The translations under genes and the position numbers were made by a program. From Bdellovibrio bacteriovorus str. Tiberius (lineage in GTDB: Bacteria; Bdellovibrionota; Bdellovibrionia; Bdellovibrionales; Bdellovibrionaceae), in NCBI RefSeq assembly GCF_000317895.1, contig NC_019567.1, positions 372,001 to 436,000 on the forward strand: DNA of 64,000 bases, given 5' to 3'. Every line of letters begins with the position of its first letter. Position 1 is the stretch's first letter. Shown one piece after another: positions 1 to 64,000 of the stretch. The notes under the pieces are model-generated. The model had not been told where the DNA came from, did no database searches, and saw only the letters and a list, made by a program, of their open reading frames with translations.

Positions 1-2
1 CG

Positions 3-1592
3 GATCCGTTGTTGGGTTATGCCTGGCATATCAATAATACCGGACAAAAAGTTTTTGCCAGTGATGCCGGAACGGCCGGTGTGGATTTGAATCTGTTACA
101 GACTTGGACTTCCGGGTTAACCGGAAATGGAATCAAGATCGTGATTTCCGATGACGGTGTTCAGGATGTCCATCCTGACCTGAAGGACAACTTCCTGTAT
201 GGGGTTTCCAGGAACTATCACACCTCCGGAACAAACAATGCTCCGCCGAACTCTGCCGACGACAATCACGGGACTGCGGTTGCGGGATTGGCGGCAGCTG
301 TGGGTGATAATGGCGTGGGCAGTAAGGGTGTTGCCTATAAGGCAAAGCTGCTGGCGTACAATTTCCTTTCCACCGGAGTTTCACAAACTTTCACTCGTAT
401 GGCCGAACAACTTGGTGGCGGCCATGATGTTTACAATATGAGCTGGGGGAATTCTCAGAACTATCTGCCGGATCCGGTGGCTGCCTGGGAAACGGCTTTG
501 CTAAACGGTGTGCTTAATGGTCGCAGCGGTAAAGGCTCGATCTATGTGAAGTCTGCGGGAAATGACTTCCTGGTGGAATGCAAAGGATCGACAGATACTT
601 ACTGCATCGGTAACTCCAATCTGGATCCGGACAACAGCACTCCGTACACGATACTTGTGGCGGCTTTAAATTCAACAGGCGATGCAGCTTCGTATTCTTC
701 TGTGGGGGCCAATGTATGGATTTCTTCCTTTGGTGGAGAGTCCGGTGATGACTCTCCAGCGATGGTGACCACGGACCGCACGGGGTGCACGGCGGGTTAT
801 GCTCAGACCAGCATTTCGGGCAAAGTGGAATTCGAACGGGGTAATAACGGAAACCTGAATTGCAATTACACAACGACATTTAACGGGACTTCTTCGGCGG
901 CTCCGGTTCTGACGGGGGCGATTGCTTTGCTTTTGGAAGCCAATCCGAACTTGAACTGGCGTGATGTGAAATACATCCTGGCCAAAACAGCCGTGCAGGT
1001 TCGTCCGAATTCAGGGGCGATTAGCAACCATCCTCTGCGGAATTATCCGGGGAATGCTGCCAAGAACGTGATTCTGCCTGCGGGTGCTGTCTGGGAAAAT
1101 GCCTGGGTCACCAACAGTGCCGGTTTCAAATTCCATAACTGGTATGGATTTGGCCGCGTGAATGTGGATGCGGCCGTGGCAATGGCAAAGAACTATACTT
1201 CGACATTTACGGCCGGTCTTTCGGGGACCAGCTGGGTTGAAAACACCACACGGGTGGCAATTCCTGATTACAGTGCGACGGGTGTCAGCAACACCGTGAC
1301 GGTGACCGACAATCTGCGCATCGAAGGGGTTCGTATTCGTTTGAAGGTGGATCATGACCGTGTGGGCGATCTGGGTGTGGAATTGACGTCTCCGTCAGGC
1401 ACCAAGAGCATGATTCTGAATATGCGAAATTCATTGTTGGGTCAGGTGGATTATGACAATGAAGTTTTCCTGAGCAATGCCTTCTTCCAGGAACGTTCCA
1501 ACGGCACCTGGACAATCAAAGTCATTGATGGTGGTTCAACCTTTAATGGGGATCTGGTCAGCTGGGGCGTTCAAATCATCGGAACGCCTTAA
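3..1592 (+). CDS. Secreted subtilisin-like (S8) serine protease with C-terminal P domain, 5' partial
   Basis: The reading frame is already open at the left edge, so the start and any signal peptide lie outside the window. The visible part holds a full S8 core: the Asp motif ISDDGV near visible residue 50, the His motif DNHGTA near 89, SAGND (oxyanion Asn) near 187, and the Ser motif NGTSSAAP near 297. The last 130 residues look like a proprotein-convertase P domain (GVRIRLKVDHDRVGDL, then ELTSPSGT, ending SWGVQIIG), known to stabilise kexin-like proteases. Probably exported; in a predator it could digest prey protein, but that is inference. The stop overlaps the stop of the convergent lipoprotein gene by 4 nt. 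Confidence 0.93.
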   Translation, partial: DPLLGYAWHINNTGQKVFASDAGTAGVDLNLLQTWTSGLTGNGIKIVISDDGVQDVHPDLKDNFLYGVSRNYHTSGTNNAPPNSADDNHGTAVAGLAAAVGDNGVGSKGVAYKAKLLAYNFLSTGVSQTFTRMAEQLGGGHDVYNMSWGNSQNYLPDPVAAWETALLNGVLNGRSGKGSIYVKSAGNDFLVECKGSTDTYCIGNSNLDPDNSTPYTILVAALNSTGDAASYSSVGANVWISSFGGESGDDSPAMVTTDRTGCTAGYAQTSISGKVEFERGNNGNLNCNYTTTFNGTSSAAPVLTGAIALLLEANPNLNWRDVKYILAKTAVQVRPNSGAISNHPLRNYPGNAAKNVILPAGAVWENAWVTNSAGFKFHNWYGFGRVNVDAAVAMAKNYTSTFTAGLSGTSWVENTTRVAIPDYSATGVSNTVTVTDNLRIEGVRIRLKVDHDRVGDLGVELTSPSGTKSMILNMRNSLLGQVDYDNEVFLSNAFFQERSNGTWTIKVIDGGSTFNGDLVSWGVQIIGTP

Positions 1593-2719
1593 TTTCCAAT
1601 AAACATGGACGAGATGCAGCGGGTTTCAAGATTACCGCTGTAATACGACGTTGAACCCACGCGGGTGAAGGTCTTCGTCGTGCTGTCATAGCTGAATTTT
1701 TCAATATTGTACGGAATGTTTCCTGTCGTGAAGTTCGTGGTCACAGCGCCGCCGGTGGCAACGTACAGATGCCCCTTCACTTCGTCATAAACCATCGCGG
1801 AAGCTCCATAGATCACACTGGGAACCTCATAGGCATTCACCGCATCTGAAATGGTGTTGGCGGTTTCATCAACATCATAAGTGTAGATTGAATTCAGCAT
1901 GGATCCCGAGATCCCTGCGTAAGTCACCGCGATACGCCCGGAATCAGGCATGTACACCGAAGACGTCGGGTAAGCGGTCAGGGCCGGGCCGGATTGTGCC
2001 GCCAGACATCCGGTGGTTCCGTTCCAACCCGTCAGTCCGTTCATGATACCAATACGATTGTTGGCGCTGGAGGCATTCTGGGAATGAGTGTAGATGATGT
2101 TGTAACCAGCGGCATTGGATGATGTCGGATAGGTGGCAAGTGAAGTGATGTTGGTGACCGAGGCACTGCAAGCGCCACCCGGTCCCTGCACCCAGGCATT
2201 GGTGCCTGTCCCGGTTTCGCGGGACTTGCCCGTGTCGAGCTTTTCAATCGCCGTTGTACGGCTGATCAAAAGACCATCCACGACTGAAAATAAAAAGCGA
2301 GCGGCCGATTGTAACGCGCCAATAGGGGCCGTCGCGGAAGTGTTGTTATAAAAAGTTTGTCTTTCGCCGAGCAGTTCTTTTTTGATCCGCTCGATACGCC
2401 GTTGTCCGGTGTGCTCAAGCAGGGCCAGCAGATGTTCATCGTCGTGATTGACAATACTGACCGGAGTTGTGCCCGGAGCATCCAGCACAGAAGAAAAATC
2501 GGCGATGCGGCCTTCATACTGAGCAGTTTCAAGACCGATGCGGAAGATCACATTGGAGGAAGTCGTTGCACTGTAAGTGGTGTTGCCAGTGCCGGAATAA
2601 CAGGCGCCGCTGGCGATGTACAGGTAGCGGGGTTTGGAAGCTTCTTCCAATTCTTTCTGACAACCCGTCAGCAGACCAAGTGCGGTCCCCATCACAACAA
2701 CGTACTTCAGTGTACTCAT
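1589..2719 (-). CDS. Lipoprotein, hypothetical, possibly beta-propeller
   Basis: 376 residues. The N-terminus is a lipoprotein signal ending LLTGC, with the lipidated Cys at residue 20. The ATG follows AAGGAG with a 5-nt spacer. The rest is rich in Gly, Ser, Thr and Tyr, with recurring strand-like stretches (YLYIASG, IYTYDVDET, GHLYVATGG) that resemble the blades of YVTN/lactonase-like propellers. No catalytic motif was recognised. Convergent with the subtilase gene (4-nt overlap), so the two are not one operon. Envelope location is well supported; function unknown. Confidence 0.82.
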   Translation of the reverse strand: MSTLKYVVVMGTALGLLTGCQKELEEASKPRYLYIASGACYSGTGNTTYSATTSSNVIFRIGLETAQYEGRIADFSSVLDAPGTTPVSIVNHDDEHLLALLEHTGQRRIERIKKELLGERQTFYNNTSATAPIGALQSAARFLFSVVDGLLISRTTAIEKLDTGKSRETGTGTNAWVQGPGGACSASVTNITSLATYPTSSNAAGYNIIYTHSQNASSANNRIGIMNGLTGWNGTTGCLAAQSGPALTAYPTSSVYMPDSGRIAVTYAGISGSMLNSIYTYDVDETANTISDAVNAYEVPSVIYGASAMVYDEVKGHLYVATGGAVTTNFTTGNIPYNIEKFSYDSTTKTFTRVGSTSYYSGNLETRCISSMFIGN

Positions 2720-2963
2720 AAAGACTCCTTAATGGATTTCTCAAAATTAGATATCGGGTTTGTGTTAAAGAGTCTTGACGTTGATATGAGAAAACTGGCC
2801 TCGATCTTTCATTAAGAGGGTTTAACGCAATAATTATTCTGAAAATTTGAAGGATGATTAAGGAGCAAACAATTCAGCATCGCAATTTATACGACGATAG
2901 TCGTGAAGAGGCGCCGATGCGCGGTCCTGCAAAACAGTATTTTTTGATAAGGTTGGAGTAAGA

Positions 2964-3824
2964 CTAGCCGGCGCTGCGACGGACCTGATCCTGATAAGCC
3001 ACGTAAGCTTTCAGCAAAGCATCCAGACGCAATGTCATGGTGACGTCTTGTTCGATGAACATCAGACGGCGAGGGTCTGCCAGGTCACCCACGATTTTCG
3101 CGCGGAACAGCAGACGGGCTTTGGATGGATCCGGTTCAAATGGATTTACAATGATCAGATCGAAAGGCTTATTCAGGAAGTCTCTTGGGATTTCGTCTTC
3201 AAGCATGGTTCCGCTTAAAGAGATGTCCTTCGAATAAGTGCGGAACGAGCGCACCTTGGATACCAGCACGACTTCAATTTTGAAGTTGTGACGGGGATCA
3301 CGACGGCGATCAGAACCTTTGGGTTCAGGCTTCGCGGTCTGGGACAGCGGATCTTCTTCAGGCTCGTCACCTTTCTTTTTAGGTTTTGGCATATCGGATT
3401 TGTCTTTGCGGATCTTGGCCAGATCCAGATCATCTCCGTTAAAATCTTTCTGGTGATAGCCACCGACTTCACGGTGCTTCAGGGGAATATCGCCCACCAC
3501 AACCTGCGTGTACGGACTGTCAACACCACCATTGGTGGCTGGAGCATTCTTGGTCGCGGTCAGGGTGTGTTCATTTTCACCCGGAAGAGAAGGCATGCCG
3601 CCTGGCTTCGGGGGTTGAACGATGACGAAATAGTTTTGATCAGATTCCAGGAAGTCTTTGATGGACAGCCAGCTTTCCCAGCCCGGGGTCCACAGGAAGA
3701 ATTTCGAGTGTTCATGTTCAGGAATGGACAGGATCGAAACTTGAGCTTGAACCACAGACATTGGCTTTGTCTGCGTCTTGGCCTCAGCATCATAGATGAT
3801 CCAAATTTTGCCTTGGGTCTTCAT
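2964..3824 (-). CDS. PilZ domain protein with N-terminal GYF_2-like domain
   Basis: 286 residues from the ATG at 3824, which follows GAGGAG with a short spacer; a TTG four codons upstream lacks its own site. The C-terminal 110 residues carry PilZ signatures: an RRRDPRHNF arm (RxxxR) and DISLSGTM, which fits the D/N-x-S-x-x-G motif that binds cyclic di-GMP. Residues 1-55 (KIWIIYD, then GWESWLSIKDFL) resemble the GYF_2 domain often found at the N-terminus of Bdellovibrionota PilZ proteins. The middle is charged and probably disordered. Expected to be a cytoplasmic c-di-GMP effector; its partner cannot be told from context. Confidence 0.87.
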   Translation of the reverse strand: MKTQGKIWIIYDAEAKTQTKPMSVVQAQVSILSIPEHEHSKFFLWTPGWESWLSIKDFLESDQNYFVIVQPPKPGGMPSLPGENEHTLTATKNAPATNGGVDSPYTQVVVGDIPLKHREVGGYHQKDFNGDDLDLAKIRKDKSDMPKPKKKGDEPEEDPLSQTAKPEPKGSDRRRDPRHNFKIEVVLVSKVRSFRTYSKDISLSGTMLEDEIPRDFLNKPFDLIIVNPFEPDPSKARLLFRAKIVGDLADPRRLMFIEQDVTMTLRLDALLKAYVAYQDQVRRSAG

Positions 3825-3918
3825 TCCACTCCTCAAACTAATTCCTATAGAAGTTATCGGAGTTTTTTGGTTAATCCTTTACACTGTCCCCACGAATGGG
3901 ACCAAGGTCCAGCATCCA

Positions 3919-4581
3919 TCAGGCCCGGACTGAGATTCGTTCAATCAAACCTGAGAGTTCCTGATAGTGTTCCAAAACAGCCAGGGGTTCATATGACTCC
4001 AGTATAGGAGTCGCCGTATATCCAAACCCAATGGCGATAGAGGCAACCCCAGCCCTTTGAGCTGAGACCATATCCGGGATGCCATCGCCGATCATCAGGG
4101 TGTTGCCAGGCAGACGGCCCGCCAGTTTCATCATTGTTCTTAAAGGAAGCGGACTGGGCTTTCTTTCTTCCAAAGTATCCGCGCCGAAAACATTTACCCA
4201 CGGGTATTTGTCCAAGCCCAGGTGTTTCAAAATGACCTTCGCGGGGATTTCATTTTTGTTCGTGATGATACCCATCGGTCCCTGATAGCGGGACAGGAAG
4301 TCTTCCACGCCCGGATAGATGCGGGTTTTTTGCAGCATCTCTTCTTCGTAGGTTTTCAGGAATTCCATTTCCAGGGCGATGATGTCGGCGGGTTCCAAAG
4401 GGGCGTCTTTAAATAAATCGGCGATAAGCTTTTTAATGCCCTCGCCGATGTGAGAGATGATCAGTTCATCGCTCAGAGTTGGTTTGGAATGGTTTGCCAA
4501 AGTGCGATTGACGGCCACGATAATATCCGGGGCCGAGTCAATCAAAGTGCCATCAAGGTCAAAGACAAGAAGTGGATTCAT
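3919..4581 (-). CDS. gph: HAD-superfamily phosphatase, phosphoglycolate phosphatase-like
   Basis: 220 residues, usual for Gph. Motif I is FDLDGTLIDS, with the nucleophile and acid Asp at residues 8 and 10. The motif III lysine lies near RKPSPLP and motif IV is IGDGIPDM. The helical cap between motifs I and II fits subfamily I HAD enzymes such as Gph and PpaX. In the family the enzyme removes phosphate from 2-phosphoglycolate, for example after repair of 3'-phosphoglycolate DNA ends; exact substrates cannot be told from sequence. It lies between the PilZ gene and the OmpA-type lipoprotein on the same strand. Confidence 0.85.
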   Translation of the reverse strand: MNPLLVFDLDGTLIDSAPDIIVAVNRTLANHSKPTLSDELIISHIGEGIKKLIADLFKDAPLEPADIIALEMEFLKTYEEEMLQKTRIYPGVEDFLSRYQGPMGIITNKNEIPAKVILKHLGLDKYPWVNVFGADTLEERKPSPLPLRTMMKLAGRLPGNTLMIGDGIPDMVSAQRAGVASIAIGFGYTATPILESYEPLAVLEHYQELSGLIERISVRA

Positions 4582-4607
4582 AGGCCACTATCTTGCCGTT
4601 TTTGACG

Positions 4608-5123
4608 TTATTCGACAATCTCAAAGTCCACGCGGCGATCCCGCGCCATTTGCGAGGATGTGCCCATGGTGTCGCGGGCGACAGCTCCTTTGCCAATCGT
4701 TTCCAGTTTGTCTTCAGCCACACCGCGAGAAACCAGATAGTCACGCACGCGCATCGCACGGGCTTCCGACAGGCGCAGGTTGCGATCGGTGTCGCCTTGA
4801 GGGTCCGTCAGGCCGGAGATACGGATTTTTTCATAGGAGTTGGCGGTCTTTTTCAGCTCGCTGGCGATTTCATCCAAAGCACGGCGGCTGGAGGCATTTA
4901 GTTCTGAACTTCCGACATTGAAGCGAATGTTCTGGGAAAGGGTTGAGAACTTGGTGGATTTTTTTAAATCACCGGCGGCTCCGGACAGGGCCGAATCAGG
5001 ACCGCGGTTGCCGCGTTGACCGATGACGTTTTCATCCTCTTTTTTGGATTTGCTGGAGCAGGCCCCCAAGGCAAACACCAGGGTCAAGGAAGCGGCAATT
5101 TTAATAGCTGAAGACAAATTCAT
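4608..5123 (-). CDS. OmpA-family (Pal-like) peptidoglycan-associated lipoprotein
   Basis: 171 residues. Lipoprotein signal ending ALGAC with Cys at 22, then a short linker, then an OmpA C-terminal domain from about residue 60 to 170. The conserved strip reads SGLTDPQGD, then NLRLSEARA and VRDYLVSRGV, ending RRVDFEI. This domain binds diaminopimelate of peptidoglycan; a Leu stands where GHTD is more usual. Starts at an ATG after GGAGG. Likely tethers the outer membrane to the wall. No Tol genes are adjacent, so it is called OmpA-like rather than Pal itself. Confidence 0.88.
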   Translation of the reverse strand: MNLSSAIKIAASLTLVFALGACSSKSKKEDENVIGQRGNRGPDSALSGAAGDLKKSTKFSTLSQNIRFNVGSSELNASSRRALDEIASELKKTANSYEKIRISGLTDPQGDTDRNLRLSEARAMRVRDYLVSRGVAEDKLETIGKGAVARDTMGTSSQMARDRRVDFEIVE

Positions 5124-5233
5124 GGAAATACCTCCGTGTTAGAGAAACAGGTCCCTTAAGGCTATGCGCGAGCAGAATGACGGGCAAATTAACTTCCTGT
5201 TAACTTCAAAGGCGGGATGTGCGAAGATAGGGC

Positions 5234-5890
5234 ATGCGTGAATCCGTGTTAACCCACAAAGACAATTATATGCTTTCACTTCTTTCTGAAGAAAGTGATC
5301 TGAAAAAACGTTCTCGCCAGTTTGCGGATGAATTGAATCTGGGAAGAATCAGCATCAATGCTGCTGAAGCGAAGTTGATTCAGACTTTGGTGCGCACGCA
5401 TGGTTGCCGCAAATTTGTCGAGATCGGCACGCTGACAGGATTGTCTGCCCAGTACATCTTTGAAGCCCTGCCTGAAGGCGGGGAGCTGTGGACTTTGGAA
5501 AAAGATCCGAAGCATGGCGAGTATTCGTCACAGATTTTTGCACAACTGGATCAGTCCCAAAAGAAAATTCATCTGGTGATGGGTGATGCTCGTGAAGAGC
5601 TTGAAAAAATCGCAGCTTTGGGGCCTTTTGATGGCGTCTTCATCGACGGGAACAAAGCGGCTTACTTTGACTATCTGACTTGGGCCGAGAAAAACGTTCG
5701 TAAAGGCGGCTTGATTCTGGCTGACAACATCTTCCTGTCAGGCTCGGTGTGGGGAGAACCCACGCAGAAATTCTCAGACAAACAAACCCGCATCATGCAG
5801 GACTTCAACAAGCGCCTGGCGGACCCAACCCTGTTCGAATCCGCCATCATCCCCACCTTCGAAGGCCTCTACATCGCCCTCAAAAAATAA
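5234..5890 (+). CDS. SAM-dependent O-methyltransferase, family 3 (catechol/caffeoyl-CoA type)
   Basis: 218 residues, the usual size for this family. The SAM site VEIGTLTGLSAQYIF is near residues 55-70, the acidic loop is LWTLEKDP, and the metal-binding stretch is FDGVFIDGNKAAYFDYL followed by LILADNIF; the two Asp and the Asn match the divalent-cation site. The start at 5234 has only a weak ribosome site. Substrate unknown; bacterial members act on small phenolics or on tRNA uridine derivatives (TrmR-type). A large perfect inverted repeat begins 4 nt after the stop. Confidence 0.87.
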   Translation: MRESVLTHKDNYMLSLLSEESDLKKRSRQFADELNLGRISINAAEAKLIQTLVRTHGCRKFVEIGTLTGLSAQYIFEALPEGGELWTLEKDPKHGEYSSQIFAQLDQSQKKIHLVMGDAREELEKIAALGPFDGVFIDGNKAAYFDYLTWAEKNVRKGGLILADNIFLSGSVWGEPTQKFSDKQTRIMQDFNKRLADPTLFESAIIPTFEGLYIALKK

Positions 5891-5893
5891 ACT

Positions 5894-5970
5894 AAAAGGT
5901 TCCCGGTTCTTTTTTGGGTCCCCACTGCGTTAGACGCGTTGTAGACCCAAAAAAGAACCGGGAACCTTTT
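5894..5970. repeat. 27-bp perfect inverted repeat with 23-nt spacer
   Basis: The arms 5894-5920 and 5944-5970 are exact reverse complements (start AAAAGGTTCCCGG). The spacer 5921-5943 contains a smaller hairpin GCGT-TAG-ACGC. As RNA it would form an unusually long, GC-centred stem. It follows the methyltransferase stop and could end transcription, since the right arm ends in CCTTTTT. The ACTGCGTT in its spacer recurs in the structured element near 26.05 kb, which hints at a dispersed extragenic repeat family. Confidence 0.85.
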
Positions 5971-6107
5971 TCCTATCTCATTTTGAGACGGCGGCTTGGC
6001 CCTGCCTTTGCTTTACTCCTTAGCTATCAGGTCCGCCTCGAACCACGAGGCTCCGGCCCGCGGAAGTGCCGTTTTTCAGTACTCACGCGTAAAGAAAAGG
6101 AGCAGTT
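5971..6107. other. Gap before the zinc-protease-like lipoprotein gene
   Basis: The stretch holds a small hairpin GCCTCG-AACCA-CGAGGC near 6034-6050 and the AAGGAG ribosome site of the next gene. A promoter is expected here, but no convincing -35/-10 pair stands out. No coding frame with a ribosome site was found. Confidence 0.4.
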
Positions 6108-7196
6108 ATGAAAAAGCTTAGCGTTATCCTTGCGATCAGTTTGGGTTTGGCCGCGTGTGCGGAAAAAGATTCTGATTACGCAAGAAAGTACCGCAACAAG
6201 GCCACCGACAAAGCCAAGGCGGAACAAATTGTTCCGGGCGCGAGATCTGCTCCGATCTGCGAAACACCTGAAATCAATATCTGTGAAAAATCGGTTCTGC
6301 CCATCGTGGCGGATATTAAAAAGAACGGTTTCGCCGCCGCAGTGAAAGCCCTGAAAGCCGAGCTGTCTTTGCCGGAAGAATTTGATGGATCCAAAGAGTC
6401 GTTCCAAAAAACCATCACCGATGGAGCCAAAAGATTCCAAGCGCAAAGTCGCCTGCTGGTCCTGGCCGACAAAGAATACCGAACCATCTATAACTATGAT
6501 GAAGAAGTGAAAGAAGCCACTGAGATCGTGCGCAAGCTGATGATTGAGTTTGTGACGTCAGAAAAGCTTGAAAATGGCCGTATGGATTTGGTCGGGACCT
6601 TGAATACGACAGTGGTTCAGTCCGTGTCAGAGACTTTTGAAAATTCCTATCAAGGCAAAGACACGGTCACGATTGATATGGCCGTGGGCTGCGGAGTTGA
6701 CGGTTTGAGCGTGATGGCTCGCTCATTGCTGCCGGGGGGTGGTCCCAGTGGTGTGATCTATATCTGTCCTGGTCAGTTGTTGCTGAATGCCGGAAAAACC
6801 AAGACGGAAAGAATCGCAGGCCTTGTGATGACCCTGGCGCATGAGATGACTCATCAATTGCAGTTCCGTGGATTCGAACTGGATAACCGAGTGCTGTCAT
6901 GTGTGAACTCGGATATGGCGGACAAGTCTGCGAAGTTCATTGAAAACAAAAACAAAGAAACGCAGGCTGATATCATTGGTTTCCGCATCTTGAACAAATT
7001 CCTGGCGCAGGATAAGGAGCTTTCAGTTCAGTCAGAAAAAGCCAAAGCGGCATTGTCCTGGATGTGCCATCTTGAGGATGCAGAAAATGAAAGTGACAGC
7101 TCAACTCATCTGGATAACAAGTCCCGCCTGAAAAACTTCTTCAAGTTGAAAGAGACCGAAGACCTTCTGGGTTGCAGCAAAGGACCTCGCTGCTAA
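6108..7196 (+). CDS. Lipoprotein with HExxH zinc-protease motif
   Basis: 362 residues. Lipoprotein signal ending LAAC with Cys at 17. The putative active site is LAHEMTHQ, with His245, Glu246 and His249. Some 35 residues later KETQADIIG supplies a likely third zinc ligand (Glu284) and a following Asp, the layout of M48-like gluzincins. The whole protein does not otherwise look like a canonical M48 enzyme, so the subfamily is uncertain. The ATG follows AAGGAG. A strong terminator lies directly downstream. Likely an envelope-anchored protease. Confidence 0.83.
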   Translation: MKKLSVILAISLGLAACAEKDSDYARKYRNKATDKAKAEQIVPGARSAPICETPEINICEKSVLPIVADIKKNGFAAAVKALKAELSLPEEFDGSKESFQKTITDGAKRFQAQSRLLVLADKEYRTIYNYDEEVKEATEIVRKLMIEFVTSEKLENGRMDLVGTLNTTVVQSVSETFENSYQGKDTVTIDMAVGCGVDGLSVMARSLLPGGGPSGVIYICPGQLLLNAGKTKTERIAGLVMTLAHEMTHQLQFRGFELDNRVLSCVNSDMADKSAKFIENKNKETQADIIGFRILNKFLAQDKELSVQSEKAKAALSWMCHLEDAENESDSSTHLDNKSRLKNFFKLKETEDLLGCSKGPRC

Positions 7197-7201
7197 AAAG
7201 A

Positions 7202-7241
7202 AAAGCCGCATGATCTGTGATGCAGAAATGCGGCTTTTTTA
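7202..7241 (+). terminator. Rho-independent terminator, shared by convergent genes
   Basis: The stem AAAGCCGCAT (7202-7211) pairs exactly with ATGCGGCTTT (7228-7237) and is followed by a T run. The stop codon of the convergent gene (TTA on the plus strand, 7239-7241) sits in the T tract, so the hairpin may serve both directions. Confidence 0.85.
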
Positions 7242-8036
7242 TTTGGAAGAGTATGCTTCCACTTTCATTTCAATGGAATATTCCTTCGAGGCTTCCTTCA
7301 GTGGAGCCAGAATCCAATCCCATTCGCGCAGTTTGGTGAAGCCGTCAAAATTGACTGGATAAGATCCTTGATAGATCTTTTCCCCTTCCGGATTGCGATA
7401 GGTGACTTCACGGTCTGTGTAAATCAGCTTGTGGCCGGAACACTGGCGCAGGTTCTTCAGATGAATTTCCCCAAAGGCTGTGCAGATCTGGTCTTTTTCA
7501 GCCAAACTCAGATCCTTTTTCATGTGTTTTTCCAAGGCTTCCATCGGAAGCAGCGCCAGCTGGGACAGCAGGTTCCCGGACACAATCAGGTCGGCTTCAA
7601 AGTGGAAAATCTGTTTTTCAGTCAGATCCTGAATCAGTTTGTTCAGGTCCTCCAGGGATTTCAGATTTTCCAGTTCATGCAAAGATCCGCCCAGATCCTG
7701 GGTGACCAGCTTCAGGCGTGAATTGCGTTTGGCCGCCCAGTGGTGTTTCAAAGGATGAATGACATCCACCAGGGTGATGCTTTCAAAATTGTCCACCAGC
7801 AGGTGCAGCGGGATTTCATGCAAATGGGCACTGCCCAGAACCACCACGGATTTTTTCTGAGGCAGGCCTTTTACAACTTGCAGAAAAGTGTCCTGACAGT
7901 TTTTCAGATGCGGTAGCCATATTTTTTTACAGCGTTCAAAGCGGTGCTTCAAAGAAATCGAATGATAGACGAATCCGTATTTTTTGGCGACGGACGTGGC
8001 AGGGGTGAAAATCATTTCAATGGCTTCGCGGATCAT
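7239..8036 (-). CDS. Hypothetical protein with Rossmann methyltransferase-like core, downstream of dnaE2
   Basis: 265 residues, not firmly assigned. The middle has the strand-turn pattern of SAM methyltransferases (SVVVLGSAHLHEIPLHLL, then SITLVDVIHP, later ADLIVSGNLLSQLALLP), though the usual GxGxG is replaced by GSAHLHE. It starts 49 nt after the dnaE2 stop on the same strand with no terminator seen between, so it may be the last gene of the SOS cassette. The ribosome site is weak. Confidence 0.7.
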   Translation of the reverse strand: MIREAIEMIFTPATSVAKKYGFVYHSISLKHRFERCKKIWLPHLKNCQDTFLQVVKGLPQKKSVVVLGSAHLHEIPLHLLVDNFESITLVDVIHPLKHHWAAKRNSRLKLVTQDLGGSLHELENLKSLEDLNKLIQDLTEKQIFHFEADLIVSGNLLSQLALLPMEALEKHMKKDLSLAEKDQICTAFGEIHLKNLRQCSGHKLIYTDREVTYRNPEGEKIYQGSYPVNFDGFTKLREWDWILAPLKEASKEYSIEMKVEAYSSK

Positions 8037-8085
8037 GCCGGCACCATAACACCGCGGGATCGGACTTGAAAAGCACTTTCAGGGC

Positions 8086-11000
8086 CTATCCCAGCGGCAG
8101 AATACGTTCAGCGCGGATATTGGTGATGACGCCCACTTTTTCAACCTGGCCGTGGATTTCCAGCAGCGATCTGGTGTAAATCGTGGTGCGGTCCTTTTGA
8201 TAGATCTCGGGGTGAATGACGATGTTCATAAAGCCGAATTCGTCTTCCAGCGTGATAAAACACATTCCTTTGGCGGTGGGCGGGCGCTGAGTGATGGCCA
8301 CCAGACCCGCAACCCGCACCTTGGTTTTTGTTTTCATGCGCTTCAGATCATCCGAAGAAAAATAAGGCACAAAACGTTTTTCGCGCAGAGCTTCGCTTTT
8401 ACTGTGCAGATAGGTTCTAAGTACCGACATCGGGTGGGATTCAACGGAATACCCCTTGCTGTCGTATTCGCGGCGCAGGCGGTCCCAGTTGGATTCAAAC
8501 GGCAGATGTTCAGGTTCATCCTCGTCTTCACCCAGTTCAAATTGCTCTTTGGGGTGCCCCCACAGGAAGCTTTGCTGATCAAGGCTTAAAGATTCCAGAT
8601 TCCAGATCAGTTCCCGCACATTGCCGTTGAAAGATTCAAAAGCACCGGCGGCGGCCAGTTTCAGCAGCATACTGCGGGGAAGCTGCGTGCGACGGATAAA
8701 ATCCGCCAGATCCTGATACAGACCTTCTGTTTTGCGACTGTCTTCAACCCGGCGAAGCAGCGTTTCGGGAATGCCATAGATAGATCTTAACCCCACACGC
8801 AATTGATCACCCGAGGCCGTTTTTTCAATAGTGTAGTCATAGTCAGATTTTTGCACGTCCAAGGGCGCCACCACCACGCCATTTCGCTGGGCTTCGGCGA
8901 TGATCGTGCGGGGCGCGTAAAAGCCCATGGGCTGACTGTTTAAAAGGCCGCAGGCAAACACATCCGGGTAATGACATTTCAGATAACAGCTGGCATAAGT
9001 TAAAAGAGCAAAGCTGGCCGAGTGACTTTCCGGGAAACCATAGTTGGCAAAACCTTCGATGGTTTTATAAATCTGATCGGCGTATTCACTGGAAATCCCG
9101 TGACTGGCAAATCCGGTGCGCAGGCGCTGCTCGATACCACCCATGGTGGCTTTGCGTTTCCACGCGGACGACATCACCCGGCGCAGTTCATCAGCTTCAC
9201 CCGGAGTAAAGTCCGCCACAGCGACCACCATCTTCATCACTTGTTCCTGAAATATGGGAACGCCCATGGTGTTTTTCAGAATCTCCTTTAAAGCGGGATG
9301 CGCATATTTGATTTCTTTCGGCGGATTCTGGCGCAGCTTCAGGAATGGATGCACCATGCCCCCTTGCAAGGGGCCGGGGCGGATCAGGGCGATTTCAATC
9401 ACCAGATCATAAAAGTTTTTGGGCTGCATGCGGGGCAAAGTGTTCATCTGCGCGCGGGACTCAATTTGAAAGACGCCGACAGTTTCCGCGCGGCAGATCA
9501 TGTCGTAAGTGAGTTTGTCATCGGCAGGCAAAGTGGCAAGGCTGTAGTCCTTGCCTTTCACATCACGCAAAAGATCAAAGCACTTGCGCAGACACGTCAG
9601 CATTCCCAGACTTAAAACGTCAATCTTCATCAGGCGCAGGAAGTCCACGTCGTCTTTGTTCCACTGAATGACATAGCGGCCGTTCATGGTGGCTTTTTCC
9701 ACGGGAACCATTTCAGTGATGGGATCCTGAGTGATCAGGAAGCCGCCACTGTGAATTCCCAGATGACGGGGGAATCCGTGCAGCTGCTGAGCCAGCGCCA
9801 TGAACATCTTCCACGGCCCCGGCTCCATGCCGAAATCCGCAGCCACCGCGGGATCCAGCAGGCGCTTCATGCCATCACGGCCCATGAACTTGATCATGGC
9901 ATTGATTTTTGCCAGCGGCATGCCGAACACCTTGGCTGTTTCACGAATGGCCATGCGGGAACGATAACGAATCACCGTGCACACCATGGCCGCGTGGCGT
10001 TCGTTGTATTTTTCATAGATGTGCTGAATCACTTCCTCGCGACGGCTGTGTTCAAAGTCGATATCAATATCCGGCGGTTCGCGCCTTTCACGTGACAGAA
10101 AACGTTCAAACAGCAGATTCATTTGCACCGGATCAATCGCGGTTAATCCCAGACAGAAACACACCACGGAATTGGCCGCCGAACCGCGGCCCTGATAAAG
10201 AATCCCTCTGGATGAAGCGAAATCACAGATCTCTTTCAGAGTCAGAAAGTAATCTTCGTACTGAAGATCTTTGATCAATTCCAACTCGTGCTCGATCTGT
10301 TTTAAGGTTTTGTCAGGAATCCCTTCAGGGTAGCGGTTTTCCGCGCCCTTCAATGTGAGGTGGTGCATGTGTTCGGTGGGAGTCATCCCCAAAGGCAAGC
10401 TGGATGCGGGATAGCGGTAACGTATCTCATTTAGTGAAAACGTCACATGTGCCGAGATCTCCACAGTTTTTTCCACAAGATCCAGGCGGTCTTGCCACAA
10501 CCACGAAATATCATCGAGGCTTTTTAAGCATCTCTCAGAATTCTGAATCAGTTTGTTTTTCGCCTCTGCCAAAGTGGTGTGATGAAGAGTGCAGGTCAGA
10601 ACATCAAACAAAGGTTTGCGTTCCGGACTGTGCATGAACGGGCGCTGGGTAACAAACAGACGCGCCTGGTATTTTTCTTCCAGCGCAAAGCCCTGTCGGC
10701 AGAATTCCTGGGATTCCCAGGTCAGATCCCGCCACAGCGGCAGATACAGGCGGTTGTCGAAAATCTTTTCAAGTTTTTCATAGCGTTCGTCCGTCCACGG
10801 CGGGATGGCCAGGCACAAAAGACCCTGATTGTATTTTTCAATCTGTTCCAGACTGAGTTTGGAAAAACCCTTGGCCGCCTGACGTTTTCCCAATGTCAGA
10901 ATTTCACACAGATGCGAATAACCCTGTTTGTTCATCGGGATCAGCACGACGGAGCTTTCATCGGTCAAAGTCAGCTCTGAACCAATCAGATAATGAAAGC

Positions 11001-11280
11001 CTTCCTTCACTTGCGGCGAAGCGGTGAACAAAGAAGGTGACTGAATGGTCTGAAAACCGCGGACCACGCCGTACAGGCCGTTCAGATCACACAGCGCCAT
11101 ACCGTCGTAACCGAACTCCACGGCTTGCGACACCATCTCTTCAGGACTGGAAGCCCCTTGCAGAAACGAAAAATTACTGCGACCCAGAAGTTCGACGAAG
11201 CCTTTGGCGCGCGGCCGGGGTTTGGCCGGCAGCCTGGAATTTTGTGAAGCAATCAAAGCTTTATTAGTCAAAGTACCCAT
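8086..11280 (-). CDS. dnaE2: Error-prone DNA polymerase DnaE2 (ImuC)
   Basis: 1064 residues, usual for DnaE2. Order: a degenerate PHP domain (ELLGRSNFSFLQGAS at 30-44, with the metal His of replicative DnaE lost), then the C-family polymerase core with GRGSAANS near 366 and the catalytic aspartates in PDIDIDF (403-409), then fingers, a helix-hairpin-helix region and a C-terminal OB fold (KVRVAGLVAITQRPP). Known to carry out translesion synthesis together with ImuA and ImuB after SOS induction. Its start overlaps the imuB end by 17 nt, so translation is probably coupled. Confidence 0.96.
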   Translation of the reverse strand: MGTLTNKALIASQNSRLPAKPRPRAKGFVELLGRSNFSFLQGASSPEEMVSQAVEFGYDGMALCDLNGLYGVVRGFQTIQSPSLFTASPQVKEGFHYLIGSELTLTDESSVVLIPMNKQGYSHLCEILTLGKRQAAKGFSKLSLEQIEKYNQGLLCLAIPPWTDERYEKLEKIFDNRLYLPLWRDLTWESQEFCRQGFALEEKYQARLFVTQRPFMHSPERKPLFDVLTCTLHHTTLAEAKNKLIQNSERCLKSLDDISWLWQDRLDLVEKTVEISAHVTFSLNEIRYRYPASSLPLGMTPTEHMHHLTLKGAENRYPEGIPDKTLKQIEHELELIKDLQYEDYFLTLKEICDFASSRGILYQGRGSAANSVVCFCLGLTAIDPVQMNLLFERFLSRERREPPDIDIDFEHSRREEVIQHIYEKYNERHAAMVCTVIRYRSRMAIRETAKVFGMPLAKINAMIKFMGRDGMKRLLDPAVAADFGMEPGPWKMFMALAQQLHGFPRHLGIHSGGFLITQDPITEMVPVEKATMNGRYVIQWNKDDVDFLRLMKIDVLSLGMLTCLRKCFDLLRDVKGKDYSLATLPADDKLTYDMICRAETVGVFQIESRAQMNTLPRMQPKNFYDLVIEIALIRPGPLQGGMVHPFLKLRQNPPKEIKYAHPALKEILKNTMGVPIFQEQVMKMVVAVADFTPGEADELRRVMSSAWKRKATMGGIEQRLRTGFASHGISSEYADQIYKTIEGFANYGFPESHSASFALLTYASCYLKCHYPDVFACGLLNSQPMGFYAPRTIIAEAQRNGVVVAPLDVQKSDYDYTIEKTASGDQLRVGLRSIYGIPETLLRRVEDSRKTEGLYQDLADFIRRTQLPRSMLLKLAAAGAFESFNGNVRELIWNLESLSLDQQSFLWGHPKEQFELGEDEDEPEHLPFESNWDRLRREYDSKGYSVESHPMSVLRTYLHSKSEALREKRFVPYFSSDDLKRMKTKTKVRVAGLVAITQRPPTAKGMCFITLEDEFGFMNIVIHPEIYQKDRTTIYTRSLLEIHGQVEKVGVITNIRAERILPLG

Positions 11281-12586
11281 GCAAGTAGACCTGTGAATTT
11301 ATGCGATCTTTGAAAACCCACAGCAGTTGACCTTGATGAGAGAGCGCAAAGTAATAATCTCTGTTTTTTAAATCCTGAACTGAAATTTGCCACCAGGCCG
11401 ATTCAATGCGTTCACTGGGAAGGGACGACACAAACCGAAGCTTTTGCACCTCGCCAGTGCTCAGGGCCTGTGGCTTTTCCAGCAGCAGGGACGGGCGCGG
11501 GCTGGAAGCCAGAGCTTTTGCATACACTGATTTGATTTGCAAAGCCTCGTCCTGTCTTTCCACCAGATCCTGAGGTTTAAAGTCCTCGGGCCAGTCGGTC
11601 ACCAGACGGAAACTTTGTTCGGGGAAGTGGCTGGCTTCCATTTGCAGAAAGCCCATTTCACACTGGGATTGTTTTGCAAAGCTGATCAGGCGGCGCCAGC
11701 GGTCCTCGGTGTTGTCCCGGGGTTCAAAGAAATCCAGCTGCTGGATTTTTTCCGGTACATCAAACAAAGTGATTTCAAATTCCCGGATCGGATTTTCCAG
11801 AACCTGCTGTTCTAGTTTCTTGAATAGCAGATCCTCGAACAATTCCTGATCGCGTGTCGGGCTGACGGGTTCAATCGAAAGATTGTAGTGTTTGTCCGAG
11901 TATTCACAGTGTAAAACCACATCCAGGCGCTGCGCATGACGGGCCAAGCCCTGCAGGCGCGCAAACAGAATGTCCAGATGAACCTTGAGCCGGTTCATTA
12001 GCAGGGGGGCGGAACCTAAGGGATCATCCAGGTAGCCATAGCCCACAAGAGGGTCGCGAGGCACAAGAGGTGAAATGACCTGAGAGTCCTGAGAATGCAG
12101 ACGATTCCAAAGTAAAACCCCAAAATCCCCCCAGCGTTCACGCAGTGAATTAAGACGAAAATTCAGAACACCTTCCAGCCCGTACACACCCAGGGTGTGG
12201 AAGAAGGCAATCATGTGCTCGACCGGTTTTTTCTGGGCCCACGGCGAAAGACCTTCAAGATCTTTCAGGGCATCCAGTCCCAGGCCTTTGAAGCTTTCCT
12301 GTTCTTTGCCGCGCAGACTGATATGCGACGGGCGCCATTTCGCCAGCATCTGTGCGCCGGCCGGAGTATCACCAATGGCAGCACTGGCATCCGGAGCAAA
12401 CTTGGCTGCGATTTCCAGCGCTTTTTCAAGGCAGCCCATTTCGCCGCCCATCAAGTGCTGGGTCGAACCAATGTCCACGAAGATATAGTGCGGGAAGCGG
12501 TACTGAACGCGCGGGTTCAGCACCAAAAAGGCCTCAGCTGAGGAGCTTTCTTGCGGTGTTTTTAAATTGATGCATAAAGTTCGCAT
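11264..12586 (-). CDS. imuB: ImuB, non-catalytic Y-family polymerase homologue
   Basis: 440 residues. It aligns with Y-family polymerases but the N-terminal catalytic acidic strip is gone: the first strand reads MRTLCINLKTP where active enzymes have an Asp-rich motif. A beta-clamp binding motif QLDFFEP lies near residue 285, and the C-terminus (SAWWQISVQDL to the end) matches the ImuB-specific tail. In other bacteria ImuB is the hub linking ImuA, DnaE2 and the clamp. It overlaps imuA by 53 nt upstream and dnaE2 by 17 nt downstream. Confidence 0.94.
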   Translation of the reverse strand: MRTLCINLKTPQESSSAEAFLVLNPRVQYRFPHYIFVDIGSTQHLMGGEMGCLEKALEIAAKFAPDASAAIGDTPAGAQMLAKWRPSHISLRGKEQESFKGLGLDALKDLEGLSPWAQKKPVEHMIAFFHTLGVYGLEGVLNFRLNSLRERWGDFGVLLWNRLHSQDSQVISPLVPRDPLVGYGYLDDPLGSAPLLMNRLKVHLDILFARLQGLARHAQRLDVVLHCEYSDKHYNLSIEPVSPTRDQELFEDLLFKKLEQQVLENPIREFEITLFDVPEKIQQLDFFEPRDNTEDRWRRLISFAKQSQCEMGFLQMEASHFPEQSFRLVTDWPEDFKPQDLVERQDEALQIKSVYAKALASSPRPSLLLEKPQALSTGEVQKLRFVSSLPSERIESAWWQISVQDLKNRDYYFALSHQGQLLWVFKDRINSQVYLHGYFD

Positions 12587-13190
12587 GAATCATACTCCCT
12601 GCCAGATTGAACGGCGTCGGACGGTGCAAGGCCCTTTGGATGGTGATAAAGTCGCGTTGAAAATGGATCATCAGACTGAACAGCGGGTTTACAAACTTGC
12701 TGGCTTTCTGATTCACAAAAACCAAAGCGACCTTGTGCAGACGACAAAGTCGTTTCAATTTTTGCAGCTGATGGTTTTTCAAAAACATCTCTTTCAGATT
12801 GCAGCCGATCACTTCAAACAGGGAACTGGTGATGAGTTCCTGCAGCAGCCAGAAAAGCTGTTCATTTTCTTTGGGCTCTTTGACCACCAGCAGTTTTTTC
12901 AGATTGATTTTGTAGTTGCTTAAATGAGCGGGGAAAAGCTGAGCATCCCCGTTGATCCATGCCGCCCACTTGTTTTGGGAATGCACGTTTTGAACGATGC
13001 GAATCCACAAGGAAGTGGCGCCGGTGCCGGGGGCCCCTTGCAACAGGCTGAGGTCGCCTTGCGGGACTCCTTTCCACAGCAGAAAGTCATCCAGGACATT
13101 CACGCCGGTGGAAAGGCCCGGCGGCGGTTGCAGTTGCTCGGCAGAAACAAAGGGGATGTTAGCCAGTTCGGGAAGGGCGAGGGTGCTCAT
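12534..13190 (-). CDS. imuA: ImuA, RecA-like partner of the SOS mutasome
   Basis: 218 residues from the ATG at 13190, which follows GGAGAG with a 6-nt spacer; the longer open frame lacks a ribosome site and would run through the promoter. It keeps a RecA-like ATP loop, LLQGAPGTGATSLWI, after GVNVLDDFLLWKGVPQGD. The rest is divergent, as is usual for ImuA. First gene of the cassette, directly behind a LexA box; the end overlaps imuB by 53 nt. Confidence 0.92.
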   Translation of the reverse strand: MSTLALPELANIPFVSAEQLQPPPGLSTGVNVLDDFLLWKGVPQGDLSLLQGAPGTGATSLWIRIVQNVHSQNKWAAWINGDAQLFPAHLSNYKINLKKLLVVKEPKENEQLFWLLQELITSSLFEVIGCNLKEMFLKNHQLQKLKRLCRLHKVALVFVNQKASKFVNPLFSLMIHFQRDFITIQRALHRPTPFNLAGSMIHANFMHQFKNTARKLLS

Positions 13191-13215
13191 TTGAAGCTCT
13201 CCATTTACATATAAA

Positions 13216-13226
13216 TTACTATGTAA
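13216..13226. promoter_or_regulatory. LexA box of the imuA-imuB-dnaE2 operon
   Basis: The sequence TTACTATGTAA is an exact TTAC-N3-GTAA palindrome, the LexA site I recall being reported for Bdellovibrio, where lexA and a dinP/dnaE cassette were the regulated genes. It abuts the -10 box and lies 25 nt before the imuA ATG, so bound repressor would block initiation. Half-matching TTACATATAA and TTATATGTAA flank it. Confidence 0.88.
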
Positions 13227-13256
13227 ATTATATGTAAGTAAAGAGGCTATTTTCAA
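13227..13256 (-). promoter_or_regulatory. Sigma70-type promoter of the imu operon
   Basis: On the minus strand, -35 TTGAAA (13251-13256) and -10 TATAAT (13227-13232) are separated by 18 nt, with the LexA box immediately downstream. The leader to the imuA ATG is about 30 nt. Confidence 0.75.
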
Positions 13257-13329
13257 ATATGGACCAAAGTTTGTGTTTCTTAAAAGACCCACAAAATCAA
13301 ATATTTAACTTATCTAAATTAGGACCTGA

Positions 13330-13974
13330 TTATTCTCGAAGCTCTTTCGGGGACGCCACTTTGCTTTGAATGAAGTATCTGATCCCGATGCTGGCGCCGT
13401 ACTGGTCGGCGTATTCGTTGGACTTTTTGGTCAGCGAGTACGAGTAGCGCCCTTCAGCCACGATCGTGAAACGTTCGCGGTTGATCAGCTCATACTGAAG
13501 AGCCAAATCCAGCCCGGTTTCAGTGGTGGAGCGAGCGGTGGTGCCCATGTCTTCTTCCGGCGTGAAGTCGTTGTGAAGCACGTCCACAAGTCCCATCGGA
13601 TAAGAGGTGTAAAGAGCCAGTGAAGTTGAAAAAGGTTCTGTCCACCAGCGACGGTATCCCATCGTGATGTGCATCAGCTGGGTTTTTTCTGCAACGGTTC
13701 GATTGCCGTCTTCACGGAAGTAAGTTTTGTTCATGTAGATTGCGGCGATTTCAAGACTGCCTTTGTTGTCGACATCCCCATTGGCCACCAAAGAAATCCC
13801 GGTGGTCATCTTGTTTTGTCCCTGCTCGTGGCCGTCATAATTGGTTTTGAAGAAATAGGGACTGAGGGTGGCCACGACGTTACCACGCTGAGGGATGTAG
13901 GCTTGGACTGATTTTGCAGCCAGCAGTGAGATACTCAGCGACAGGAAGCAAAGGATAAGTCTAAAATACTTCAT
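13330..13974 (-). CDS. Predicted outer-membrane beta-barrel protein, hypothetical
   Basis: 214 residues with a signal peptide cleaved after SVQA near residue 25. The rest alternates strands and tight turns with many aromatic residues (SPYFFKTNYDG, MGYRRWWTEPF, EGRYSYSLTKK) and ends with a strand, GIRYFIQS, and a charged tail. Likely a small beta-barrel. The ATG is only 16 bp from the GTG of the divergent gene and has no visible ribosome site, so the start is less sure than the frame. Confidence 0.75.
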   Translation of the reverse strand: MKYFRLILCFLSLSISLLAAKSVQAYIPQRGNVVATLSPYFFKTNYDGHEQGQNKMTTGISLVANGDVDNKGSLEIAAIYMNKTYFREDGNRTVAEKTQLMHITMGYRRWWTEPFSTSLALYTSYPMGLVDVLHNDFTPEEDMGTTARSTTETGLDLALQYELINRERFTIVAEGRYSYSLTKKSNEYADQYGASIGIRYFIQSKVASPKELRE

Positions 13975-13990
13975 GTTTGGAGACTAAAAC

Positions 13991-14965
13991 GTGAAGGGGA
14001 AAAAAGCACCAATATCTTTCGCGCGCAAAAGTGCTCTGGGGTCAGTGATGCTGGCCTTGGCCCTGTATTGCGGAAATGCGCGCGCAGAATACTCGGAAGC
14101 CGAGTCGGAATCCAAGGAAGGCAAATGGGAAAAGTCCTTCATCACCGGTAACGTCGCCATTTCTGAATGGTTTGACGGTTTGGCCGAAGGGGTGGACTTG
14201 TTTCTGGCCGGTCAGCAGTACACCACCAAACAGAATAAAACCGCGTTCCTGATAGAGCCGTCTTTTTATTATAACGAAAAAGAAGGTTACAACGATGCCT
14301 TCGGTTTCAATTTCAATTTGCGTCTTCCCAATGTGGAAGAATACTGGCAGATCACTTTTACCAGCTATGATGAAACCAAAGAGCGCGGTATTTCCCAGAC
14401 ATACCTTCGTCAGACTCCGCGCGAACGGGATTACGGGGCGACACTGGGATTCTTCCGCAAATTGGGGGATGTTAAAGCGTCTTTCCAGCCGCGCATTAGC
14501 TTTGCCGGCTCTTTTTTGATTTCCCACACGCTGACACTTGAAAGCGTCGTCGAGCGCGGCAAAAACTATCGGGTGAACCCAAAGCTGCAGTTTTATGCCG
14601 ATGCCGACAAGGGCACGGGGATCTTTCTGGCCTTCAACTTTGCCTTTCAGCTTTCCCAGCGCTTTAATCTGACTTTTGTGAATGAGGGTGACTATGAAGA
14701 CCGTGCCCATTTGTTCACGGTGACCAACGGTGTGGCCCTGGGGCACTGGTTCAGCAATCGATCGAATATCTCGTATAATATTTTTGTGACGTCAACAAAC
14801 CGGCCGAACTATCAGATGAAAAGCTATAATTTGGGCATTGCCTGGAGCCGCGTCCTGTACAAGAACATGCTGGATGTGCAGGTGATTCCCAATGTCGACT
14901 TTGCTGATCAGTACGACTATGTTCGCAATCCCGGCATCACGCTGAATTTCAATCTGAAGTTTTAA
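13991..14965 (+). CDS. Predicted outer-membrane beta-barrel protein, hypothetical
   Basis: 324 residues from a GTG that follows GGAG with an 8-nt spacer. Signal peptide to about residue 32 (YCGNARA). Strand-rich and aromatic throughout, ending GITLNFNLKF with the terminal Phe typical of BAM-inserted barrels. No enzyme motif seen. Divergent from the neighbouring barrel gene with just 16 bp between starts; its stop overlaps the convergent ogt stop by 4 nt. Confidence 0.78.
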   Translation: MKGKKAPISFARKSALGSVMLALALYCGNARAEYSEAESESKEGKWEKSFITGNVAISEWFDGLAEGVDLFLAGQQYTTKQNKTAFLIEPSFYYNEKEGYNDAFGFNFNLRLPNVEEYWQITFTSYDETKERGISQTYLRQTPRERDYGATLGFFRKLGDVKASFQPRISFAGSFLISHTLTLESVVERGKNYRVNPKLQFYADADKGTGIFLAFNFAFQLSQRFNLTFVNEGDYEDRAHLFTVTNGVALGHWFSNRSNISYNIFVTSTNRPNYQMKSYNLGIAWSRVLYKNMLDVQVIPNVDFADQYDYVRNPGITLNFNLKF

Positions 14966-15453
14966 AGCACGCCTTCTTTTATCAGCAGATATTCTTTCAC
15001 TTCCGGGCCCCAGTGATATTTCAAAAGATTGCTGCCTTTGCCGACCACGCGGTGGCAGGGAATCCAGTAGCTGATGGGGTTCTTACCGACGGCGGTGGCC
15101 ACAGCGCGAACTGCGGATCCTTTACGCAGTTTTTTAGCCAGCTCAGAATAAGTGACGGTTTTGCCTGCGGGTATTTTCAGAAGCTCCAGCCACACCTTCA
15201 TTTGGAATTCGGTGCCCTGAAGCTTGATTTGGTGCTGGGTTGTCCAGAAATTGCCATTGTTCCATTTGGCTGGTTGGAAAGAGCCAATGCGCACGCTGTA
15301 GAATTTCTCAATCAAAGAGGCCAGATCGCCTTCCACCAATTTTTTCCCGGCATTGTAGCTGCCCAGAAAAATCAGCTGATCGTCCTCGAAGGCCGCCAGC
15401 CATTCGCCAAATTCGGAAGGAACTTTGAAAATTTTGAATTCAAGGTCGGTCAT
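14962..15453 (-). CDS. ogt: Methylated-DNA-[protein]-cysteine S-methyltransferase
   Basis: 163 residues, usual for Ogt/MGMT. The active-site motif IPCHRVVG places the acceptor Cys at 133. The DNA-binding helix-turn-helix before it reads TVTYSELAKKL, and RAVATAVGKNP holds the arginine finger that flips out the base. Known role: direct reversal of O6-methylguanine, with suicide transfer of the alkyl group. No Ada regulatory domain is present. Confidence 0.94.
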   Translation of the reverse strand: MTDLEFKIFKVPSEFGEWLAAFEDDQLIFLGSYNAGKKLVEGDLASLIEKFYSVRIGSFQPAKWNNGNFWTTQHQIKLQGTEFQMKVWLELLKIPAGKTVTYSELAKKLRKGSAVRAVATAVGKNPISYWIPCHRVVGKGSNLLKYHWGPEVKEYLLIKEGVL

Positions 15454-15499
15454 CTGTCACCTCACAAAGAATGTGACAGATGTACCCTAGAAAGAATCC

Positions 15500-15919
15500 T
15501 TAAACAACCTCTTCAATCGCGATGCCCGTGCAGTAGCGAATATCAAAGGCCTTGTGTTTTCTTAGAAGCGGCACCGCCACGTCCTTTTCTTCGACGTTCA
15601 TGGTCACCAGGCACATCAGAATATGCCCACGGCGCAGTTCATCGTCGGCCTCGGTCAAAAAATGCCATTCGGCCGAGTCTGAAAACTTCACGAATTTTCG
15701 ATAGTACTTTTCCATCAGGTCGGCGTGGATTGAATCCAGGTCCACAGCTTCAACCCCATCATCGCCTTCAAAGACATTGATGTCGGCCTCATGAAAGCCG
15801 GCATTGACCAGCGCCGAAGCCGCTTTGCGAACGTCATCGGGATTGGAAAAAAAGGCCAGTGTATGGTGATTCAGAGAAGGCAAGCGGCTGGGGTGAGGCA
15901 GATGTTCAAGCTGACTCAT
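15500..15919 (-). CDS. Small cytoplasmic protein with ferredoxin-like fold, hypothetical
   Basis: 139 residues, no signal peptide. The pattern TLAFFSNPDDVRKAASALVNAGF and, later, GHILMCLVTM followed by VAVPLLRKHKAFDIRY resembles the beta-alpha-beta halves of general-stress 17M-like or DUF1269-like proteins, where an N-terminal strand-helix pair is followed by a strand and a helix that end in an HGA/KA-type turn. Function unknown. The ATG follows GAAGGAGG. Confidence 0.7.
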   Translation of the reverse strand: MSQLEHLPHPSRLPSLNHHTLAFFSNPDDVRKAASALVNAGFHEADINVFEGDDGVEAVDLDSIHADLMEKYYRKFVKFSDSAEWHFLTEADDELRRGHILMCLVTMNVEEKDVAVPLLRKHKAFDIRYCTGIAIEEVV

Positions 15920-16009
15920 GATTTCCTCCTTCGGCTATGATGTTTTTATTATAGTAAAAGGAAGGATCAAGGCCGACGCAAAAATCAATCTTTGCTGATT
16001 TGCAAATCA

Positions 16010-16031
16010 AGGCCGGACATTGCTCCGGCCT
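16010..16031 (-). terminator. Hairpin after the caspase-like gene, weak terminator
   Basis: AGGCCGGA (16010-16017) pairs exactly with TCCGGCCT (16024-16031) around a 6-nt loop, 10 nt past the stop. There is no T run on the gene's strand, so termination is uncertain. Confidence 0.45.
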
Positions 16032-16040
16032 GATGTGAGT

Positions 16041-17060
16041 TTATTCAAACATTCCATCCATGGTGATGTACTTCTGATTGCCACTGGTCATACGAATGGA
16101 CTGATAAAAGCTTTTTTGGCACTGACCGCGCAACAAAGCATCCACCGCGCCGATCATCGCGGTATAGACATAGTCCACGTTCAATACATCCATAGAACTG
16201 ATGACTCCGGAATTTGGCGCCACCGCCCGCGTGCGGCGCAGGAAATGGTCGCGGGAAGCGCAAGCCATCAGCCCAATCACCGGGGCCTGACGGGAAGAAT
16301 CCAGTGCATTTAGCATCTTGTTAAACCCAGGCCGCTTGGCTTTGTAATAGCCGCTGTAATTCAGCTTGTTTGTGCCGGGAAGAAAAACGGGAGGATAGAA
16401 ATCAGGTCCCCCGCCGTTACGGGCATGCCCAAAGTAAAAGACGGCGTCGGCTTCCCGCAAAGAACGCGTGAAAAAGTCATCCGCATAGCGAGATCTTTGA
16501 TTTTGAGTATCGCGGTATCTTCCCAGGTTTTCTGACAGAATTTCAGTCGCGGAAGAAAAGCGAATTTCCACACGGGCCAGGATCTTTTTTCCATGGATGG
16601 TGACTTCGCGAGTGAATAGTGAACTGTTCTGCGGATCTTTGCGGAAGCCGCAGAAGCGGGCCTTGCCGCCGCAAGAAGACGTCAAAAGATCTTTCAGGGC
16701 CTCGTAGGCACCGATGTCCAAGGAAGGACTGACGCCGTAACTGCGCCCGGCGTAATGCACGTTGCTTCCGGTTGTCCAGTCGAAGTAGCCGATGGCGATG
16801 CGAATATCCAAAGTGTTGTCATTGATAATGGTGCCATAGCGTTTGTAGCAGGCATTGCGCTGGGATGATTCCAGGGTTTTGGGATCATCCGTGCTTTTGT
16901 CTTCAAGCAGGGACAGATAACGCCATCCCATGGATGAAAAACTGGTTTCGTAAATGTAGCCGACATTTCGTTTTCCGAACCCCCAGCCTGCCAAAGATTC
17001 TTCAGCGAAGGCAAACAGGGCGGCAGTCAGCAGCAGTGCTGATGGCAAAATCATTTTCAT
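16041..17060 (-). CDS. Secreted caspase/CHAT-like (clan CD) protein, putative cysteine protease
   Basis: 339 residues. A signal peptide ends near residue 24 (ESLAG). The C-terminal half has the two motifs of caspase-fold enzymes in the right order and spacing: a hydrophobic strand ending in His (ADAVFYFGHARNGGG, His212) and, 55 residues on, a strand ending in Ala-Cys (PVIGLMACASRDHF, Cys267). This fits the His-Cys dyad of clan CD families (caspase, CHAT, C25). Whether it is active, and its cut site, are unknown. The ATG follows GGAGGGG. Export suggests action in the envelope or on prey. Confidence 0.72.
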   Translation of the reverse strand: MKMILPSALLLTAALFAFAEESLAGWGFGKRNVGYIYETSFSSMGWRYLSLLEDKSTDDPKTLESSQRNACYKRYGTIINDNTLDIRIAIGYFDWTTGSNVHYAGRSYGVSPSLDIGAYEALKDLLTSSCGGKARFCGFRKDPQNSSLFTREVTIHGKKILARVEIRFSSATEILSENLGRYRDTQNQRSRYADDFFTRSLREADAVFYFGHARNGGGPDFYPPVFLPGTNKLNYSGYYKAKRPGFNKMLNALDSSRQAPVIGLMACASRDHFLRRTRAVAPNSGVISSMDVLNVDYVYTAMIGAVDALLRGQCQKSFYQSIRMTSGNQKYITMDGMFE

Positions 17061-17140
17061 GGGTCCCCTCCAGGATTTCCAGAATAGAAAATGCGGCCGG
17101 ATTCAGCTACAAAAACCAAAGCTTGTTGTGTAAGTGCAAA

Positions 17141-17800
17141 TCAGGAACGGTAGATGGAAAAATGCGCGAAGTGCTGGGGATTCTGAATGGCCGTCAGCCA
17201 AGGGTGATCCTTGTGAATGCAGAATCTGGACAATTTTCCGCGGGCCACCACAGTGATGGACTGGCGTCTGGCAAGATCTTTCAGGTCGTTCAGGGTTTTC
17301 TCAACGGATCTTTGATTGCCGAAATCAAAGATGAAATAAATGTCCGCCGCCGGGGGAATAAAATCGGTGGTTGAAAGATCCTGTGATAGCGCATTCAGAT
17401 TCTTTCCCGTGTGATGGAAATAAACCCGTTGGGCCTCATGGACACGCAAAGACTCCAGCTCAAAGCCGGTGAAGCGGCAGCCGGGATAGTGGCGATGCAG
17501 GACAAAGGCCATCCGTGCATAAGCGCATCCCAGATCCACGATGTGTTGACCCGGTTGTGGCTGCAACAGATCCAGAATGTTGTGAATCTCGCAGTAAGGG
17601 GTTTGAAAAGCCTGTAGGGAAAGGTGTTCCCAGTTCTGATGTTCGCCCGCGTTTTTTGGCAGGGCGCGGATTTGATTTTCCACCTCAAGGCACTGAAAGC
17701 CCAGCCAGTCGTCCACCAATGCCGCATGGGCTTGGGCTTCGTGATAGGCATAGTCCGTCAGGGGCATCAGGGGGAAAGGGTTTTGCGGATCAAAGATCAT
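17141..17800 (-). CDS. SAM-dependent methyltransferase, class I
   Basis: 219 residues. Motif I is HIVDLGCAYARMAFVL near residues 89-104, followed by an acidic residue at the next strand end (FTGFELES). The IYFIFDFGNQRS stretch occupies the motif IV region. Substrate unknown. The ATG overlaps the stop of the upstream hydrolase gene by 4 nt (ATGA), so the two are translationally coupled, and the pair follows the AceE-like gene. Confidence 0.8.
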   Translation of the reverse strand: MIFDPQNPFPLMPLTDYAYHEAQAHAALVDDWLGFQCLEVENQIRALPKNAGEHQNWEHLSLQAFQTPYCEIHNILDLLQPQPGQHIVDLGCAYARMAFVLHRHYPGCRFTGFELESLRVHEAQRVYFHHTGKNLNALSQDLSTTDFIPPAADIYFIFDFGNQRSVEKTLNDLKDLARRQSITVVARGKLSRFCIHKDHPWLTAIQNPQHFAHFSIYRS

Positions 17801-18561
17801 GTCAAAGGGGTTGCGACACTGTTCAGGAATTTTTCCAGCGTGGGCGCGTATTCGGATTTGAAATCACGCAATCCAGTCAAATGACCCGCCTCGGGCAGGG
17901 AAAGCTTGGTCCAATCCAGATTCGTGTGCGGTTCAAACACGTGGTCGATGTGATCCGGCGGAATCAGCAGGTCCTTCCAGCCACGAATGGAAAGAATCTT
18001 AAAGCCCTGCGGGAAGGTCTTTAGATCCTTGTCCAAATCCTTGTGCAGGAACGGACTCCAGGCAAGACTCAGCACCGGGGTCAAAGCCAGACGCAGTGGC
18101 AAAGGGCGGATCTTGTATTCGTGCGTGTAAAGGTTGTAAGCCGACGGAATGAACTTTCCGGAAGGTCCGCTGTCACACACCAATGCCACGGTGTCGCTGC
18201 AATTGCGACGGGCCATGGCTTCAATTGCCGAAGCCGTGGGATTTGAAAACGAGAAGATGATTTTTCTGCCGGGCACCTGATTCAACAGGGTTTCGATCTG
18301 ATCAGCATAGATATGTTTAAGCCCGAATCCGCCTTTGGAGCTGATTGGCAGTTTGAGTGATGTCAGATCTTTGTGGGTGCCGGTAAGATTGAAAGCGAAG
18401 GCATCAAAACCCATTTCATTGACGAGCTTGATGTGACGAAGCAGCTGTTTTTTGCTGCCTTCGAAGAAGTGAACGAAAAAGACGACTTCTTCAAAACGTT
18501 TGCTGCGGGAATAAAAGAACTCCCCATCGAAGGGGAGTTCTTGTTTTTGCGTTTTGCGCAT
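17797..18561 (-). CDS. Alpha/beta-hydrolase-fold protein with atypical nucleophile elbow
   Basis: 254 residues from the ATG at 18561, which shares one base with the upstream stop (TAATG). The fold is suggested by VVFFVHFFEGSKKQL (oxyanion region), IIFSFSNPTASAI (nucleophile elbow), WKDLLIPPDHID (acid) and PEAGHL (catalytic His). The elbow reads S-F-S-N-P rather than G-x-S-x-G, so activity is uncertain. Coupled at both ends: 1 nt with the AceE-like gene and 4 nt with the methyltransferase. Confidence 0.78.
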   Translation of the reverse strand: MRKTQKQELPFDGEFFYSRSKRFEEVVFFVHFFEGSKKQLLRHIKLVNEMGFDAFAFNLTGTHKDLTSLKLPISSKGGFGLKHIYADQIETLLNQVPGRKIIFSFSNPTASAIEAMARRNCSDTVALVCDSGPSGKFIPSAYNLYTHEYKIRPLPLRLALTPVLSLAWSPFLHKDLDKDLKTFPQGFKILSIRGWKDLLIPPDHIDHVFEPHTNLDWTKLSLPEAGHLTGLRDFKSEYAPTLEKFLNSVATPLT

Positions 18562-21377
18562 TAGTGTTTCTGGCTGTGAGTTGCGGATGGCCACAAATCA
18601 GTCCAGTGAGCGGCTTTGTGGGAAGCCTGGTTTGCTTCGCCCAATGCCTGTTCAGAAACCATGACTTTTTCAAGAGCGGTTTCAGAAAGAACCTTGCCGC
18701 AAGCCTCAACGATCGAAGCGTCGTCAAGGTGGTGATACTTGAAGATCTCAGAAGGGCGACCGCACTTGGAGTGTTTGCGAACCGCAAGGCATTCCTGACG
18801 AACACCAATGATAGAACCCAAGTTATCCAACAGACCTGCTTCACCATCGTGAACGCTGACAACAGGAACACGGCGACCCGCAACAGTGATCAGATCACCA
18901 GTAGAGATCTCTTCTGCTTTTTTCAGGTAAAGATCCGCATTGATGCCCAGTTCGTTGCGCAGATAATGGTAATCGTTTTCGTGCGCCTGGATACCAGTCA
19001 ACAAATCAGATGAAGTCACCACGATCACGTTGGCATAGATACCACGAGCCAGAAGAGCTTCGGAAGCTTTCATGGCTTCAGCCACCAAGGCACCCATTGC
19101 GAAGATGTTGATCACGTTGTCGCCCGGCTCATATCCTGCGTAACCACGGTAATCAATCAGGAAGTACGCACCTTTCAGAACGTCTTCACGAACAACGGCG
19201 AACATTTCTGCTTCGCTCATCGCTGCCACTTCTTCTTCGTTCACTGCGCCCGCCACCGGGAATTCCGCGCGGGACAGTTTGCCTTCCAGACCCACTTTGA
19301 AGCGGGCTTGTTTGGAAAGATACTTCGTGAAGTCCTTTTGTTCTGCGCCACGAGTCACCAGACGAAGCAATACGCCGGAGCGGCCTGCGTTGTCGTTCAA
19401 TACGTGTCTGCGGATCGCATCCACCATGATCCAGTCAAGCTCTTGGCAGAAGTATGGTTCCCAAGTGATTTGATTTGGAATCTGAACGTCAGATTTCCAA
19501 CCGTGCTGAGCACCTTCCGGAGAAAGTGTCACACCTGATGGCGTGCCCACGCAGATGAAAGAGGACTTCCAGTAAAGGTTGTAGAAGTACTGATCCAGTG
19601 CACGTTTCAGGAAGAAGTCATAAACGGTCATCAATGGGATGATTGGCACGCCCACGATATCACGCATTTTTCCGAATGCGCCCACGCAGGACATAACGTT
19701 GCCTTCTGCGATTTCAAAGCGCAGGAAACGATCCGTAACGTCTTCACCAGGAACCAGATCCGGAAGTTTGCCGTCTTTTACGCCCAGCTCAGCCTCGATG
19801 TCCTGAACTTCCTGAGCACCGAAGATCTTGCCATCCATCGCTGGATTCAAGTTCGTCGAAGTACCCACGTCCGGAGCCATGGAGATGAACAATTCACCCG
19901 GCAGCTTGAACGGTTTTTCATTGTCAGTCAGGGCTTTCTGGCCCGCTTTCAATTCAGATTCATTCAAAGATGTATTGGAGATACGAGTCAGTTTTGCAGT
20001 CAACTGGCCCAGCATCCACTGCGTGTGCGGGTAGCTTGTCATCTTCGTGTTGATTTCCAAAGAAGATGGCATGTCGCCGAACTCAGCAAGTTTAGTCAGG
20101 AAGTAATCCTGATTTTTTGCTTTCAGAGCATTTTGAGCTTTGATGTCAGCATAGATTTTCTCGCCGCGAGCGGAAAGGAATTTGCCTTCAACGGATTTGT
20201 CATCAAAGCGAGCATAAAGTGTATTGCCAGTGATGCCTTGTTTTGCGCGCAGTTCTTCAACTTCATCTTCGTGTGGAAGAGAAGAGTGGTTACCCTGCTG
20301 AGCCGCCGCTTTCAAGCCCCAGCCCTTAAGGGTGTGAGCGATGATGATGGTTGGCTTGCGCTTGGATTCTTTGGATTTCATCATGGCTTTCGCCAGGGAC
20401 ATCATATCGTGTCCACCGAAATCACGAAGAGCTTCGTAAACGTCCTGGTCCGCAGTCGCAGTCAGGAATTTTTTAAGAGACGGATAGTCCTTGGCCAAAG
20501 TGTCTTTAAGCAGCTTCAGGTCATGAACCAAAAGCAACGCCTGAAGGTCGTAATCAGTCAGTTCTTTTTCAAGGAAGTTTTTGAAGGCTTCGCCTTCTTT
20601 TTTCGCGAACAAAGCTTCACGCTTGCCGCCGTGACGAACCTGGATCACTTCCCAGCCGTTGGCAGCCATTGTTCTTTCAACACGGTCTGCATCCGTACCA
20701 CCCAAAATCGCATTGTTCACCAGACGGTGACCATCCAGGGATTGACGGTTGTAATCTAGAATCCAAGTCAGGTTGCCGATTTCACGTTCAGAGAAGTCAG
20801 GCACCGCTTCGTACATGGAACCTTCACGGAATTCAGAGTCACCGCAAACAGCCCAGAAGTGAGCGTCTTTAGGTACATCGTAACCGTGCTCAGAAGCATA
20901 ACGGTAAGCCAAAGCCATGTAACCCGCTTCAACAGGTGGAATACCCACAGAGCCAGACGGGAAGAAGTTGTGTTGATCCGGATCGTACGCAGAGTGGTAG
21001 GACTGGAACACATATTCGTCACCGTTAGTGAACTTACGAAGACCGTGCATAGCCTGGTTGGCTTCATCCAAAGAAAGTTTGGAAAGATCGGACTTCAGCA
21101 AATTGTCCAAAAGATAGTTGTAAGCATGGTCTGTTGGGGATGCATGCGGTTTGTTCGCGATGTGATCGAAACCGGATTTTACCAACAGGTGCAAAGCACC
21201 CATGATGTGAAGGGAGCTTGCGCAGCCGGCCGGGTGACCACCAATTTTTGGGTCGCCTTTTTCTTTGTCGGTGCGGTGATTGGCTTGCCAGATCATCTGG
21301 GTAGCCAGGTAATGGGCACGTCTAGCGATAGAGTCCAGAACCTCAGGTTTTGCGTTTTTGAGATTAGTGTTATCCAC
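18561..21377 (-). CDS. AceE-like pyruvate dehydrogenase E1 / transketolase-family thiamine-diphosphate enzyme
   Basis: 938 residues, near the size of homodimeric AceE (about 890). The N-terminal domain has GGHPAGCASSLHIMGAL and the cofactor site CGDSEFREGSMYEA ending in DYNRQSLDG; the usual GDG is GDS here. Next come GGHDMMSLAKAM and IIIAHTLKGWGL, both as in AceE. The pyrimidine and C-terminal transketolase domains follow (EGAQHGWKSD, VVTSSDLLTGIQ). No E2 or E3 genes are adjacent, so its exact reaction (pyruvate dehydrogenase or another 2-oxoacid or ketose reaction) is open. Starts at a GTG after AGGAG; leads a three-gene coupled operon. Confidence 0.85.
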   Translation of the reverse strand: MDNTNLKNAKPEVLDSIARRAHYLATQMIWQANHRTDKEKGDPKIGGHPAGCASSLHIMGALHLLVKSGFDHIANKPHASPTDHAYNYLLDNLLKSDLSKLSLDEANQAMHGLRKFTNGDEYVFQSYHSAYDPDQHNFFPSGSVGIPPVEAGYMALAYRYASEHGYDVPKDAHFWAVCGDSEFREGSMYEAVPDFSEREIGNLTWILDYNRQSLDGHRLVNNAILGGTDADRVERTMAANGWEVIQVRHGGKREALFAKKEGEAFKNFLEKELTDYDLQALLLVHDLKLLKDTLAKDYPSLKKFLTATADQDVYEALRDFGGHDMMSLAKAMMKSKESKRKPTIIIAHTLKGWGLKAAAQQGNHSSLPHEDEVEELRAKQGITGNTLYARFDDKSVEGKFLSARGEKIYADIKAQNALKAKNQDYFLTKLAEFGDMPSSLEINTKMTSYPHTQWMLGQLTAKLTRISNTSLNESELKAGQKALTDNEKPFKLPGELFISMAPDVGTSTNLNPAMDGKIFGAQEVQDIEAELGVKDGKLPDLVPGEDVTDRFLRFEIAEGNVMSCVGAFGKMRDIVGVPIIPLMTVYDFFLKRALDQYFYNLYWKSSFICVGTPSGVTLSPEGAQHGWKSDVQIPNQITWEPYFCQELDWIMVDAIRRHVLNDNAGRSGVLLRLVTRGAEQKDFTKYLSKQARFKVGLEGKLSRAEFPVAGAVNEEEVAAMSEAEMFAVVREDVLKGAYFLIDYRGYAGYEPGDNVINIFAMGALVAEAMKASEALLARGIYANVIVVTSSDLLTGIQAHENDYHYLRNELGINADLYLKKAEEISTGDLITVAGRRVPVVSVHDGEAGLLDNLGSIIGVRQECLAVRKHSKCGRPSEIFKYHHLDDASIVEACGKVLSETALEKVMVSEQALGEANQASHKAAHWTDLWPSATHSQKH

Positions 21378-21492
21378 GTGGTTCTCCTAAGTTTTTTCAG
21401 TCTTTTACAGCGACTGCAAACTAGCACTCTACAGAGGAGGAGTCCATGCCTTTAAGCCCCGCAGCAAGAGTTCTGGCTCTATTTAGGACGAA

Positions 21493-21515
21493 GGGGCTGC
21501 GCTATTCGCGGCCCC
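21493..21515. repeat. Intergenic hairpin
   Basis: GGGGCTGCG and CGCGGCCCC form a stem with one mismatched pair around CTATT. It lies between the small gene's terminator and the AceE-like gene's promoter region and may back up termination. Confidence 0.4.
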
Positions 21516-21530
21516 GAATGAAAAATTGTA

Positions 21531-21575
21531 AAAAAGCGAGCATTTTCGGCCCCCTAAATGGGCCTGTTTTCGCTT
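21531..21575 (-). terminator. Bipartite terminator of the 56-residue gene
   Basis: On the minus strand an outer stem AAGCGA/TCGCTT encloses an inner stem GGCCC/GGGCC, followed by TTTTTT. It starts about 10 nt past the stop of the small gene, which supports that gene being real. Confidence 0.7.
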
Positions 21576-21584
21576 GTTTTTCAC

Positions 21585-21755
21585 TTAGGGAGCCTGTTCT
21601 TCGTGGCTTTCCTCGATTGTGCCTTCCGGAGTGTGCTGTACGCGGCCTACTTCAGGCTTTGACGGTTTTTGATGTCGCCCGGTTTCATGAAGCGGGGGAC
21701 TGCGTTTTTGTGTGGGTTTTGTTGCAGAGACGGGCTTGGTTGGATGGTGTTTCAC
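21585..21755 (-). CDS. Small basic, proline-rich protein (56 residues), hypothetical
   Basis: The GTG start at 21755 is preceded by a perfect AGGAGG with a 5-nt spacer, and the 57-codon frame ends in TAA shortly before a strong terminator. The product starts MKHHPTKPV and ends EESHEEQAP; it is hydrophilic, Lys/His/Pro-rich in the first half and acidic at the end, with no membrane or signal segment, so probably disordered and cytoplasmic. A 9-codon minicistron (ATG at 21782, reading MAFLFRRLS) spans the ribosome site, and its TGA overlaps this GTG. Unrecognised family. Confidence 0.6.
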   Translation of the reverse strand: MKHHPTKPVSATKPTQKRSPPLHETGRHQKPSKPEVGRVQHTPEGTIEESHEEQAP

Positions 21756-21836
21756 GAGAGCCTCCTGAATAAGAAGGCCATGGATGCAAGTTTCGCGCAG
21801 AATGTGTTCGCATTAAATTGCTATACAGTGTTCAGG

Positions 21837-21855
21837 GCAGGGCAGAGTGCCCTGC
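21837..21855 (-). terminator. Hairpin after the MFS gene
   Basis: GCAGGGCA (21837-21844) pairs exactly with TGCCCTGC (21848-21855) across a 3-nt loop, 27 nt past the exporter stop. It lacks a T run, so it may stabilise mRNA rather than terminate. Confidence 0.4.
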
Positions 21856-21881
21856 AATGGGGGCAATGTGCCCGCAGACGA

Positions 21882-23075
21882 TCAGGCGGCTTTTTTCACC
21901 AACAAACGGTGCAGCGCCAAAGCCAGCACACCACAGAAACCAATCATCGCACACATCGGCAAAGTTGTGCCGTCATGCAAACGGCTGACCGCCGCAGAAG
22001 ATAGCGCGGCAATACCGTACTGCAAAGTGCCCAAAAGGGCCGAAGCACTGCCGGCGGCTTTTCTTTGTGTGGCCATTGCGCCCGCGGTGGCATTCGGGAA
22101 GGTCATGCCCAGGGCCGCGATGAACAAGAACAATGGAATCGCCAGTCCCCAGAAACCCCAGTTAAAGATGCCGGCCATGGCCAGAACCACACCGAGCACC
22201 CCAAGAACGACAAAGATTTTTTCCAGAATCACGTCATAGCTCAGGCGTTTCAGCAGGCGGGCGTTGATTTGTGAACAGGCAATCAGGCCGATGGCGTTGG
22301 AGCCAAACACCCAGCCGAAACTTTTCGCGGGAATTTCAAACAGATTGATGAATACGAAGGATGAACCAGTGATGTAGGCAAACAGTCCCGCCTGAGCTGC
22401 GCCTCCCGCCAGGGCATAACCCATGAAGTGGCGGTCTTTGATAATTTGCAGATAGTTTTTCAGAGAGTCTTTGATATGCACCCGTTGATCCGGCTGATGT
22501 GTCTCAGGAAGGAAGATGGCCAGCATCACGATGCAGGAAGTGCTGATAATCACCATCAAAGCAAAGATGGCGCGCCAGCCGAAGAATTCGGAAATATAAC
22601 CGCCAAAGAACGGAGCCAGGATCGGAGCAACCCCCATCACCAGCATCAAAAGCGAAAACACACGAGCGGTTTCCTGATGCGTGAACAGATCACGCACAAT
22701 CGCACGTGAAATCACCACGCCCGCACAGGAACCCAAAGCCTGCAGGAAGCGGAACAGAATCAGCATTTCCACATTTTTGGTGAATGCACACACCAAAGAC
22801 GCCAACGCGTAAATTCCCAAACCCACATACAAAGGTTTCTTGCGACCGAAACGATCGGTGATCGGGCCATAAAAAATCTGACCTGTGGCAAGTCCGATAA
22901 AGAAAGACGCCAGTGACATCTGCACCGATGACAAAGGCACATTCAAATTTTCAGCAATCGCCGGAAACGCCGGCAGATACATGTCGATGGAAAGTGGACC
23001 GAAAGCAGTCAGGCTGGCCAGCAGAAGAATCAATAATGCGAAGGGAGTGTTGGGCTTTGCGGAAGTGGATTGCAT
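21882..23075 (-). CDS. MFS drug exporter, Bcr/CflA family
   Basis: 397 residues with about 12 hydrophobic helices. The N-terminus SLTAFGPLSIDMYLPAFP is the family signature. FYGPITDRFGRKKPLY is the cytoplasmic loop 2-3 MFS motif, and LQALGSCAGVVISRAIVRD is the motif C region that sets antiporters apart. Known members export bicyclomycin, chloramphenicol or small peptides by proton antiport in the inner membrane. Substrate here unknown; no linked regulator. Confidence 0.93.
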   Translation of the reverse strand: MQSTSAKPNTPFALLILLLASLTAFGPLSIDMYLPAFPAIAENLNVPLSSVQMSLASFFIGLATGQIFYGPITDRFGRKKPLYVGLGIYALASLVCAFTKNVEMLILFRFLQALGSCAGVVISRAIVRDLFTHQETARVFSLLMLVMGVAPILAPFFGGYISEFFGWRAIFALMVIISTSCIVMLAIFLPETHQPDQRVHIKDSLKNYLQIIKDRHFMGYALAGGAAQAGLFAYITGSSFVFINLFEIPAKSFGWVFGSNAIGLIACSQINARLLKRLSYDVILEKIFVVLGVLGVVLAMAGIFNWGFWGLAIPLFLFIAALGMTFPNATAGAMATQRKAAGSASALLGTLQYGIAALSSAAVSRLHDGTTLPMCAMIGFCGVLALALHRLLVKKAA

Positions 23076-23159
23076 AGGCCCGTCATAACAGGAAGCGAAG
23101 TGATTTGCACGAGGGAAGTCGGCAGAGGCCTTTTATTGAAAAAGCCTCACGAAAAGAGC

Positions 23160-24110
23160 TTAGGTTTCCAGAACAAAGTCCCAGCGGATTTTCACAGTGC
23201 CGTCGCCTTCCACGATGCCTTTTGGCGGATTCGGGAATGGAGCCGCCGCGCGGAAAGCCTCAATGGCAGCGTCATCCAGATCCTGCACGCCAGAGTCACT
23301 CAGAACTTGAACACGCACCAGAGTTCCTTTGTCATTCAGAACGATCATCAGTTTTGTGATGCGATCCTGATTGGCAGCGGCTGGAGCTCGTCCTTCTTTG
23401 AACATTTTGCTCAGTTTGTCACGCACACGGCCTTCCCAATGCTGGGACAACTGTTTGCGAATACGGTTGTAGTAAGAGTAGTACTTGAACTCACGAGTGT
23501 TCAGCAAAGTCTCAAGACCCACTTCAACGTCTTTAATATAATCATTGGATTGGCTGGCTTCAGCGCCTGTTCCGGTGTTTTGTTCACCGGTACCACGACC
23601 TTCACCCAGTCCAGTTTTTTGGTCAGCAACCTTCTGTCTTTCGATGGTCTCATTGGCATCAAAACCTTTGAAAAGATCCTTGGCGATTTGTTTTTGGGAC
23701 TCTTCAGACTTGGCCACATTTTTGTGGCGGCCATCGCCTTTTGGGCCCGATTTTACAGCCTGGTCTTTTTTAGTGTTCTGGAATTGACCACGTTCAGCGG
23801 CGATAGTTTGCTTGTTAACCTTCTGATTTTTGGCGGAAAGGAAGCGCGTGTCGACCTCTTCCTCATTCGCAGAGGTCTCACTTTGCTCTACAATCTGATT
23901 GGCAGGCACCTGCATAGCCTTTTTTTGCAGGGCTTGTTCAGCTTGGGCAAATTGTTGCAATTGTTCCGGCGTCAGAAAATCAATACTGACAGTCTCTTTC
24001 AGGGGGGCTTCTTCTTTTAGCAAACTCGTGATGTAAAAGCCTCCTACGACCACAAAGTGCAGAAGCAGGGACAGCACAATATATTTTCTGAAAGTCGGTG
24101 ACTTCTTCAT
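23160..24110 (-). CDS. TonB-family protein with C-terminal energy-transducing domain
   Basis: 316 residues. One N-terminal membrane helix (IVLSLLLHFVVVGGFYI, about 10-27), then a long charged, Gln/Lys-rich periplasmic stretch with a Gly/Thr-rich patch (GEGRGTGEQNTGTG), then a TonB/TolA-like domain: YYNRIRKQLSQHWEGRV, MIVLNDKGTLVRVQVLSDSG, DDAAIEAFRAAAPFPNPP, ending VKIRWDFVL. Bridges inner and outer membrane. No ExbB/ExbD are adjacent; the motor genes near 47 kb could serve it, but that is guesswork. The ATG follows GTGAGG. Confidence 0.85.
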   Translation of the reverse strand: MKKSPTFRKYIVLSLLLHFVVVGGFYITSLLKEEAPLKETVSIDFLTPEQLQQFAQAEQALQKKAMQVPANQIVEQSETSANEEEVDTRFLSAKNQKVNKQTIAAERGQFQNTKKDQAVKSGPKGDGRHKNVAKSEESQKQIAKDLFKGFDANETIERQKVADQKTGLGEGRGTGEQNTGTGAEASQSNDYIKDVEVGLETLLNTREFKYYSYYNRIRKQLSQHWEGRVRDKLSKMFKEGRAPAAANQDRITKLMIVLNDKGTLVRVQVLSDSGVQDLDDAAIEAFRAAAPFPNPPKGIVEGDGTVKIRWDFVLET

Positions 24111-24244
24111 AAGACCTCACCCCTTTCTATCGGTATTATGACACTTGAAATTGAGAAGATGGTGAGCCGGACTCAAAGATTGCGACCCAAGTCTAGGGCC
24201 AGACTTTGACTCTTCTGTCGGTAGTGGGTGAAAATGATACAACT

Positions 24245-24970
24245 ATGAAATTTGACTCGTGGTATCTGACAGATAAAGGTCTTCGTCGTGATTCGAACCA
24301 GGATTCCTGCCTGATTAATCGGGAACTGGGTTTGTTTATCGTGGCGGATGGAATGGGTGGCCATATGGGCGGGGAAGTCGCTTCCAGCATGGCTGTGGAG
24401 ACGGTTGAAGAAATCATGCTTCAGCCCGAAGCTGCAAAAAAATCGCCGCGCGAAATGATTTTGCACGCTTACGAAGAGTCTTCAAAACGCATCTTTGACA
24501 AGGCCGCCAACGAGCGTCCCGAGCTTGCCGGCATGGGCACCACGATGGTGATGGCTTACATCCGCGGCAAACACCTTTATGTCGGAAATGTCGGTGATTC
24601 CCGCTGTTATTTGTTCAAGCGTCCGAACCTGTGGCAGATCACGGAAGATCATTCCCTGATCAATGAACAGCTGCGTGCCGGAGTGATGAGCGAAGAGCAG
24701 GTGCGCCAGTTCGTGGGGCGAAATGTCATCACCCGCAGCGTGGGTTATGAGCGCGAAGTTTATCCTGATATCATTGAGCGCGAGATCTTCCCTGGGGAAA
24801 TTTTCCTCATGTGCTCCGATGGTCTGTCGGGCCTGGTGGAAGATGGAAGAATTTCTGAGATTTTAAATCAAAATACACCTGACAAAGCCGTTAAAGCCTG
24901 TGTAGAACAAGCCCTGGCAAATGGTGGAGATGACAACGTCACAGTGATGCTGGTGCATTTCCACGAATAA
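24245..24970 (+). CDS. PP2C-family (PPM) serine/threonine phosphatase
   Basis: 241 residues from the ATG at 24245, where family similarity begins; upstream TTG and GTG codons in frame are possible starts. All metal-site motifs are present: RRDSNQDS, VADGMGGHMGGE, GMGTTMVMA, GNVGDSRCYLF, MCSDGLSGLV and GGDDNVTVML. Known to reverse Ser/Thr kinase signalling (Stp/PrpC type). Soluble, no membrane segment. Divergent from the TonB-like gene and 53 nt before an M23 peptidase on the same strand; no kinase gene in view. Confidence 0.93.
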   Translation: MKFDSWYLTDKGLRRDSNQDSCLINRELGLFIVADGMGGHMGGEVASSMAVETVEEIMLQPEAAKKSPREMILHAYEESSKRIFDKAANERPELAGMGTTMVMAYIRGKHLYVGNVGDSRCYLFKRPNLWQITEDHSLINEQLRAGVMSEEQVRQFVGRNVITRSVGYEREVYPDIIEREIFPGEIFLMCSDGLSGLVEDGRISEILNQNTPDKAVKACVEQALANGGDDNVTVMLVHFHE

Positions 24971-25023
24971 TTGTGAATAGTTACTGATAGTTTTAGCGAA
25001 GATATCTAAGTAGGGGTCAAGGT

Positions 25024-26028
25024 TTGGATAAAAAGAAGGTCACGCTGTTTATTGTGAGCAATCAGACGGGGAAAACCCGTAAGCTTGTGCTCTCGGCTGC
25101 CTGGCTTAAAGCCATCTCTTTTATTTCCGCGATCGTTATCATCATTTTCGCCGCTGGTCTGGTGGATTATTTCGGTTTGCTTCTGCAGGCCATGGAAAAC
25201 AAACGTCTTAAAGCTGAAAATGCTCAGCTGATCAAACAGTTCCAGGTGGTTGAAAGCAAAGTCAGCGCTTTGGAAAACTCTTTGGAGCGTGTGAAGACCT
25301 TCACCACCAAGCTGAAATTGATCACCAACGTCGATGCCGACGACCGTATCACCAAGCTGACCATGGGTCCAAAGCCTGCTGCCGGTCAGCCAGTGGAAGA
25401 ATACGAACCGATGGAACAGCGTGAAAGCGCCGACGTTCTGGAAGAACAGGATCAGGTCTTTGCCAACAAAAAGCCTTTGAACGATCAGGCCGGTGAACTT
25501 GCCAACGAAAATGCGGATAAGGACTATGCGTCTTTGGTGGTCCGTATCGACAAGGCCGTCAAAGAAACCCAGTTGAAAGAACAAAGTGTCATCGATCTTT
25601 GGGAAAGTCTTTCCGAACGCCAGAGCTTGTTGAATTCCACACCGAACATGAAGCCGGCCAAGGGCTGGATCACATCGCGCTTCGGTTATCGTGTGTCCCC
25701 GTTCACGGGCAAGACCGCTTTGCATGCGGGTCTGGACATCGCGGCAGCTCCGGGGTCCCCTGTATATGCTCCGGCTGACGGCGTGATCGTCTTTGCCAGT
25801 TACGATGAATCTTACGGTAAGCTGATCACCATCGATTATGGTTATGGTGTGACCACTCGTTTCGGTCACTTGTCACAAATCTATGTTCAAGTGGGCCAGC
25901 GTGTGAACAAGTGGGACGTTGTCGGCGCAGTGGGTAATACCGGCCGTTCAACAGGCCCGCACTTGCATTACGAAGTGCGTATCAACGGCACGGCAGTCGA
26001 CCCAATCAACTACATCCTAGACGAATAA
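25024..26028 (+). CDS. M23-family (LytM) peptidoglycan endopeptidase, membrane-anchored
   Basis: 334 residues. Starts at TTG after AGGGG. One membrane helix (about 28-53), then a coiled coil (AMENKRLKAENAQLIKQF onward), then the M23 domain with zinc ligands in HAGLDIAA and HLHYEVR; GWITSRFGYRVSPFTG is the family's opening strand. His and Asp ligands are intact, so it may be active rather than an EnvC-like activator. Acts on periplasmic cell wall, cutting cross-link peptides. Confidence 0.92.
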   Translation: MDKKKVTLFIVSNQTGKTRKLVLSAAWLKAISFISAIVIIIFAAGLVDYFGLLLQAMENKRLKAENAQLIKQFQVVESKVSALENSLERVKTFTTKLKLITNVDADDRITKLTMGPKPAAGQPVEEYEPMEQRESADVLEEQDQVFANKKPLNDQAGELANENADKDYASLVVRIDKAVKETQLKEQSVIDLWESLSERQSLLNSTPNMKPAKGWITSRFGYRVSPFTGKTALHAGLDIAAAPGSPVYAPADGVIVFASYDESYGKLITIDYGYGVTTRFGHLSQIYVQVGQRVNKWDVVGAVGNTGRSTGPHLHYEVRINGTAVDPINYILDE

Positions 26029-26160
26029 GTCGGAACCGTTGAAAAAGACCCATCTGACTGCGTTGTCAGCGGGCTTTCTCGCTTCGACGTGCTTGGAGCA
26101 CGCCTGCGCTGCGAGGGCCCACTTCCGCCTTGCATCTGGACCTTTTTGAACGGTTCCTCG
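26029..26160. repeat. Structured inverted-repeat element, about 130 nt
   Basis: Imperfect outer arms (GGAACCGTTGAAAAAG near 26032 and CTTTTTGAACGGTTCC near 26140) enclose nested hairpins, including CGTGCT-TGG-AGCACG (26086-26100) and CTCGC pairing with GCGAG. ACTGCGTT follows the left arm, as in the repeat at 5.9 kb. Lies between two plus-strand genes. Looks like an extragenic palindromic repeat or a structured RNA, not a coding frame. Confidence 0.65.
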
Positions 26161-26281
26161 TCCCTCGCTTTTAAAAGGTACCTGCTTACTTTTTCCGAAG
26201 CAGTGCGGCTTTGGCAAATATCAGTGAAATTATTGAGCCATGATTTTTTGTAGGCACTACACTTGAAGGTGTGAGGTGCTT

Positions 26282-26878
26282 ATGAAGGGCTTTGCTTTTG
26301 TCTTGGTGATCTTGGTCTCTAGTTCGGTGCCGGCGGCGTTGCCGCCGCAGTTTTCGGAGTGTTTGCAGCAGAATTCGGGTTCGAATATGACGGCGACGGA
26401 TGTGACTGAGATCGCGAAAGTGTCGCGTATCACTTATTGCCAGAATCAAGTCAGTTTGATTGGTAAGGCCGAACTGCTTTCAATGCTTTCCAATCCCAAT
26501 GTGAATATGGGGCTTTCAGTCAGTAAGACCAGCTATACCAGTCAGGACTTTATCGACATGGCGGCGGCGGGCACCTATGTGCTGTATGTCGATAGCAGTC
26601 GTCTTTCCCGTGACAACTTGGTCGCTCTTTTAAACGCCAATGTTCAGTTGGTGGTGATGTCGGGAAGTTCGGGTTTGTCGCGTGCGGATCTTTTGATTTT
26701 GGCTGCGGCAAAGCCGTTTATCTATAATGTGAACTCGGTCATTTTGAAAGCGGACTTGCAGGACTATGTTCGTGCCGGGGTGCAGGTGGTGATTCGCACG
26801 GCGCAGGCGGGGTTAAGTCGTCAGGATATTCTGGATGTGGCTCAGCTGAACTCGGAGCGTGTTTCCATCTTCCCTTAA
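26282..26878 (+). CDS. Secreted repeat protein, hypothetical
   Basis: 198 residues from the ATG at 26282 (GAGG 5 nt before it). Signal peptide to about residue 20 (SVPAA). The mature part repeats a unit of roughly 30-35 residues with a shared L-S/K-x-D-L motif: TSQDFIDMAAAGTYVL, LSRDNLVALLNANVQLV, LSRADLLILAAAKPFI, LKADLQDYVRAGVQVV, LSRQDILDVAQLN. This suggests a solenoid of helix-strand units. Function unknown. Its stop lies in the T run of the convergent gene's terminator. Confidence 0.75.
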   Translation: MKGFAFVLVILVSSSVPAALPPQFSECLQQNSGSNMTATDVTEIAKVSRITYCQNQVSLIGKAELLSMLSNPNVNMGLSVSKTSYTSQDFIDMAAAGTYVLYVDSSRLSRDNLVALLNANVQLVVMSGSSGLSRADLLILAAAKPFIYNVNSVILKADLQDYVRAGVQVVIRTAQAGLSRQDILDVAQLNSERVSIFP

Positions 26879-26909
26879 AAAAGAAAAGGGCCTCTTTGCA
26901 GAGACCCTT
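26877..26909 (-). terminator. Terminator of the 734-residue secreted protein gene
   Basis: The stem AAGGGTCTCT/AGAGGCCCTT (one mismatch) with loop GCAA is followed on the minus strand by TTCTTTTTT. It may also stop plus-strand transcripts, but no T run follows in that direction. Confidence 0.75.
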
Positions 26910-26937
26910 CACTTGGCATTAATTTAAGAAACTCGAA

Positions 26938-29142
26938 TTATTGATTCATGACGGAAACAGCTGGCATTGGGCACTGAAGCTCTTTCAGCTTCTTGCTGAC
27001 CAGTGTAGCTTCGTTCTGATAGCCCTTGGTGCTTAGAACCTGCTTCGCCAGATCCACTGTGGATTTAACGTAGCCACGGCCATTCAACTGAGCATTACCA
27101 CGGCAGGAAGTCACAACAGACGAATCCATTTTAACATCCAAAACCGGATCGATCATATCGCAGAAGAACTGGATCGCACCGATATGGTCAATCGCTGCAG
27201 ACCAATCCAACCAAGCGGATTCAAGCTGCTGACACGCGATTTCGTTTTCACGGGAACCCACTGGCAACTGATCCAAAGTGAAGTTCGACAGGTTCTGGCT
27301 GATCTTCTGGCTTGCCGCCTGAATAACCGGATCCTGATAGTAACCACCAGCTGGAGTAATGATAAAGGCTTTACCCAAACCAGCGTCAGTCAGGCTGTAA
27401 GAACCAGCACGAAGTGCTTTCATGTTGGCGATGAAGCCGGAAACAGCCTGGTCATGCATGGTTTTAGTGTGGTTGATCCACGCCAGAACCGGTGGTTTGC
27501 CGAAGCCCCAAGCGCTGCGGGAACCGAACAGACCGGATTTCAGGTTCACCATACGCTGAGCCAGCTCAGAGCGGTCGATGATGGAATTGTCCTGAGACAA
27601 CTGTTGCATCGCTTTTTCAACACGTTTGATCGTGGTTCTTTCTGTTTCGATCAAAGTGTACTGAGCTTTCCACTGACGGTAATCAGCGTTGGTGGAAAGT
27701 TGAACTTCCAGATCAGACTTGGATTTGGCAACCACGTTGCCAGTTGTGTTCACAGCCTGACGGATGCCCTGGATCCAGGAACGACCGGTCTGCGCACAAG
27801 CTTTCAAAGCCGCTTCATTGTCACCGGATTTCGCTGCGTATTCAGCAACACGTTTCATAGAGTTCGTGTGCAGCGTTTTCAACGTCAAAGCCTGAAGTTT
27901 TGTTGTACGGTCCGATTGAACTGTCGCACGCTCCAGGTTCAGGATTGCAGAAGACGGGAAGGTCTTGCCATCCGCACCCCAGTTCACCAGCTCGTTAGCC
28001 AGTGTACAAACCATCAGGTCGTCGTTGTTGCTCAGGATTTGTTCTTCAACCGTTGTGATATCCGCTTTGTCGCTGGTGTATTGAACGCCCACAGCGGACA
28101 GATATTTCTCGGAAGAATCCTTATACTTCAGCAGGTTTGCCAGTTCGCCTGTTGGCTTGGCAAATTTCGCGTTGTAGAGATCCACGTTCTTTTCAAGTTC
28201 CTGAGTGATCTTTTCGATCTTGCCGGATTGAGCCAGTTGCATGAAACGAACTTTTTTCGCCACTTTCGTGTATTGGCAGGTGTTCTGAAGAACCGCTTTG
28301 CGGTGTTCAGGATTGCTCATGTCCAGAGTGTTCTGATCAATCATTTTCGCGATCGCAGAAATACCGCTGGTTGCAACCGCACCACCGATAACGAATGGCA
28401 GTGCCGGACCCAAAGCCGCGTTCATGGAAACCGCGAACAAAGCGTAGGGAGCCAGGCCGTTGATCACGTCATTCAGTGCCAGCAGAACTTTACCAGTGGA
28501 CATCGTCTGACGACCGCACTTGGAATTCAGGAAGTTGTTGTTGTTGACGATGTCACCCAGGTTACCCACCGCCGTCAAAGCTGACGCCATTGTGGATTCG
28601 ATGGAGTTCACATTCACCTGGGAAGGATCCTGTGCCGTCATCAGTTTTTGAAGAGCAGAAATGCTTTCTTTGATTGCATTACCGTTGTCTTCCAAAGATT
28701 TTGCAGAAGGACTGCCTGTGCATTCCGGAGAAGCTTTCACCTCTTTGGAAAGGGAGTCGATGGCAGAAATAAGTTCTGCGTGAGGTCTGTTGTCGAACAA
28801 AGGACAGCTGTAAGCTTCAGGAACCTTCGCCGCATTCATTTTGCCCGGCGTGGTTGAAGTTGACTTTACTGTCGTGGATGAGCGTGGCTGTGAGCCGCTC
28901 GAATTTGAAGTGCTGGAGCTTGAGCTGGATCTGCCACCACCGCCGTTGTTTCCTCCAGTGGAAGGAATGGTTGGAGATGTCGAACCCAGGCCTGTATCGC
29001 TGTTGTCGTCATCGCCAAATAAATTCAGCGGGAATGTTGATGTGCTTCCAGCCGCCCACACCTGTTGAGGTGTTTGGGGGACGATGAAGCTCGCTGTTAG
29101 CGCAAATGCCATTACGCCACACTTAACGTTCTTGAGTTTCAT
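26938..29142 (-). CDS. Large secreted protein with Ser/Gly-rich N-terminal linker, hypothetical
   Basis: 734 residues. A signal peptide ends near residue 31 (QQVWAAG). Residues 45-105 are low complexity (GGNNGGGG, then runs of Ser and Thr), typical of a flexible or glycosylated linker. The rest is mainly helical, with long amphipathic segments (SKSLEDNGNAIKESISALQKL, KITQELEKNVDLYNAKF) and several Cys residues (CSPECTG-like, CGRQTMS, CQYTK, CAQTG), which may form disulfides. An internal hydrophobic stretch (ALFAVSMNAALGPALPFVIGG) could insert in a membrane. No known family recognised. Confidence 0.75.
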   Translation of the reverse strand: MKLKNVKCGVMAFALTASFIVPQTPQQVWAAGSTSTFPLNLFGDDDNSDTGLGSTSPTIPSTGGNNGGGGRSSSSSSTSNSSGSQPRSSTTVKSTSTTPGKMNAAKVPEAYSCPLFDNRPHAELISAIDSLSKEVKASPECTGSPSAKSLEDNGNAIKESISALQKLMTAQDPSQVNVNSIESTMASALTAVGNLGDIVNNNNFLNSKCGRQTMSTGKVLLALNDVINGLAPYALFAVSMNAALGPALPFVIGGAVATSGISAIAKMIDQNTLDMSNPEHRKAVLQNTCQYTKVAKKVRFMQLAQSGKIEKITQELEKNVDLYNAKFAKPTGELANLLKYKDSSEKYLSAVGVQYTSDKADITTVEEQILSNNDDLMVCTLANELVNWGADGKTFPSSAILNLERATVQSDRTTKLQALTLKTLHTNSMKRVAEYAAKSGDNEAALKACAQTGRSWIQGIRQAVNTTGNVVAKSKSDLEVQLSTNADYRQWKAQYTLIETERTTIKRVEKAMQQLSQDNSIIDRSELAQRMVNLKSGLFGSRSAWGFGKPPVLAWINHTKTMHDQAVSGFIANMKALRAGSYSLTDAGLGKAFIITPAGGYYQDPVIQAASQKISQNLSNFTLDQLPVGSRENEIACQQLESAWLDWSAAIDHIGAIQFFCDMIDPVLDVKMDSSVVTSCRGNAQLNGRGYVKSTVDLAKQVLSTKGYQNEATLVSKKLKELQCPMPAVSVMNQ

Positions 29143-29482
29143 AGAGTCTCCAGTGTTTAACTTTTCGACAAGTAACTAATTTTGTGTGTCGTTTTGAGCC
29201 AGTCAGCAGGATGGCTGTGATCTAAGTTCTTGAAATCACAACAAACCCGCTGACTGAAATCTTAGGACCCACAAGTTCAGGCACCATAGATGCAAAACCG
29301 GTGCGCAGATGAATCGTTTTGAAACAAGTCCATCGACTGGCTGACAATTAGTTGTCATGTGAAGTGCCGCTGGACGTCCTAAGTCTTACATCCCGCTCTA
29401 CTGCTGTTATTTGCTTATTATCTCGCCTTTAAAGGGACTGGAGCCACTTTGGGTGGAATGCTCTTTGTAAGAGGAGGTATGT
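29143..29482. other. 340-nt divergent intergenic region
   Basis: Holds the leaders and promoters of two divergent secreted-protein genes and a symmetric dyad at 29200-29256. The right end carries the GAGGAGG site of the 182-residue gene. No further coding frame with a ribosome site was seen. Confidence 0.5.
29200..29256. promoter_or_regulatory. Two-step dyad symmetry element
   Basis: CAGTCAGC (29200-29207) mirrors GCTGACTG (29249-29256), and inside it TGTGAT (29216-29221) mirrors ATCACA (29235-29240), with equal 8-nt spacers on both sides and a 13-nt centre. The inner halves recall CRP half-sites, but the centre is too long for CRP. Could be a double operator or an RNA hairpin in the leader of the 734-residue gene. 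Confidence 0.6.
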
Positions 29483-30031
29483 ATGAGACTTCTAGTTTCT
29501 TGCCTTCTAATGATGATGGGTTTTTCAGGTGCCTGCTGGGCCAAGGTGGACTTGCGTACCACGAAGCCCCTGGTGATTCCTGAAGATAAAGTCACCCCTA
29601 AAATCACCAAAGAAGACGTCGCTAAAATCATTCCTTTGGACATTCAAAGCAACGAAAGCACCGGTTCCGTGATGAGCCGAATTGCTGACCGTGGTTTTAA
29701 TATGTGGTTCAATTCTCCGGTCATTAAAAACAGCCTTCTGGGCCGTGCGGTGGAAGAAACCCAGGAAAAACTGAAAACTGACGTGGTGGTGGCAGCAGCA
29801 ACTCCGCGCGGAGTCAGTCACAAGTTCTCTTTCCGTGTGGAAGCCTTCCAGGCTTTGGCGAAAGTGGAATATTCCGGCTGGGTAAAAGCTGCGGTCAATT
29901 ATGATGCGAAAGCTTCGGCAACCGATATTCAATTCAAAGACAAAGTCATGAACAACAAAGATCTGGTTGTCAGTCACAAAGCCAACAAAGAACAGGGTCT
30001 GTCGATGATTGGCCTTGCCTGGTCCTGGTAA
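29483..30031 (+). CDS. Secreted/periplasmic protein, hypothetical
   Basis: 182 residues. The ATG follows GAGGAGG. A signal peptide ends near residue 20 (GACWAK). The mature part starts with a charged stretch, then GSVMSRIADRGFNMWFNSP and a C-terminal strand-rich section (KFSFRVEAFQALAKVEYSGWVKAAVNYD) ending LSMIGLAWSW. The last third could be an incomplete barrel or beta-sandwich. It lies 18 nt before the thiolase gene. Confidence 0.7.
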   Translation: MRLLVSCLLMMMGFSGACWAKVDLRTTKPLVIPEDKVTPKITKEDVAKIIPLDIQSNESTGSVMSRIADRGFNMWFNSPVIKNSLLGRAVEETQEKLKTDVVVAAATPRGVSHKFSFRVEAFQALAKVEYSGWVKAAVNYDAKASATDIQFKDKVMNNKDLVVSHKANKEQGLSMIGLAWSW

Positions 30032-30049
30032 GCGTCCTACCCTTAGGAC

Positions 30050-31231
30050 ATGGAAAAAATCGTATTTATCTCTGGAAAAAGAACTCCCTTCGGAGCCTTC
30101 GGCGGTTCCTTGAAGGATGTATCAGCAACGGATCTGGGTGTCGCTGCCGCTAAAGCGACTCTGGAACAAGCCGGTCTATCTGCAGACAAGATTGATCACG
30201 TGGTTTTTGGCAACGTGGTTCAGTCCGGTGCGGATGCAGCCTATCTTCCAAGACATATTGGTTTGAAAACGGGAGTGCCGGTCGCAGTGGGTGCTTTTGC
30301 TGTCAATCGTCTATGTGGCAGCGGCTTCCAGTCCTGGGTGAACGCTGTGCAGATGATTCAGTGTGGGGAAGCCACAGCGGTTCTGGCCGGTGGTGTAGAG
30401 CAAATGTCCCAGATTCCATATGTCGCACGCAAAGTTCGCTTTGATGGCATGCGCATGGGGAACTTCGAACTTGAAGACTTGATGACTTCCGCATTGACCG
30501 ACGCCTACGCAAAAATGCCAATGGCAATCACCGCTGAAAACCTGGCGGTAAAATATGGAATCACTCGCGAAGAATCCGACAAGTATTCCATCCAGTCCCA
30601 GCAGCGCTTCCATGCCGCGGTTGAAAAAGGTTTCATGAAGCAGGAGATCTGCCCGGTAACAGTTGAAGGCCGCAAAGGCACTGTGGTTGTTGAAAAAGAT
30701 GAACATCCAAAACCAGATTCCACTTTGGAAAAACTGGCGACGCTGAAACCGGTCTTTAAAAAAGACGGGATCGTGACGGCGGCGGCGGCTTCCGGGATTG
30801 TCGATGGTGCGGCTTGTTCGTTGTTGATGAGCGAATCCAAAGCCAAAGAACTGGGCATGAAACCAATGGCCCGTATCGTGAGCTACGCTTCTGTGGGTTG
30901 TGACCCGACGATCATGGGTATTGGTCCAGCGGGCGCAGCAAGACTGGCATTGCAAAAAGCCGGTTTGACTCTGGATCAGATGGATCTGGTGGAAGTGAAT
31001 GAAGCTTTCTCGGCTCAGTATCTGTCGGTTGAAAAAGAATTGAAGCTGGATCCGGCAAAAACCAACGTTAACGGTGGTGCCATTGCTGTCGGTCACCCAT
31101 TGGGCGCTTCCGGCACCCGCATCATGAATCACCTGGTGTACGAGCTTCATCGCCGTAATGCCAAGTATGCTCTGGGCTCTGCTTGTATCGGCGGCGGTCA
31201 GGGTATTGCGATCATCATCGAGAGGATCTGA
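30050..31231 (+). CDS. Acetyl-CoA C-acetyltransferase (thiolase)
   Basis: 393 residues, normal for biosynthetic/degradative thiolases. Catalytic residues are in place: Cys89 in NRLCGSGFQSW, His349 in VGHPLGASGTR and Cys379 in CIGGGQG. Carries out reversible condensation of two acetyl-CoA to acetoacetyl-CoA, or thiolysis of 3-ketoacyl-CoA in fatty acid breakdown. The stop shares a base with the start of the following SDR-like gene, so they are coupled. No ATG-proximal AGGAGG; GGACATGG precedes the reading frame. Confidence 0.94.
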   Translation: MEKIVFISGKRTPFGAFGGSLKDVSATDLGVAAAKATLEQAGLSADKIDHVVFGNVVQSGADAAYLPRHIGLKTGVPVAVGAFAVNRLCGSGFQSWVNAVQMIQCGEATAVLAGGVEQMSQIPYVARKVRFDGMRMGNFELEDLMTSALTDAYAKMPMAITAENLAVKYGITREESDKYSIQSQQRFHAAVEKGFMKQEICPVTVEGRKGTVVVEKDEHPKPDSTLEKLATLKPVFKKDGIVTAAAASGIVDGAACSLLMSESKAKELGMKPMARIVSYASVGCDPTIMGIGPAGAARLALQKAGLTLDQMDLVEVNEAFSAQYLSVEKELKLDPAKTNVNGGAIAVGHPLGASGTRIMNHLVYELHRRNAKYALGSACIGGGQGIAIIIERI

Positions 31232-31983
31232 TGGAGTTTAATCTGCGTGAACGAACAGCCCTGATCGTTGGACCTTTTACTTCAACCGTTCAAAGTCTGG
31301 TGATGGGTCTGACCCAAATGGGTTCTGATTGTGTATTGCTGGATTTTGACAACAATGCCAGTCAGCGTTTCTGCAATCAGATCAATGATGCCCGTGAAAT
31401 CAATCCCAAGTTTGGCCGGGCATTGGGAATCAAGTCCCCGATGAAGACCGCGGAAGACATCAAGGATGCCGTGGGCTCGGCGGCCCATTCGTTCGGCAGT
31501 GTGGATCTGTTTATTGATGCTCAGGCCTATAATAAACCCAACCGCTATAAGATTGGCGACAGCATTGATTATCTGGATGATGAAATTCAGCATAATTTCA
31601 AAGCTTCGGTGATGCTGACCCATGCGGTTTTGAATTTCCTGAAGAACCGCAAGCGCGGGCGTATTTTATATCTTTTGAACGAAGTTTACCCTGATCCGAT
31701 TCTGGCCGGTACTCGTGGGGCGCTGGTGCCGTTTGCGCAAAGCCTTTCCAAACAGGTGGCTGAACACAATATCACCGTGAACGTGCTGAAACTGGGTTTG
31801 ACTGAAGAATTCATCCTGGCAATGCACCCGGAGGCCAAGTCCATCAAGGAAGCGGTTGAAACTTTAAAGGTGAAAGAACCGCACTTGCGCATCACTGAGC
31901 CTGAGAAAATCACCAACACCGTTACTTATCTGGTCAGCCAGTTTGGTGCGGCGGTGAACGGTCAGGTAATTTCCTTAAGTTAG
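31231..31983 (+). CDS. SDR-fold protein lacking the catalytic Tyr-Lys
   Basis: 250 residues from the ATG at 31231, overlapping the thiolase stop (TGATG). The Rossmann layout of short-chain dehydrogenases is visible (TALIVGPFTSTVQSLVMGL, DCVLLDFDNN, VDLFIDAQAYNKP, GRILYLLNEVYPD, ITVNVLKLGL). The nucleotide loop TGxxxGIG is altered, and the YxxxK dyad is replaced by AGTR in the ILAGTRGALVPFAQSL helix. It ends in the usual VNGQVISLS. Probably a non-catalytic or repurposed SDR; pairing with thiolase suggests acyl-CoA chemistry. Confidence 0.82.
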   Translation: MEFNLRERTALIVGPFTSTVQSLVMGLTQMGSDCVLLDFDNNASQRFCNQINDAREINPKFGRALGIKSPMKTAEDIKDAVGSAAHSFGSVDLFIDAQAYNKPNRYKIGDSIDYLDDEIQHNFKASVMLTHAVLNFLKNRKRGRILYLLNEVYPDPILAGTRGALVPFAQSLSKQVAEHNITVNVLKLGLTEEFILAMHPEAKSIKEAVETLKVKEPHLRITEPEKITNTVTYLVSQFGAAVNGQVISLS

Positions 31984-31990
31984 GTTTTTT

Positions 31991-32368
31991 ATGCAGGCTA
32001 CAGGTAAAATCAAGATCACTCCTCATTCCCCGATGTTTCAGTGGTGGGATTTTATTCCTCACTACACGCTGAAGGATTTCTGGAACAAGGCAACTTTGGA
32101 CCTGGATCTTTCTGAAGTGAAGGCGATCTACAGACGCGGGCCTGCGTATTTGATGGCCTGTCAGCGTGACGGCGTGGACTATCTGATTTACATGGGATCT
32201 GTGCCTGAAATGCTGGCGCATATTCCGGTGACGGATGTCGGGCCCTTTGAAGTGGTGAAACTTATCCGCAAGTTCCCCTCAAAATGGAAAAAGGCCTTTC
32301 CCAAGTTATTGGGTCTGGCCTTTGTCACGATCGTTCTTTTGAAGATGTTTTTTTCTTTCCGAAACTAG
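31991..32368 (+). CDS. Small membrane-anchored protein, hypothetical
   Basis: 125 residues, starting 7 nt after the SDR-like stop. Soluble N-terminal part with many aromatics (MFQWWDFIPHYTLKDFWNK), then a C-terminal membrane helix (LLGLAFVTIVLLKMFFSF). It looks like a tail-anchored protein and probably belongs to the thiolase-SDR operon. Family not recognised. Confidence 0.7.
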   Translation: MQATGKIKITPHSPMFQWWDFIPHYTLKDFWNKATLDLDLSEVKAIYRRGPAYLMACQRDGVDYLIYMGSVPEMLAHIPVTDVGPFEVVKLIRKFPSKWKKAFPKLLGLAFVTIVLLKMFFSFRN

Positions 32369-32393
32369 AAGCCGGCGGCCTGAGAAGGGCCGC

Positions 32394-33710
32394 TTACAGC
32401 TTCAGGCTTTTCAGAATCAATTCTGCCTGTTTTAGATTTTCCGGCGCCACATAGATACGGTCGATGATACGAGCGCCTTCATAGCGTTGGAAGATCTCGG
32501 TCGTCTGATTGATCGGGGACGGTTGCGCCCAGCGGTCATACTGATCCACCACGTAAATCTGCAAAGCACGCTCTTCCGGGGAAGCCGTATGGTACTTGGA
32601 CAGACGTGCTTTGGAGCTGGTGCGGATCACTTCAATTCCGTCAGCTTCCAGGGCTTTTTTGATGGCTTCCGGGCTTTCCGATTCCGCCGTGTTGTGCTGC
32701 TCAATTAGAACCTTGAACGGTTTTCTTTGCGCGATTCGTTGTGCCCACGGATTGTTGGCTCCGGAAAGATGTTCGTGCAGACGATAATCGTTGTACTTGG
32801 TGTATTCGTTGATATCCCCCGGCAGTACAAACGTGCAGTCCGGTGAAGTCAGATAACGGTTCAGCATTTCCTCATAGATGATGCTTTTGTGATGGCAATA
32901 AACCATCAAGTGCATGTGGTGACGGGAAATCAGGAAGTCATCGAACGAGTAAAGCGCACGGCGGTTCAGGCCCAGATACATTTTGTTTTCACGGCGGTGG
33001 AAGGTCATGTTCTGAATCAGCCAGGACAGGTCGATTTTACCGTAGTTCGTGCCGCAGAAATAACTGTCGCGCTCAAGGTAGTCCATACGGTCCACATCCA
33101 GCTCACTGGAAACCAGCTGGGACAGGATCGGGCGGAAGTCGACGCCATTGTCGACAAAGAAGTCATCCGGGCAGTGCAGGGCTTTGTCGATCAGGCACGC
33201 CACGTGAATCGGTTGAATGTCAGGGAAGTTGGTGCGCAGGGTTTCCGAAATTGCGGAATCTGTGACGTACTTGATGGTGTAGTCTTCGTGATTTGCACGA
33301 CGGTTGTGATTCATCACTGTGTGCGCTTCTTCGCCGTATTGCTCTTGTTCTTTGTAAAGCTGAATGTTCAGCTCTGACAAATGCGGCATCACTTGCTCGG
33401 TGGTGTGACTCAGCGGACCGTGGCCCACGTCATGAAGCAAAGCTCCCAGGCGCAGCACCTGACGGAAGCGGGTTTTTACTGATGGTTTTGAGAATGGATA
33501 AACGCGGAAAATCGCATCGAATGTTTCACCGGCAAGATGGCCCACGCCGACAGAGTGAATGTAGCGGTTGTGAGTCGCGCCGGGAAAGCTGAACTCGGCG
33601 TAACCAAGTTGTTTGATCGCTCTTAGGCGCTGATATTCTGCCGTATCAAGCACGGCGACTTCCTGTTCAGAGTAGTAAATAGAGCCGTGAACGGGATCGC
33701 GAATTTCCAT
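32394..33710 (-). CDS. HD-domain phosphohydrolase (SAMHD1/dGTPase-like)
   Basis: 438 residues from the ATG at 33710 after AGGAG; the longer frame lacks a site. The opening RDPVHGSIYYSEQE and the motifs HNRYIHSVGVGHLAG (His52), LLHDVGHGPLSHTTE (HD at 93-94) and VSSELDVDRMDYLERDSYFCG match SAMHD1-like HD proteins, which cleave dNTPs or related phosphates. It lacks the longer N-terminal features of E. coli Dgt. Exact substrate unknown. Standalone; convergent with the small membrane-protein gene. Confidence 0.9.
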   Translation of the reverse strand: MEIRDPVHGSIYYSEQEVAVLDTAEYQRLRAIKQLGYAEFSFPGATHNRYIHSVGVGHLAGETFDAIFRVYPFSKPSVKTRFRQVLRLGALLHDVGHGPLSHTTEQVMPHLSELNIQLYKEQEQYGEEAHTVMNHNRRANHEDYTIKYVTDSAISETLRTNFPDIQPIHVACLIDKALHCPDDFFVDNGVDFRPILSQLVSSELDVDRMDYLERDSYFCGTNYGKIDLSWLIQNMTFHRRENKMYLGLNRRALYSFDDFLISRHHMHLMVYCHHKSIIYEEMLNRYLTSPDCTFVLPGDINEYTKYNDYRLHEHLSGANNPWAQRIAQRKPFKVLIEQHNTAESESPEAIKKALEADGIEVIRTSSKARLSKYHTASPEERALQIYVVDQYDRWAQPSPINQTTEIFQRYEGARIIDRIYVAPENLKQAELILKSLKL

Positions 33711-34106
33711 GGGGTCTCCTAGCAGTGAATCCAATTAGCTGTCATTCATGGGGGCTGTCAAACAGCTTCATCTATAGATAAAGGAGGTCTTTGCACTTGC
33801 CTAGATATGCCTGTTTGATACAGGACCAAGGGCTAGATACAGGGTTTTTACCTCTACAGGCTGCGGCGAAGTGGTTTGAAAAAACTTCATTGATAATAGC
33901 TATTTAGCCTTGATTTTGGGTGGCGGGGCGGGGGGTGGCTGATACAAGCCCTCGGTCCAGAAATGTAAAAAAATGAGACGTATCACTTTAGGAATTTCTG
34001 GGGACTCCGATGAGTAAGGTAAGCAAATGAACCGCCCAAGGGCACTAAAAAGGTGCACCAGAGTTTCAAGGATCGAAACTCAGGAAATCTTCAAGGAGGA
34101 GGAAAC
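33711..34106. other. Upstream region of the first flagellin gene (396 nt)
   Basis: Contains the divergent promoters of the HD gene and flagellin. I looked for sigma28 (TAAA, N15, GCCGATAA) and sigma54 (GG-N10-GC) boxes and found no clear match; GGCTGATA near 33937 is the nearest to a sigma28 -10. The last 65 nt form a structured leader. No coding frame supported. Confidence 0.45.
34042..34105 (+). promoter_or_regulatory. Structured fliC leader with CsrA-like GGA hairpin
   Basis: The hairpin GAGTTTC/GAAACTC (34061-34067, 34075-34081) presents AAGGATC in its 7-nt loop, which fits the CsrA preference for a CARGGAU-like loop. A second GGA-rich site, CAAGGAGGAGGA (34092-34103), is the ribosome site itself. 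A smaller stem GCAC/GTGC lies at 34043-34057. This two-site layout, one upstream hairpin plus the Shine-Dalgarno, is how CsrA represses flagellin (hag) translation in Bacillus. Binding here is inferred. Confidence 0.55.
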
Positions 34107-34955
34107 ATGGGTCTCAGAATTAATACAAACAGTGCTTCGTTGAATGCTCAGAGAGTTCTCTGGGGGACGAAGATCGGTCTTGATAAGAGCATGGAAAAGC
34201 TCGCTTCAGGATTCCGCATCAACAGAGCTGGTGACGATGCCGCCGGCCTAGCGATCTCTGAGAATTTGAAAGCTCAGATTCGCGGTCTGAAACAAGCATC
34301 CCGAAACGCTCAAGACGGTATCTCTCTGGTCCAGGTGGCCGAGGGTTCCATGAACGAGATCTCTTCGATCTTGATCCGTCTGAGAGAATTGTCCGTACAA
34401 GCAGCTTCCGATACTATCGGTCCTGTAGAAAGACAGTTCCTGAACGTGGAATACGATCAGTTGGTTTCCGAGATCGACCGTATCTCCGAAGGTACAGAGT
34501 TCAACGGAACTCAGTTGCTGGCGGGTGTAGGTTCCATCCTGGACTTCCAAGTTGGTACCAGAAATAATCCTGAAATCGACCGTATCTCTTTCGACGCTTC
34601 CAAAGCCGATGCAAACTCTGCAGCTTTGGGTGTGAACCTGACCTCAGTATCTGACAAAGCTTCTGCACAGAACGCTTTGGCGGCGATTGACCAGGCGATC
34701 GTGAGTGTCTCCGCAATGCGCGCAGACTTCGGTGCGATTCAGAATCGTCTTCAATCTACAGTTTCAAACATTCAAGTGTCTGTAGAGAACATGTCAGCCG
34801 CTAACTCTCGTATCAGAGATGTGGATGTAGCTGAAGAGACATCTGAAATGACCAAGAACAACATCTTGTTGCAAGCCGGTACTTCCGTCCTAGCACAAGC
34901 GAATTCCCAAGCTAACGTAGCACTTGGACTCTTGAACAAGTCATTCCAGGGTTAA
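34107..34955 (+). CDS. fliC: Flagellin
   Basis: 282 residues from the ATG at 34107 after AAGGAGGAGG. It has the conserved flagellin ends (N: GLRINTNSASLNAQRVL, LASGFRINRAGDDAAGLAISE; C: SAANSRIRDVDVAEETSEMTKNNIL, QANVALGLL) around a very short central domain, as in other Bdellovibrio flagellins. Bdellovibrio has six flagellins forming one sheathed filament; which number this one carries cannot be fixed from sequence alone. Its leader has a CsrA-like hairpin. Confidence 0.97.
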   Translation: MGLRINTNSASLNAQRVLWGTKIGLDKSMEKLASGFRINRAGDDAAGLAISENLKAQIRGLKQASRNAQDGISLVQVAEGSMNEISSILIRLRELSVQAASDTIGPVERQFLNVEYDQLVSEIDRISEGTEFNGTQLLAGVGSILDFQVGTRNNPEIDRISFDASKADANSAALGVNLTSVSDKASAQNALAAIDQAIVSVSAMRADFGAIQNRLQSTVSNIQVSVENMSAANSRIRDVDVAEETSEMTKNNILLQAGTSVLAQANSQANVALGLLNKSFQG

Positions 34956-35062
34956 TCCTTGGAGTGACCCAGGTTCCCGATCTTGACTGATCAAGATCAC
35001 CCTCAAGTGTAACGACCCGAGCTCTGTAAAACGAGCTGACAATTTGATCTGTTTCCTGCGAC

Positions 35063-35095
35063 GAGGCCGTCTTTCACGGCGGCCTCATTTTTTTC
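35063..35095 (+). terminator. Terminator after the first flagellin gene
   Basis: GAGGCCG (35063-35069) pairs with CGGCCTC (35080-35086), followed by ATTTTTTTC. It separates the two flagellin genes into different transcripts, leaving about 315 nt as the second gene's own promoter and leader. Confidence 0.85.
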
Positions 35096-35390
35096 ACTCA
35101 GCCTGTGACGGCGGATGTGAAATGCTTCTTTCTTCTGACGAAGACCCATCAAGGGTGACTTTGTCCGCCATTTTTCAAAGCTGCATTTTTCTGTCGCAGC
35201 GACCGAGCTTTCAAAAAAATTTCCCTCAGCAAAAAATAAAAAAGAAAAGACAAAAACTGGACTCGAGCAGTTGTGTTATTTTTCCGAAAAGTAAGCAGGG
35301 AACTGTATCGCAAGTTCCGAATATTAATTTTACAGGTGCACGGATCGCGCCTTATGCCAATGGATGGCACACTTTCACGGAGGAAGAAAT
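35096..35390. other. Promoter and leader region of the second flagellin gene
   Basis: AT-rich stretch with poly-A/T tracts around 35210-35260 and a hairpin GGAACT/AGTTCC near 35299-35318. No clear sigma28 box was found. No coding frame with a ribosome site before the minicistron at 35391. Confidence 0.4.
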
Positions 35391-35408
35391 ATGAAGCACG
35401 GAGGATAG
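35391..35408 (+). CDS. Five-codon leader minicistron before the second flagellin gene
   Basis: ATG-AAG-CAC-GGA-GGA-TAG, encoding MKHGG, sits behind its own strong site (GGAGGAAGAAAT). Its codons contain the flagellin gene's ribosome site, and its stop lies one base before the flagellin ATG. The nine bases CACGGAGGA occur twice, at 35376-35384 and 35397-35405, 21 nt apart. Terminating ribosomes would cover or hand over to the flagellin start. Whether it is translated is not known. Confidence 0.45.
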   Translation: MKHGG

Positions 35409-35409
35409 A

Positions 35410-36243
35410 ATGGGATTAAGAATCGGTACCAATGTGGCAGCGTTGAATGCACAAAAAAATCTGTATATGACTAACATCAACGCAAACAGATCAATGGCAA
35501 GATTGGCTTCTGGAATGAGAATCAATCAGGCCGCTGATGATGCTGCAGGTCTTGCGATCAGTGAAAACCTCAAAGGACAAATCCGGGGTTTGAGACAGGC
35601 CAACCGAAATGCCAACGACGGTATTTCCCTTGTGCAGGTCGCAGAAGGCAGCTTGAATGAAGTTTCCAATATGCTCATTCGTTTGAGAGAGTTGGGTGTA
35701 CAGGCTTCCTCTGACACAATTGGTGAAACAGAAAGAAAGTTTTTGGACGTTGAGTATCAACAGCTGAAATCCGAGATCCAGCGTATTACTGAATCCACGG
35801 TCTTCAATGGTTATGAACTACTTAACGGTACTGGTGGGATGATTGACATCCAGGTCGGCGTAAACAACGACGCTTTCCGCGACCGTATCAGCTTCAATGC
35901 TGGCGCGGCCAACGCCTCCATCGATGCCCTGGGATTGACGGCAGAGAATGTGGGGACCAAGGAAAGTGCTCAATTGAGCCTGGGTACGATCGATTCCGCT
36001 TTGACATCGGTGAACGCGATTCGCGCGAACTTCGGTGCGCTACAAAATCGTCTGCAATCAACATCGAATAACTTGTTGATCGCTGATGAAAACTTGTCAG
36101 CCGCGAATTCCCGAATCAGAGACACTGACGTGGCGGCAGAAACGTCCGAGATGACAAGAAATAACATCTTGTTGCAGGCGGGTGTGTCAGTCCTGGGTCA
36201 GGCGAACCAGTCACAACAATTGGCTTTGAAGCTTTTGGGCTAA
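35410..36243 (+). CDS. fliC: Flagellin
   Basis: 277 residues; ATG after CACGGAGGATAGA. Conserved ends as in the upstream flagellin (N: GLRIGTNVAALNAQKNL; C: AANSRIRDTDVAAETSEMTRNNILLQ), close enough to be a tandem duplicate, but with a different C-terminus (SQQLALKLLG) and leader. The central region is short, so the filament surface domain is minimal. Its own promoter and terminator suggest separate control from the first copy. Confidence 0.97.
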   Translation: MGLRIGTNVAALNAQKNLYMTNINANRSMARLASGMRINQAADDAAGLAISENLKGQIRGLRQANRNANDGISLVQVAEGSLNEVSNMLIRLRELGVQASSDTIGETERKFLDVEYQQLKSEIQRITESTVFNGYELLNGTGGMIDIQVGVNNDAFRDRISFNAGAANASIDALGLTAENVGTKESAQLSLGTIDSALTSVNAIRANFGALQNRLQSTSNNLLIADENLSAANSRIRDTDVAAETSEMTRNNILLQAGVSVLGQANQSQQLALKLLG

Positions 36244-36266
36244 GGCTGAATTATAACCAAAACTAA

Positions 36267-36295
36267 AAAACGGCTCCCTTCGGGGGGCCGTTTTT
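36267..36295 (+). terminator. Terminator after the second flagellin gene
   Basis: The stem CGGC-T-CCC with loop TTCG and GGG-G-GCCG is followed by TTTTT, 24 nt past the stop. Confidence 0.88.
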
Positions 36296-36417
36296 ATTTG
36301 TTCCCATCATCGCCCGCGATCATTTGCATTTTCAACGCGTTTTCATTTAGACATTTCCAACCCCGGCTAGAGCGAATATTGTTGAATCAAAAGCATCTCC
36401 AAGGAACAACCAATCCT

Positions 36418-37560
36418 ATGAAATTGCTAATGATTCTTCTGACCAGCATGGCTTTGCACGCTCAAGCGGCGTGGGACTTGAACGATGTCACTTACCTGAT
36501 GCCTTTGCCCCAAACCGTGGGCGGGGATGGTCTGCTTAGACTTGAAAGTCCGGCTCGCGGGGGCGCTTTGCTTCCGGTGGCCATGGTCAATCAACTGCCA
36601 GTTTTGGCGATTGATCGCACTCGTCCGGAAGTGAACAGCACTCTGCGTGTGATGGCTGTTCGTATTGATCCGTGTTTCCCGCTTCCGACTCCACAATCAT
36701 GTCAGCGTCAGATCCGTCTTGCGTGGCAGCCGATTGAAATGAACCGTCGCAATGAAGTTGAAACCGTCGATGCAGCCCTGCACAGCTTCTATGTTCTGCA
36801 GGACTGGGAGTTTGCGAATCTTTTGAAAGAGATCGACGCCTGGAAAGCCAGACACTCCGTGAACACCAAGTACATGCCTTTGCAGGTGCATCCGGCGTGG
36901 GCGGCAGAAAAAGATTCTTCTCCGGCACTGGCGGACTTCCAAAAGATTATTCTTAAATATGCCGGGGTTCAGAACTTCAGCCGGGTGACGGCGATGGTTC
37001 TGCGCGGTAACGGTGACATGTGGGCTTTTGCCGGGTTTGAACCTCGTAATAACAAACTGGAACTTTTGCCAATCCCACGTTTGAACCGTCTGTCCCAGTC
37101 CTTTATCAACATGGCGGTGCCGGCGGATCATTTCTCTGGCGGCGGGATTTCTCCGATTCCAAAGGGTGCAGACACTTTCAACAATATCGCTGCGGAATCC
37201 ATCCGCATGGGTGAGGGCACCGAAGACACCATCCGCGAGGAAGTGCGTGCGGCTTTTCGCATCGAAAATCCCAAGTTCTTCAACCCGGAAAACATGGACT
37301 GCGTCAGCTGCCATGTGGCCCAGCCAGCCATTCACTGGGTTTTGAACAAACGTCCGGATTTACAGGTTGAAAAACTGTGGAGCCAGGAAATTTACGGCAA
37401 TCCAAAATATGATCTGAAAAATACGAGTGTTGAGATCTGGAATACCCAGCAGATTCGGGCTTTGGGCTATTTCGGGAAGAACGTGGCCATCAGCCAGCGT
37501 GTGATTAATGAGTCCGCCGAGGTGGCGGACTTCATCAACAGAATTACTGCGCCAAAGTAA
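36418..37560 (+). CDS. Secreted protein with one CxxCH heme-c motif, hypothetical
   Basis: 380 residues from the ATG at 36418, where a signal peptide begins (LLMILLTSMALHAQA); the longer frame runs back into the flagellin terminator and lacks a site. Near residue 293 MDCVSCHVAQPAIHW carries a CxxCH motif for covalent heme. The rest is not a known cytochrome fold by eye. Likely periplasmic. Convergent with the VWA lipoprotein gene, sharing 17 nt. Confidence 0.78.
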   Translation: MKLLMILLTSMALHAQAAWDLNDVTYLMPLPQTVGGDGLLRLESPARGGALLPVAMVNQLPVLAIDRTRPEVNSTLRVMAVRIDPCFPLPTPQSCQRQIRLAWQPIEMNRRNEVETVDAALHSFYVLQDWEFANLLKEIDAWKARHSVNTKYMPLQVHPAWAAEKDSSPALADFQKIILKYAGVQNFSRVTAMVLRGNGDMWAFAGFEPRNNKLELLPIPRLNRLSQSFINMAVPADHFSGGGISPIPKGADTFNNIAAESIRMGEGTEDTIREEVRAAFRIENPKFFNPENMDCVSCHVAQPAIHWVLNKRPDLQVEKLWSQEIYGNPKYDLKNTSVEIWNTQQIRALGYFGKNVAISQRVINESAEVADFINRITAPK

Positions 37561-38815
37561 GAGGAATAAGGTCTACTGCGAAGCGGGCCTTGTCCTGATA
37601 CTTGTACTCGATATCACCCGGAAGCAACACAGAGTTGTTCTCCGGATCGTAAGTCCAGCCACCATTGGCTTTATTCGGAATCACCTGACCGCGACCGGTG
37701 TTCAGTTGTTCCGGAGTTCCGTAACGAACGCGGATCTGCAAAGAGCCGTCAGCCGTTGCGCGTGGACGCTGGGTCAGGAAGATCTCTTTAGACAGAGTTT
37801 TTTTAGTGATGTCCGAACCGATGCGAGCCAGATCCTCACCAAATTTTTTGTTCACGATACCCACGATGTATTTGGATTTGATTGCGTCAGGGGCACCTTT
37901 GTCTTCGTTGGCGCGCACAATCAGCTCTTCCAGTTTCTCAGGGCCAAAACCAGTGCAAGTGCCGTTGTTTTTCGGCGTCTTCTGAGTCATGTCGAAGCAC
38001 TGTTCGTTGTACTTATGGTGAATGCGCAAAGCCCAGTCTTTGTACTGATCAGAATCAGACGCTTTCACCAAAGCACCGTATACAGCCAATTTGTTGGCTT
38101 TGCCTTTTTTGAAATCCAGCAGAGTACGGGCCATTTGTTCCGGATTGATGCGGGATTGTTTGAATTCGTCAGCATCCGTCAGGAATACAACAACCAACTG
38201 GGCGTCTTCACGGAAGAAGCCTTCATTCACGCCACCACGGCCGGATTTTTCCAAAGCTGCGGTCAATGGAGCAAAGAATTCTTCATCTTCAGGACCGCCC
38301 TGGTCATACGGTGCAACACCTAAATCAAGAGTCGAAGCCAGCAGGTGCTTTTCCTTTTTGGTCACAAAACGTTTGTTGTAGTTCTGGGACTTGCCGTCTT
38401 TGATATGGCGAAGTTCACCAATACCGTATTTGTCTTTCTTCGTTTTCAGGAAACGGTCCGAGTTGTCCCACGTCGAGATCACGCCGATCTGATAGTCGAT
38501 CATGGCGTTTTTGTTGATCCCGTTGGTGAAACGATCCAGATTGCGCACCAGATTTTCCTGGGCGGACTTCATGGATTCAGAGTTGTCAGTCACAAACAGA
38601 ATGTCCACTTGCGGATTGAAATCCAGCTGGCTTTGGCCGCCGTCTTCCGTGATCCACTTGAATTCCTGCTGAGCCGGCATTTCATACTGCGGGATCTCAA
38701 CTGGTGTTTCAGGGATTGGATCCTGCTGGGCCATAAGTGCCGGGGACTCAGGACTGCAGGCAGTGGCCAGCATCAATGCGGATGTATAAATGCAAAGAGC
38801 GATGATCTGTTTCAC
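37544..38815 (-). CDS. VWA-domain lipoprotein, last gene of the Agl/Glt-like operon
   Basis: 423 residues. Lipoprotein signal ending LATAC (Cys20). A von Willebrand A domain begins near 70; the metal site is DNSES (D77-x-S79-x-S81) in VDILFVTDNSESM, with VVFLTDADEF later in the domain. Such domains bind protein partners through Mg2+. It starts with a 4-nt overlap (ATGA) behind the TPR gene, so belongs to the motor operon and may present a surface for the outer-membrane module. Confidence 0.85.
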   Translation of the reverse strand: MKQIIALCIYTSALMLATACSPESPALMAQQDPIPETPVEIPQYEMPAQQEFKWITEDGGQSQLDFNPQVDILFVTDNSESMKSAQENLVRNLDRFTNGINKNAMIDYQIGVISTWDNSDRFLKTKKDKYGIGELRHIKDGKSQNYNKRFVTKKEKHLLASTLDLGVAPYDQGGPEDEEFFAPLTAALEKSGRGGVNEGFFREDAQLVVVFLTDADEFKQSRINPEQMARTLLDFKKGKANKLAVYGALVKASDSDQYKDWALRIHHKYNEQCFDMTQKTPKNNGTCTGFGPEKLEELIVRANEDKGAPDAIKSKYIVGIVNKKFGEDLARIGSDITKKTLSKEIFLTQRPRATADGSLQIRVRYGTPEQLNTGRGQVIPNKANGGWTYDPENNSVLLPGDIEYKYQDKARFAVDLIPLTLAQ

Positions 38816-39879
38816 ATTTTCCTCCTGATGTTCTGCGGGCAGGATTTGGCTGCCACGTCGTACTTATCAAGTTCATCAATCCATGGGCGACCGTCGTCCA
38901 TGAACACCAGCTGATCTTCACCGGACTTTTTGAAATCGCCCTTGGAGTAAAGCTCCTGAGCCAGTTTCATGTCGGTGTGGATTCTTTGAATCGCTTCAAC
39001 TTCAATCAGGTTCAGTTTCTGCACGATGCGGAAGTTTGCATCGGTTTCATCCTGCGCCAGTTTTTTCAGACGGGATTTCATCTTATCCAGGCTGTCCTGT
39101 TGAATTTTACTGACCTGGGACTGCAAAGTCGGGTGAGTGCCGCGGTTTTGCAGAACTTCCAGAGCTTTTTCAGCCACTTTAAAGCGCAGCATCTGTCCCT
39201 GAAGCTCGGTGTCTTTATAGTAAAGAACCGGAAGATCCAGAAGGGATTCTGCCACGTCAGAAGCTTTAACCGGGAAGCTTGTCACTTTGGTCAAAGCTTT
39301 AACAAAGGCCGCATTCATGCCGGTCTTGGAAAGGTTTTGAACTTCCAAAATACGGGCTTTTTGTCTTTCTTTGAAGATCTCATGAGTTTCAAAGACACCT
39401 TTGTAATCACAAATACGCAGCTGAGTCAGGGAGCGCAGGAAGTACGCTTCCGAGTTCACGACTTCACCAAACTGCGGGCTGACCAGAGTTTTAGTCTGAG
39501 CCAGGGCTTTTTCAGAATCGTTTTGGCGGAAGTAAGCCCAGCCTTTTTCTTCGACAGCCTGGAACCAGTAGTCGCTGCCTTTAGGGATCTGGTTGTAAAG
39601 CTTCAGGGATTCGTCAAAGTTGCCTTTGGCGAAAAGACCGCGGGCTTTTTTCATTGCGTCTTTGCTGGAGCAATCCACGCACTTTGGCAGAGCGTCTGTC
39701 TCCAGATTTTTGAAGTCCAGCATCTTCAGGGCTTCAGAGGAATTTTTGGCATCCAGGGCCGTCTCGAAAGATTTGCCCCAGTCCTTGATGGACAGCTTGT
39801 CAGCCGCACCTGCTACAGAAGCAGAGCTGACCAAGGCCATCATCAAAATGTTTTTCAGGAACAAATTGCCAGAGATCAT
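38812..39879 (-). CDS. Periplasmic TPR-like protein of the Agl/Glt-like operon
   Basis: 355 residues from the ATG at 39879, chosen because it overlaps the upstream stop (ATGA). A signal peptide ends near SVAGAA. Helical repeats follow: FETALDAKNSSEALKML, ARGLFAKGNFDESLKLYNQIP, GWAYFRQNDSEKALAQ, with a long helical C-terminal half. Likely a scaffold in the periplasm, similar in role to TPR members of the Myxococcus Glt complex. Overlaps both neighbours by 4 nt. Confidence 0.82.
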   Translation of the reverse strand: MISGNLFLKNILMMALVSSASVAGAADKLSIKDWGKSFETALDAKNSSEALKMLDFKNLETDALPKCVDCSSKDAMKKARGLFAKGNFDESLKLYNQIPKGSDYWFQAVEEKGWAYFRQNDSEKALAQTKTLVSPQFGEVVNSEAYFLRSLTQLRICDYKGVFETHEIFKERQKARILEVQNLSKTGMNAAFVKALTKVTSFPVKASDVAESLLDLPVLYYKDTELQGQMLRFKVAEKALEVLQNRGTHPTLQSQVSKIQQDSLDKMKSRLKKLAQDETDANFRIVQKLNLIEVEAIQRIHTDMKLAQELYSKGDFKKSGEDQLVFMDDGRPWIDELDKYDVAAKSCPQNIRRKM

Positions 39880-40616
39880 AAAATCCATCCAAGTCCCAAA
39901 GAACCAGTCACAGTGTCCAGAGTTCTGGAGCCCGTCACGGGTTGATCTTTGTAAGTCTGGTATCTCATCTCTGCGCGAGCAGAAAGATTTTTGGTGATCC
40001 AGGCACCCACACCAGCACCCGCGGTCATCAAAGCCGTCGTGCCGCTGGAAAGAGTCATCTGACCGCCACCTGCCAGCAGGTAAAGGTCGAACTGAGTCAC
40101 GCCCATATCAAGGAAGCTGGTTTTGCCATAGATCGGGTACCAATTCACAACTGCCAAAGCGGCATTTTCAGGATAGTCGATATCCACTGCGTAAGCGCGA
40201 CCGCCAGCTTCGTAGTTCTTACGAGCTTGTTCGAACACACGTTTACCTTCATCAGTCAGGTTGTTGCCAAAGTCCATGTAGCGAACACCCAAAGACCAGC
40301 GTGGTGTGATGTGATAGTCCATCGCCAGGCTCAGGGATTGAGTTTTCACGTAAGAGTCACCACCGAAAGTGGAACCATAAGCCAAGCCGAACTCAACACG
40401 GTTTCTGCGCTCAACGATACGGTCTTGCACGATGCGAGTGCGAGTCTGGGATTTGATATTCTGAGCCATCTCTGCCAGCTCTTTGTTGCCACCCAAAGAA
40501 TCAATGTCGTCAGCCAGTGTCGCTTTTTTAGCAGACGCTTTGCCTTGAGCCATTGCTGGAGAAGCCATAAATGTTGCAGCGATTACAGACAGGGAAAGCA
40601 GTTTAAGTGTTTTCAT
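39876..40616 (-). CDS. Outer-membrane beta-barrel protein of the Agl/Glt-like operon
   Basis: 246 residues. A signal peptide ends at PAMAQ. After a helical stretch, barrel strands begin at NRVEFGLAYGSTFGG and continue to the end (TGSLGLGWIL, with a hydrophobic last residue). Resembles the outer-membrane beta-barrel proteins that accompany Agl/Glt clusters. It sits between the lipoprotein and TPR genes, both coupled; likely the outer-membrane station of the complex. Confidence 0.85.
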   Translation of the reverse strand: MKTLKLLSLSVIAATFMASPAMAQGKASAKKATLADDIDSLGGNKELAEMAQNIKSQTRTRIVQDRIVERRNRVEFGLAYGSTFGGDSYVKTQSLSLAMDYHITPRWSLGVRYMDFGNNLTDEGKRVFEQARKNYEAGGRAYAVDIDYPENAALAVVNWYPIYGKTSFLDMGVTQFDLYLLAGGGQMTLSSGTTALMTAGAGVGAWITKNLSARAEMRYQTYKDQPVTGSRTLDTVTGSLGLGWIL

Positions 40617-40618
40617 GA

Positions 40619-41689
40619 CTATTGTGCTCCTGTGGGAGTTTGCGGGGCCGCAGGAGGAGTTGTTGGCTCCTGGGACACGAAACGGATCTTCAGCTTGTTC
40701 AGAGCTTCCGGAGTGGACAGACTGTTCGGGCTGTAAGCCTTAAAGCTCAGACGTACACGCAGGCCGTTGGCGTTGACCATGAATGAACCGTCTTTCGCCA
40801 ATTGTGGTTGAACCGAGATATTCTTGGTGTCAAACACCAAAGAGAACTTCCATTTGGAATCACCCAGGTACTCGGGGTCTTTTTTGTTTTTGTCTGCAAC
40901 AACGTGACGGGAACCATCCAGTTCCAGGAAGTCATTGCCCGTCGTGTAGCTAACACCGTCATAGCTGATCACCAGACGTGGCTTTTGAGCTGAACGACCG
41001 TCGATGCCCGGAACTTTCACTGTCACCGAGAATGGAATTTCCTGACCTTGCGCCACTTCCGAAGCCAAGCCATCGACTTTAAGGTCGGAAGGAGCTTCCT
41101 GGTTTTTGAACAGGAACAGATTCACTTCACGCTCGCGAACCAGACCTTTGAGTTTGTCTGCGTTCTGCTGGCTGGAAACAGAAGTGATTTCGGCCACCAG
41201 TTTCACGTTGAAGGTTTTCATGTTTTCATTGGAGGAAACGGTGTAAAGAGCCGGATTCCATTTCAACAGATAAAGATCTTTTTCAGCCTGGGATGCTGTC
41301 AGGGTTGCGCCTTCCGGAAGGTTTTTTGCCGTCAGGGAGATCTGCACACCCGGCACCAGAACGCGGGCATAAACTTTAAACACACCTTCCTGGCCTTCGT
41401 TGAAAGTCATCTGCGCATCAGGAGTGATGACGATGAATTTCTGGTCGATGGTGGATTCTTCTTTTACCACCACAACCGGTTTTTCAACGATCACGGTGTT
41501 GGTGATTTCACGGGGTTTGTCCTGGCCGTGAGTGATCACGTCCTTGGAATGCTTTCTCAAAGTATCCAGATCGAAAGCCTCACCTGTGGCAGTCTTTGAT
41601 TCAGGAACCGGATTTTTATTCCAGTCACCGCAGCCAGACAGTACCAAAGTGACAGGGACAGCTAGAAGAGTGGTTTTAAGAAAGTTCAT
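40619..41689 (-). CDS. Lipoprotein with beta-sandwich-like repeats, Agl/Glt-like operon
   Basis: 356 residues. Lipoprotein signal ending VLSGC (Cys20). The mature part has two Ig-like or cadherin-like stretches (MTFNEGQEGVFKVYARVL, then VAQGQEIPFSVTVKV) and ends in a Pro/Thr-rich tail. No enzyme motif. Ends 2 nt before the barrel gene. Probably part of the trans-envelope complex, anchored in a membrane leaflet. Confidence 0.8.
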   Translation of the reverse strand: MNFLKTTLLAVPVTLVLSGCGDWNKNPVPESKTATGEAFDLDTLRKHSKDVITHGQDKPREITNTVIVEKPVVVVKEESTIDQKFIVITPDAQMTFNEGQEGVFKVYARVLVPGVQISLTAKNLPEGATLTASQAEKDLYLLKWNPALYTVSSNENMKTFNVKLVAEITSVSSQQNADKLKGLVREREVNLFLFKNQEAPSDLKVDGLASEVAQGQEIPFSVTVKVPGIDGRSAQKPRLVISYDGVSYTTGNDFLELDGSRHVVADKNKKDPEYLGDSKWKFSLVFDTKNISVQPQLAKDGSFMVNANGLRVRLSFKAYSPNSLSTPEALNKLKIRFVSQEPTTPPAAPQTPTGAQ

Positions 41690-41701
41690 ATTCTACCTCG
41701 C

Positions 41702-42928
41702 TTAGCGACTGCTTACGCGCATGAGTTCGAATGGATAAAGAACATCTACATTTACATTTCCAACCGGACGGGGGAACTGCCATGTTTTCATGCGTTGAAG
41801 CATGCAGTTTTCCACCATGCGGGATCCCAAAGAGGATTGCGCCACTTTGGCTGTGGTGATGCGACCTGCAGGGCCGATCACAAAGTCCACCGCCACACGA
41901 CCACCGATGGATGGCTGGGCTTGCAGACCTTTTTCATAGCAATAAACGATTTGACCTCTGTTTTTGTTGATCACGGCGATGATCTGATCGCGATCCAGAC
42001 CGCCTTCAACACTTGCTTCGTCATCCAAAGGCAGACTTACTGCGGAAGTGCCGCCGACCAAAGAGATCTTGCCGTTGCCAGCCCGGCCACCGCCGATGCC
42101 TGCTGTGCCGTAACCGCCAGCGCTGACAGCTTTGCCGCTGCCTTCACCTGCAGAACCGGCAATAAGACCATTGCCTGGCATATAACCTTTGATACCACCG
42201 CGACCTGCAGAACCGACACCACCACCGCCGCTGCCAACGCCGGCAGAACGAATGGCTTTCATGGAGTTGTTATCAAGACCCTCGTAACCACGAGTGCCCT
42301 TTGGAGTTCCACCCAAAGCAGCCAAGGCGCCGAAACGGGAAACGTCTTTGGCCTTCGCCGTGTTTACTTTGTAAGGTTTGGTTTTCAATTTCGCCTGAGC
42401 TTTCGGGCGATAGACTTTGTTGGTCTGTTTGATTTTCTTCTGGGAAACCTGAACGTGCTGGCGAGGTTCCGCTTTTTGAACTGGTTTTTCCTGTGGAAGT
42501 TCAATGGTCACCAGCATTGGTTCTTCCGCTTTGGTGAAATAGGACGCCCAGATCCAGGCGCCCATCATCAGGCTCAGCACCGCTGCCAGGTGAGCCAGTG
42601 AGGTTTTCTTGAGCATGATTTTAAGTTGTTCATCGTCTTGTTCATCTGCCAGCTGGTAAGTCGGGCTGTTTTGAGCAGAGGCGTCTGCCAAGCGCAGACG
42701 GCCCAGGCCTTCAAGCGCCACGCCCTGGTCACCCATCTGGGAAAGATCCACGGTTTGCAGCAGACGGTATTCAATGTCGTTGGAGTCAAGGGACTGCAGG
42801 TTGGAAACAGCCTCAATGCGACGGCTGTTTTTCAGGTAAACGATGTTCAGCGATTCGGAGTCCACAGCAAAGGTGCGGACTTTTTGTCCTAACCTGTTTT
42901 CGAGAATTAACAACTTTGCAGTACTCAT
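41702..42928 (-). CDS. AgmX/PglI-type TonB-like protein, link of the Agl/Glt-like machine
   Basis: 408 residues. A cytoplasmic N-terminal domain (1-110), one membrane helix (AHLAAVLSLMMGAWIWASYF), a basic periplasmic stretch, a Gly/Ala/Ser-rich stretch (SGGGGVGSAGRGGIKG onward), and a C-terminal AgmX/TonB-like domain (DRDQIIAVINKNRGQIVYCYE, ending VDVLYPFEL). In Myxococcus, GltG/AgmX links the inner-membrane motor to the outer parts. Sits mid-operon between the small protein and the lipoprotein. Confidence 0.87.
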   Translation of the reverse strand: MSTAKLLILENRLGQKVRTFAVDSESLNIVYLKNSRRIEAVSNLQSLDSNDIEYRLLQTVDLSQMGDQGVALEGLGRLRLADASAQNSPTYQLADEQDDEQLKIMLKKTSLAHLAAVLSLMMGAWIWASYFTKAEEPMLVTIELPQEKPVQKAEPRQHVQVSQKKIKQTNKVYRPKAQAKLKTKPYKVNTAKAKDVSRFGALAALGGTPKGTRGYEGLDNNSMKAIRSAGVGSGGGGVGSAGRGGIKGYMPGNGLIAGSAGEGSGKAVSAGGYGTAGIGGGRAGNGKISLVGGTSAVSLPLDDEASVEGGLDRDQIIAVINKNRGQIVYCYEKGLQAQPSIGGRVAVDFVIGPAGRITTAKVAQSSLGSRMVENCMLQRMKTWQFPRPVGNVNVDVLYPFELMRVSSR

Positions 42929-42937
42929 ATTTACGTC

Positions 42938-43219
42938 CTAGTTTCTTTTCTCGTCTTGGTCGATTTTGTCATCGAACCGGTTTCGGCCACCCAGGAGATC
43001 TTCAAGAAGCTTGTCGTTCTCTACGGTGGCTTTCGTATTCAGTGAGCTCTGGTACTTACCTCTGAGCGCACTGCCATCAAATTTGAACGAGGTGCCGAGT
43101 TTGGGCCTGTGGCTTTGCTCTTTTTTCACCTTATTCGATCCCGTCGCTTTTTGAGACGCCAGGGAAGGTACCGCTAGTAGACTAAGCAAAAGGGGGGCCA
43201 CAACAATCAGGGATTTCAT
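42938..43219 (-). CDS. Small exported protein of the Agl/Glt-like operon
   Basis: 93 residues, starting with ATGA overlap behind the TPR gene. A signal peptide ends near PSLAS. The mature part is short and strongly charged (GSNKVKKEQSHRPKLG, DKIDQDEKRN), with no Cys. Probably a small periplasmic subunit. Family not recognised. Confidence 0.75.
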   Translation of the reverse strand: MKSLIVVAPLLLSLLAVPSLASQKATGSNKVKKEQSHRPKLGTSFKFDGSALRGKYQSSLNTKATVENDKLLEDLLGGRNRFDDKIDQDEKRN

Positions 43220-46179
43220 AGGCTCTTTCCTCTCTGAATTTGATTTAAACGGGCTTCCAGGTAGGACGGCATCAGAGGGTGGCCCATTTTTGTCTCTAGG
43301 TACTTCAGGTTTTCCAAATCACGCACATTGGATGGGTTTTCAGACACGGATTTACGTGCAGAAACCAGGTCACGGCTAGAGAAGGAAGAAGAACCCAAAG
43401 CATCAGACACGGCAGTTTTCATACGGCCACGGCCTGGAAGGTCTTCCAGAATCTGCATTTCACGCAGAAGCAGCTTCTGGATTTCAGGGCGGGCGTTTTT
43501 GTATTCGGAAGCCAGTTGACCCAAAGCTGGGGACTGAGCCCACAGTTCATCCATCTTCTGCTTCGCTGTGCGAGCCTTCAGCAGGTACGGCTTAGAGCGG
43601 CCTTTCAGCAGGTCCACATACTGACGCTGTTCTGCCGGGCTCAAACCTTTTGGCATTGGCAAAGAAGCAAGGTCTTTCACCAGACGTTCATTTTCAGATG
43701 CCACGATGTTCAGCGTGATCAACTGAGCCGTGATGTCTTTCAGTGCCAAAGATTCCTTCAGCAAGCCATCTGCTTTTGCTGTCAGGCTCATGCGTTCTTG
43801 AATGGATTTTTGCACAGTGCGGTCGTTCTTGCCGTTCAGCTGATGGGAAGCAATCTTCGGATGGAAAATAGCCACCTTGTTATAGAAATCTTGCTTTTGG
43901 AAGAACTGCGCTGCAGATTTGCGACGAAGCTCTTTCATTTCAAATACGGATTTCAAACCGGATTTGTCCATTGTGCGGGCATAAACCAGCAACGCTGTTT
44001 CATTCAGCAAATCCGGTTTTTGTTTCAATTCAGGAGCTTGAGCTTTCAGCTCTTTCACCGGATTTGAAGACAACAACACCAGACGGGATCTCATGATCAG
44101 GGAACGCTCACCTTTAAGACCGGCTTTCAAAGCGGCCTTGTAGTGTCTTTCCGGATTCATTTCAGCCAAGTCAGCCAGGGTGCCCAGACGGAACTCGCGG
44201 TCTTTTTCAGACACTTTCGAGCTACGAACCTGAGAAGCCATGCGGTAAGCGTTTTTGAAATCCAGATGCTTTTCATAGTGAGCGGCCAGTTGTTCGCGCA
44301 GCTCATCTTTTTTCAAGTCAGAAACTTCGTTCATGGCAATCAAAGCCAGGACGGACTGCACATAGATACTGTCTTCACCGGTTTTCTGAGCCAGAACGCT
44401 GGCATTGGTATAGAACAGAACCTTTTCAGTGGGTTTTGCTGTCGCCACGTCCGTGCTCATCACTTTCTTCAGGGCTTTTTTCATGTCTGAAGAAGATGAT
44501 TTTGGATTGTTGGCAACAGAAGCCACTTCGTTCATCAGAGATTTACGAGCCAGTGCTTCAAACTCTGCACGGTGAGCCGGGAAAATCTTTGCATAGTCCC
44601 AAGCCCATTTTTGCAGGGTCTCTTCGTTCTTCAGCTGAGCCGCTGAATCTAAAGAAAGGTCGGCGGCTTTTTTGCGAAGATCCGCTGAACCCTTTTTATC
44701 TTCAGTCAGGTCGTTGAAGGCCACAGCGGCCTCTTTCAGCTGTTTCTGCTGATAGCTCAGGTAAGCCAGCTGGTAACGAACCTCAAAAGATTTTGCATCG
44801 TTGTCAGAATACTTCAGATAGTGAAGATAAGCTTCACGACGCAGATTCAGATCCTGGGACTTTTCCGCTGCGGAAACTTCATTGTTCAAAGCCTCTTCGC
44901 GCTCTTTTGCAGAGAACTTGCGGCTTTCGCTGATGCTGCGATAGATCTGGATCGCCAGAGGATATTTCTTCATGTCCATCGCGATTTGAGAACCACGGTT
45001 GGCCATTTCGATGTCCGTCGGGAAGGTCTTGTTATAGATAACGTAAGCGTTCAGCAGATCCTGATCCGGATTCAGCTTTTTCAGACGGTGAAGCTCTGTT
45101 ACATAACGCTTCATCGTTTTTTGCAGTTCTTCACACTTGGATTCATCATCACAATCGGTGTTTTTGAAGGCCGCGGCCGCTTTGGCGAAGTCTTGCGTGG
45201 ACTGCGTGGTCTGACCACGGTCATAGTTCACTTGTGCCATGCGAACAAACGCAGACAGACGCTCTGATTTAGTCAGATCGGGCTGTTCCAGGTAGCGGTT
45301 CAGGATTTTATGCGCCGCTTGTTTTTGTCCCAGACGGTCGGCTTCACCAGCAAAATGGAACAGAAGTTCCTTGCGGTTTTGCGCCGGAGCGAGCGTTTCA
45401 AACTGGGCGATTTCCCTGTCATTGATGTTTTTGCGGGAATAGAAAGTGGCCAGATCACGCATGATATCGGCATGGAAAACAGGGTCGTACTTGGAACCTT
45501 CTTCCGTGTCGCGGGTGATCAGGTGTTTGTTCTTAAGAAGCGTTTCCAGAATTGTGATTGCAGAGGAAAGTTTGTCCTCGTTGAAATCACACCAAGCCAT
45601 GTTGTAAGTCACCAGGGCGCGGTTTTCCAGTTTGTCGTCTTTAAGTGCGATTACATAGTGATAACGGGCATCTCTGAACTTGTTCTTTTGGAACAACAGA
45701 TCACCCAGTGAGGCGTGGGAGCGGGAAACAATCGCCGGATTGATTTTTTTGGCTTTGGCTTCCTTGATGATTTGTTCAAACAGACGAATCGCATTGTCGT
45801 TCTGACCGGCCATTTCGTACAAATGCGCCAGTTGGAACAGGATAGGACCGTGTTCGTTCAGGCTGACCTGACGAAGCAGATCTTCGTAAATGCCAATGGC
45901 CTTCTGACGGTCGGCTTTAGAGCCTTTGCAGCCGTCACAGTTGGCTTCAACTTCCAGCATGAAGCGGTCACGGGCACGTTCTGCCAGCAAATCGGCCAGA
46001 CGCTGCTGAGTCGGAACCCAGGATGGATCTTCCTTGCCAATGGCTGACAGGACCCGTTCCATTTTCTGGATAACCAGATCCTGCGTTCCGGCGTTCATCT
46101 TTTCTGCATTTGCCAGACGAACGTTCAAAGCGCCAACAAGGACAACACTGAGAAGGGTGATTCGTCTTAGATTTTTCAT
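43216..46179 (-). CDS. Large periplasmic TPR protein of the Agl/Glt-like operon
   Basis: 987 residues. A signal peptide ends at RLANA. Many tetratricopeptide-like helical pairs follow (GPILFQLAHLYEMAGQNDNAIRLFEQII, DLLFQKNKFRDARYHYVIAL, AWCDFNEDKLSSAITILETLL), giving a long solenoid, then a helical C-terminus. A cluster DGCKGSK near 55 has two Cys in CDGC. Likely the main periplasmic scaffold. It is joined by 4-nt overlaps to exbD-like and small genes. Confidence 0.85.
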   Translation of the reverse strand: MKNLRRITLLSVVLVGALNVRLANAEKMNAGTQDLVIQKMERVLSAIGKEDPSWVPTQQRLADLLAERARDRFMLEVEANCDGCKGSKADRQKAIGIYEDLLRQVSLNEHGPILFQLAHLYEMAGQNDNAIRLFEQIIKEAKAKKINPAIVSRSHASLGDLLFQKNKFRDARYHYVIALKDDKLENRALVTYNMAWCDFNEDKLSSAITILETLLKNKHLITRDTEEGSKYDPVFHADIMRDLATFYSRKNINDREIAQFETLAPAQNRKELLFHFAGEADRLGQKQAAHKILNRYLEQPDLTKSERLSAFVRMAQVNYDRGQTTQSTQDFAKAAAAFKNTDCDDESKCEELQKTMKRYVTELHRLKKLNPDQDLLNAYVIYNKTFPTDIEMANRGSQIAMDMKKYPLAIQIYRSISESRKFSAKEREEALNNEVSAAEKSQDLNLRREAYLHYLKYSDNDAKSFEVRYQLAYLSYQQKQLKEAAVAFNDLTEDKKGSADLRKKAADLSLDSAAQLKNEETLQKWAWDYAKIFPAHRAEFEALARKSLMNEVASVANNPKSSSSDMKKALKKVMSTDVATAKPTEKVLFYTNASVLAQKTGEDSIYVQSVLALIAMNEVSDLKKDELREQLAAHYEKHLDFKNAYRMASQVRSSKVSEKDREFRLGTLADLAEMNPERHYKAALKAGLKGERSLIMRSRLVLLSSNPVKELKAQAPELKQKPDLLNETALLVYARTMDKSGLKSVFEMKELRRKSAAQFFQKQDFYNKVAIFHPKIASHQLNGKNDRTVQKSIQERMSLTAKADGLLKESLALKDITAQLITLNIVASENERLVKDLASLPMPKGLSPAEQRQYVDLLKGRSKPYLLKARTAKQKMDELWAQSPALGQLASEYKNARPEIQKLLLREMQILEDLPGRGRMKTAVSDALGSSSFSSRDLVSARKSVSENPSNVRDLENLKYLETKMGHPLMPSYLEARLNQIQRGKSL

Positions 46180-46664
46180 TGTCCTGGCACCACTGCAAAT
46201 TTAAGTTTTTCGATTCCGGCCAGGGATCCCGCTTTCAGCAAAGGATCCAGGTCTGCGTATCTCATTTCGGTGTCGGCCTGAACCATCAGTTCAAGGTCTT
46301 TTTCCTGGGCGTTCTTTTTCAATTCCGCCAGTTTCTTTGTCAGATCATTGGCAGCAATCTTTTTGTCATCCAGGAAGTAGTTGCCCTTTTCAATGCGCAG
46401 AATCGGGGTCACCTTTTCCACACTTTGACTGTGATGAGCCGTTGGCAGATTCAGCTGATTTGGAATTTCAGTCTCCATACCGCTGTTCTGAGTACCGATC
46501 AGCAGATAGATCACGATGATGGAAAAGGCGTCGATCAGCGAGGTCAGTGGCAGGGCAATTGCCAGCTCACGACCCACGCCGCGTTTCTTTTTACCACCAC
46601 TCAATGCCAGAGCTTCTGTCATCGGAGATCGTTTAGGAGATGTTTCCAGGAAAGTCTTAACCAT
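46176..46664 (-). CDS. ExbD/TolR-family protein (second of two)
   Basis: 162 residues. One N-terminal helix after a basic segment; the conserved Asp is in LPLTSLIDAFSIIVIYLL, the site that carries protons with TolQ/ExbB. A periplasmic domain follows (KKNAQEKDLELMVQADTEMRYADLDPLL). Homologous to TolR/ExbD and, by context, to AglQ/AglS. Begins a few nt after the first exbD-like gene; its end overlaps the TPR start by 4 nt. Confidence 0.9.
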   Translation of the reverse strand: MVKTFLETSPKRSPMTEALALSGGKKKRGVGRELAIALPLTSLIDAFSIIVIYLLIGTQNSGMETEIPNQLNLPTAHHSQSVEKVTPILRIEKGNYFLDDKKIAANDLTKKLAELKKNAQEKDLELMVQADTEMRYADLDPLLKAGSLAGIEKLKFAVVPGQ

Positions 46665-46670
46665 AAAATC

Positions 46671-47117
46671 CTACCCCAGCGGGGACAAGCCCACGCCTTC
46701 AAAGGCACTTTGTTTCAGGCGGTCCATCACGCGAATCACATCACCATAGGATGTGTTCGCTTCCGGGCGCACAACACTTGTTTTAAGGTCCGGCCATTGA
46801 GTGCGAAGATCCTTCAGCTTTCCTTCCAGCATTTCCCAATTCACTCCTTTGGAGGATCGGGCAATACGGGATTCAAGAACTTTAGCCTGAGGAAGATCAC
46901 GCAAAGAGAGCTGAACGCCACCGTCAGCAGCCATCGTCACCCACAGGGAAGGGGGATTCTTGGCGCCGGCTGTGGAGTTGTCTCCAATAGCCTGCTTGGT
47001 ATCCAGAGTCCCGATCTGAACCCACACCGCAGTCAGAAGCAGAAAGCAGATCATGACTGAAAGGATGTCCAGAATGGGAAGGATATTGATTTCGAAGTTC
47101 AACTCTTTGTTACTCAT
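46671..47117 (-). CDS. ExbD/TolR-family protein (first of two)
   Basis: 148 residues. The N-terminal helix holds the functional Asp in ILPILDILSVMICFLLL. The periplasmic part is short. Overlaps the TolQ/ExbB-like gene by 4 nt (ATGA). Two unequal ExbD/TolR partners for a single TolQ-type channel is the AglR-AglQ-AglS arrangement known from Myxococcus gliding. Confidence 0.9.
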   Translation of the reverse strand: MSNKELNFEINILPILDILSVMICFLLLTAVWVQIGTLDTKQAIGDNSTAGAKNPPSLWVTMAADGGVQLSLRDLPQAKVLESRIARSSKGVNWEMLEGKLKDLRTQWPDLKTSVVRPEANTSYGDVIRVMDRLKQSAFEGVGLSPLG

Positions 47118-47794
47118 ACCAGGGATCTTTCTTTTTTGTCAGAAACCGGTGCGTAGTGGAAACCCAGCTGGATGAACAGATTCAAAGCCGCTTTGTTCAG
47201 GTCTTCGTTCAGACGGGAAGCGCGGTTTTGAAGAACGGCATACATGATCAAAGCAGGAACTGCCACGATCAGACCGTAAGCTGTCGTATTCATCGCCAAA
47301 GAGATACCGTTGGAAAGAATCGCCGCTTTTTCAACCGGGTTCGCATTCGCGATACCAGCAAAAGAATGAATCAGACCGGTGATGGTACCCAACAGACCCA
47401 CCAGGGTCGCAACGTTGGCGAACATCGCCAGGAAGCCGATGCGTTTTTCAACGCGTGTGTTTTCCTCAAGAAGGATTTCATCCATTTTAAGCTGGATTTC
47501 TTCTTTGCCGCCCATATCAATGGCAGCCTGGATGCCTGCAGAAGCAACAACACCAAGCGGCTCTTTGGCGCTCATTTGCAGGGAGCGGCGCAAAGCCTTG
47601 TCCAGATTGCCGTTTTTGATGTCTTCAGCAATTGTTTTGGACAGGTCTTTTTGGTTCACCTTGCGGTTTACAAATAGAGCGATAGAGCGTTCTGCGATAA
47701 TTGCGACGGACACAACCTGAGCAGCCAAAATAGCCCACATCCAGAAAGCGTCAGAAGAAGTGAAAGCGCGACCAAGTGACAATAGGAATTCCAT
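47114..47794 (-). CDS. MotA/TolQ/ExbB-family proton channel
   Basis: 226 residues from the ATG at 47794 after GGAGG; the upstream frame lacks a site. Three membrane helices with the conserved cytoplasmic and channel motifs (FLAMFANVATLVGLLGTITGLIHSF; AMNTTAYGLIVAVPALIMY). Together with the two ExbD/TolR proteins it would use proton flow to drive the periplasmic parts. First gene of the ten-gene operon. Confidence 0.93.
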   Translation of the reverse strand: MEFLLSLGRAFTSSDAFWMWAILAAQVVSVAIIAERSIALFVNRKVNQKDLSKTIAEDIKNGNLDKALRRSLQMSAKEPLGVVASAGIQAAIDMGGKEEIQLKMDEILLEENTRVEKRIGFLAMFANVATLVGLLGTITGLIHSFAGIANANPVEKAAILSNGISLAMNTTAYGLIVAVPALIMYAVLQNRASRLNEDLNKAALNLFIQLGFHYAPVSDKKERSLV

Positions 47795-47951
47795 AAGTCC
47801 TCCGTTAAAAGAATCCGGAATCCTTATGAGCAAGGGGGGTGCCACAGCCCAGTGTCTCAATACGAGGCCCCCACAGAACCTTGTGTGAATAATTTCAACA
47901 CCAGTGACGTTTTATGGCGTCACCGGTCCGTCACTGTAGGGGAATGTGGAA

Positions 47952-48722
47952 TCACTCCTCGATAGCGGAAATGATGTTTTCCCAGAGCATGGGATTAAGC
48001 AGTTCAGAGCCGATCATCATCACCGGTTCAGCGTCTTTGGCGCGACCGCGTTTGGCTTCGGTGGGAAGATGCCCAGTGCCGCCGTGCTTATCAAACCAAG
48101 AGCGACGGATGGACAGGGAGTTGGAAACGAAAACATGAGGAAAGTGTTCCAGCTCTTTTTTATTGGCGCGACCGTATTCGAACGTGGAAAGAACATTGAA
48201 TTTCTTCGAGGATTCAATGTGCTCCAGCTTCTGGAAGCCCAGCTCCATCAGATATTTGAACTTCTGACGGCCCGGCTGTTTGGAAGTGAAAATCAAATCC
48301 AGATTTCCGGAAAGGAAGTTTGCTTCCAGTTCATTCAGATCAAAGATGTCCAGCGTGATTTTTTTAACTCCGACCTCTTCAAAGCAAAGACGGGACGTGT
48401 TCAGCGCAAAATCTGAAAGTCCTTCCAGGGTGCCGATATGCAGTTCACCCACCATCTGGTTGTTGCTGATGCCCTGAAGTTCGGTTTCAAGACGGCGGAT
48501 GGATTTTTCAAAGATTTCGGAAAGCTGGAAGGCCACGGTGGTCCATCCGGACTTTCTTTTCGCTGAACGATCCAGCAGGACGATTTTCAGTTCGTCCTCG
48601 ATCTTGGCGATGATACGGGAAAGCTGGGGCTGGCTCAGGCCGACGTGCAGGGCGGCAGCAGAAAGATTTTTGAAGTTGACTGCTTTGGCCAGGACACTGA
48701 GTTCATAGTACAACTGTTGCAT
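47952..48722 (-). CDS. LysR-family transcriptional regulator
   Basis: 256 residues, slightly short for LysR (about 300). The N-terminal winged helix is clear: AVNFKNLSAAALHVGLSQPQLSRIIAKIEDEL, then a linker helix and a divergent effector domain (GELHIGTLEGLSDFAL, LDLIFTSKQPG). It lies 157 nt upstream of the motor operon on the same strand and 12 nt after ubiB, so it may be the end of the rnr-ubiB transcript; whether it controls the motor operon is unknown. Confidence 0.88.
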   Translation of the reverse strand: MQQLYYELSVLAKAVNFKNLSAAALHVGLSQPQLSRIIAKIEDELKIVLLDRSAKRKSGWTTVAFQLSEIFEKSIRRLETELQGISNNQMVGELHIGTLEGLSDFALNTSRLCFEEVGVKKITLDIFDLNELEANFLSGNLDLIFTSKQPGRQKFKYLMELGFQKLEHIESSKKFNVLSTFEYGRANKKELEHFPHVFVSNSLSIRRSWFDKHGGTGHLPTEAKRGRAKDAEPVMMIGSELLNPMLWENIISAIEE

Positions 48723-48734
48723 CTTGTCTCCGTA

Positions 48735-50411
48735 TCAGGGTTTTCTAATATAATTGAGAAACGCAAACATACCCAGGAAGCCTGCGATGATATAGCCGAT
48801 AAAGCTCACTGTCGGCATCCCGGCAATATGGCTGACGGTATCGTGCACATATACAAATGAAGCACTCATGATCAGGGCTGCGATGATCACACCCAGGAAC
48901 AGCAGGTTGGAAGAACTTTCCACCGAGCGTTTCAGTTCTTTGATTTCAATCACATTCAGCTTGAAGGCATGATCCGGGCTGTTCACCTTGCGCAGGAAGA
49001 AGTTCAGCTGGCGGGGAAGGGCATTCAGGAATGTTTTGGATTCCCGGGCCATTTGCGACATGTCGTTCAGGATTCTTTCCGGGCCGAAGTGGGTTTTAGC
49101 CAGATCACCGGCAAATTCCAAAGAGTACTGAAGGAAGTCAAAGTCCTTATGAATCTTGCGACCCATGCCTTCGATGGAAACAATCGACTTGAAGAACAGC
49201 ATCAGGTCGGTAGGCACCTGGATGTGGTGACGGGCGGCAATCCCGGAAGAGCGCATCAGCACTTTGCCCAGGTTTACGTTTTTTAGTGTCAGTCCAAAAT
49301 AGGGCGCAATCAGTTCGCGCAGGTCCTTGGCAAAGATATCAATGTTCACGCGGTCAGTGAACGGCGCCAGGTCCACGTATTCATAGGCCAGACGTTCATA
49401 GTCTTCACGCGAAAGGGCCAAAAGCATATTGGCAATGGAAGCTTGCGTGCGCGTGTTCAAGCGGCCCACAACACCAAAATCAATCAAGCCGATTTTGTTT
49501 TCAGGCAGAACAAAGAAGTTTCCAGCATGCAAGTCACCGTGGAACAAGCCGTCTTCAAAGACCATCTTCAGATAGGCCTTCAAACCCCGGCGAATGACTT
49601 CCTGGGGATCAATGCCGGCTTGTTGCAATGAAGCTTCCTGGCTTAGTGGGACTCCCGGCAGGGCTTCCATAACCAGAACCCGCTCGGTGGTCAGATCCAG
49701 ATAGACCTTGGGGATTTTGACGTTTTCATCGTCGGCGAAGTTTTCCTGGAAGCGACGGATGTTGTTGGCTTCAACAACAAAGTTGGTTTCCAGCTCCAGA
49801 GTGCGGAAGTATTCATCCACGATGCCCACAGGATTGTATGTGCGGGTTTCAGGGATATAAGTGACCAGCAATTCAGCCAGCAGATAAAGGACATTCAGGT
49901 CGTCGTTGATGGTCTGAATGATTCCCGGGCGCTGAACCTTGATGACAACGCTTTCGCCGGTGCTAAGGCGGGCGCGGTGCACTTGCGCAATGCTGGCAGA
50001 ACCCAGAGGCTCTTGTTCGATGGTTTCAAATTTTTGGTAAAGGGAGTTTCCGAATTCCTCGCGCAGAACGGTTTCAACCGTTTCGAAGGACAGGGGCTGC
50101 ACGCGATCATGCAGCTTTTCAAATTCAGTGACATATTCATCCGGAACCAGATCCGGACGGGTGGCAAGCAGTTGTCCCAGTTTTACGAAAGTGGGACCCA
50201 GTTCCTCAAAACTCATTCTCATCCGCTCTGGCGTCGAAAGTTGTTCGACGTCAGAGCTTGCGTTCAAACGCTGGATGATGAACTTACCGAGTTTTACCTT
50301 TTCCGCGACCTGGTGAAACCCGTGTTTTGCGAACACCCCCACGATCGTTCTCAGTCTTGCCGCGTTTTTTAGGGTCTTTCCGATCTGGCGTCCGGTGTTT
50401 AAGGCTGTCAC
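48735..50411 (-). CDS. ubiB: ABC1/UbiB-family protein kinase-like ATPase
   Basis: 558 residues from the GTG at 50411, which has GGAG seven nt before it; an ATG at 50435 with a weak site is the alternative. The family motifs are present: FEELGPTFVKLGQLLATRPDLVP (KxGQ motif), PLGSASIAQVHRARL, VVIKVQRPGI, FHGDLHAGNF and GLIDFGVVGRL. Two C-terminal membrane helices end the protein. Known role: ATPase that supports ubiquinone synthesis at the inner membrane. Begins inside the rnr coding region. Confidence 0.9.
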   Translation of the reverse strand: MTALNTGRQIGKTLKNAARLRTIVGVFAKHGFHQVAEKVKLGKFIIQRLNASSDVEQLSTPERMRMSFEELGPTFVKLGQLLATRPDLVPDEYVTEFEKLHDRVQPLSFETVETVLREEFGNSLYQKFETIEQEPLGSASIAQVHRARLSTGESVVIKVQRPGIIQTINDDLNVLYLLAELLVTYIPETRTYNPVGIVDEYFRTLELETNFVVEANNIRRFQENFADDENVKIPKVYLDLTTERVLVMEALPGVPLSQEASLQQAGIDPQEVIRRGLKAYLKMVFEDGLFHGDLHAGNFFVLPENKIGLIDFGVVGRLNTRTQASIANMLLALSREDYERLAYEYVDLAPFTDRVNIDIFAKDLRELIAPYFGLTLKNVNLGKVLMRSSGIAARHHIQVPTDLMLFFKSIVSIEGMGRKIHKDFDFLQYSLEFAGDLAKTHFGPERILNDMSQMARESKTFLNALPRQLNFFLRKVNSPDHAFKLNVIEIKELKRSVESSSNLLFLGVIIAALIMSASFVYVHDTVSHIAGMPTVSFIGYIIAGFLGMFAFLNYIRKP

Positions 50412-52872
50412 TATTCTTCTCCGAATAGCCGTCATTATCCCGGAGTTTAGACTGTTCGGCAAACATCAATTTTTTACTGAGCTTTGGTTTGTCTGCAGCG
50501 TCCCCGTTGGCTTGTTCGCGGTATCTCTCTGGACCAAGGATCATCTCGAGCAAAGTCTTGTCAGGTCCGCGCTTTTCGCCTTCGTCGGAACGAGGTTTAA
50601 AGCTTTGGGCTTTTTCCACTTTGCGCAGCTTTTCTGCCGGGCCTTCCGGGGAATCCTTGCGGGCATCACCAAAGAAACGGGATTTGCCGGGCTTTTGCTT
50701 GAACCTGTCCGGACCTTCCTCGCGGAAGTTTTTCTTGCCGAACTCTTTCTTTTTGCCAAAGTCCTTTTTCTCGCCGTCTTTTGCGCCTTTTTTACTGACG
50801 TATTTTTCGGAACGATCGAACTCGCGATCCTGATGTTTCTTTTTGCCGTGGGCAATATGATCTTTCGGTCGTTTTTCACCATGCAGGCGTTTTAGAACCG
50901 CAGATGCAGATCTTTCCGCCGGGGTTCTGGTGTCGTCGTCGTGCTCTTCTTTTTCAAGTCCGGCCACGGCAAAGTTAATCTGGCCTTGCTCCGGATCAGC
51001 AGCAACCACCTGAATACGGATGCTGTCGCCGATCGAATAAGCAAAACCAGAACGTTTCGCCACCAGACGCAGATTTTCTTCATCGAATTCAAAGCGTTCA
51101 CCACCCAGATCGTCCAGGCGCACCAGACCATCGATGTCGTATTCACGAAGCAATACAAACACACCGAACTTCGCCACGGAGCTGATCATGCCGTCGAATT
51201 CCTGGCCCACGAACTTCTGCATGAAGCGGGCTTTCTTGATGGACTGTACCTGACGTTCTGCTTTGGTGGAGCGTTGTTCAGCTGCGGAAAGAATGGTTCC
51301 GGCGGTAGCCAGATCATCTTCGCTCATCAGGCGGTACCGTGAATTTGGCATCACCTGGGTTTTAAGCAGGCGATGCACGATCAGGTCCGGATAACGACGA
51401 ATCGGGGATGTGAAGTGAGTATAAAACTCAAAGCCCAGACCGAAGTGGCCGAGGTTATTCATGCTGTACTTGGCCTGACTCATGGATCGCAGGGTCAGGA
51501 TGTTCAGGATCTGTGCTTCCGGACGGCCTTCAAACTCTTCCAGCGCTTTGGTCAGGCGCTTTTGCAGTTTTCCACTGCCCAGTTTGGTTTTGCCACCGAA
51601 ATTCGCCAGATACTTTTCCAAAGTGCGAATCGCCATTTCATTTGGCGGTTCGTGGATGCGGTACAAAGCGGGGACTTCACGACCGTGCAGGAATTTTGCG
51701 ACAGCGACGTTCGCTGCCAGCATCATTTCCTCAATCAGGCGATGGGCAAACAGACGCTCAGAGCGCTGAATGTCCACGGGAACGCCGGCCCCGTCGATAA
51801 CCAGTTCGGTTTCCGGGATTTCCAGATCCAGGGATCCTTCTTTAAAGCGTTTGGCCATCAGAATCTTTGCAAGATCAGAAAGGCGCAGGATGTGCTCTTT
51901 AACGTGTTGGTGTTTTTCAACCTCGTTGCCGTCAATGATTTCCTGAGCTTCACCGTAGGTGACACGCGCTTTGCTTTCCATCACGGCTTCATAGAAGTCG
52001 GACTTAACAAGCTCGCCCGTGAAATCAAACAGCATCTCTGCAACCAGGCACAGGCGTGGCACATGAGGATTCAGGGAGCAAAGTCCGTTACTCAGGACTT
52101 CCGGCAGCATCGGCACCACAAAGTTCGGCATGTACACAGACGTGCCGCGCTCATAGGCGTCTTTGTCGATGGCGGTGCCGACTTTTACGTAGTGACTGAC
52201 GTCAGCGATCGCGACGTAAAGCAGGAAGCCCTCGTTCAGAGTTTCCACATAAACGGCATCGTCAAAGTCTTTGGCGGTGGCGCCGTCAATTGTGATCAGG
52301 GCTTTGTCGCGCAGATCGCGGCGCCCTTTGAAGTCTTTTTCGTCAGGAACTTCGGTGAAGTGTTCGGCCTCTTCCAAAGTGGCTTTTGAAAACTCCAGTG
52401 GAATGTTGTTGGCGCGAATCACACGTTTCAGGTCAGTCAGGGGATCCATGGCATCACCGATGATTTCGGTGACTTTGCCCGTGAACGGTTTGCCGTCGTC
52501 GGGATAGCTGGTGATTTCGGCAGCGACAAGTTCCTTGTCTTTGGCTTGCATGGAGTCTTCGATCTTGATTTTCAGATCCTGACCCCAGCCCTTGCCTTCA
52601 TCGCGAATCAGGCCGGTGCGCTCGTTCATTTTGAAGAAGCGGCCCACCACAGTTTTGGTTCCACGATGCAGAACACTGACCAGCTCGCCACGGAATCTTT
52701 CACCACCTTTTTCAGGGGTGACCTCCACCGAGACCTTATCATTGGTCATGATGCCTTCCATGGAGTGGCGGGGAATATAGACGTCGGGGTGTTCTTTGTC
52801 GTCGGGGATGAAAAATCCAAATCCGTCAGGATGTCTTTTGATGGTGCCGTTGAGGATTTTTTTCTTTTGCAT
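50284..52872 (-). CDS. rnr: Ribonuclease R
   Basis: 862 residues. Cold-shock-like N-terminal domains (GTIKRHPDGFGFFIPDD), then the RNB catalytic domain (ITIDGATAKDFDDAVYVE with the metal-binding Asp cluster), then an S1 domain (FDGMISSVAKFGVFVLL), and a long Lys/Arg/Glu-rich disordered tail from about 700. Degrades structured RNA 3' to 5'. Its last 128 nt (152 with the alternative start) are also read as the start of ubiB in another frame. Confidence 0.95.
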   Translation of the reverse strand: MQKKKILNGTIKRHPDGFGFFIPDDKEHPDVYIPRHSMEGIMTNDKVSVEVTPEKGGERFRGELVSVLHRGTKTVVGRFFKMNERTGLIRDEGKGWGQDLKIKIEDSMQAKDKELVAAEITSYPDDGKPFTGKVTEIIGDAMDPLTDLKRVIRANNIPLEFSKATLEEAEHFTEVPDEKDFKGRRDLRDKALITIDGATAKDFDDAVYVETLNEGFLLYVAIADVSHYVKVGTAIDKDAYERGTSVYMPNFVVPMLPEVLSNGLCSLNPHVPRLCLVAEMLFDFTGELVKSDFYEAVMESKARVTYGEAQEIIDGNEVEKHQHVKEHILRLSDLAKILMAKRFKEGSLDLEIPETELVIDGAGVPVDIQRSERLFAHRLIEEMMLAANVAVAKFLHGREVPALYRIHEPPNEMAIRTLEKYLANFGGKTKLGSGKLQKRLTKALEEFEGRPEAQILNILTLRSMSQAKYSMNNLGHFGLGFEFYTHFTSPIRRYPDLIVHRLLKTQVMPNSRYRLMSEDDLATAGTILSAAEQRSTKAERQVQSIKKARFMQKFVGQEFDGMISSVAKFGVFVLLREYDIDGLVRLDDLGGERFEFDEENLRLVAKRSGFAYSIGDSIRIQVVAADPEQGQINFAVAGLEKEEHDDDTRTPAERSASAVLKRLHGEKRPKDHIAHGKKKHQDREFDRSEKYVSKKGAKDGEKKDFGKKKEFGKKNFREEGPDRFKQKPGKSRFFGDARKDSPEGPAEKLRKVEKAQSFKPRSDEGEKRGPDKTLLEMILGPERYREQANGDAADKPKLSKKLMFAEQSKLRDNDGYSEKNSDSLKHRTPDRKDPKKRGKTENDRGGVRKTRVSPGRGKGKTR

Positions 52873-53185
52873 TACAGGCTGTATTTCCTTTTATTTGAGA
52901 TTAGCACAAGTTGCGCAGGCTTAAAGTAGAATTCTTTAGGCGACAAAATCGTCGTCGAAGTCCTGTTAATGTCAGCAATACTTGTGAATGAACAGATTGG
53001 TAAGATTCTCTGAGATTTATGAAGAGGTCAGAGAAAAGATTGGTACTTCATTTATAGCTGAGTTTTTCTAATAAGACAAATCTCGAAATTGTCCGCCGGA
53101 CGTATCTCTTAAGTTGCCGATTATATTTAACTTATTTCTGAATATGGTGCCGGTCTTGCAGCCCTCTTGGCGAAAGGGTTGATAT
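52873..53185. other. 313-nt gap between rnr and the toxin-antitoxin pair
   Basis: AT-rich, holding the divergent promoters of rnr and brnTA. No clear -35/-10 pair, hairpin terminator or coding frame with a ribosome site was seen, apart from AAAGGG ahead of brnT. Confidence 0.4.
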
Positions 53186-53500
53186 ATGGTATATACAGAA
53201 ATAGAGGGGTTTGAATGGGACCAAAAAAAGGCTCAGGCGAACTTTGAAAAGCACCGGCTTCGATTTGAAGAGGCTATTAAGGCCTTTGACGATCCCTATG
53301 CTTTGATTGATGAAAGTTTAAAAAGAAGTGTGGGTTCAGAAAGCCGGGCGGTTTTGATTGGTGAAGCCGACGGTCGTATTGTCGTAGTCGTGGTTTTCAC
53401 TCTGCGAAGGCGAGGCAAATCGTTGCGAGTTATTAGTGCGAGGCGTGCCAGCAGAAAAGAAAGGAAACTTTATGAAGAAGCAAAAAGATTTTCGTTTTGA
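53186..53500 (+). CDS. brnT: BrnT-family toxin (RNase-like)
   Basis: 104 residues, usual for BrnT. Starts FEWDQKKAQANFEKHRLRFEEAIKAF, has a mid-part RAVLIGEADGRIVVVVVFTLRRRG, and ends RVISARRASRKERKLYEEA, all diagnostic. Known to be a ribonuclease toxin of the RelE fold, held in check by BrnA. The ATG has AAAGGG seven nt upstream. Overlaps brnA by 29 nt. Confidence 0.92.
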   Translation: MVYTEIEGFEWDQKKAQANFEKHRLRFEEAIKAFDDPYALIDESLKRSVGSESRAVLIGEADGRIVVVVVFTLRRRGKSLRVISARRASRKERKLYEEAKRFSF

Positions 53501-53741
53501 TAAGGCCCGTCGAGTCAGCCCGAAGGAGACCGAGGTCTTTAAAAAGGCGATTGAGACTACTTTGGGAGTCAAACGACCGGCTCGCGGTCGTCCCGAAAAA
53601 GCTGTCGGTGAAAAGTTCCAGCCGATTTCAATTCGACTGCATCCTATGATTATTGCTTGGGCAAAAAAGGAAGGGAAGCGTCGGGGTGTGGGCTATCAGA
53701 CTATTATTAATGAAGTATTAATGGCCAAAGCTGCTGCGTAG
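53472..53741 (+). CDS. brnA: BrnA-family antitoxin
   Basis: 89 residues from the ATG at 53472 after AAGGAAA, inside the end of brnT. The C-terminal ribbon-helix-helix reads PISIRLHPMIIAWAKKEGKRRGVGYQTIINEVL, typical of BrnA, which binds DNA and represses the operon. The Lys/Arg-rich N-terminus is the toxin-binding part. Its stop is within a perfect hairpin. Confidence 0.9.
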   Translation: MKKQKDFRFDKARRVSPKETEVFKKAIETTLGVKRPARGRPEKAVGEKFQPISIRLHPMIIAWAKKEGKRRGVGYQTIINEVLMAKAAA

Positions 53742-53762
53742 TTGGGGGAGGCCCCCAACTAC
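53738..53762. terminator. Perfect 11-bp hairpin over the brnA stop
   Basis: GTAGTTGGGGG (53738-53748) pairs exactly with CCCCCAACTAC (53752-53762) around AGG. It includes the brnA stop codon. No T run follows on either strand, so it may protect the mRNA end or act with the convergent porin gene 15 nt away. Confidence 0.7.
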
Positions 53763-53776
53763 GAGTTGTGCGGGTA

Positions 53777-54832
53777 CTAGAAGTGCGCCAGTGCGCCCAG
53801 GGTCACAACGCTGGCTTTGTCAGTCGCTGCGCCATCGCCATCCACGAAGGCATCTTCGTTGGACATGTCTTGACGGTATTCCACATACAGATTGAAGTTG
53901 TCGTTCAGGATAAATTTGTCGGTCACACTGATAGAGTTCACAGTGTCAGCCGCGCCATAACCGATTTCGTTGGCACCGCGGACCATCTCATAACGCAGAC
54001 CCAGGTTGTTGCGACCTAGACCATAAGTCAGTAGAACGGTGGTAGCGTCAGACCAGTGCAGGCGGTCGCCATCGGGTTTTGTCGTCAATGAATCATAGAT
54101 CAATGCTGCCAGGAAGTTTTCGGTGATCTGATAAGAGGCCCACACGCTGGAAGACGATCTTTCAGTTTTCACACCTGCTGGGTCATCAGTTCCCAGATAG
54201 TAACCTGCAAACCAGGTCAGACCTGCCGCTTTACCTGTTGCAGACAGTTCCGTTGTTTTGGTCGGGGAATAATCTTCACCGAACGCACCGTAAGCAGCTT
54301 GGTTATAAGTGGACAGGGTTGCAGTCAGCCAGTCACCGGCAACATACTTCGCGCGCAAACCTTCACCGTAACCAGGTACGATGCTTTGGTAGGCGATGGT
54401 TGTGCTGTAGAAAGCATTTTCATACTTCATCAGGGACTCATAGCCCATGGTGGTCAGGAAGCGACCGAAGCCTATATATAGATTAGGCATGGCTTTATAA
54501 AAGATCTCTGCTTGGTCCAGCATACCAAAGTTCGCTGTTTTGTTGTCTTCAACACCCGGAGAAGATTCTGCTCTATAAGATGTCGGTGCATAATTCAGGC
54601 GGGTCAGGAAGTAAACTTGTTCGGTTTCCTTACTGATCAGCACTTGAGCGTTGCGCAGACGGTACGCTTCATTTGAAACACCATCTGTGTTTTGCATGGC
54701 TGTATCTTTAGTGGAAATGAAGCTGTAATCGAAAGCGACCTCTCCATTAACTGTTAAGCCGGAGATTTCTGCGGCTTGCGCATTGAAACTGCCAAGCACC
54801 AGCAAAGCGGACAATAGCATTGGGATCTTCAC
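53777..54832 (-). CDS. Outer-membrane porin-like protein
   Basis: 351 residues from a GTG that follows AAGGAG. A signal peptide ends at NAQAA. The protein is strand-rich throughout with repeated YxxxF/W patterns (AFDYSFISTKD, AGYYLGTDD, LYVEYRQDM) and ends VVTLGALAHF with a terminal Phe, as inserted barrels do. Resembles single-chain porins of Proteobacteria, but the substrate is unknown. A 12-bp palindrome CTTATATATAAG (54841-54852) overlaps the ribosome site. Confidence 0.83.
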   Translation of the reverse strand: MKIPMLLSALLVLGSFNAQAAEISGLTVNGEVAFDYSFISTKDTAMQNTDGVSNEAYRLRNAQVLISKETEQVYFLTRLNYAPTSYRAESSPGVEDNKTANFGMLDQAEIFYKAMPNLYIGFGRFLTTMGYESLMKYENAFYSTTIAYQSIVPGYGEGLRAKYVAGDWLTATLSTYNQAAYGAFGEDYSPTKTTELSATGKAAGLTWFAGYYLGTDDPAGVKTERSSSSVWASYQITENFLAALIYDSLTTKPDGDRLHWSDATTVLLTYGLGRNNLGLRYEMVRGANEIGYGAADTVNSISVTDKFILNDNFNLYVEYRQDMSNEDAFVDGDGAATDKASVVTLGALAHF

Positions 54833-55336
54833 ATGAACTCCTTATATATAAGTTCAAAAGTTGGTTAAGTTTGGCTGAAAGGTTAAGACCGAGGTCCGGT
54901 TGTGTAACGTAAAATGTTTGTAAAGCTAGACCTTGATCCAGCATTCCAGACCTAAATGGAGCTTTTGCGTCAATTGTCATTTCCACATTTTATTTTGGAC
55001 CAACAAACAGCAGACAATTCACAACTATGCATCTTTCCCGAGGAAAAATTCGTGGTTTTACTTTTTCAATGAAAGCCGCTACTGGCGCGAGTTTGATTGG
55101 AATAAAAACTTTATAAAACGGGATTTTTAAGCGCTGGTACTTGGTAACAAAGTCCTGTGGAGTTGAAGTCACAGTCTTGATGCGTCTTTCGACTTTTTTG
55201 GTGGGTTGAAAACTTACCGAAAATTTTTGTTGTTGATCTTGGACTTGGTCCTCATTAGCATTTTTTCTGTAAACGATTAAAGCTTTTAATGGATTTAAAA
55301 GTTCATACGATTGCAACGAAACGAAAGGATGCAACA
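54833..55336. other. 504-nt divergent region between two outer-membrane protein genes
   Basis: AT-rich leaders of both genes. Open frames here on both strands lack ribosome sites and family traits. A long 5' leader is likely for the right-hand gene, whose start has AAAGGA upstream. No firm promoter boxes. Confidence 0.45.
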
Positions 55337-56380
55337 ATGAAAAAGATTCTAGTAGCAGCAGCTTTGACTATGGCAGCAGCTCCAGCAGCAATGGCTTCTA
55401 AAGCACGTGTAGAGGCTTTGGCTAACTCACGTCACGTTTTGGATTTCCAAACTGCGTTTGACAGACCTTACCAATTCATGGCGCTTTCTGAACAAGCGAC
55501 TATCGAATGGGGTCAAACTGGCGATACAGTTCCAGCAAACCCACACGCTGAAGGTGGTTTCGTAAAACGTCACGGTGACGATTCTGCATTCGGTCTTTAC
55601 TTCGGTCGTCGTTCTGCTGACTTCTCTGAAGTTATCGACACTGTAAACGCTGGTGGCGCGGGCTTGTTGAAAGAACAAAACGGTCTGAACTTCTTCTACG
55701 CTTCCAAATTGAACGATTGGACTTGGGGTGCGACTCTGAAATACTCCAACGGTAAAGATGATGCTAACGACGCAAAAGTTTCTTCCATGGGTGTTGCAGT
55801 TGCAGCTTCCAATGGCACTTGGGACTTCGAATTGGTTCAAGGCTTCACTGGCAAATCTGAGAACGCAGCGGCTGAAGTTGAATCCAAAGGTTTGACTAAC
55901 ATCACTGTTGGCTACCACATGTCTCCAGAAATGGAATTCTACGCTAACGCTAAAATGGTTAAAGTTGAAGGCGATGGCGCATTGGCTGGTCAAGAAATCG
56001 AGAAGAACTCTTATAAATTGGGTATGGTTAACACTCTATCCAAGTCTGAAGAAGGTAACTTCTTCTACGGTGTAGAAGTAGCTTCCGTTAAAACTAAAGA
56101 CGTTTCTGAGTCTCTGTTGCTTCCAGTTTACATGGGTGTTGAGCACAACGCAGCTTCTTGGTTGGTTCTTCGTGCATCCGTTGCTCAAAACGTGATCCTG
56201 AACGAAACTAAAGACGATGCCTCTGGTGACAAAACAGATCTTGATTCAACTGCAATGGCAGCTGGCGTAGGTATCAAATTCGGTAAATCTCTTATCGATG
56301 CTACCTTCACTCAAACTGATGCAGGTACAATCAACTCTGACAACTTGTTCTCTCAAGTTGCTTACACTTACACTTTCTAA
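55337..56380 (+). CDS. Probable major outer-membrane protein (porin-like)
   Basis: 347 residues from the ATG at 55337 after AAAGGA, where the signal peptide (AAALTMAAAPAAMAS) begins. Strand-rich, acidic, ending FSQVAYTYTF (terminal Phe, barrel-type). Codons are strongly biased to GAA, AAA, GTT, TCT and GCT and look more AT-rich than the neighbours, a sign of very high expression. Bdellovibrio is known to have an abundant own outer-membrane protein; its gene order relative to the flagellin and motor genes is compatible, but identity is inferred. Confidence 0.85.
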   Translation: MKKILVAAALTMAAAPAAMASKARVEALANSRHVLDFQTAFDRPYQFMALSEQATIEWGQTGDTVPANPHAEGGFVKRHGDDSAFGLYFGRRSADFSEVIDTVNAGGAGLLKEQNGLNFFYASKLNDWTWGATLKYSNGKDDANDAKVSSMGVAVAASNGTWDFELVQGFTGKSENAAAEVESKGLTNITVGYHMSPEMEFYANAKMVKVEGDGALAGQEIEKNSYKLGMVNTLSKSEEGNFFYGVEVASVKTKDVSESLLLPVYMGVEHNAASWLVLRASVAQNVILNETKDDASGDKTDLDSTAMAAGVGIKFGKSLIDATFTQTDAGTINSDNLFSQVAYTYTF

Positions 56381-56406
56381 GACCTAGTCTTAAAGTATAA
56401 GAACTC

Positions 56407-56440
56407 AAAGCCCAGGTAACCCCTGGGCTTTTTGTTTTTT
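56407..56440 (+). terminator. Terminator of the major outer-membrane protein gene
   Basis: AAAGCCCAGG (56407-56416) pairs exactly with CCTGGGCTTT (56422-56431), followed by TTGTTTTTT. Confidence 0.9.
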
Positions 56441-56663
56441 AAGAGTCCTTAATCCATTCTTTTCCGCTCCTGATCGCCCATTCGGACGATATCTTTCTGT
56501 TATTAATTCTGAAAAACTCAAGAAAAACTCAAATAGATTGGCGAGACAAACTCTTATAATGTCTGCTGACTAAGTTGATGTTAGTTTACTTTTTAACATA
56601 GCTTTAACAACTAAAGCGTATAACAGATTTCTTTATTGGTAATATTGAACGTTGGAAGGAGCC

Positions 56664-57296
56664 ATGGAGAAAAAGATACTTCTTGTTGATGACAACAAGG
56701 ATTTCGCCCTGCTTTTTCAGGCTAAATTCAGTCATTTGGGAAAGATTGAGTGTGCTTCCACTTTCGCGGAAGCAAAGCGATTGATCGAAGATCAGTCCTG
56801 GGATCTGTTTTTCCTGGATCACACGCTGGATGAACAGACTTGCTTTGAGCTTATTCCGCCGATTCGTGAGCGCAGTCCTCGCGCCTTTATCATGATTGTT
56901 TCCGGGAATGCTGACAAGGACATGGCTATTCGTGCGGTTAACAGCGGCGTCAGCGGTTTCCTGGAAAAACCTATCAATGAAGGGGACCTGCAAAGCCGCC
57001 TTGCCGCTATTGGCTGGTATGAAGCGCACATCTCGTTGGATGATAAAAACCGCAGCATCTATGTGTCCGGCAACAGTCATGCCCTGACAAAAGTGGAATA
57101 CATGATTCTACGAATTCTAATGGATAAAAAGAATCAACTGGTCACGCGTATTGAACTGGAAGAAAACATCTGGGGCGGACGCCACATCGTGAAGAACTCT
57201 CTGGACACTCACTTGTATAATCTGAAGCGAAAGGTGCCGGAGCTTAAAGGACGGCTGTCCTCGATTCATGGGACTGGATACCTGCTGAAGATCTGA
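56664..57296 (+). CDS. Orphan response regulator, OmpR/PhoB-type output domain
   Basis: 210 residues from the ATG at 56664 after GGAAGGAG. The receiver has LLVDDNKDFA (acid pair), DLFFLDHTL (phospho-acceptor Asp), IVSGNAD and FLEKPINEG (conserved Lys). The C-terminal winged helix reads TRIELEENIWGGRHIVKNSLDTHLYNLKRKV. No kinase is adjacent. It is a clear paralogue of the regulator at 60.7 kb (shared N-x-LDTHL-x-N motif), so it might share that kinase. Confidence 0.92.
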   Translation: MEKKILLVDDNKDFALLFQAKFSHLGKIECASTFAEAKRLIEDQSWDLFFLDHTLDEQTCFELIPPIRERSPRAFIMIVSGNADKDMAIRAVNSGVSGFLEKPINEGDLQSRLAAIGWYEAHISLDDKNRSIYVSGNSHALTKVEYMILRILMDKKNQLVTRIELEENIWGGRHIVKNSLDTHLYNLKRKVPELKGRLSSIHGTGYLLKI

Positions 57297-57298
57297 TG

Positions 57299-57331
57299 AA
57301 AAACCCCACTCCGAAAGAGCGGGGTTTTTTT
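57299..57331. terminator. Bidirectional terminator between response regulator and lipoprotein genes
   Basis: AAACCCCaCTC pairs with GAGcGGGGTTT (one mismatch) and is followed by T runs on both strands. Confidence 0.85.
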
Positions 57332-57335
57332 GATT

Positions 57336-58241
57336 TTATTTGCTTGCTTGTTGAGTGAAGCAAATGTCTTTCGCCGTAGGGCCGGCGGCGGTAGAGCCAT
57401 CAGCATATTTCAGCGTGATCGAGCCACCTTTCAAGCAGCGGTCCGCTTCATCAAAGTTGTAACCTGAAGAGGCAATGCTCAAAGTGACCAGGCCTTTTCC
57501 TTCTTTATAGATCTGGACGTAGCCTGTTGCAGTCGATGCTGCGCTGGTTTCCGGATCAGTTACTGCCAGGGTCAACCAGAAGGCCATATAACCATTTTCA
57601 ATTTTAGGTTCAACGGCATTGTTGTAGCCACCATTTTTGTAGTTCATGACCATTGTAGCTTTGGCGATATCAAGGGTCAGGCTTCCGGCTGCATAGCCTT
57701 TCGCAATCACAGTTCCAGAGCCGTTTTTCCAGGTGGTGTCGCCTTTGCCTGTCATTGAACCATTGGATTCTGGTGAAGAATCATTGGCATCGGTGGAAGT
57801 CAGGCTGGAGTTTTCAATCCAGGTCAAACCTGCAAAGTCGCCATCGGTCTCGGTTTCGGTGCAGTTAACGAATTTCACGCTCAGGTTCTTTTTGAAGCCA
57901 TCCTGATCCTGATCGACCCAGTCAGATTCAGGAGTGATCGCCTGCATGCAAGAGTCGCCACCACGTGGTTTGTGGAATGCCGGAAGCTGGCTTGTAAATG
58001 TGCTGATATCAAATGAGCTCACCGCATTGTTAAGCAAAGTGGTTGTTTGAGCGCCACTGCCGGAGATGGTGTCCATTTCAGCGGAAGTTCCTTTCGCCGC
58101 CGTTGGAGGTGCTGTGATACTGGAACTTGGGGCTGCAACATCTCCACTTGCAGAACCGCCACCACCGCCGCCGCCACCCGAGCAAGCTGCCAAAGAAAGA
58201 AGGGCCACAGACAACGAACACTTCAAGATTTGAGTCTTCAT
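57336..58241 (-). CDS. Lipoprotein, hypothetical
   Basis: 301 residues from the ATG at 58241; AGGAG lies 10 nt upstream. The lipoprotein signal ends LAAC, followed by an eight-Gly stretch and a Ser/Ala/Pro-rich linker to about 60. The body is rich in Asn, Gly, Ser and Thr, with two Cys-containing stretches (DSCMQAITPES, KFVNCTETE), likely beta. Ends near RCLKGGSITLKYADG. Surface-exposed lipoprotein is plausible. No family recognised. Confidence 0.78.
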   Translation of the reverse strand: MKTQILKCSLSVALLSLAACSGGGGGGGGSASGDVAAPSSSITAPPTAAKGTSAEMDTISGSGAQTTTLLNNAVSSFDISTFTSQLPAFHKPRGGDSCMQAITPESDWVDQDQDGFKKNLSVKFVNCTETETDGDFAGLTWIENSSLTSTDANDSSPESNGSMTGKGDTTWKNGSGTVIAKGYAAGSLTLDIAKATMVMNYKNGGYNNAVEPKIENGYMAFWLTLAVTDPETSAASTATGYVQIYKEGKGLVTLSIASSGYNFDEADRCLKGGSITLKYADGSTAAGPTAKDICFTQQASK

Positions 58242-58340
58242 CAAATTAATCTCCTATATGTTTGATGGAATACTCATGTTAGGGCGCAGTGATTTGAATT
58301 GGCCATTCAAGAGGATTTCAATCGAAGACCAGTGGTCCAG

Positions 58341-58380
58341 AAAAGGGAAAACCCAAGCCCTGGGGGGAAGGCTTGGGTTT
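58341..58380 (-). terminator. Terminator of the 59-residue gene
   Basis: On the minus strand AAACCCAAGCC pairs exactly with GGCTTGGGTTT and is followed by TCCCTTTT. Lies 27 nt past the small gene's stop. Confidence 0.8.
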
Positions 58381-58406
58381 GGGGGAACTTGAATTAAATT
58401 AGCTAA

Positions 58407-58586
58407 TTACTGAATGCCAGAGTTTGTAGTAGTCTTAACAACCTTCACAGTCGGGGAAAACTTGGACTGAGAAGCTGTGTGAGCGTGACGGCCCATGTTT
58501 GCTTTGTCTGCACATTTAGTAGCACCGAAAGAAGCTGTAGCTGACATTGTGATGATTGCTGCTGTGATGATTTTAGTGAATGTCAT
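58407..58586 (-). CDS. Small secreted protein (59 residues), hypothetical
   Basis: The ATG at 58586 follows AAGGAG with a 6-nt spacer, and the 60-codon frame ends in TAA ahead of a strong terminator. A signal peptide (TFTKIITAAIITMSATASFGA) takes up 22 residues. The mature peptide of about 37 residues is basic, with one Cys near its start, His-rich GRHAHTA, and Thr/Val-rich end KVVKTTTNSG. Codon choice (GCT, ACT, AAA) suggests good expression. Unrecognised; possibly an exported peptide or envelope subunit. Confidence 0.7.
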   Translation of the reverse strand: MTFTKIITAAIITMSATASFGATKCADKANMGRHAHTASQSKFSPTVKVVKTTTNSGIQ

Positions 58587-58587
58587 T

Positions 58588-58616
58588 TTGAACTCCTTTG
58601 TAACAAGCGGTATACA
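58588..58616 (+). promoter_or_regulatory. Candidate promoter for the rhtA-like gene
   Basis: TTGAAC (58588-58593), a 17-nt spacer, and TATACA (58611-58616). It would start RNA about 58623, seven nt before the small frame at 58630. It overlaps the ribosome site of the divergent 59-residue gene. Confidence 0.45.
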
Positions 58617-58629
58617 TACACCTATTGCT

Positions 58630-58764
58630 ATGATCGTGCCATGGTGGGTGTTTAAAGATGAGAATCCATCGACCTGCTGTCAGGCACTTAGCAAGCGCGA
58701 TTCTCAGTGTGAGACCGGCCTGACACTTTCGGCCCAAGAGCGCGCGCACCTGTTAGAAAAGTGA
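58630..58764 (+). CDS. Possible 44-residue protein ahead of rhtA
   Basis: ATG at 58630, no ribosome site, but only seven nt from the predicted transcript start, so it might be leaderless. Product starts IVPWWVFKDENPSTCCQAL and ends ERAHLLEK, with three Cys. Stop 14 nt before the rhtA-like GTG. It could equally be untranslated leader. Confidence 0.3.
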   Translation: MIVPWWVFKDENPSTCCQALSKRDSQCETGLTLSAQERAHLLEK

Positions 58765-58778
58765 CGGAGAACCCTTGA

Positions 58779-59618
58779 GTGCAACCGCTGTATAAATCCA
58801 TCTATCTTATTTTGATCGCCATGATTTCCATTCAGTTTGGCGCTTCGGTGGCCAAGGGGCTTTTCCCGGTGGCGGGACCAGCAGGAACCACAGCGTTGCG
58901 GGTTTTCATTTCGGCATTGATTCTTGTTTTGGTGATGCGCCCATGGAAAGAAAAATTCACAGCACTCGGTCTGCGCAGAATCGCAGCTTATGGTATTTCC
59001 CTGGGGCTGATGAATCTTCTGTTCTATTTTGCTCTTGAACGTATTCCTCTGGGAATCGCCGTGGCGTTGGAGTTCACGGGACCCCTGACAGTGGCGCTGT
59101 TTTCTTCAAAGCGCATTTTGGATTTGGTGTGGGCGGTGCTGGCGGGTTTGGGTATTTATCTGATTCTGCCTTTGTCTGAAGTCAGTCAGGCGTTGGATAT
59201 GGTCGGAGTTTTGCTGGCGCTGGCGGCGGGATTCTTCTGGGCTCTTTACATTGTCTTTGGCAAGTCGACGGGGAAAGAAAATTCCTCTTCCGCAACTGCG
59301 GCGGTGGGAATGTGTTTTGCGGCGGCGGTGACTTTCCCGGTGGGTCTGTATACGAACTTTGATCAGGTGGTGAATCCATCGTTGTGGATGATGGGGTTTG
59401 TAATTGCGATTCTTTCCAGTGCCTTGCCGTATTCACTTGAAATGAAGGCCATGCAAAACATGCCGGCAAAAACCTTTGGAATTCTGATGAGTCTGGAACC
59501 GGCGTTTGCGACGATGATCGGAATTTTGTTCCTGAGCGAATCGCTGATGCCTTCGCAGTGGGTGGCCATCGGTTGTATTATGGCGGCTTCGGCGGGAAGC
59601 ACACTCACAGCACGTTAA
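58779..59618 (+). CDS. rhtA: EamA/RhtA-family inner-membrane exporter
   Basis: 279 residues with about ten membrane helices in two EamA halves. The opening MISIQFGASVAKGLFP and GPAGTTALRVFISALIL closely match RhtA, which exports threonine and homoserine in E. coli. The second half holds ALPYSLEMKAMQNMPAKTFGILMSLEPAFATMIG, also an RhtA/EamA signature. Starts at GTG (GGAG 9 nt upstream). Ends with a 4-nt overlap to the convergent kinase gene. Confidence 0.9.
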   Translation: MQPLYKSIYLILIAMISIQFGASVAKGLFPVAGPAGTTALRVFISALILVLVMRPWKEKFTALGLRRIAAYGISLGLMNLLFYFALERIPLGIAVALEFTGPLTVALFSSKRILDLVWAVLAGLGIYLILPLSEVSQALDMVGVLLALAAGFFWALYIVFGKSTGKENSSSATAAVGMCFAAAVTFPVGLYTNFDQVVNPSLWMMGFVIAILSSALPYSLEMKAMQNMPAKTFGILMSLEPAFATMIGILFLSESLMPSQWVAIGCIMAASAGSTLTAR

Positions 59619-60757
59619 GCGGTCTTTGCGGGAAAGCGCATGGACACGTGCAGCCCTGAAGATTCAAAGCTGATGCGGGCTGAAATACCAAGGTCATGCA
59701 AGTCGGCATGAATAATTTCAAGCCCAATTCCAGAGTTTCCACCTTCGTCCCTGACGTCGGAAGAAAGTGTGCCCGCGTTGTCCTGATAGATCAAAGTTTC
59801 ATTCTTCCAGAAAACCTTAATGGCTGGTGATACAGTTTTCTTTCTTTCGAAAGCTTCCATGGAATTGAGCAGCAGATTAAAGAAGACGGACCTTAGCACG
59901 TCTTCATCAGACTGAACCATTCGGCTGGGTAATGAGCTGGTTTCAATATTTTTCAGACGACGCTCTAGAATCTGACAGGCATTGCCAAAGGCCTGGGAAA
60001 CACAGACTTCACGGATGTCTTTTTGCGGTTTGGACATCAGATTTACCGAGCGCAGAACATCCCGCACATGCTTCATCTCACTGTTAAGGTTCTGCACCTG
60101 GGCTTTGTAGCCCTCAAAGGTCCACTGGCTGGCATCGGCGTTGATGGATTCAAAAAGAAGGATGGGCGAAGACAGCATGCCCTTTACGTCATGAAGCAGG
60201 CGCTGGGTTTCATGCCCAATGCGACTAAGGCGCATCAGACGTTCTTTTTCTCTTCTGGAGGTATTGATGGCGTACTTTTGAATAATCCAGGTCAGAATGA
60301 AGAAGAACAGAATAATCGTGATCCAGTCCTTGCGGGAAGGCGGTGGCACTGTCCAGTTCAATTGATCCTGAAGTTCGTACATCGCAAGGAAACCCAGCAT
60401 CCCAAAGCCAAAGACGGAAGGAAACAGCCATTGTCGTTTGGTTTTGATGAAGGCACAGCCGATGGCACATTGAAGATAGGCCGCTTCGTACAAAGGCAGA
60501 AACCACATCATCGAAAGGCAGTACGCAATGCAGGCCACAAAAAGAATGAAACGGGGAGTGTCTGCTTCGAGTCGCCGACTGAAGAAAAAGAAGGCCGATA
60601 TTCCCAGGGTCAGCAGGATAAAGCCCAGCTTGCTTGCTAGAAAAATGCTTTGCAGGTGGGGTTCCACTCTGAAGACATCCGGATAAATGGTGACCGAAGT
60701 CAGCAAAGCCGCGACAAGGGAAACTGCCGCAGGAAAGCTGAATGAATTAATCTTCAT
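59615..60757 (-). CDS. Membrane sensor histidine kinase
   Basis: 380 residues. Five or six N-terminal membrane helices (to about 165) with no sizeable periplasmic sensor, then a kinase core: IGHETQRLLHDVKGMLSS (the His is in LLHDVKG), NLLLNSMEAFER (N box) and GNSGIGLEII (G box). The signal is probably sensed in or near the membrane. Its start overlaps the regulator gene by 11 nt, so they form a coupled pair. Confidence 0.87.
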   Translation of the reverse strand: MKINSFSFPAAVSLVAALLTSVTIYPDVFRVEPHLQSIFLASKLGFILLTLGISAFFFFSRRLEADTPRFILFVACIAYCLSMMWFLPLYEAAYLQCAIGCAFIKTKRQWLFPSVFGFGMLGFLAMYELQDQLNWTVPPPSRKDWITIILFFFILTWIIQKYAINTSRREKERLMRLSRIGHETQRLLHDVKGMLSSPILLFESINADASQWTFEGYKAQVQNLNSEMKHVRDVLRSVNLMSKPQKDIREVCVSQAFGNACQILERRLKNIETSSLPSRMVQSDEDVLRSVFFNLLLNSMEAFERKKTVSPAIKVFWKNETLIYQDNAGTLSSDVRDEGGNSGIGLEIIHADLHDLGISARISFESSGLHVSMRFPAKTA

Positions 60758-61409
60758 AGCAATAGCCGCGTCCGTGAATCACCTGAAGGCTGGTGCGGAA
60801 TGGAGGAAGCTTGTTTTTTATATTCAGCAGATGCGTATCAAGTGCATTGCGGCTGACGTGGCTTTCACCCCATAAATGCTGGATCAGCTGTTCACGTTCA
60901 ACCGTGGTTCCGCGATGGCGGATAAAGAAGCTGACAATCTGGGACTGAGTTTGGGTCAGAACGATATCTTCACCGTTGTAACGGACTGTGCGTTTTTTCA
61001 GATCCAGTTCGAAGTGACGTCCTTTAATGATATCGCTTTGAGTTCCGGTAGAGACCGCGCTTTCAAGCAGACGCAAAAGATCCGCCAGGGACAGCGGCTT
61101 TTCCAGGAAACCAAAGACCTGCAGATTCAAAAATCCAATGGCCATTTTTACGGTGACTTCACCGGTCACCACAATAACCGGTGGCCGCTGTGGATCGGCG
61201 TTCAGGGCTTTCAGGATTTCGTGCCCGGTTTCATTTCCCAAATTGAAGTCCAGTAAAATGGCCTGGATGCTTTGTTCTTTCAGGATCTGCTGCGCTTGTT
61301 CCAGATTGGCAGCACAGTGCAAACGATAACGCGCCTGAAGAGCCGTAGAAAGGCCTTTCAGGAAAGAGATGTCACCATCGATAGCAAGAATAGGGACCGG
61401 GCTGTTCAT
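60747..61409 (-). CDS. Response regulator, OmpR/PhoB-type, paired with the sensor kinase
   Basis: 220 residues from the ATG at 61409. The receiver keeps the acceptor Asp (ILLDFNLGN) and FLEKPLSLA, while the first acidic pair is spaced as IDGD. The winged-helix domain reads EREQLIQHLWGESHVSRNALDTHLLNIKNKL. Paralogous to the orphan regulator at 56.7 kb. No ribosome site is clear. Confidence 0.9.
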   Translation of the reverse strand: MNSPVPILAIDGDISFLKGLSTALQARYRLHCAANLEQAQQILKEQSIQAILLDFNLGNETGHEILKALNADPQRPPVIVVTGEVTVKMAIGFLNLQVFGFLEKPLSLADLLRLLESAVSTGTQSDIIKGRHFELDLKKRTVRYNGEDIVLTQTQSQIVSFFIRHRGTTVEREQLIQHLWGESHVSRNALDTHLLNIKNKLPPFRTSLQVIHGRGYCYED

Positions 61410-61613
61410 CAAATTAAAGTATTGAACGTGCCGTAAACGGTTTCAAGTATAATGGACAGCAAAAGCCTGACTGGACGAGATTTGAACTTTTCTTGAATGA
61501 TTTTCCGCTTAAGCCCGTACGCACTCTGGACGCATTCAATTCTTTTTCAAGCGCATCAAGTTCAAAACGGGAAACTCCGAAAAAATAGGGGCTTCAAACA
61601 TAGGAGGACGTTT

Positions 61614-62123
61614 ATGTCTTTGGTTATCAAAAGTTGGAAAGTAAATCACAACCCTGCACCGAATGAACCCATGATCTCTATTCAAGGCCGTCAGGCGGGC
61701 TTGATTGGCTTTATGCTAAGTCTGGTGGGCATGGACCCCACAGTGAAATTCACCCTGAGCAACGGAAAGGTGACATACACCGCGTCTTCCTGGGGCGGCA
61801 CGCGCCGTGTGGTGATTCCGGTTTCAAAAGTCTGCACAGGCTATTTTGGCTACACTCGCCCGTGGAAAGAGGCATTGGTGATCGGCATGTGTCTGCTGCC
61901 GGTGTTTGGTATCGGCCTTATTGCCGGTCCATTGTATTATTTCCTTAATAAACGACTGGAATTCGGCGTGCGTGCGACTTCCGGTGAAGGATTCCCATTC
62001 GCCTTTCAGCGCAGCGTGATTGAGGGGCAGAATATTGATGAACAGGCCGGTCATACTATTTTGGACATGATTGAAAAGCACGTCCAAGAACACAACCAGA
62101 TGCCGATGGCCCGAGCGGCTTAA
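61614..62123 (+). CDS. Membrane-associated protein, hypothetical
   Basis: 169 residues from the ATG at 61614 after AGGAGG; upstream frame lacks a site. N-terminal beta-like part (SIQGRQAGLIGFMLSLVG, VKFTLSNGKVTYTASSWGG), a hydrophobic segment (EALVIGMCLLPVFGIGLIAGPLYYFL) and a polar C-terminus. Looks like a small membrane protein with a PH-like front domain, by eye only. Followed by a good terminator. Confidence 0.75.
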   Translation: MSLVIKSWKVNHNPAPNEPMISIQGRQAGLIGFMLSLVGMDPTVKFTLSNGKVTYTASSWGGTRRVVIPVSKVCTGYFGYTRPWKEALVIGMCLLPVFGIGLIAGPLYYFLNKRLEFGVRATSGEGFPFAFQRSVIEGQNIDEQAGHTILDMIEKHVQEHNQMPMARAA

Positions 62124-62128
62124 AAAAC

Positions 62129-62158
62129 AAAAGACCCGGTTCGCACCGGGTCTTTTTC
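62129..62158. terminator. Bidirectional terminator
   Basis: AAGACCCGGT pairs exactly with ACCGGGTCTT around TCGC, with T runs on both sides. Lies between two convergent genes. Confidence 0.88.
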
Positions 62159-62178
62159 TTTATCCTTTTACTTTCATT

Positions 62179-62535
62179 CTATTTACATTCGGCAGCGTTT
62201 TCGCCTTTAACAATTTTGCAGGCCAGGATTCTCAGGTTTGATACTTCCAGCCAGGCTTCGTTCACTTCGTCGCTGGATTCTGAAAGGTCCGCAGACTCTC
62301 TTAGCATTTCTGCTTCAACGATGATCTTGCCCAGTTGGCCCACGCGTTCGATGCCATCTTGTTCGTAGGCGATATCGGCCTGATCCTGCAGATTCGCTAT
62401 TTCGTGAACCATCTCGGTCATTTGGCGAACTTGCGCCGCCATAATTCGAGTGTCTTCCAGACTTTCTTCCGCCATGACAGACATTGGAGTCAGCAGGCAG
62501 AAAATCAACAGGGGCTTCAACATGATTTTCTTCAC
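62179..62535 (-). CDS. Small periplasmic protein, hypothetical
   Basis: 118 residues from a GTG after AGGAG. A signal peptide ends at SVMAEE. The mature part is acidic and helical (RQMTEMVHEIANLQDQADIAY, VEAEMLRESADLS), probably a coiled coil, with two Cys near the end (RILACKIV, NAAECK) that could form a disulfide. It follows the EF-hand-like gene by 9 nt, so same operon. Confidence 0.75.
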   Translation of the reverse strand: MKKIMLKPLLIFCLLTPMSVMAEESLEDTRIMAAQVRQMTEMVHEIANLQDQADIAYEQDGIERVGQLGKIIVEAEMLRESADLSESSDEVNEAWLEVSNLRILACKIVKGENAAECK

Positions 62536-62544
62536 GGGATCTCC

Positions 62545-63045
62545 TTAGTATCTCAGTTCAGGGTGTACACGCAGACCCTGAATTTGGTTTCTTTCGTCCA
62601 TTTCGTTCAGAGACTGCCATCTTTCATCCAGGTCACCGGAAAGCTTCTGCAGCATTTTGGAGTTGTGTTTGTTCATGTCGCGCAGTTTTTTAGCTTCGCC
62701 GACAGTTCTAAGAATTTCTTTGTTCAGCTGTGGCTGGCTTGCGTCTTTCAATCTTTCGATTTTAGAGATCTTTACGCTGACTTCGCTGATGAGCTGTCTT
62801 TCTTTCATGTCTTCTTCTGCGGCGTAAGTTTTGGTGAGCTGATTCAGATTGTCGAATTCCACGGCATCAAGCTTGCCATCAGTATTCAGGGCGCACTCTT
62901 CGCAGCCGTTGGCGGCTTCAGTGGCGTCAATTTTTCCCAATTGGATTTCACGGTAGATTTCATCCTGTTCGTAATCCTCTGCCATCGCTTTAACAGAACC
63001 CAGAACCATAATGATAGCCATCGCCAATACAATCTTCTTTTTCAT
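62545..63045 (-). CDS. Periplasmic protein with degenerate EF-hand loop
   Basis: 166 residues. A signal peptide ends at VKAMAE. Residues 50-64 (CALNTDGKLDAVEF) fit an EF-hand loop (N at 3, D at 5, G at 6, L at 8, E at 12) except that position 1 is Ala, so Ca2+ binding is doubtful. Two Cys (GCEEC) just precede it. The rest is long helices rich in Lys, Glu and Leu. Operon with the downstream small protein. Confidence 0.75.
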   Translation of the reverse strand: MKKKIVLAMAIIMVLGSVKAMAEDYEQDEIYREIQLGKIDATEAANGCEECALNTDGKLDAVEFDNLNQLTKTYAAEEDMKERQLISEVSVKISKIERLKDASQPQLNKEILRTVGEAKKLRDMNKHNSKMLQKLSGDLDERWQSLNEMDERNQIQGLRVHPELRY

Positions 63046-63200
63046 GCTCTCTCTCCTTAATAAAAGTTTTTCTCCAACTTTGAAGAGTGCGAGCTTTGTG
63101 CCCCGGTCAAACCAAGCCTGGAAGAACTGGGCGTCTAAAGATATGACAGAGGCCTTGCAACGGCATACAGCTGTAAACGAGGGTTTCAGAATGAGACAAT

Positions 63201-63228
63201 AAGAAAAGCCCGCTTTTGGCGGGCTTTT
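63201..63228 (-). terminator. Terminator after the 195-residue gene
   Basis: AAAAGCCCGC pairs exactly with GCGGGCTTTT; on the minus strand it is followed by TTTTCTTATT. Confidence 0.85.
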
Positions 63229-63236
63229 AGGGGAGC

Positions 63237-63824
63237 TTAGTTCTGGTAGTTTCTTTGAATATCAAAGTCTCTTTCGTCATACTTCCGGATGTCCTTGTTC
63301 GGATCGCCAAAGACTTTTCGCATGCTGTATTCAGCCGCTTTGTAAGCAACTGTTCCGGCGACAGCAGTTCCCACAGCAGCCGGTGTCAGCGCTACGGGGC
63401 CGATGTCGCGTCCGCCAACTTTCGGTTGATCGGCCGGCAATACGGGTACAGTGCCGGGACGAATATCAAAATATTCTTCCTGAATATAACGATCACTCGG
63501 GCCGTTACCAACATAGCGATCCCAAACATACTCCACAACGGAAGCGGCGGCTCCGGCTGCTGCGGCGGCAACAAAGGCATTGGCGTTAATGCCTTTGGGG
63601 TCCATCTCAGAATACTTGTCCAGTGAAACCAAGACAGGTCTTCCTAAAATTTCTTCCAGTTTGCGGTCGCCCAGTTCCTGCCGGAGTTCTTTAAGTCGTT
63701 CTTTCACGACAATGGGTGGAACAAAGCCGCCTGCAGGGCGGGTGACCGGGCTGCACAATTGAGCGTGCGCGGTTGAAGAGACAAGAACCAAGCCGGCCAG
63801 TGCCCCAGTGATAAACTTTTTCAT
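63237..63824 (-). CDS. Secreted protein, hypothetical
   Basis: 195 residues from the ATG at 63824 after AAGGAGG, which overlaps the upstream stop region. A signal peptide ends at TAHAQ; the mature protein starts with a Cys. A long helix (IVVKERLKELRQELGDRKLEEIL), an Ala-rich hydrophobic segment (NAFVAAAAAGAAASVVEYV) and a Pro/Val-rich middle follow. Family not recognised. Coupled to the upstream serine hydrolase gene. Confidence 0.75.
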   Translation of the reverse strand: MKKFITGALAGLVLVSSTAHAQLCSPVTRPAGGFVPPIVVKERLKELRQELGDRKLEEILGRPVLVSLDKYSEMDPKGINANAFVAAAAAGAAASVVEYVWDRYVGNGPSDRYIQEEYFDIRPGTVPVLPADQPKVGGRDIGPVALTPAAVGTAVAGTVAYKAAEYSMRKVFGDPNKDIRKYDERDFDIQRNYQN

Positions 63825-63834
63825 TTTTTCCTCC

Positions 63835-64000
63835 TTAGTAAAGGTATTGTTCAAATACTTCGGCCCTGTCGGACCAGTGTTTTATAAATTTATAGTTGTC
63901 AGTCAGAATCACGATCTTCAAATCTGATTCAGGAATCACCGCGACCAGCGAGTAAAACCCCGGTGTCGCCCCATTGTGCCAGTAAGCCTGATAAGACTGC
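63835..64000 (-). CDS. C-terminal end of a serine hydrolase (class C beta-lactamase-like), 5' partial
   Basis: The last 55 codons of a gene that begins beyond the right edge. YWHNGATPGFYSLVAVIP and KIVILTDN fit the KTG-equivalent HxG strand and the last strands of beta-lactamase/DD-peptidase-like (S12) hydrolases, which end in a similar way. Its stop overlaps the ribosome site of the next gene. Only the end is visible, so function is uncertain. Confidence 0.65.
   Translation of the reverse strand, partial: QSYQAYWHNGATPGFYSLVAVIPESDLKIVILTDNYKFIKHWSDRAEVFEQYLY

Follow-up and report, generated by a model that had tools for sequence, protein, structure and literature searches.

The gene described here raises the question of whether Bdellovibrio bacteriovorus str. 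Tiberius exports a cysteine peptidase with a caspase-like fold and, if so, to which family such a protein would belong and what it would do for a predatory bacterium. The gene lies within a 64-kb window, the whole stretch of DNA that was analysed, which corresponds to positions 372001-436000 of the single-contig genome of 3,988,594 bases. As read from the sequence, the open reading frame starts with ATG and encodes 339 amino acids (Table 1). Comparison with the two nearest orthologues gave a dN/dS of ~0.04-0.06, indicating that this is a real, constrained gene, and orthologues were found in 21 of the 24 genomes of the genus, its own included.

A previous sequence-only reading had proposed an exported caspase-fold protein in which a signal peptide precedes a His strand and an Ala-Cys strand 55 residues apart. 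All of these elements were confirmed from the sequence and its homologues: the motif YFGHARNGGG provides His212 and GLMACASRD provides Cys267, with a spacing of exactly 55 residues. Conservation of the pair was one of two tests, the other being the predicted fold, that had been named beforehand as able to refute the proposal. Both residues were invariant, initially in 60/60 homologues and subsequently in all of the 85 distinct homologues collected, down to ~20% identity. Such invariance, together with the strong purifying selection, indicates that the His-Cys pair is not a chance occurrence. The His precedes the Cys in the 85 sequences, as in clan CD peptidases, the catalytic role being presumed from sequence, and N178, Q186, G211, R214 and G218 were also found in every homologue. 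The motif conserved around the presumed catalytic His is GHSRxGGGPD.

The N-terminus, MKMILPSALLLTAALFAFAEESLA, contains a hydrophobic core and an S-L-A site of the signal peptidase I type. An N-terminal hydrophobic stretch was present in 75 of 82 homologues, versus 4 of 85 internal control segments, and some homologues contain lipobox-like sequences. The protein is thus predicted to be exported, residing in the periplasm or being secreted further. Its cysteines are exactly five, Cys267 and two pairs. Cys130 and Cys137 were both present in 78/85 homologues and both absent from six, with one exception; Cys71 and Cys314 were both present in 74/85 and both absent from five, the exceptions being mostly truncated copies. 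Joint retention or loss of this kind is what two disulfides would produce in an exported protein, suggesting that the four other cysteines form two such bonds. Four homologues from Bacteriovoracaceae and Verrucomicrobia (L110, L113, L114 and L115) retain the His and the Cys and lack most of the four putative disulfide cysteines; in L114 and L115 a clear hydrophobic segment at the N-terminus is missing too.

Table 1. Features of the putative caspase-fold gene and its neighbour in the window, and partner genes in other lineages (locus:coordinates)
Feature	Position	Strand	Evidence or context
CDS of putative exported caspase-fold protein (339 aa plus stop codon)	16041..17060	-	Open reading frame; 21/24 genus genomes; dN/dS
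Shine-Dalgarno-like GGAGGGG, four bases 5' of ATG	17065..17071	-	Direct sequence reading
Putative signal peptide, residues 1-24, predicted cleavage after ESLA	16989..17060	-	Hydrophobic N-terminus; residues 1-30 of low pLDDT; 75/82 homologues alike
Predicted caspase-like catalytic domain, residues 80-322	16095..16823	-	AlphaFold2 models of window protein and minimal homologue
His212, immediately following strand 206-210; presumed general base	16425..16427	-	Invariant in 85/85; model position
Cys267, immediately following strand 261-265; presumed nucleophile	16260..16262	-	Invariant in 85/85; model position
Cys71, putative disulfide partner of Cys314	16848..16850	-	Joint presence or absence among 85 homologues
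Cys314, putative disulfide partner of Cys71	16119..16121	-	Joint presence or absence among 85 homologues
Cys130, putative disulfide partner of Cys137	16671..16673	-	Joint presence or absence among 85 homologues
Cys137, putative disulfide partner of Cys130	16650..16652	-	Joint presence or absence among 85 homologues
265-aa upstream same-strand neighbour, without Pfam match	17797..18594	-	Kept through the genus
HEAT-repeat partner genes	L096:3132-3887, L104:3213-3932, L084:2994-3737, ~24 other loci		Directly upstream of caspase-fold gene
Trypsin-like serine protease genes, lipoprotein-like N-terminus	L032:5006-5941, L068:2721-3704, L070:2864-3922, L072:2835-3866		Upstream of caspase-fold gene

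Searches of the protein and its homologues against Pfam, NCBIfam, PADLOC and PHROGs gave no credible match, and a sequence profile search of the PDB gave a single, meaningless one (E 2.7). Among 54 members, none matched the Pfam families C11, C13, C14, C25, C50 or CHAT above the curated cut-offs. The best peptidase match was to Peptidase_C50 (separase) in L022, with an E-value of 0.07 and a score of 12.7 bits (cut-off 27.8); it spans residues 176-199, in the region of the strand that precedes the presumed catalytic His, and can be regarded as only a lead. The cation-chloride cotransporter C-terminal domain PF21555 matched six of the 54 members, with E-values down to 4.8e-4, below its cut-off. 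Where inspected, that match was confined to the region of the Cys strand, and it was discarded as a general alpha/beta resemblance. Comparison by hhalign with C11 and C25 sets from the same phylum gave no match; this test has no power, since C11 and C25, undoubted clan CD families, failed to find each other (4.5%). The insignificant alignment with C25 superposed the His-strand regions YxGHS and YxGHG. Literature searches for caspase-like proteins of Bdellovibrio and for the gene itself, under Bd numbers guessed from its location in the genome, brought up no relevant paper. With no sequence match in Pfam, NCBIfam, PHROGs or the PDB, the family is apparently an undescribed, clan-CD-like one.

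A Gly adjacent to the His is common to clan CD families (PMC4357240), usually in the order His-Gly. In the family described here the Gly comes before the His (G211, 85/85), and the residue that follows is Ser in 64 homologues, Ala in 20, Trp in one and Gly in none, giving Gly-His-Ser/Ala. Careful filing on this account makes the protein a candidate new clan-CD-like family, as judged from sequence and models.

With a profile search, 78 of the 242 Bdellovibrionota genomes were found to encode a relative; further members came from Elusimicrobia (L079, L082) and Verrucomicrobia (L113-L115) when species-representative genomes were scanned. The gene was not found in G012, G014 and G016, three Bdellovibrio genomes that are 99-100% complete. 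Some longer proteins of 400-450 amino acids (G008:C3:89931-90647, G163:C80:73805-74845 and G018:C1:2009429-2009764), a number of them in two pieces, matched the family profile weakly and could represent a sister family that branches more deeply and carries an insertion.

Gene neighbourhoods differ between lineages. In 27 of the 85 homologues, all outside Bdellovibrio, a gene for an exported HEAT-repeat protein is located directly upstream, usually with overlapping frames. This partner has a hydrophobic N-terminus in 24 of 26 cases, a Pfam HEAT match in L096 (2.7e-6) and, as a family, a conserved Cys pair near the C-terminal end. In L105 and L116, which belong to separate branches of the tree, the HEAT and caspase-fold domains are fused. 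Another four homologues have a trypsin-like protease gene directly upstream, which could encode an activating protease for the caspase-fold protein. In the tree, one half has HEAT partners, and the other holds the Bdellovibrio clade together with the clade linked to trypsin (SH-aLRT 86-88; the root is arbitrary). No HEAT partner was found in the Tiberius genome, and no convincing match to it in the genus.

In Bdellovibrio, the 265-aa neighbour lies 4-73 bases upstream of the orthologue in L061-L065, while in the Tiberius window a methyltransferase gene (17141-17800) is placed between the two; the 265-aa and caspase-fold genes may share one transcript. By eye, the 265-aa protein resembles an alpha/beta hydrolase. 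Genes for caspase-like and alpha/beta-hydrolase proteins adjoin in prokaryotic conflict systems (PMC7159879), and the likeness of the present pairing to those may be a coincidence. Elsewhere in the window, three minus-strand genes in a row (8086-13292), encoding a 1064-aa DnaE-type polymerase and proteins of 440 and 252 amino acids, look by eye like an ImuA-ImuB-DnaE2 mutagenesis cassette, and positions 9-1592 appear to encode a serine protease of the subtilisin type that ends in a proprotein-convertase-like domain.

Structure prediction with AlphaFold2 gave an alpha/beta/alpha model of the window protein (55 sequences, pLDDT 92.2, pTM 0.88) and a model of the 237-aa domain of L104, a minimal homologue ~28% identical to it (52 sequences, pLDDT 94.4, pTM 0.92). 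Both share one layout, in which helices and strands alternate, the His comes directly after one strand and the Cys directly after the next. The clan CD dyad is placed at the C-terminal ends of beta3 and beta4 (PMC4357240), and His212 and Cys267 are predicted to occupy the ends of the corresponding strands. The order of elements could fit the clan CD core sheet, 2-1-3-4 with helices 1-3, but Foldseek matches were weak and mixed with GTPases: for the window protein none reached an E-value of 0.001 and TM-scores were low, the highest probabilities among the matches listed being those of separase (5mz6, 0.92), Csx29 (8eey, 0.90) and a secreted C11 peptidase (6n9j, 0.72). For the L104 domain, SAVED-CHAT (8tl0) had a probability of 0.90, with the highest TMq (0.43) and the lowest rmsd (6.3) among the 50 matches listed. 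A viral fold library searched with the caspase-fold protein returned nothing useful. Of the caspase sheet in the original proposal, the order of secondary-structure elements thus stood, while the fold searches lent it little; an exported protein of caspase-like fold with a His-Cys dyad is supported by the models, the invariance and the N-termini.

The same searches gave rise to a different reading, a Rossmann-like or GTPase-like alpha/beta protein whose His and Cys would serve binding or structure instead of catalysis. Toc34 and Rac1 ranked first for the window protein, and the best E-values for the L104 domain belonged to ARF and G-alpha GTPases (7.9e-5), not to peptidases. Ras and caspase sheets differ mainly in one extra edge strand and in the direction of the last strand; because they share most of their order, cross-matches with GTPases are to be expected. 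The P-loop GxxxxGK[ST] was not found after strand 1 in the 85 proteins, with four chance matches to a loose pattern elsewhere in the sequence, and the protein would be exported to where GTP is lacking, for which reasons the GTPase reading was rejected as very improbable. Residues used only for binding are, in addition, rarely 100% invariant at 20% identity. It is somewhat easier to accept, although still unlikely, that the fold carries a thiol enzyme other than an endopeptidase, namely a transpeptidase/ligase or an amidase with envelope peptides or crosslinks as its substrates. A passage in PMC9604545 ascribes ligase besides protease activity to legumain, a clan CD member; export would bring the protein near peptidoglycan and lipoproteins, and the conserved set (GHSRxGGGPD, invariant R214, N178 and Q186, no Gly after the His) is odd for clan CD. 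However, the closest matches in fold that have a similar dyad are proteases, and the partners recognised were HEAT repeats and trypsin, with no linkage to peptidoglycan or lipoprotein genes observed.

A further proposal concerns the role of the protein and is compatible with a peptidase: an effector released into prey, attacking envelope or cytoplasmic proteins. Predators use many secreted hydrolases, and the predicted export and the conservation in most Bdellovibrio genomes would fit such a role; the sequence-only reading had likewise suggested action on the prey or host envelope. Against this, the family reaches into Elusimicrobia and Verrucomicrobia, and some Bdellovibrio can do without it, as the three near-complete genomes lacking the gene indicate, which leaves a prey role unsupported. 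The gene is also located amid housekeeping genes, among them those for a transketolase-type enzyme and an O6-methylguanine DNA methyltransferase, and the literature search linked no expression or proteomic data to it. A role on prey is possible, and we consider the effector proposal improbable.

Among known systems, separase (C50) likewise has its His before its Cys on consecutive strands, and it is approached by the weak fold match and the sub-threshold Pfam match described above. It joins an alpha-solenoid to a protease domain, to which the HEAT repeats of the relatives of the window protein may be likened. Separase is, however, a giant nuclear protein of eukaryotes without significant sequence similarity to the present family, whose members are exported, ~240-340 amino acids long and disulfide-bearing by prediction, with GHS or GHA instead of GHG. 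The CHAT proteases (Csx29/Craspase and SAVED-CHAT), also weak fold matches, are bacterial, and Csx29 has a repeat domain; unlike the family described here, they are cytoplasmic defence proteins. The CHAT Pfam model matched neither this family nor any of 78 Bdellovibrionota genomes.

Export is well known among clan CD peptidases, C11 and C25 being examples, so the accompanying claim that bacterial members are mostly cytoplasmic or multidomain was overstated; in the same phylum, Pfam C11 was found in 28/94 genomes and C25 in 34/94. Neither is present in the Tiberius genome, from which C14 is also missing. Clostripain-type C11 peptidases, including the Bacteroides structure matched weakly by Foldseek, are secreted bacterial clan CD proteins as well, without a Pfam C11 match to the family; their motif is His-Gly...Ala-Cys (PMC12445089). 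The gingipains (C25) are also exported, are longer proteins and have no significant similarity to the family. YabG, a sporulation-specific coat-processing protease of Bacillus and Clostridioides, was recently proposed as a clan CD family on the basis of its dyad and modelling, without sequence similarity (PMC12445089), and by description provides a precedent for filing the present family in the clan.

A secreted protein with a caspase-like fold, a conserved dyad and, in other lineages, an exported HEAT partner is probably a periplasmic protease. We consider it likely, from sequence and models, that the window protein is a cysteine endopeptidase of an undescribed family, with a fold of the caspase/haemoglobinase type. 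It would be exported through Sec, stabilised by its disulfides and kept in the periplasm or secreted further; His212 would act as the base that activates Cys267, and this nucleophile would attack the peptide bond that follows a favoured P1 residue. One half of the family has an exported HEAT solenoid, encoded upstream or fused, that probably binds the protease and controls or feeds it, either selecting substrates or restraining activity, a pairing comparable in build to separase or TPR-CHAT. The Bdellovibrio branch has no HEAT partner, and its own N-terminal helices (residues 36-78) could possibly serve instead. More tentatively, and with somewhat less than even confidence, the new clan CD family could be a periplasmic, separase-like machine of HEAT solenoid and caspase-fold protease, widespread in Bdellovibrionota, from which Bdellovibrio lacks the HEAT subunit and in which a related branch has a trypsin that may be activating.

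If this is correct, the caspase clan would gain a family that acts outside the cytoplasm and is recognised by none of the domain libraries searched. Its setting is a phylum with 0/78 genomes for CHAT and a strain whose genome lacks C14, C11 and C25. That an exported HEAT partner recurs, and is fused in two homologues, suggests that the pairing of a caspase-fold protease with an alpha-solenoid occurs in bacterial envelopes too. For Bdellovibrio, a strongly conserved candidate protease gene is now named and open to test.
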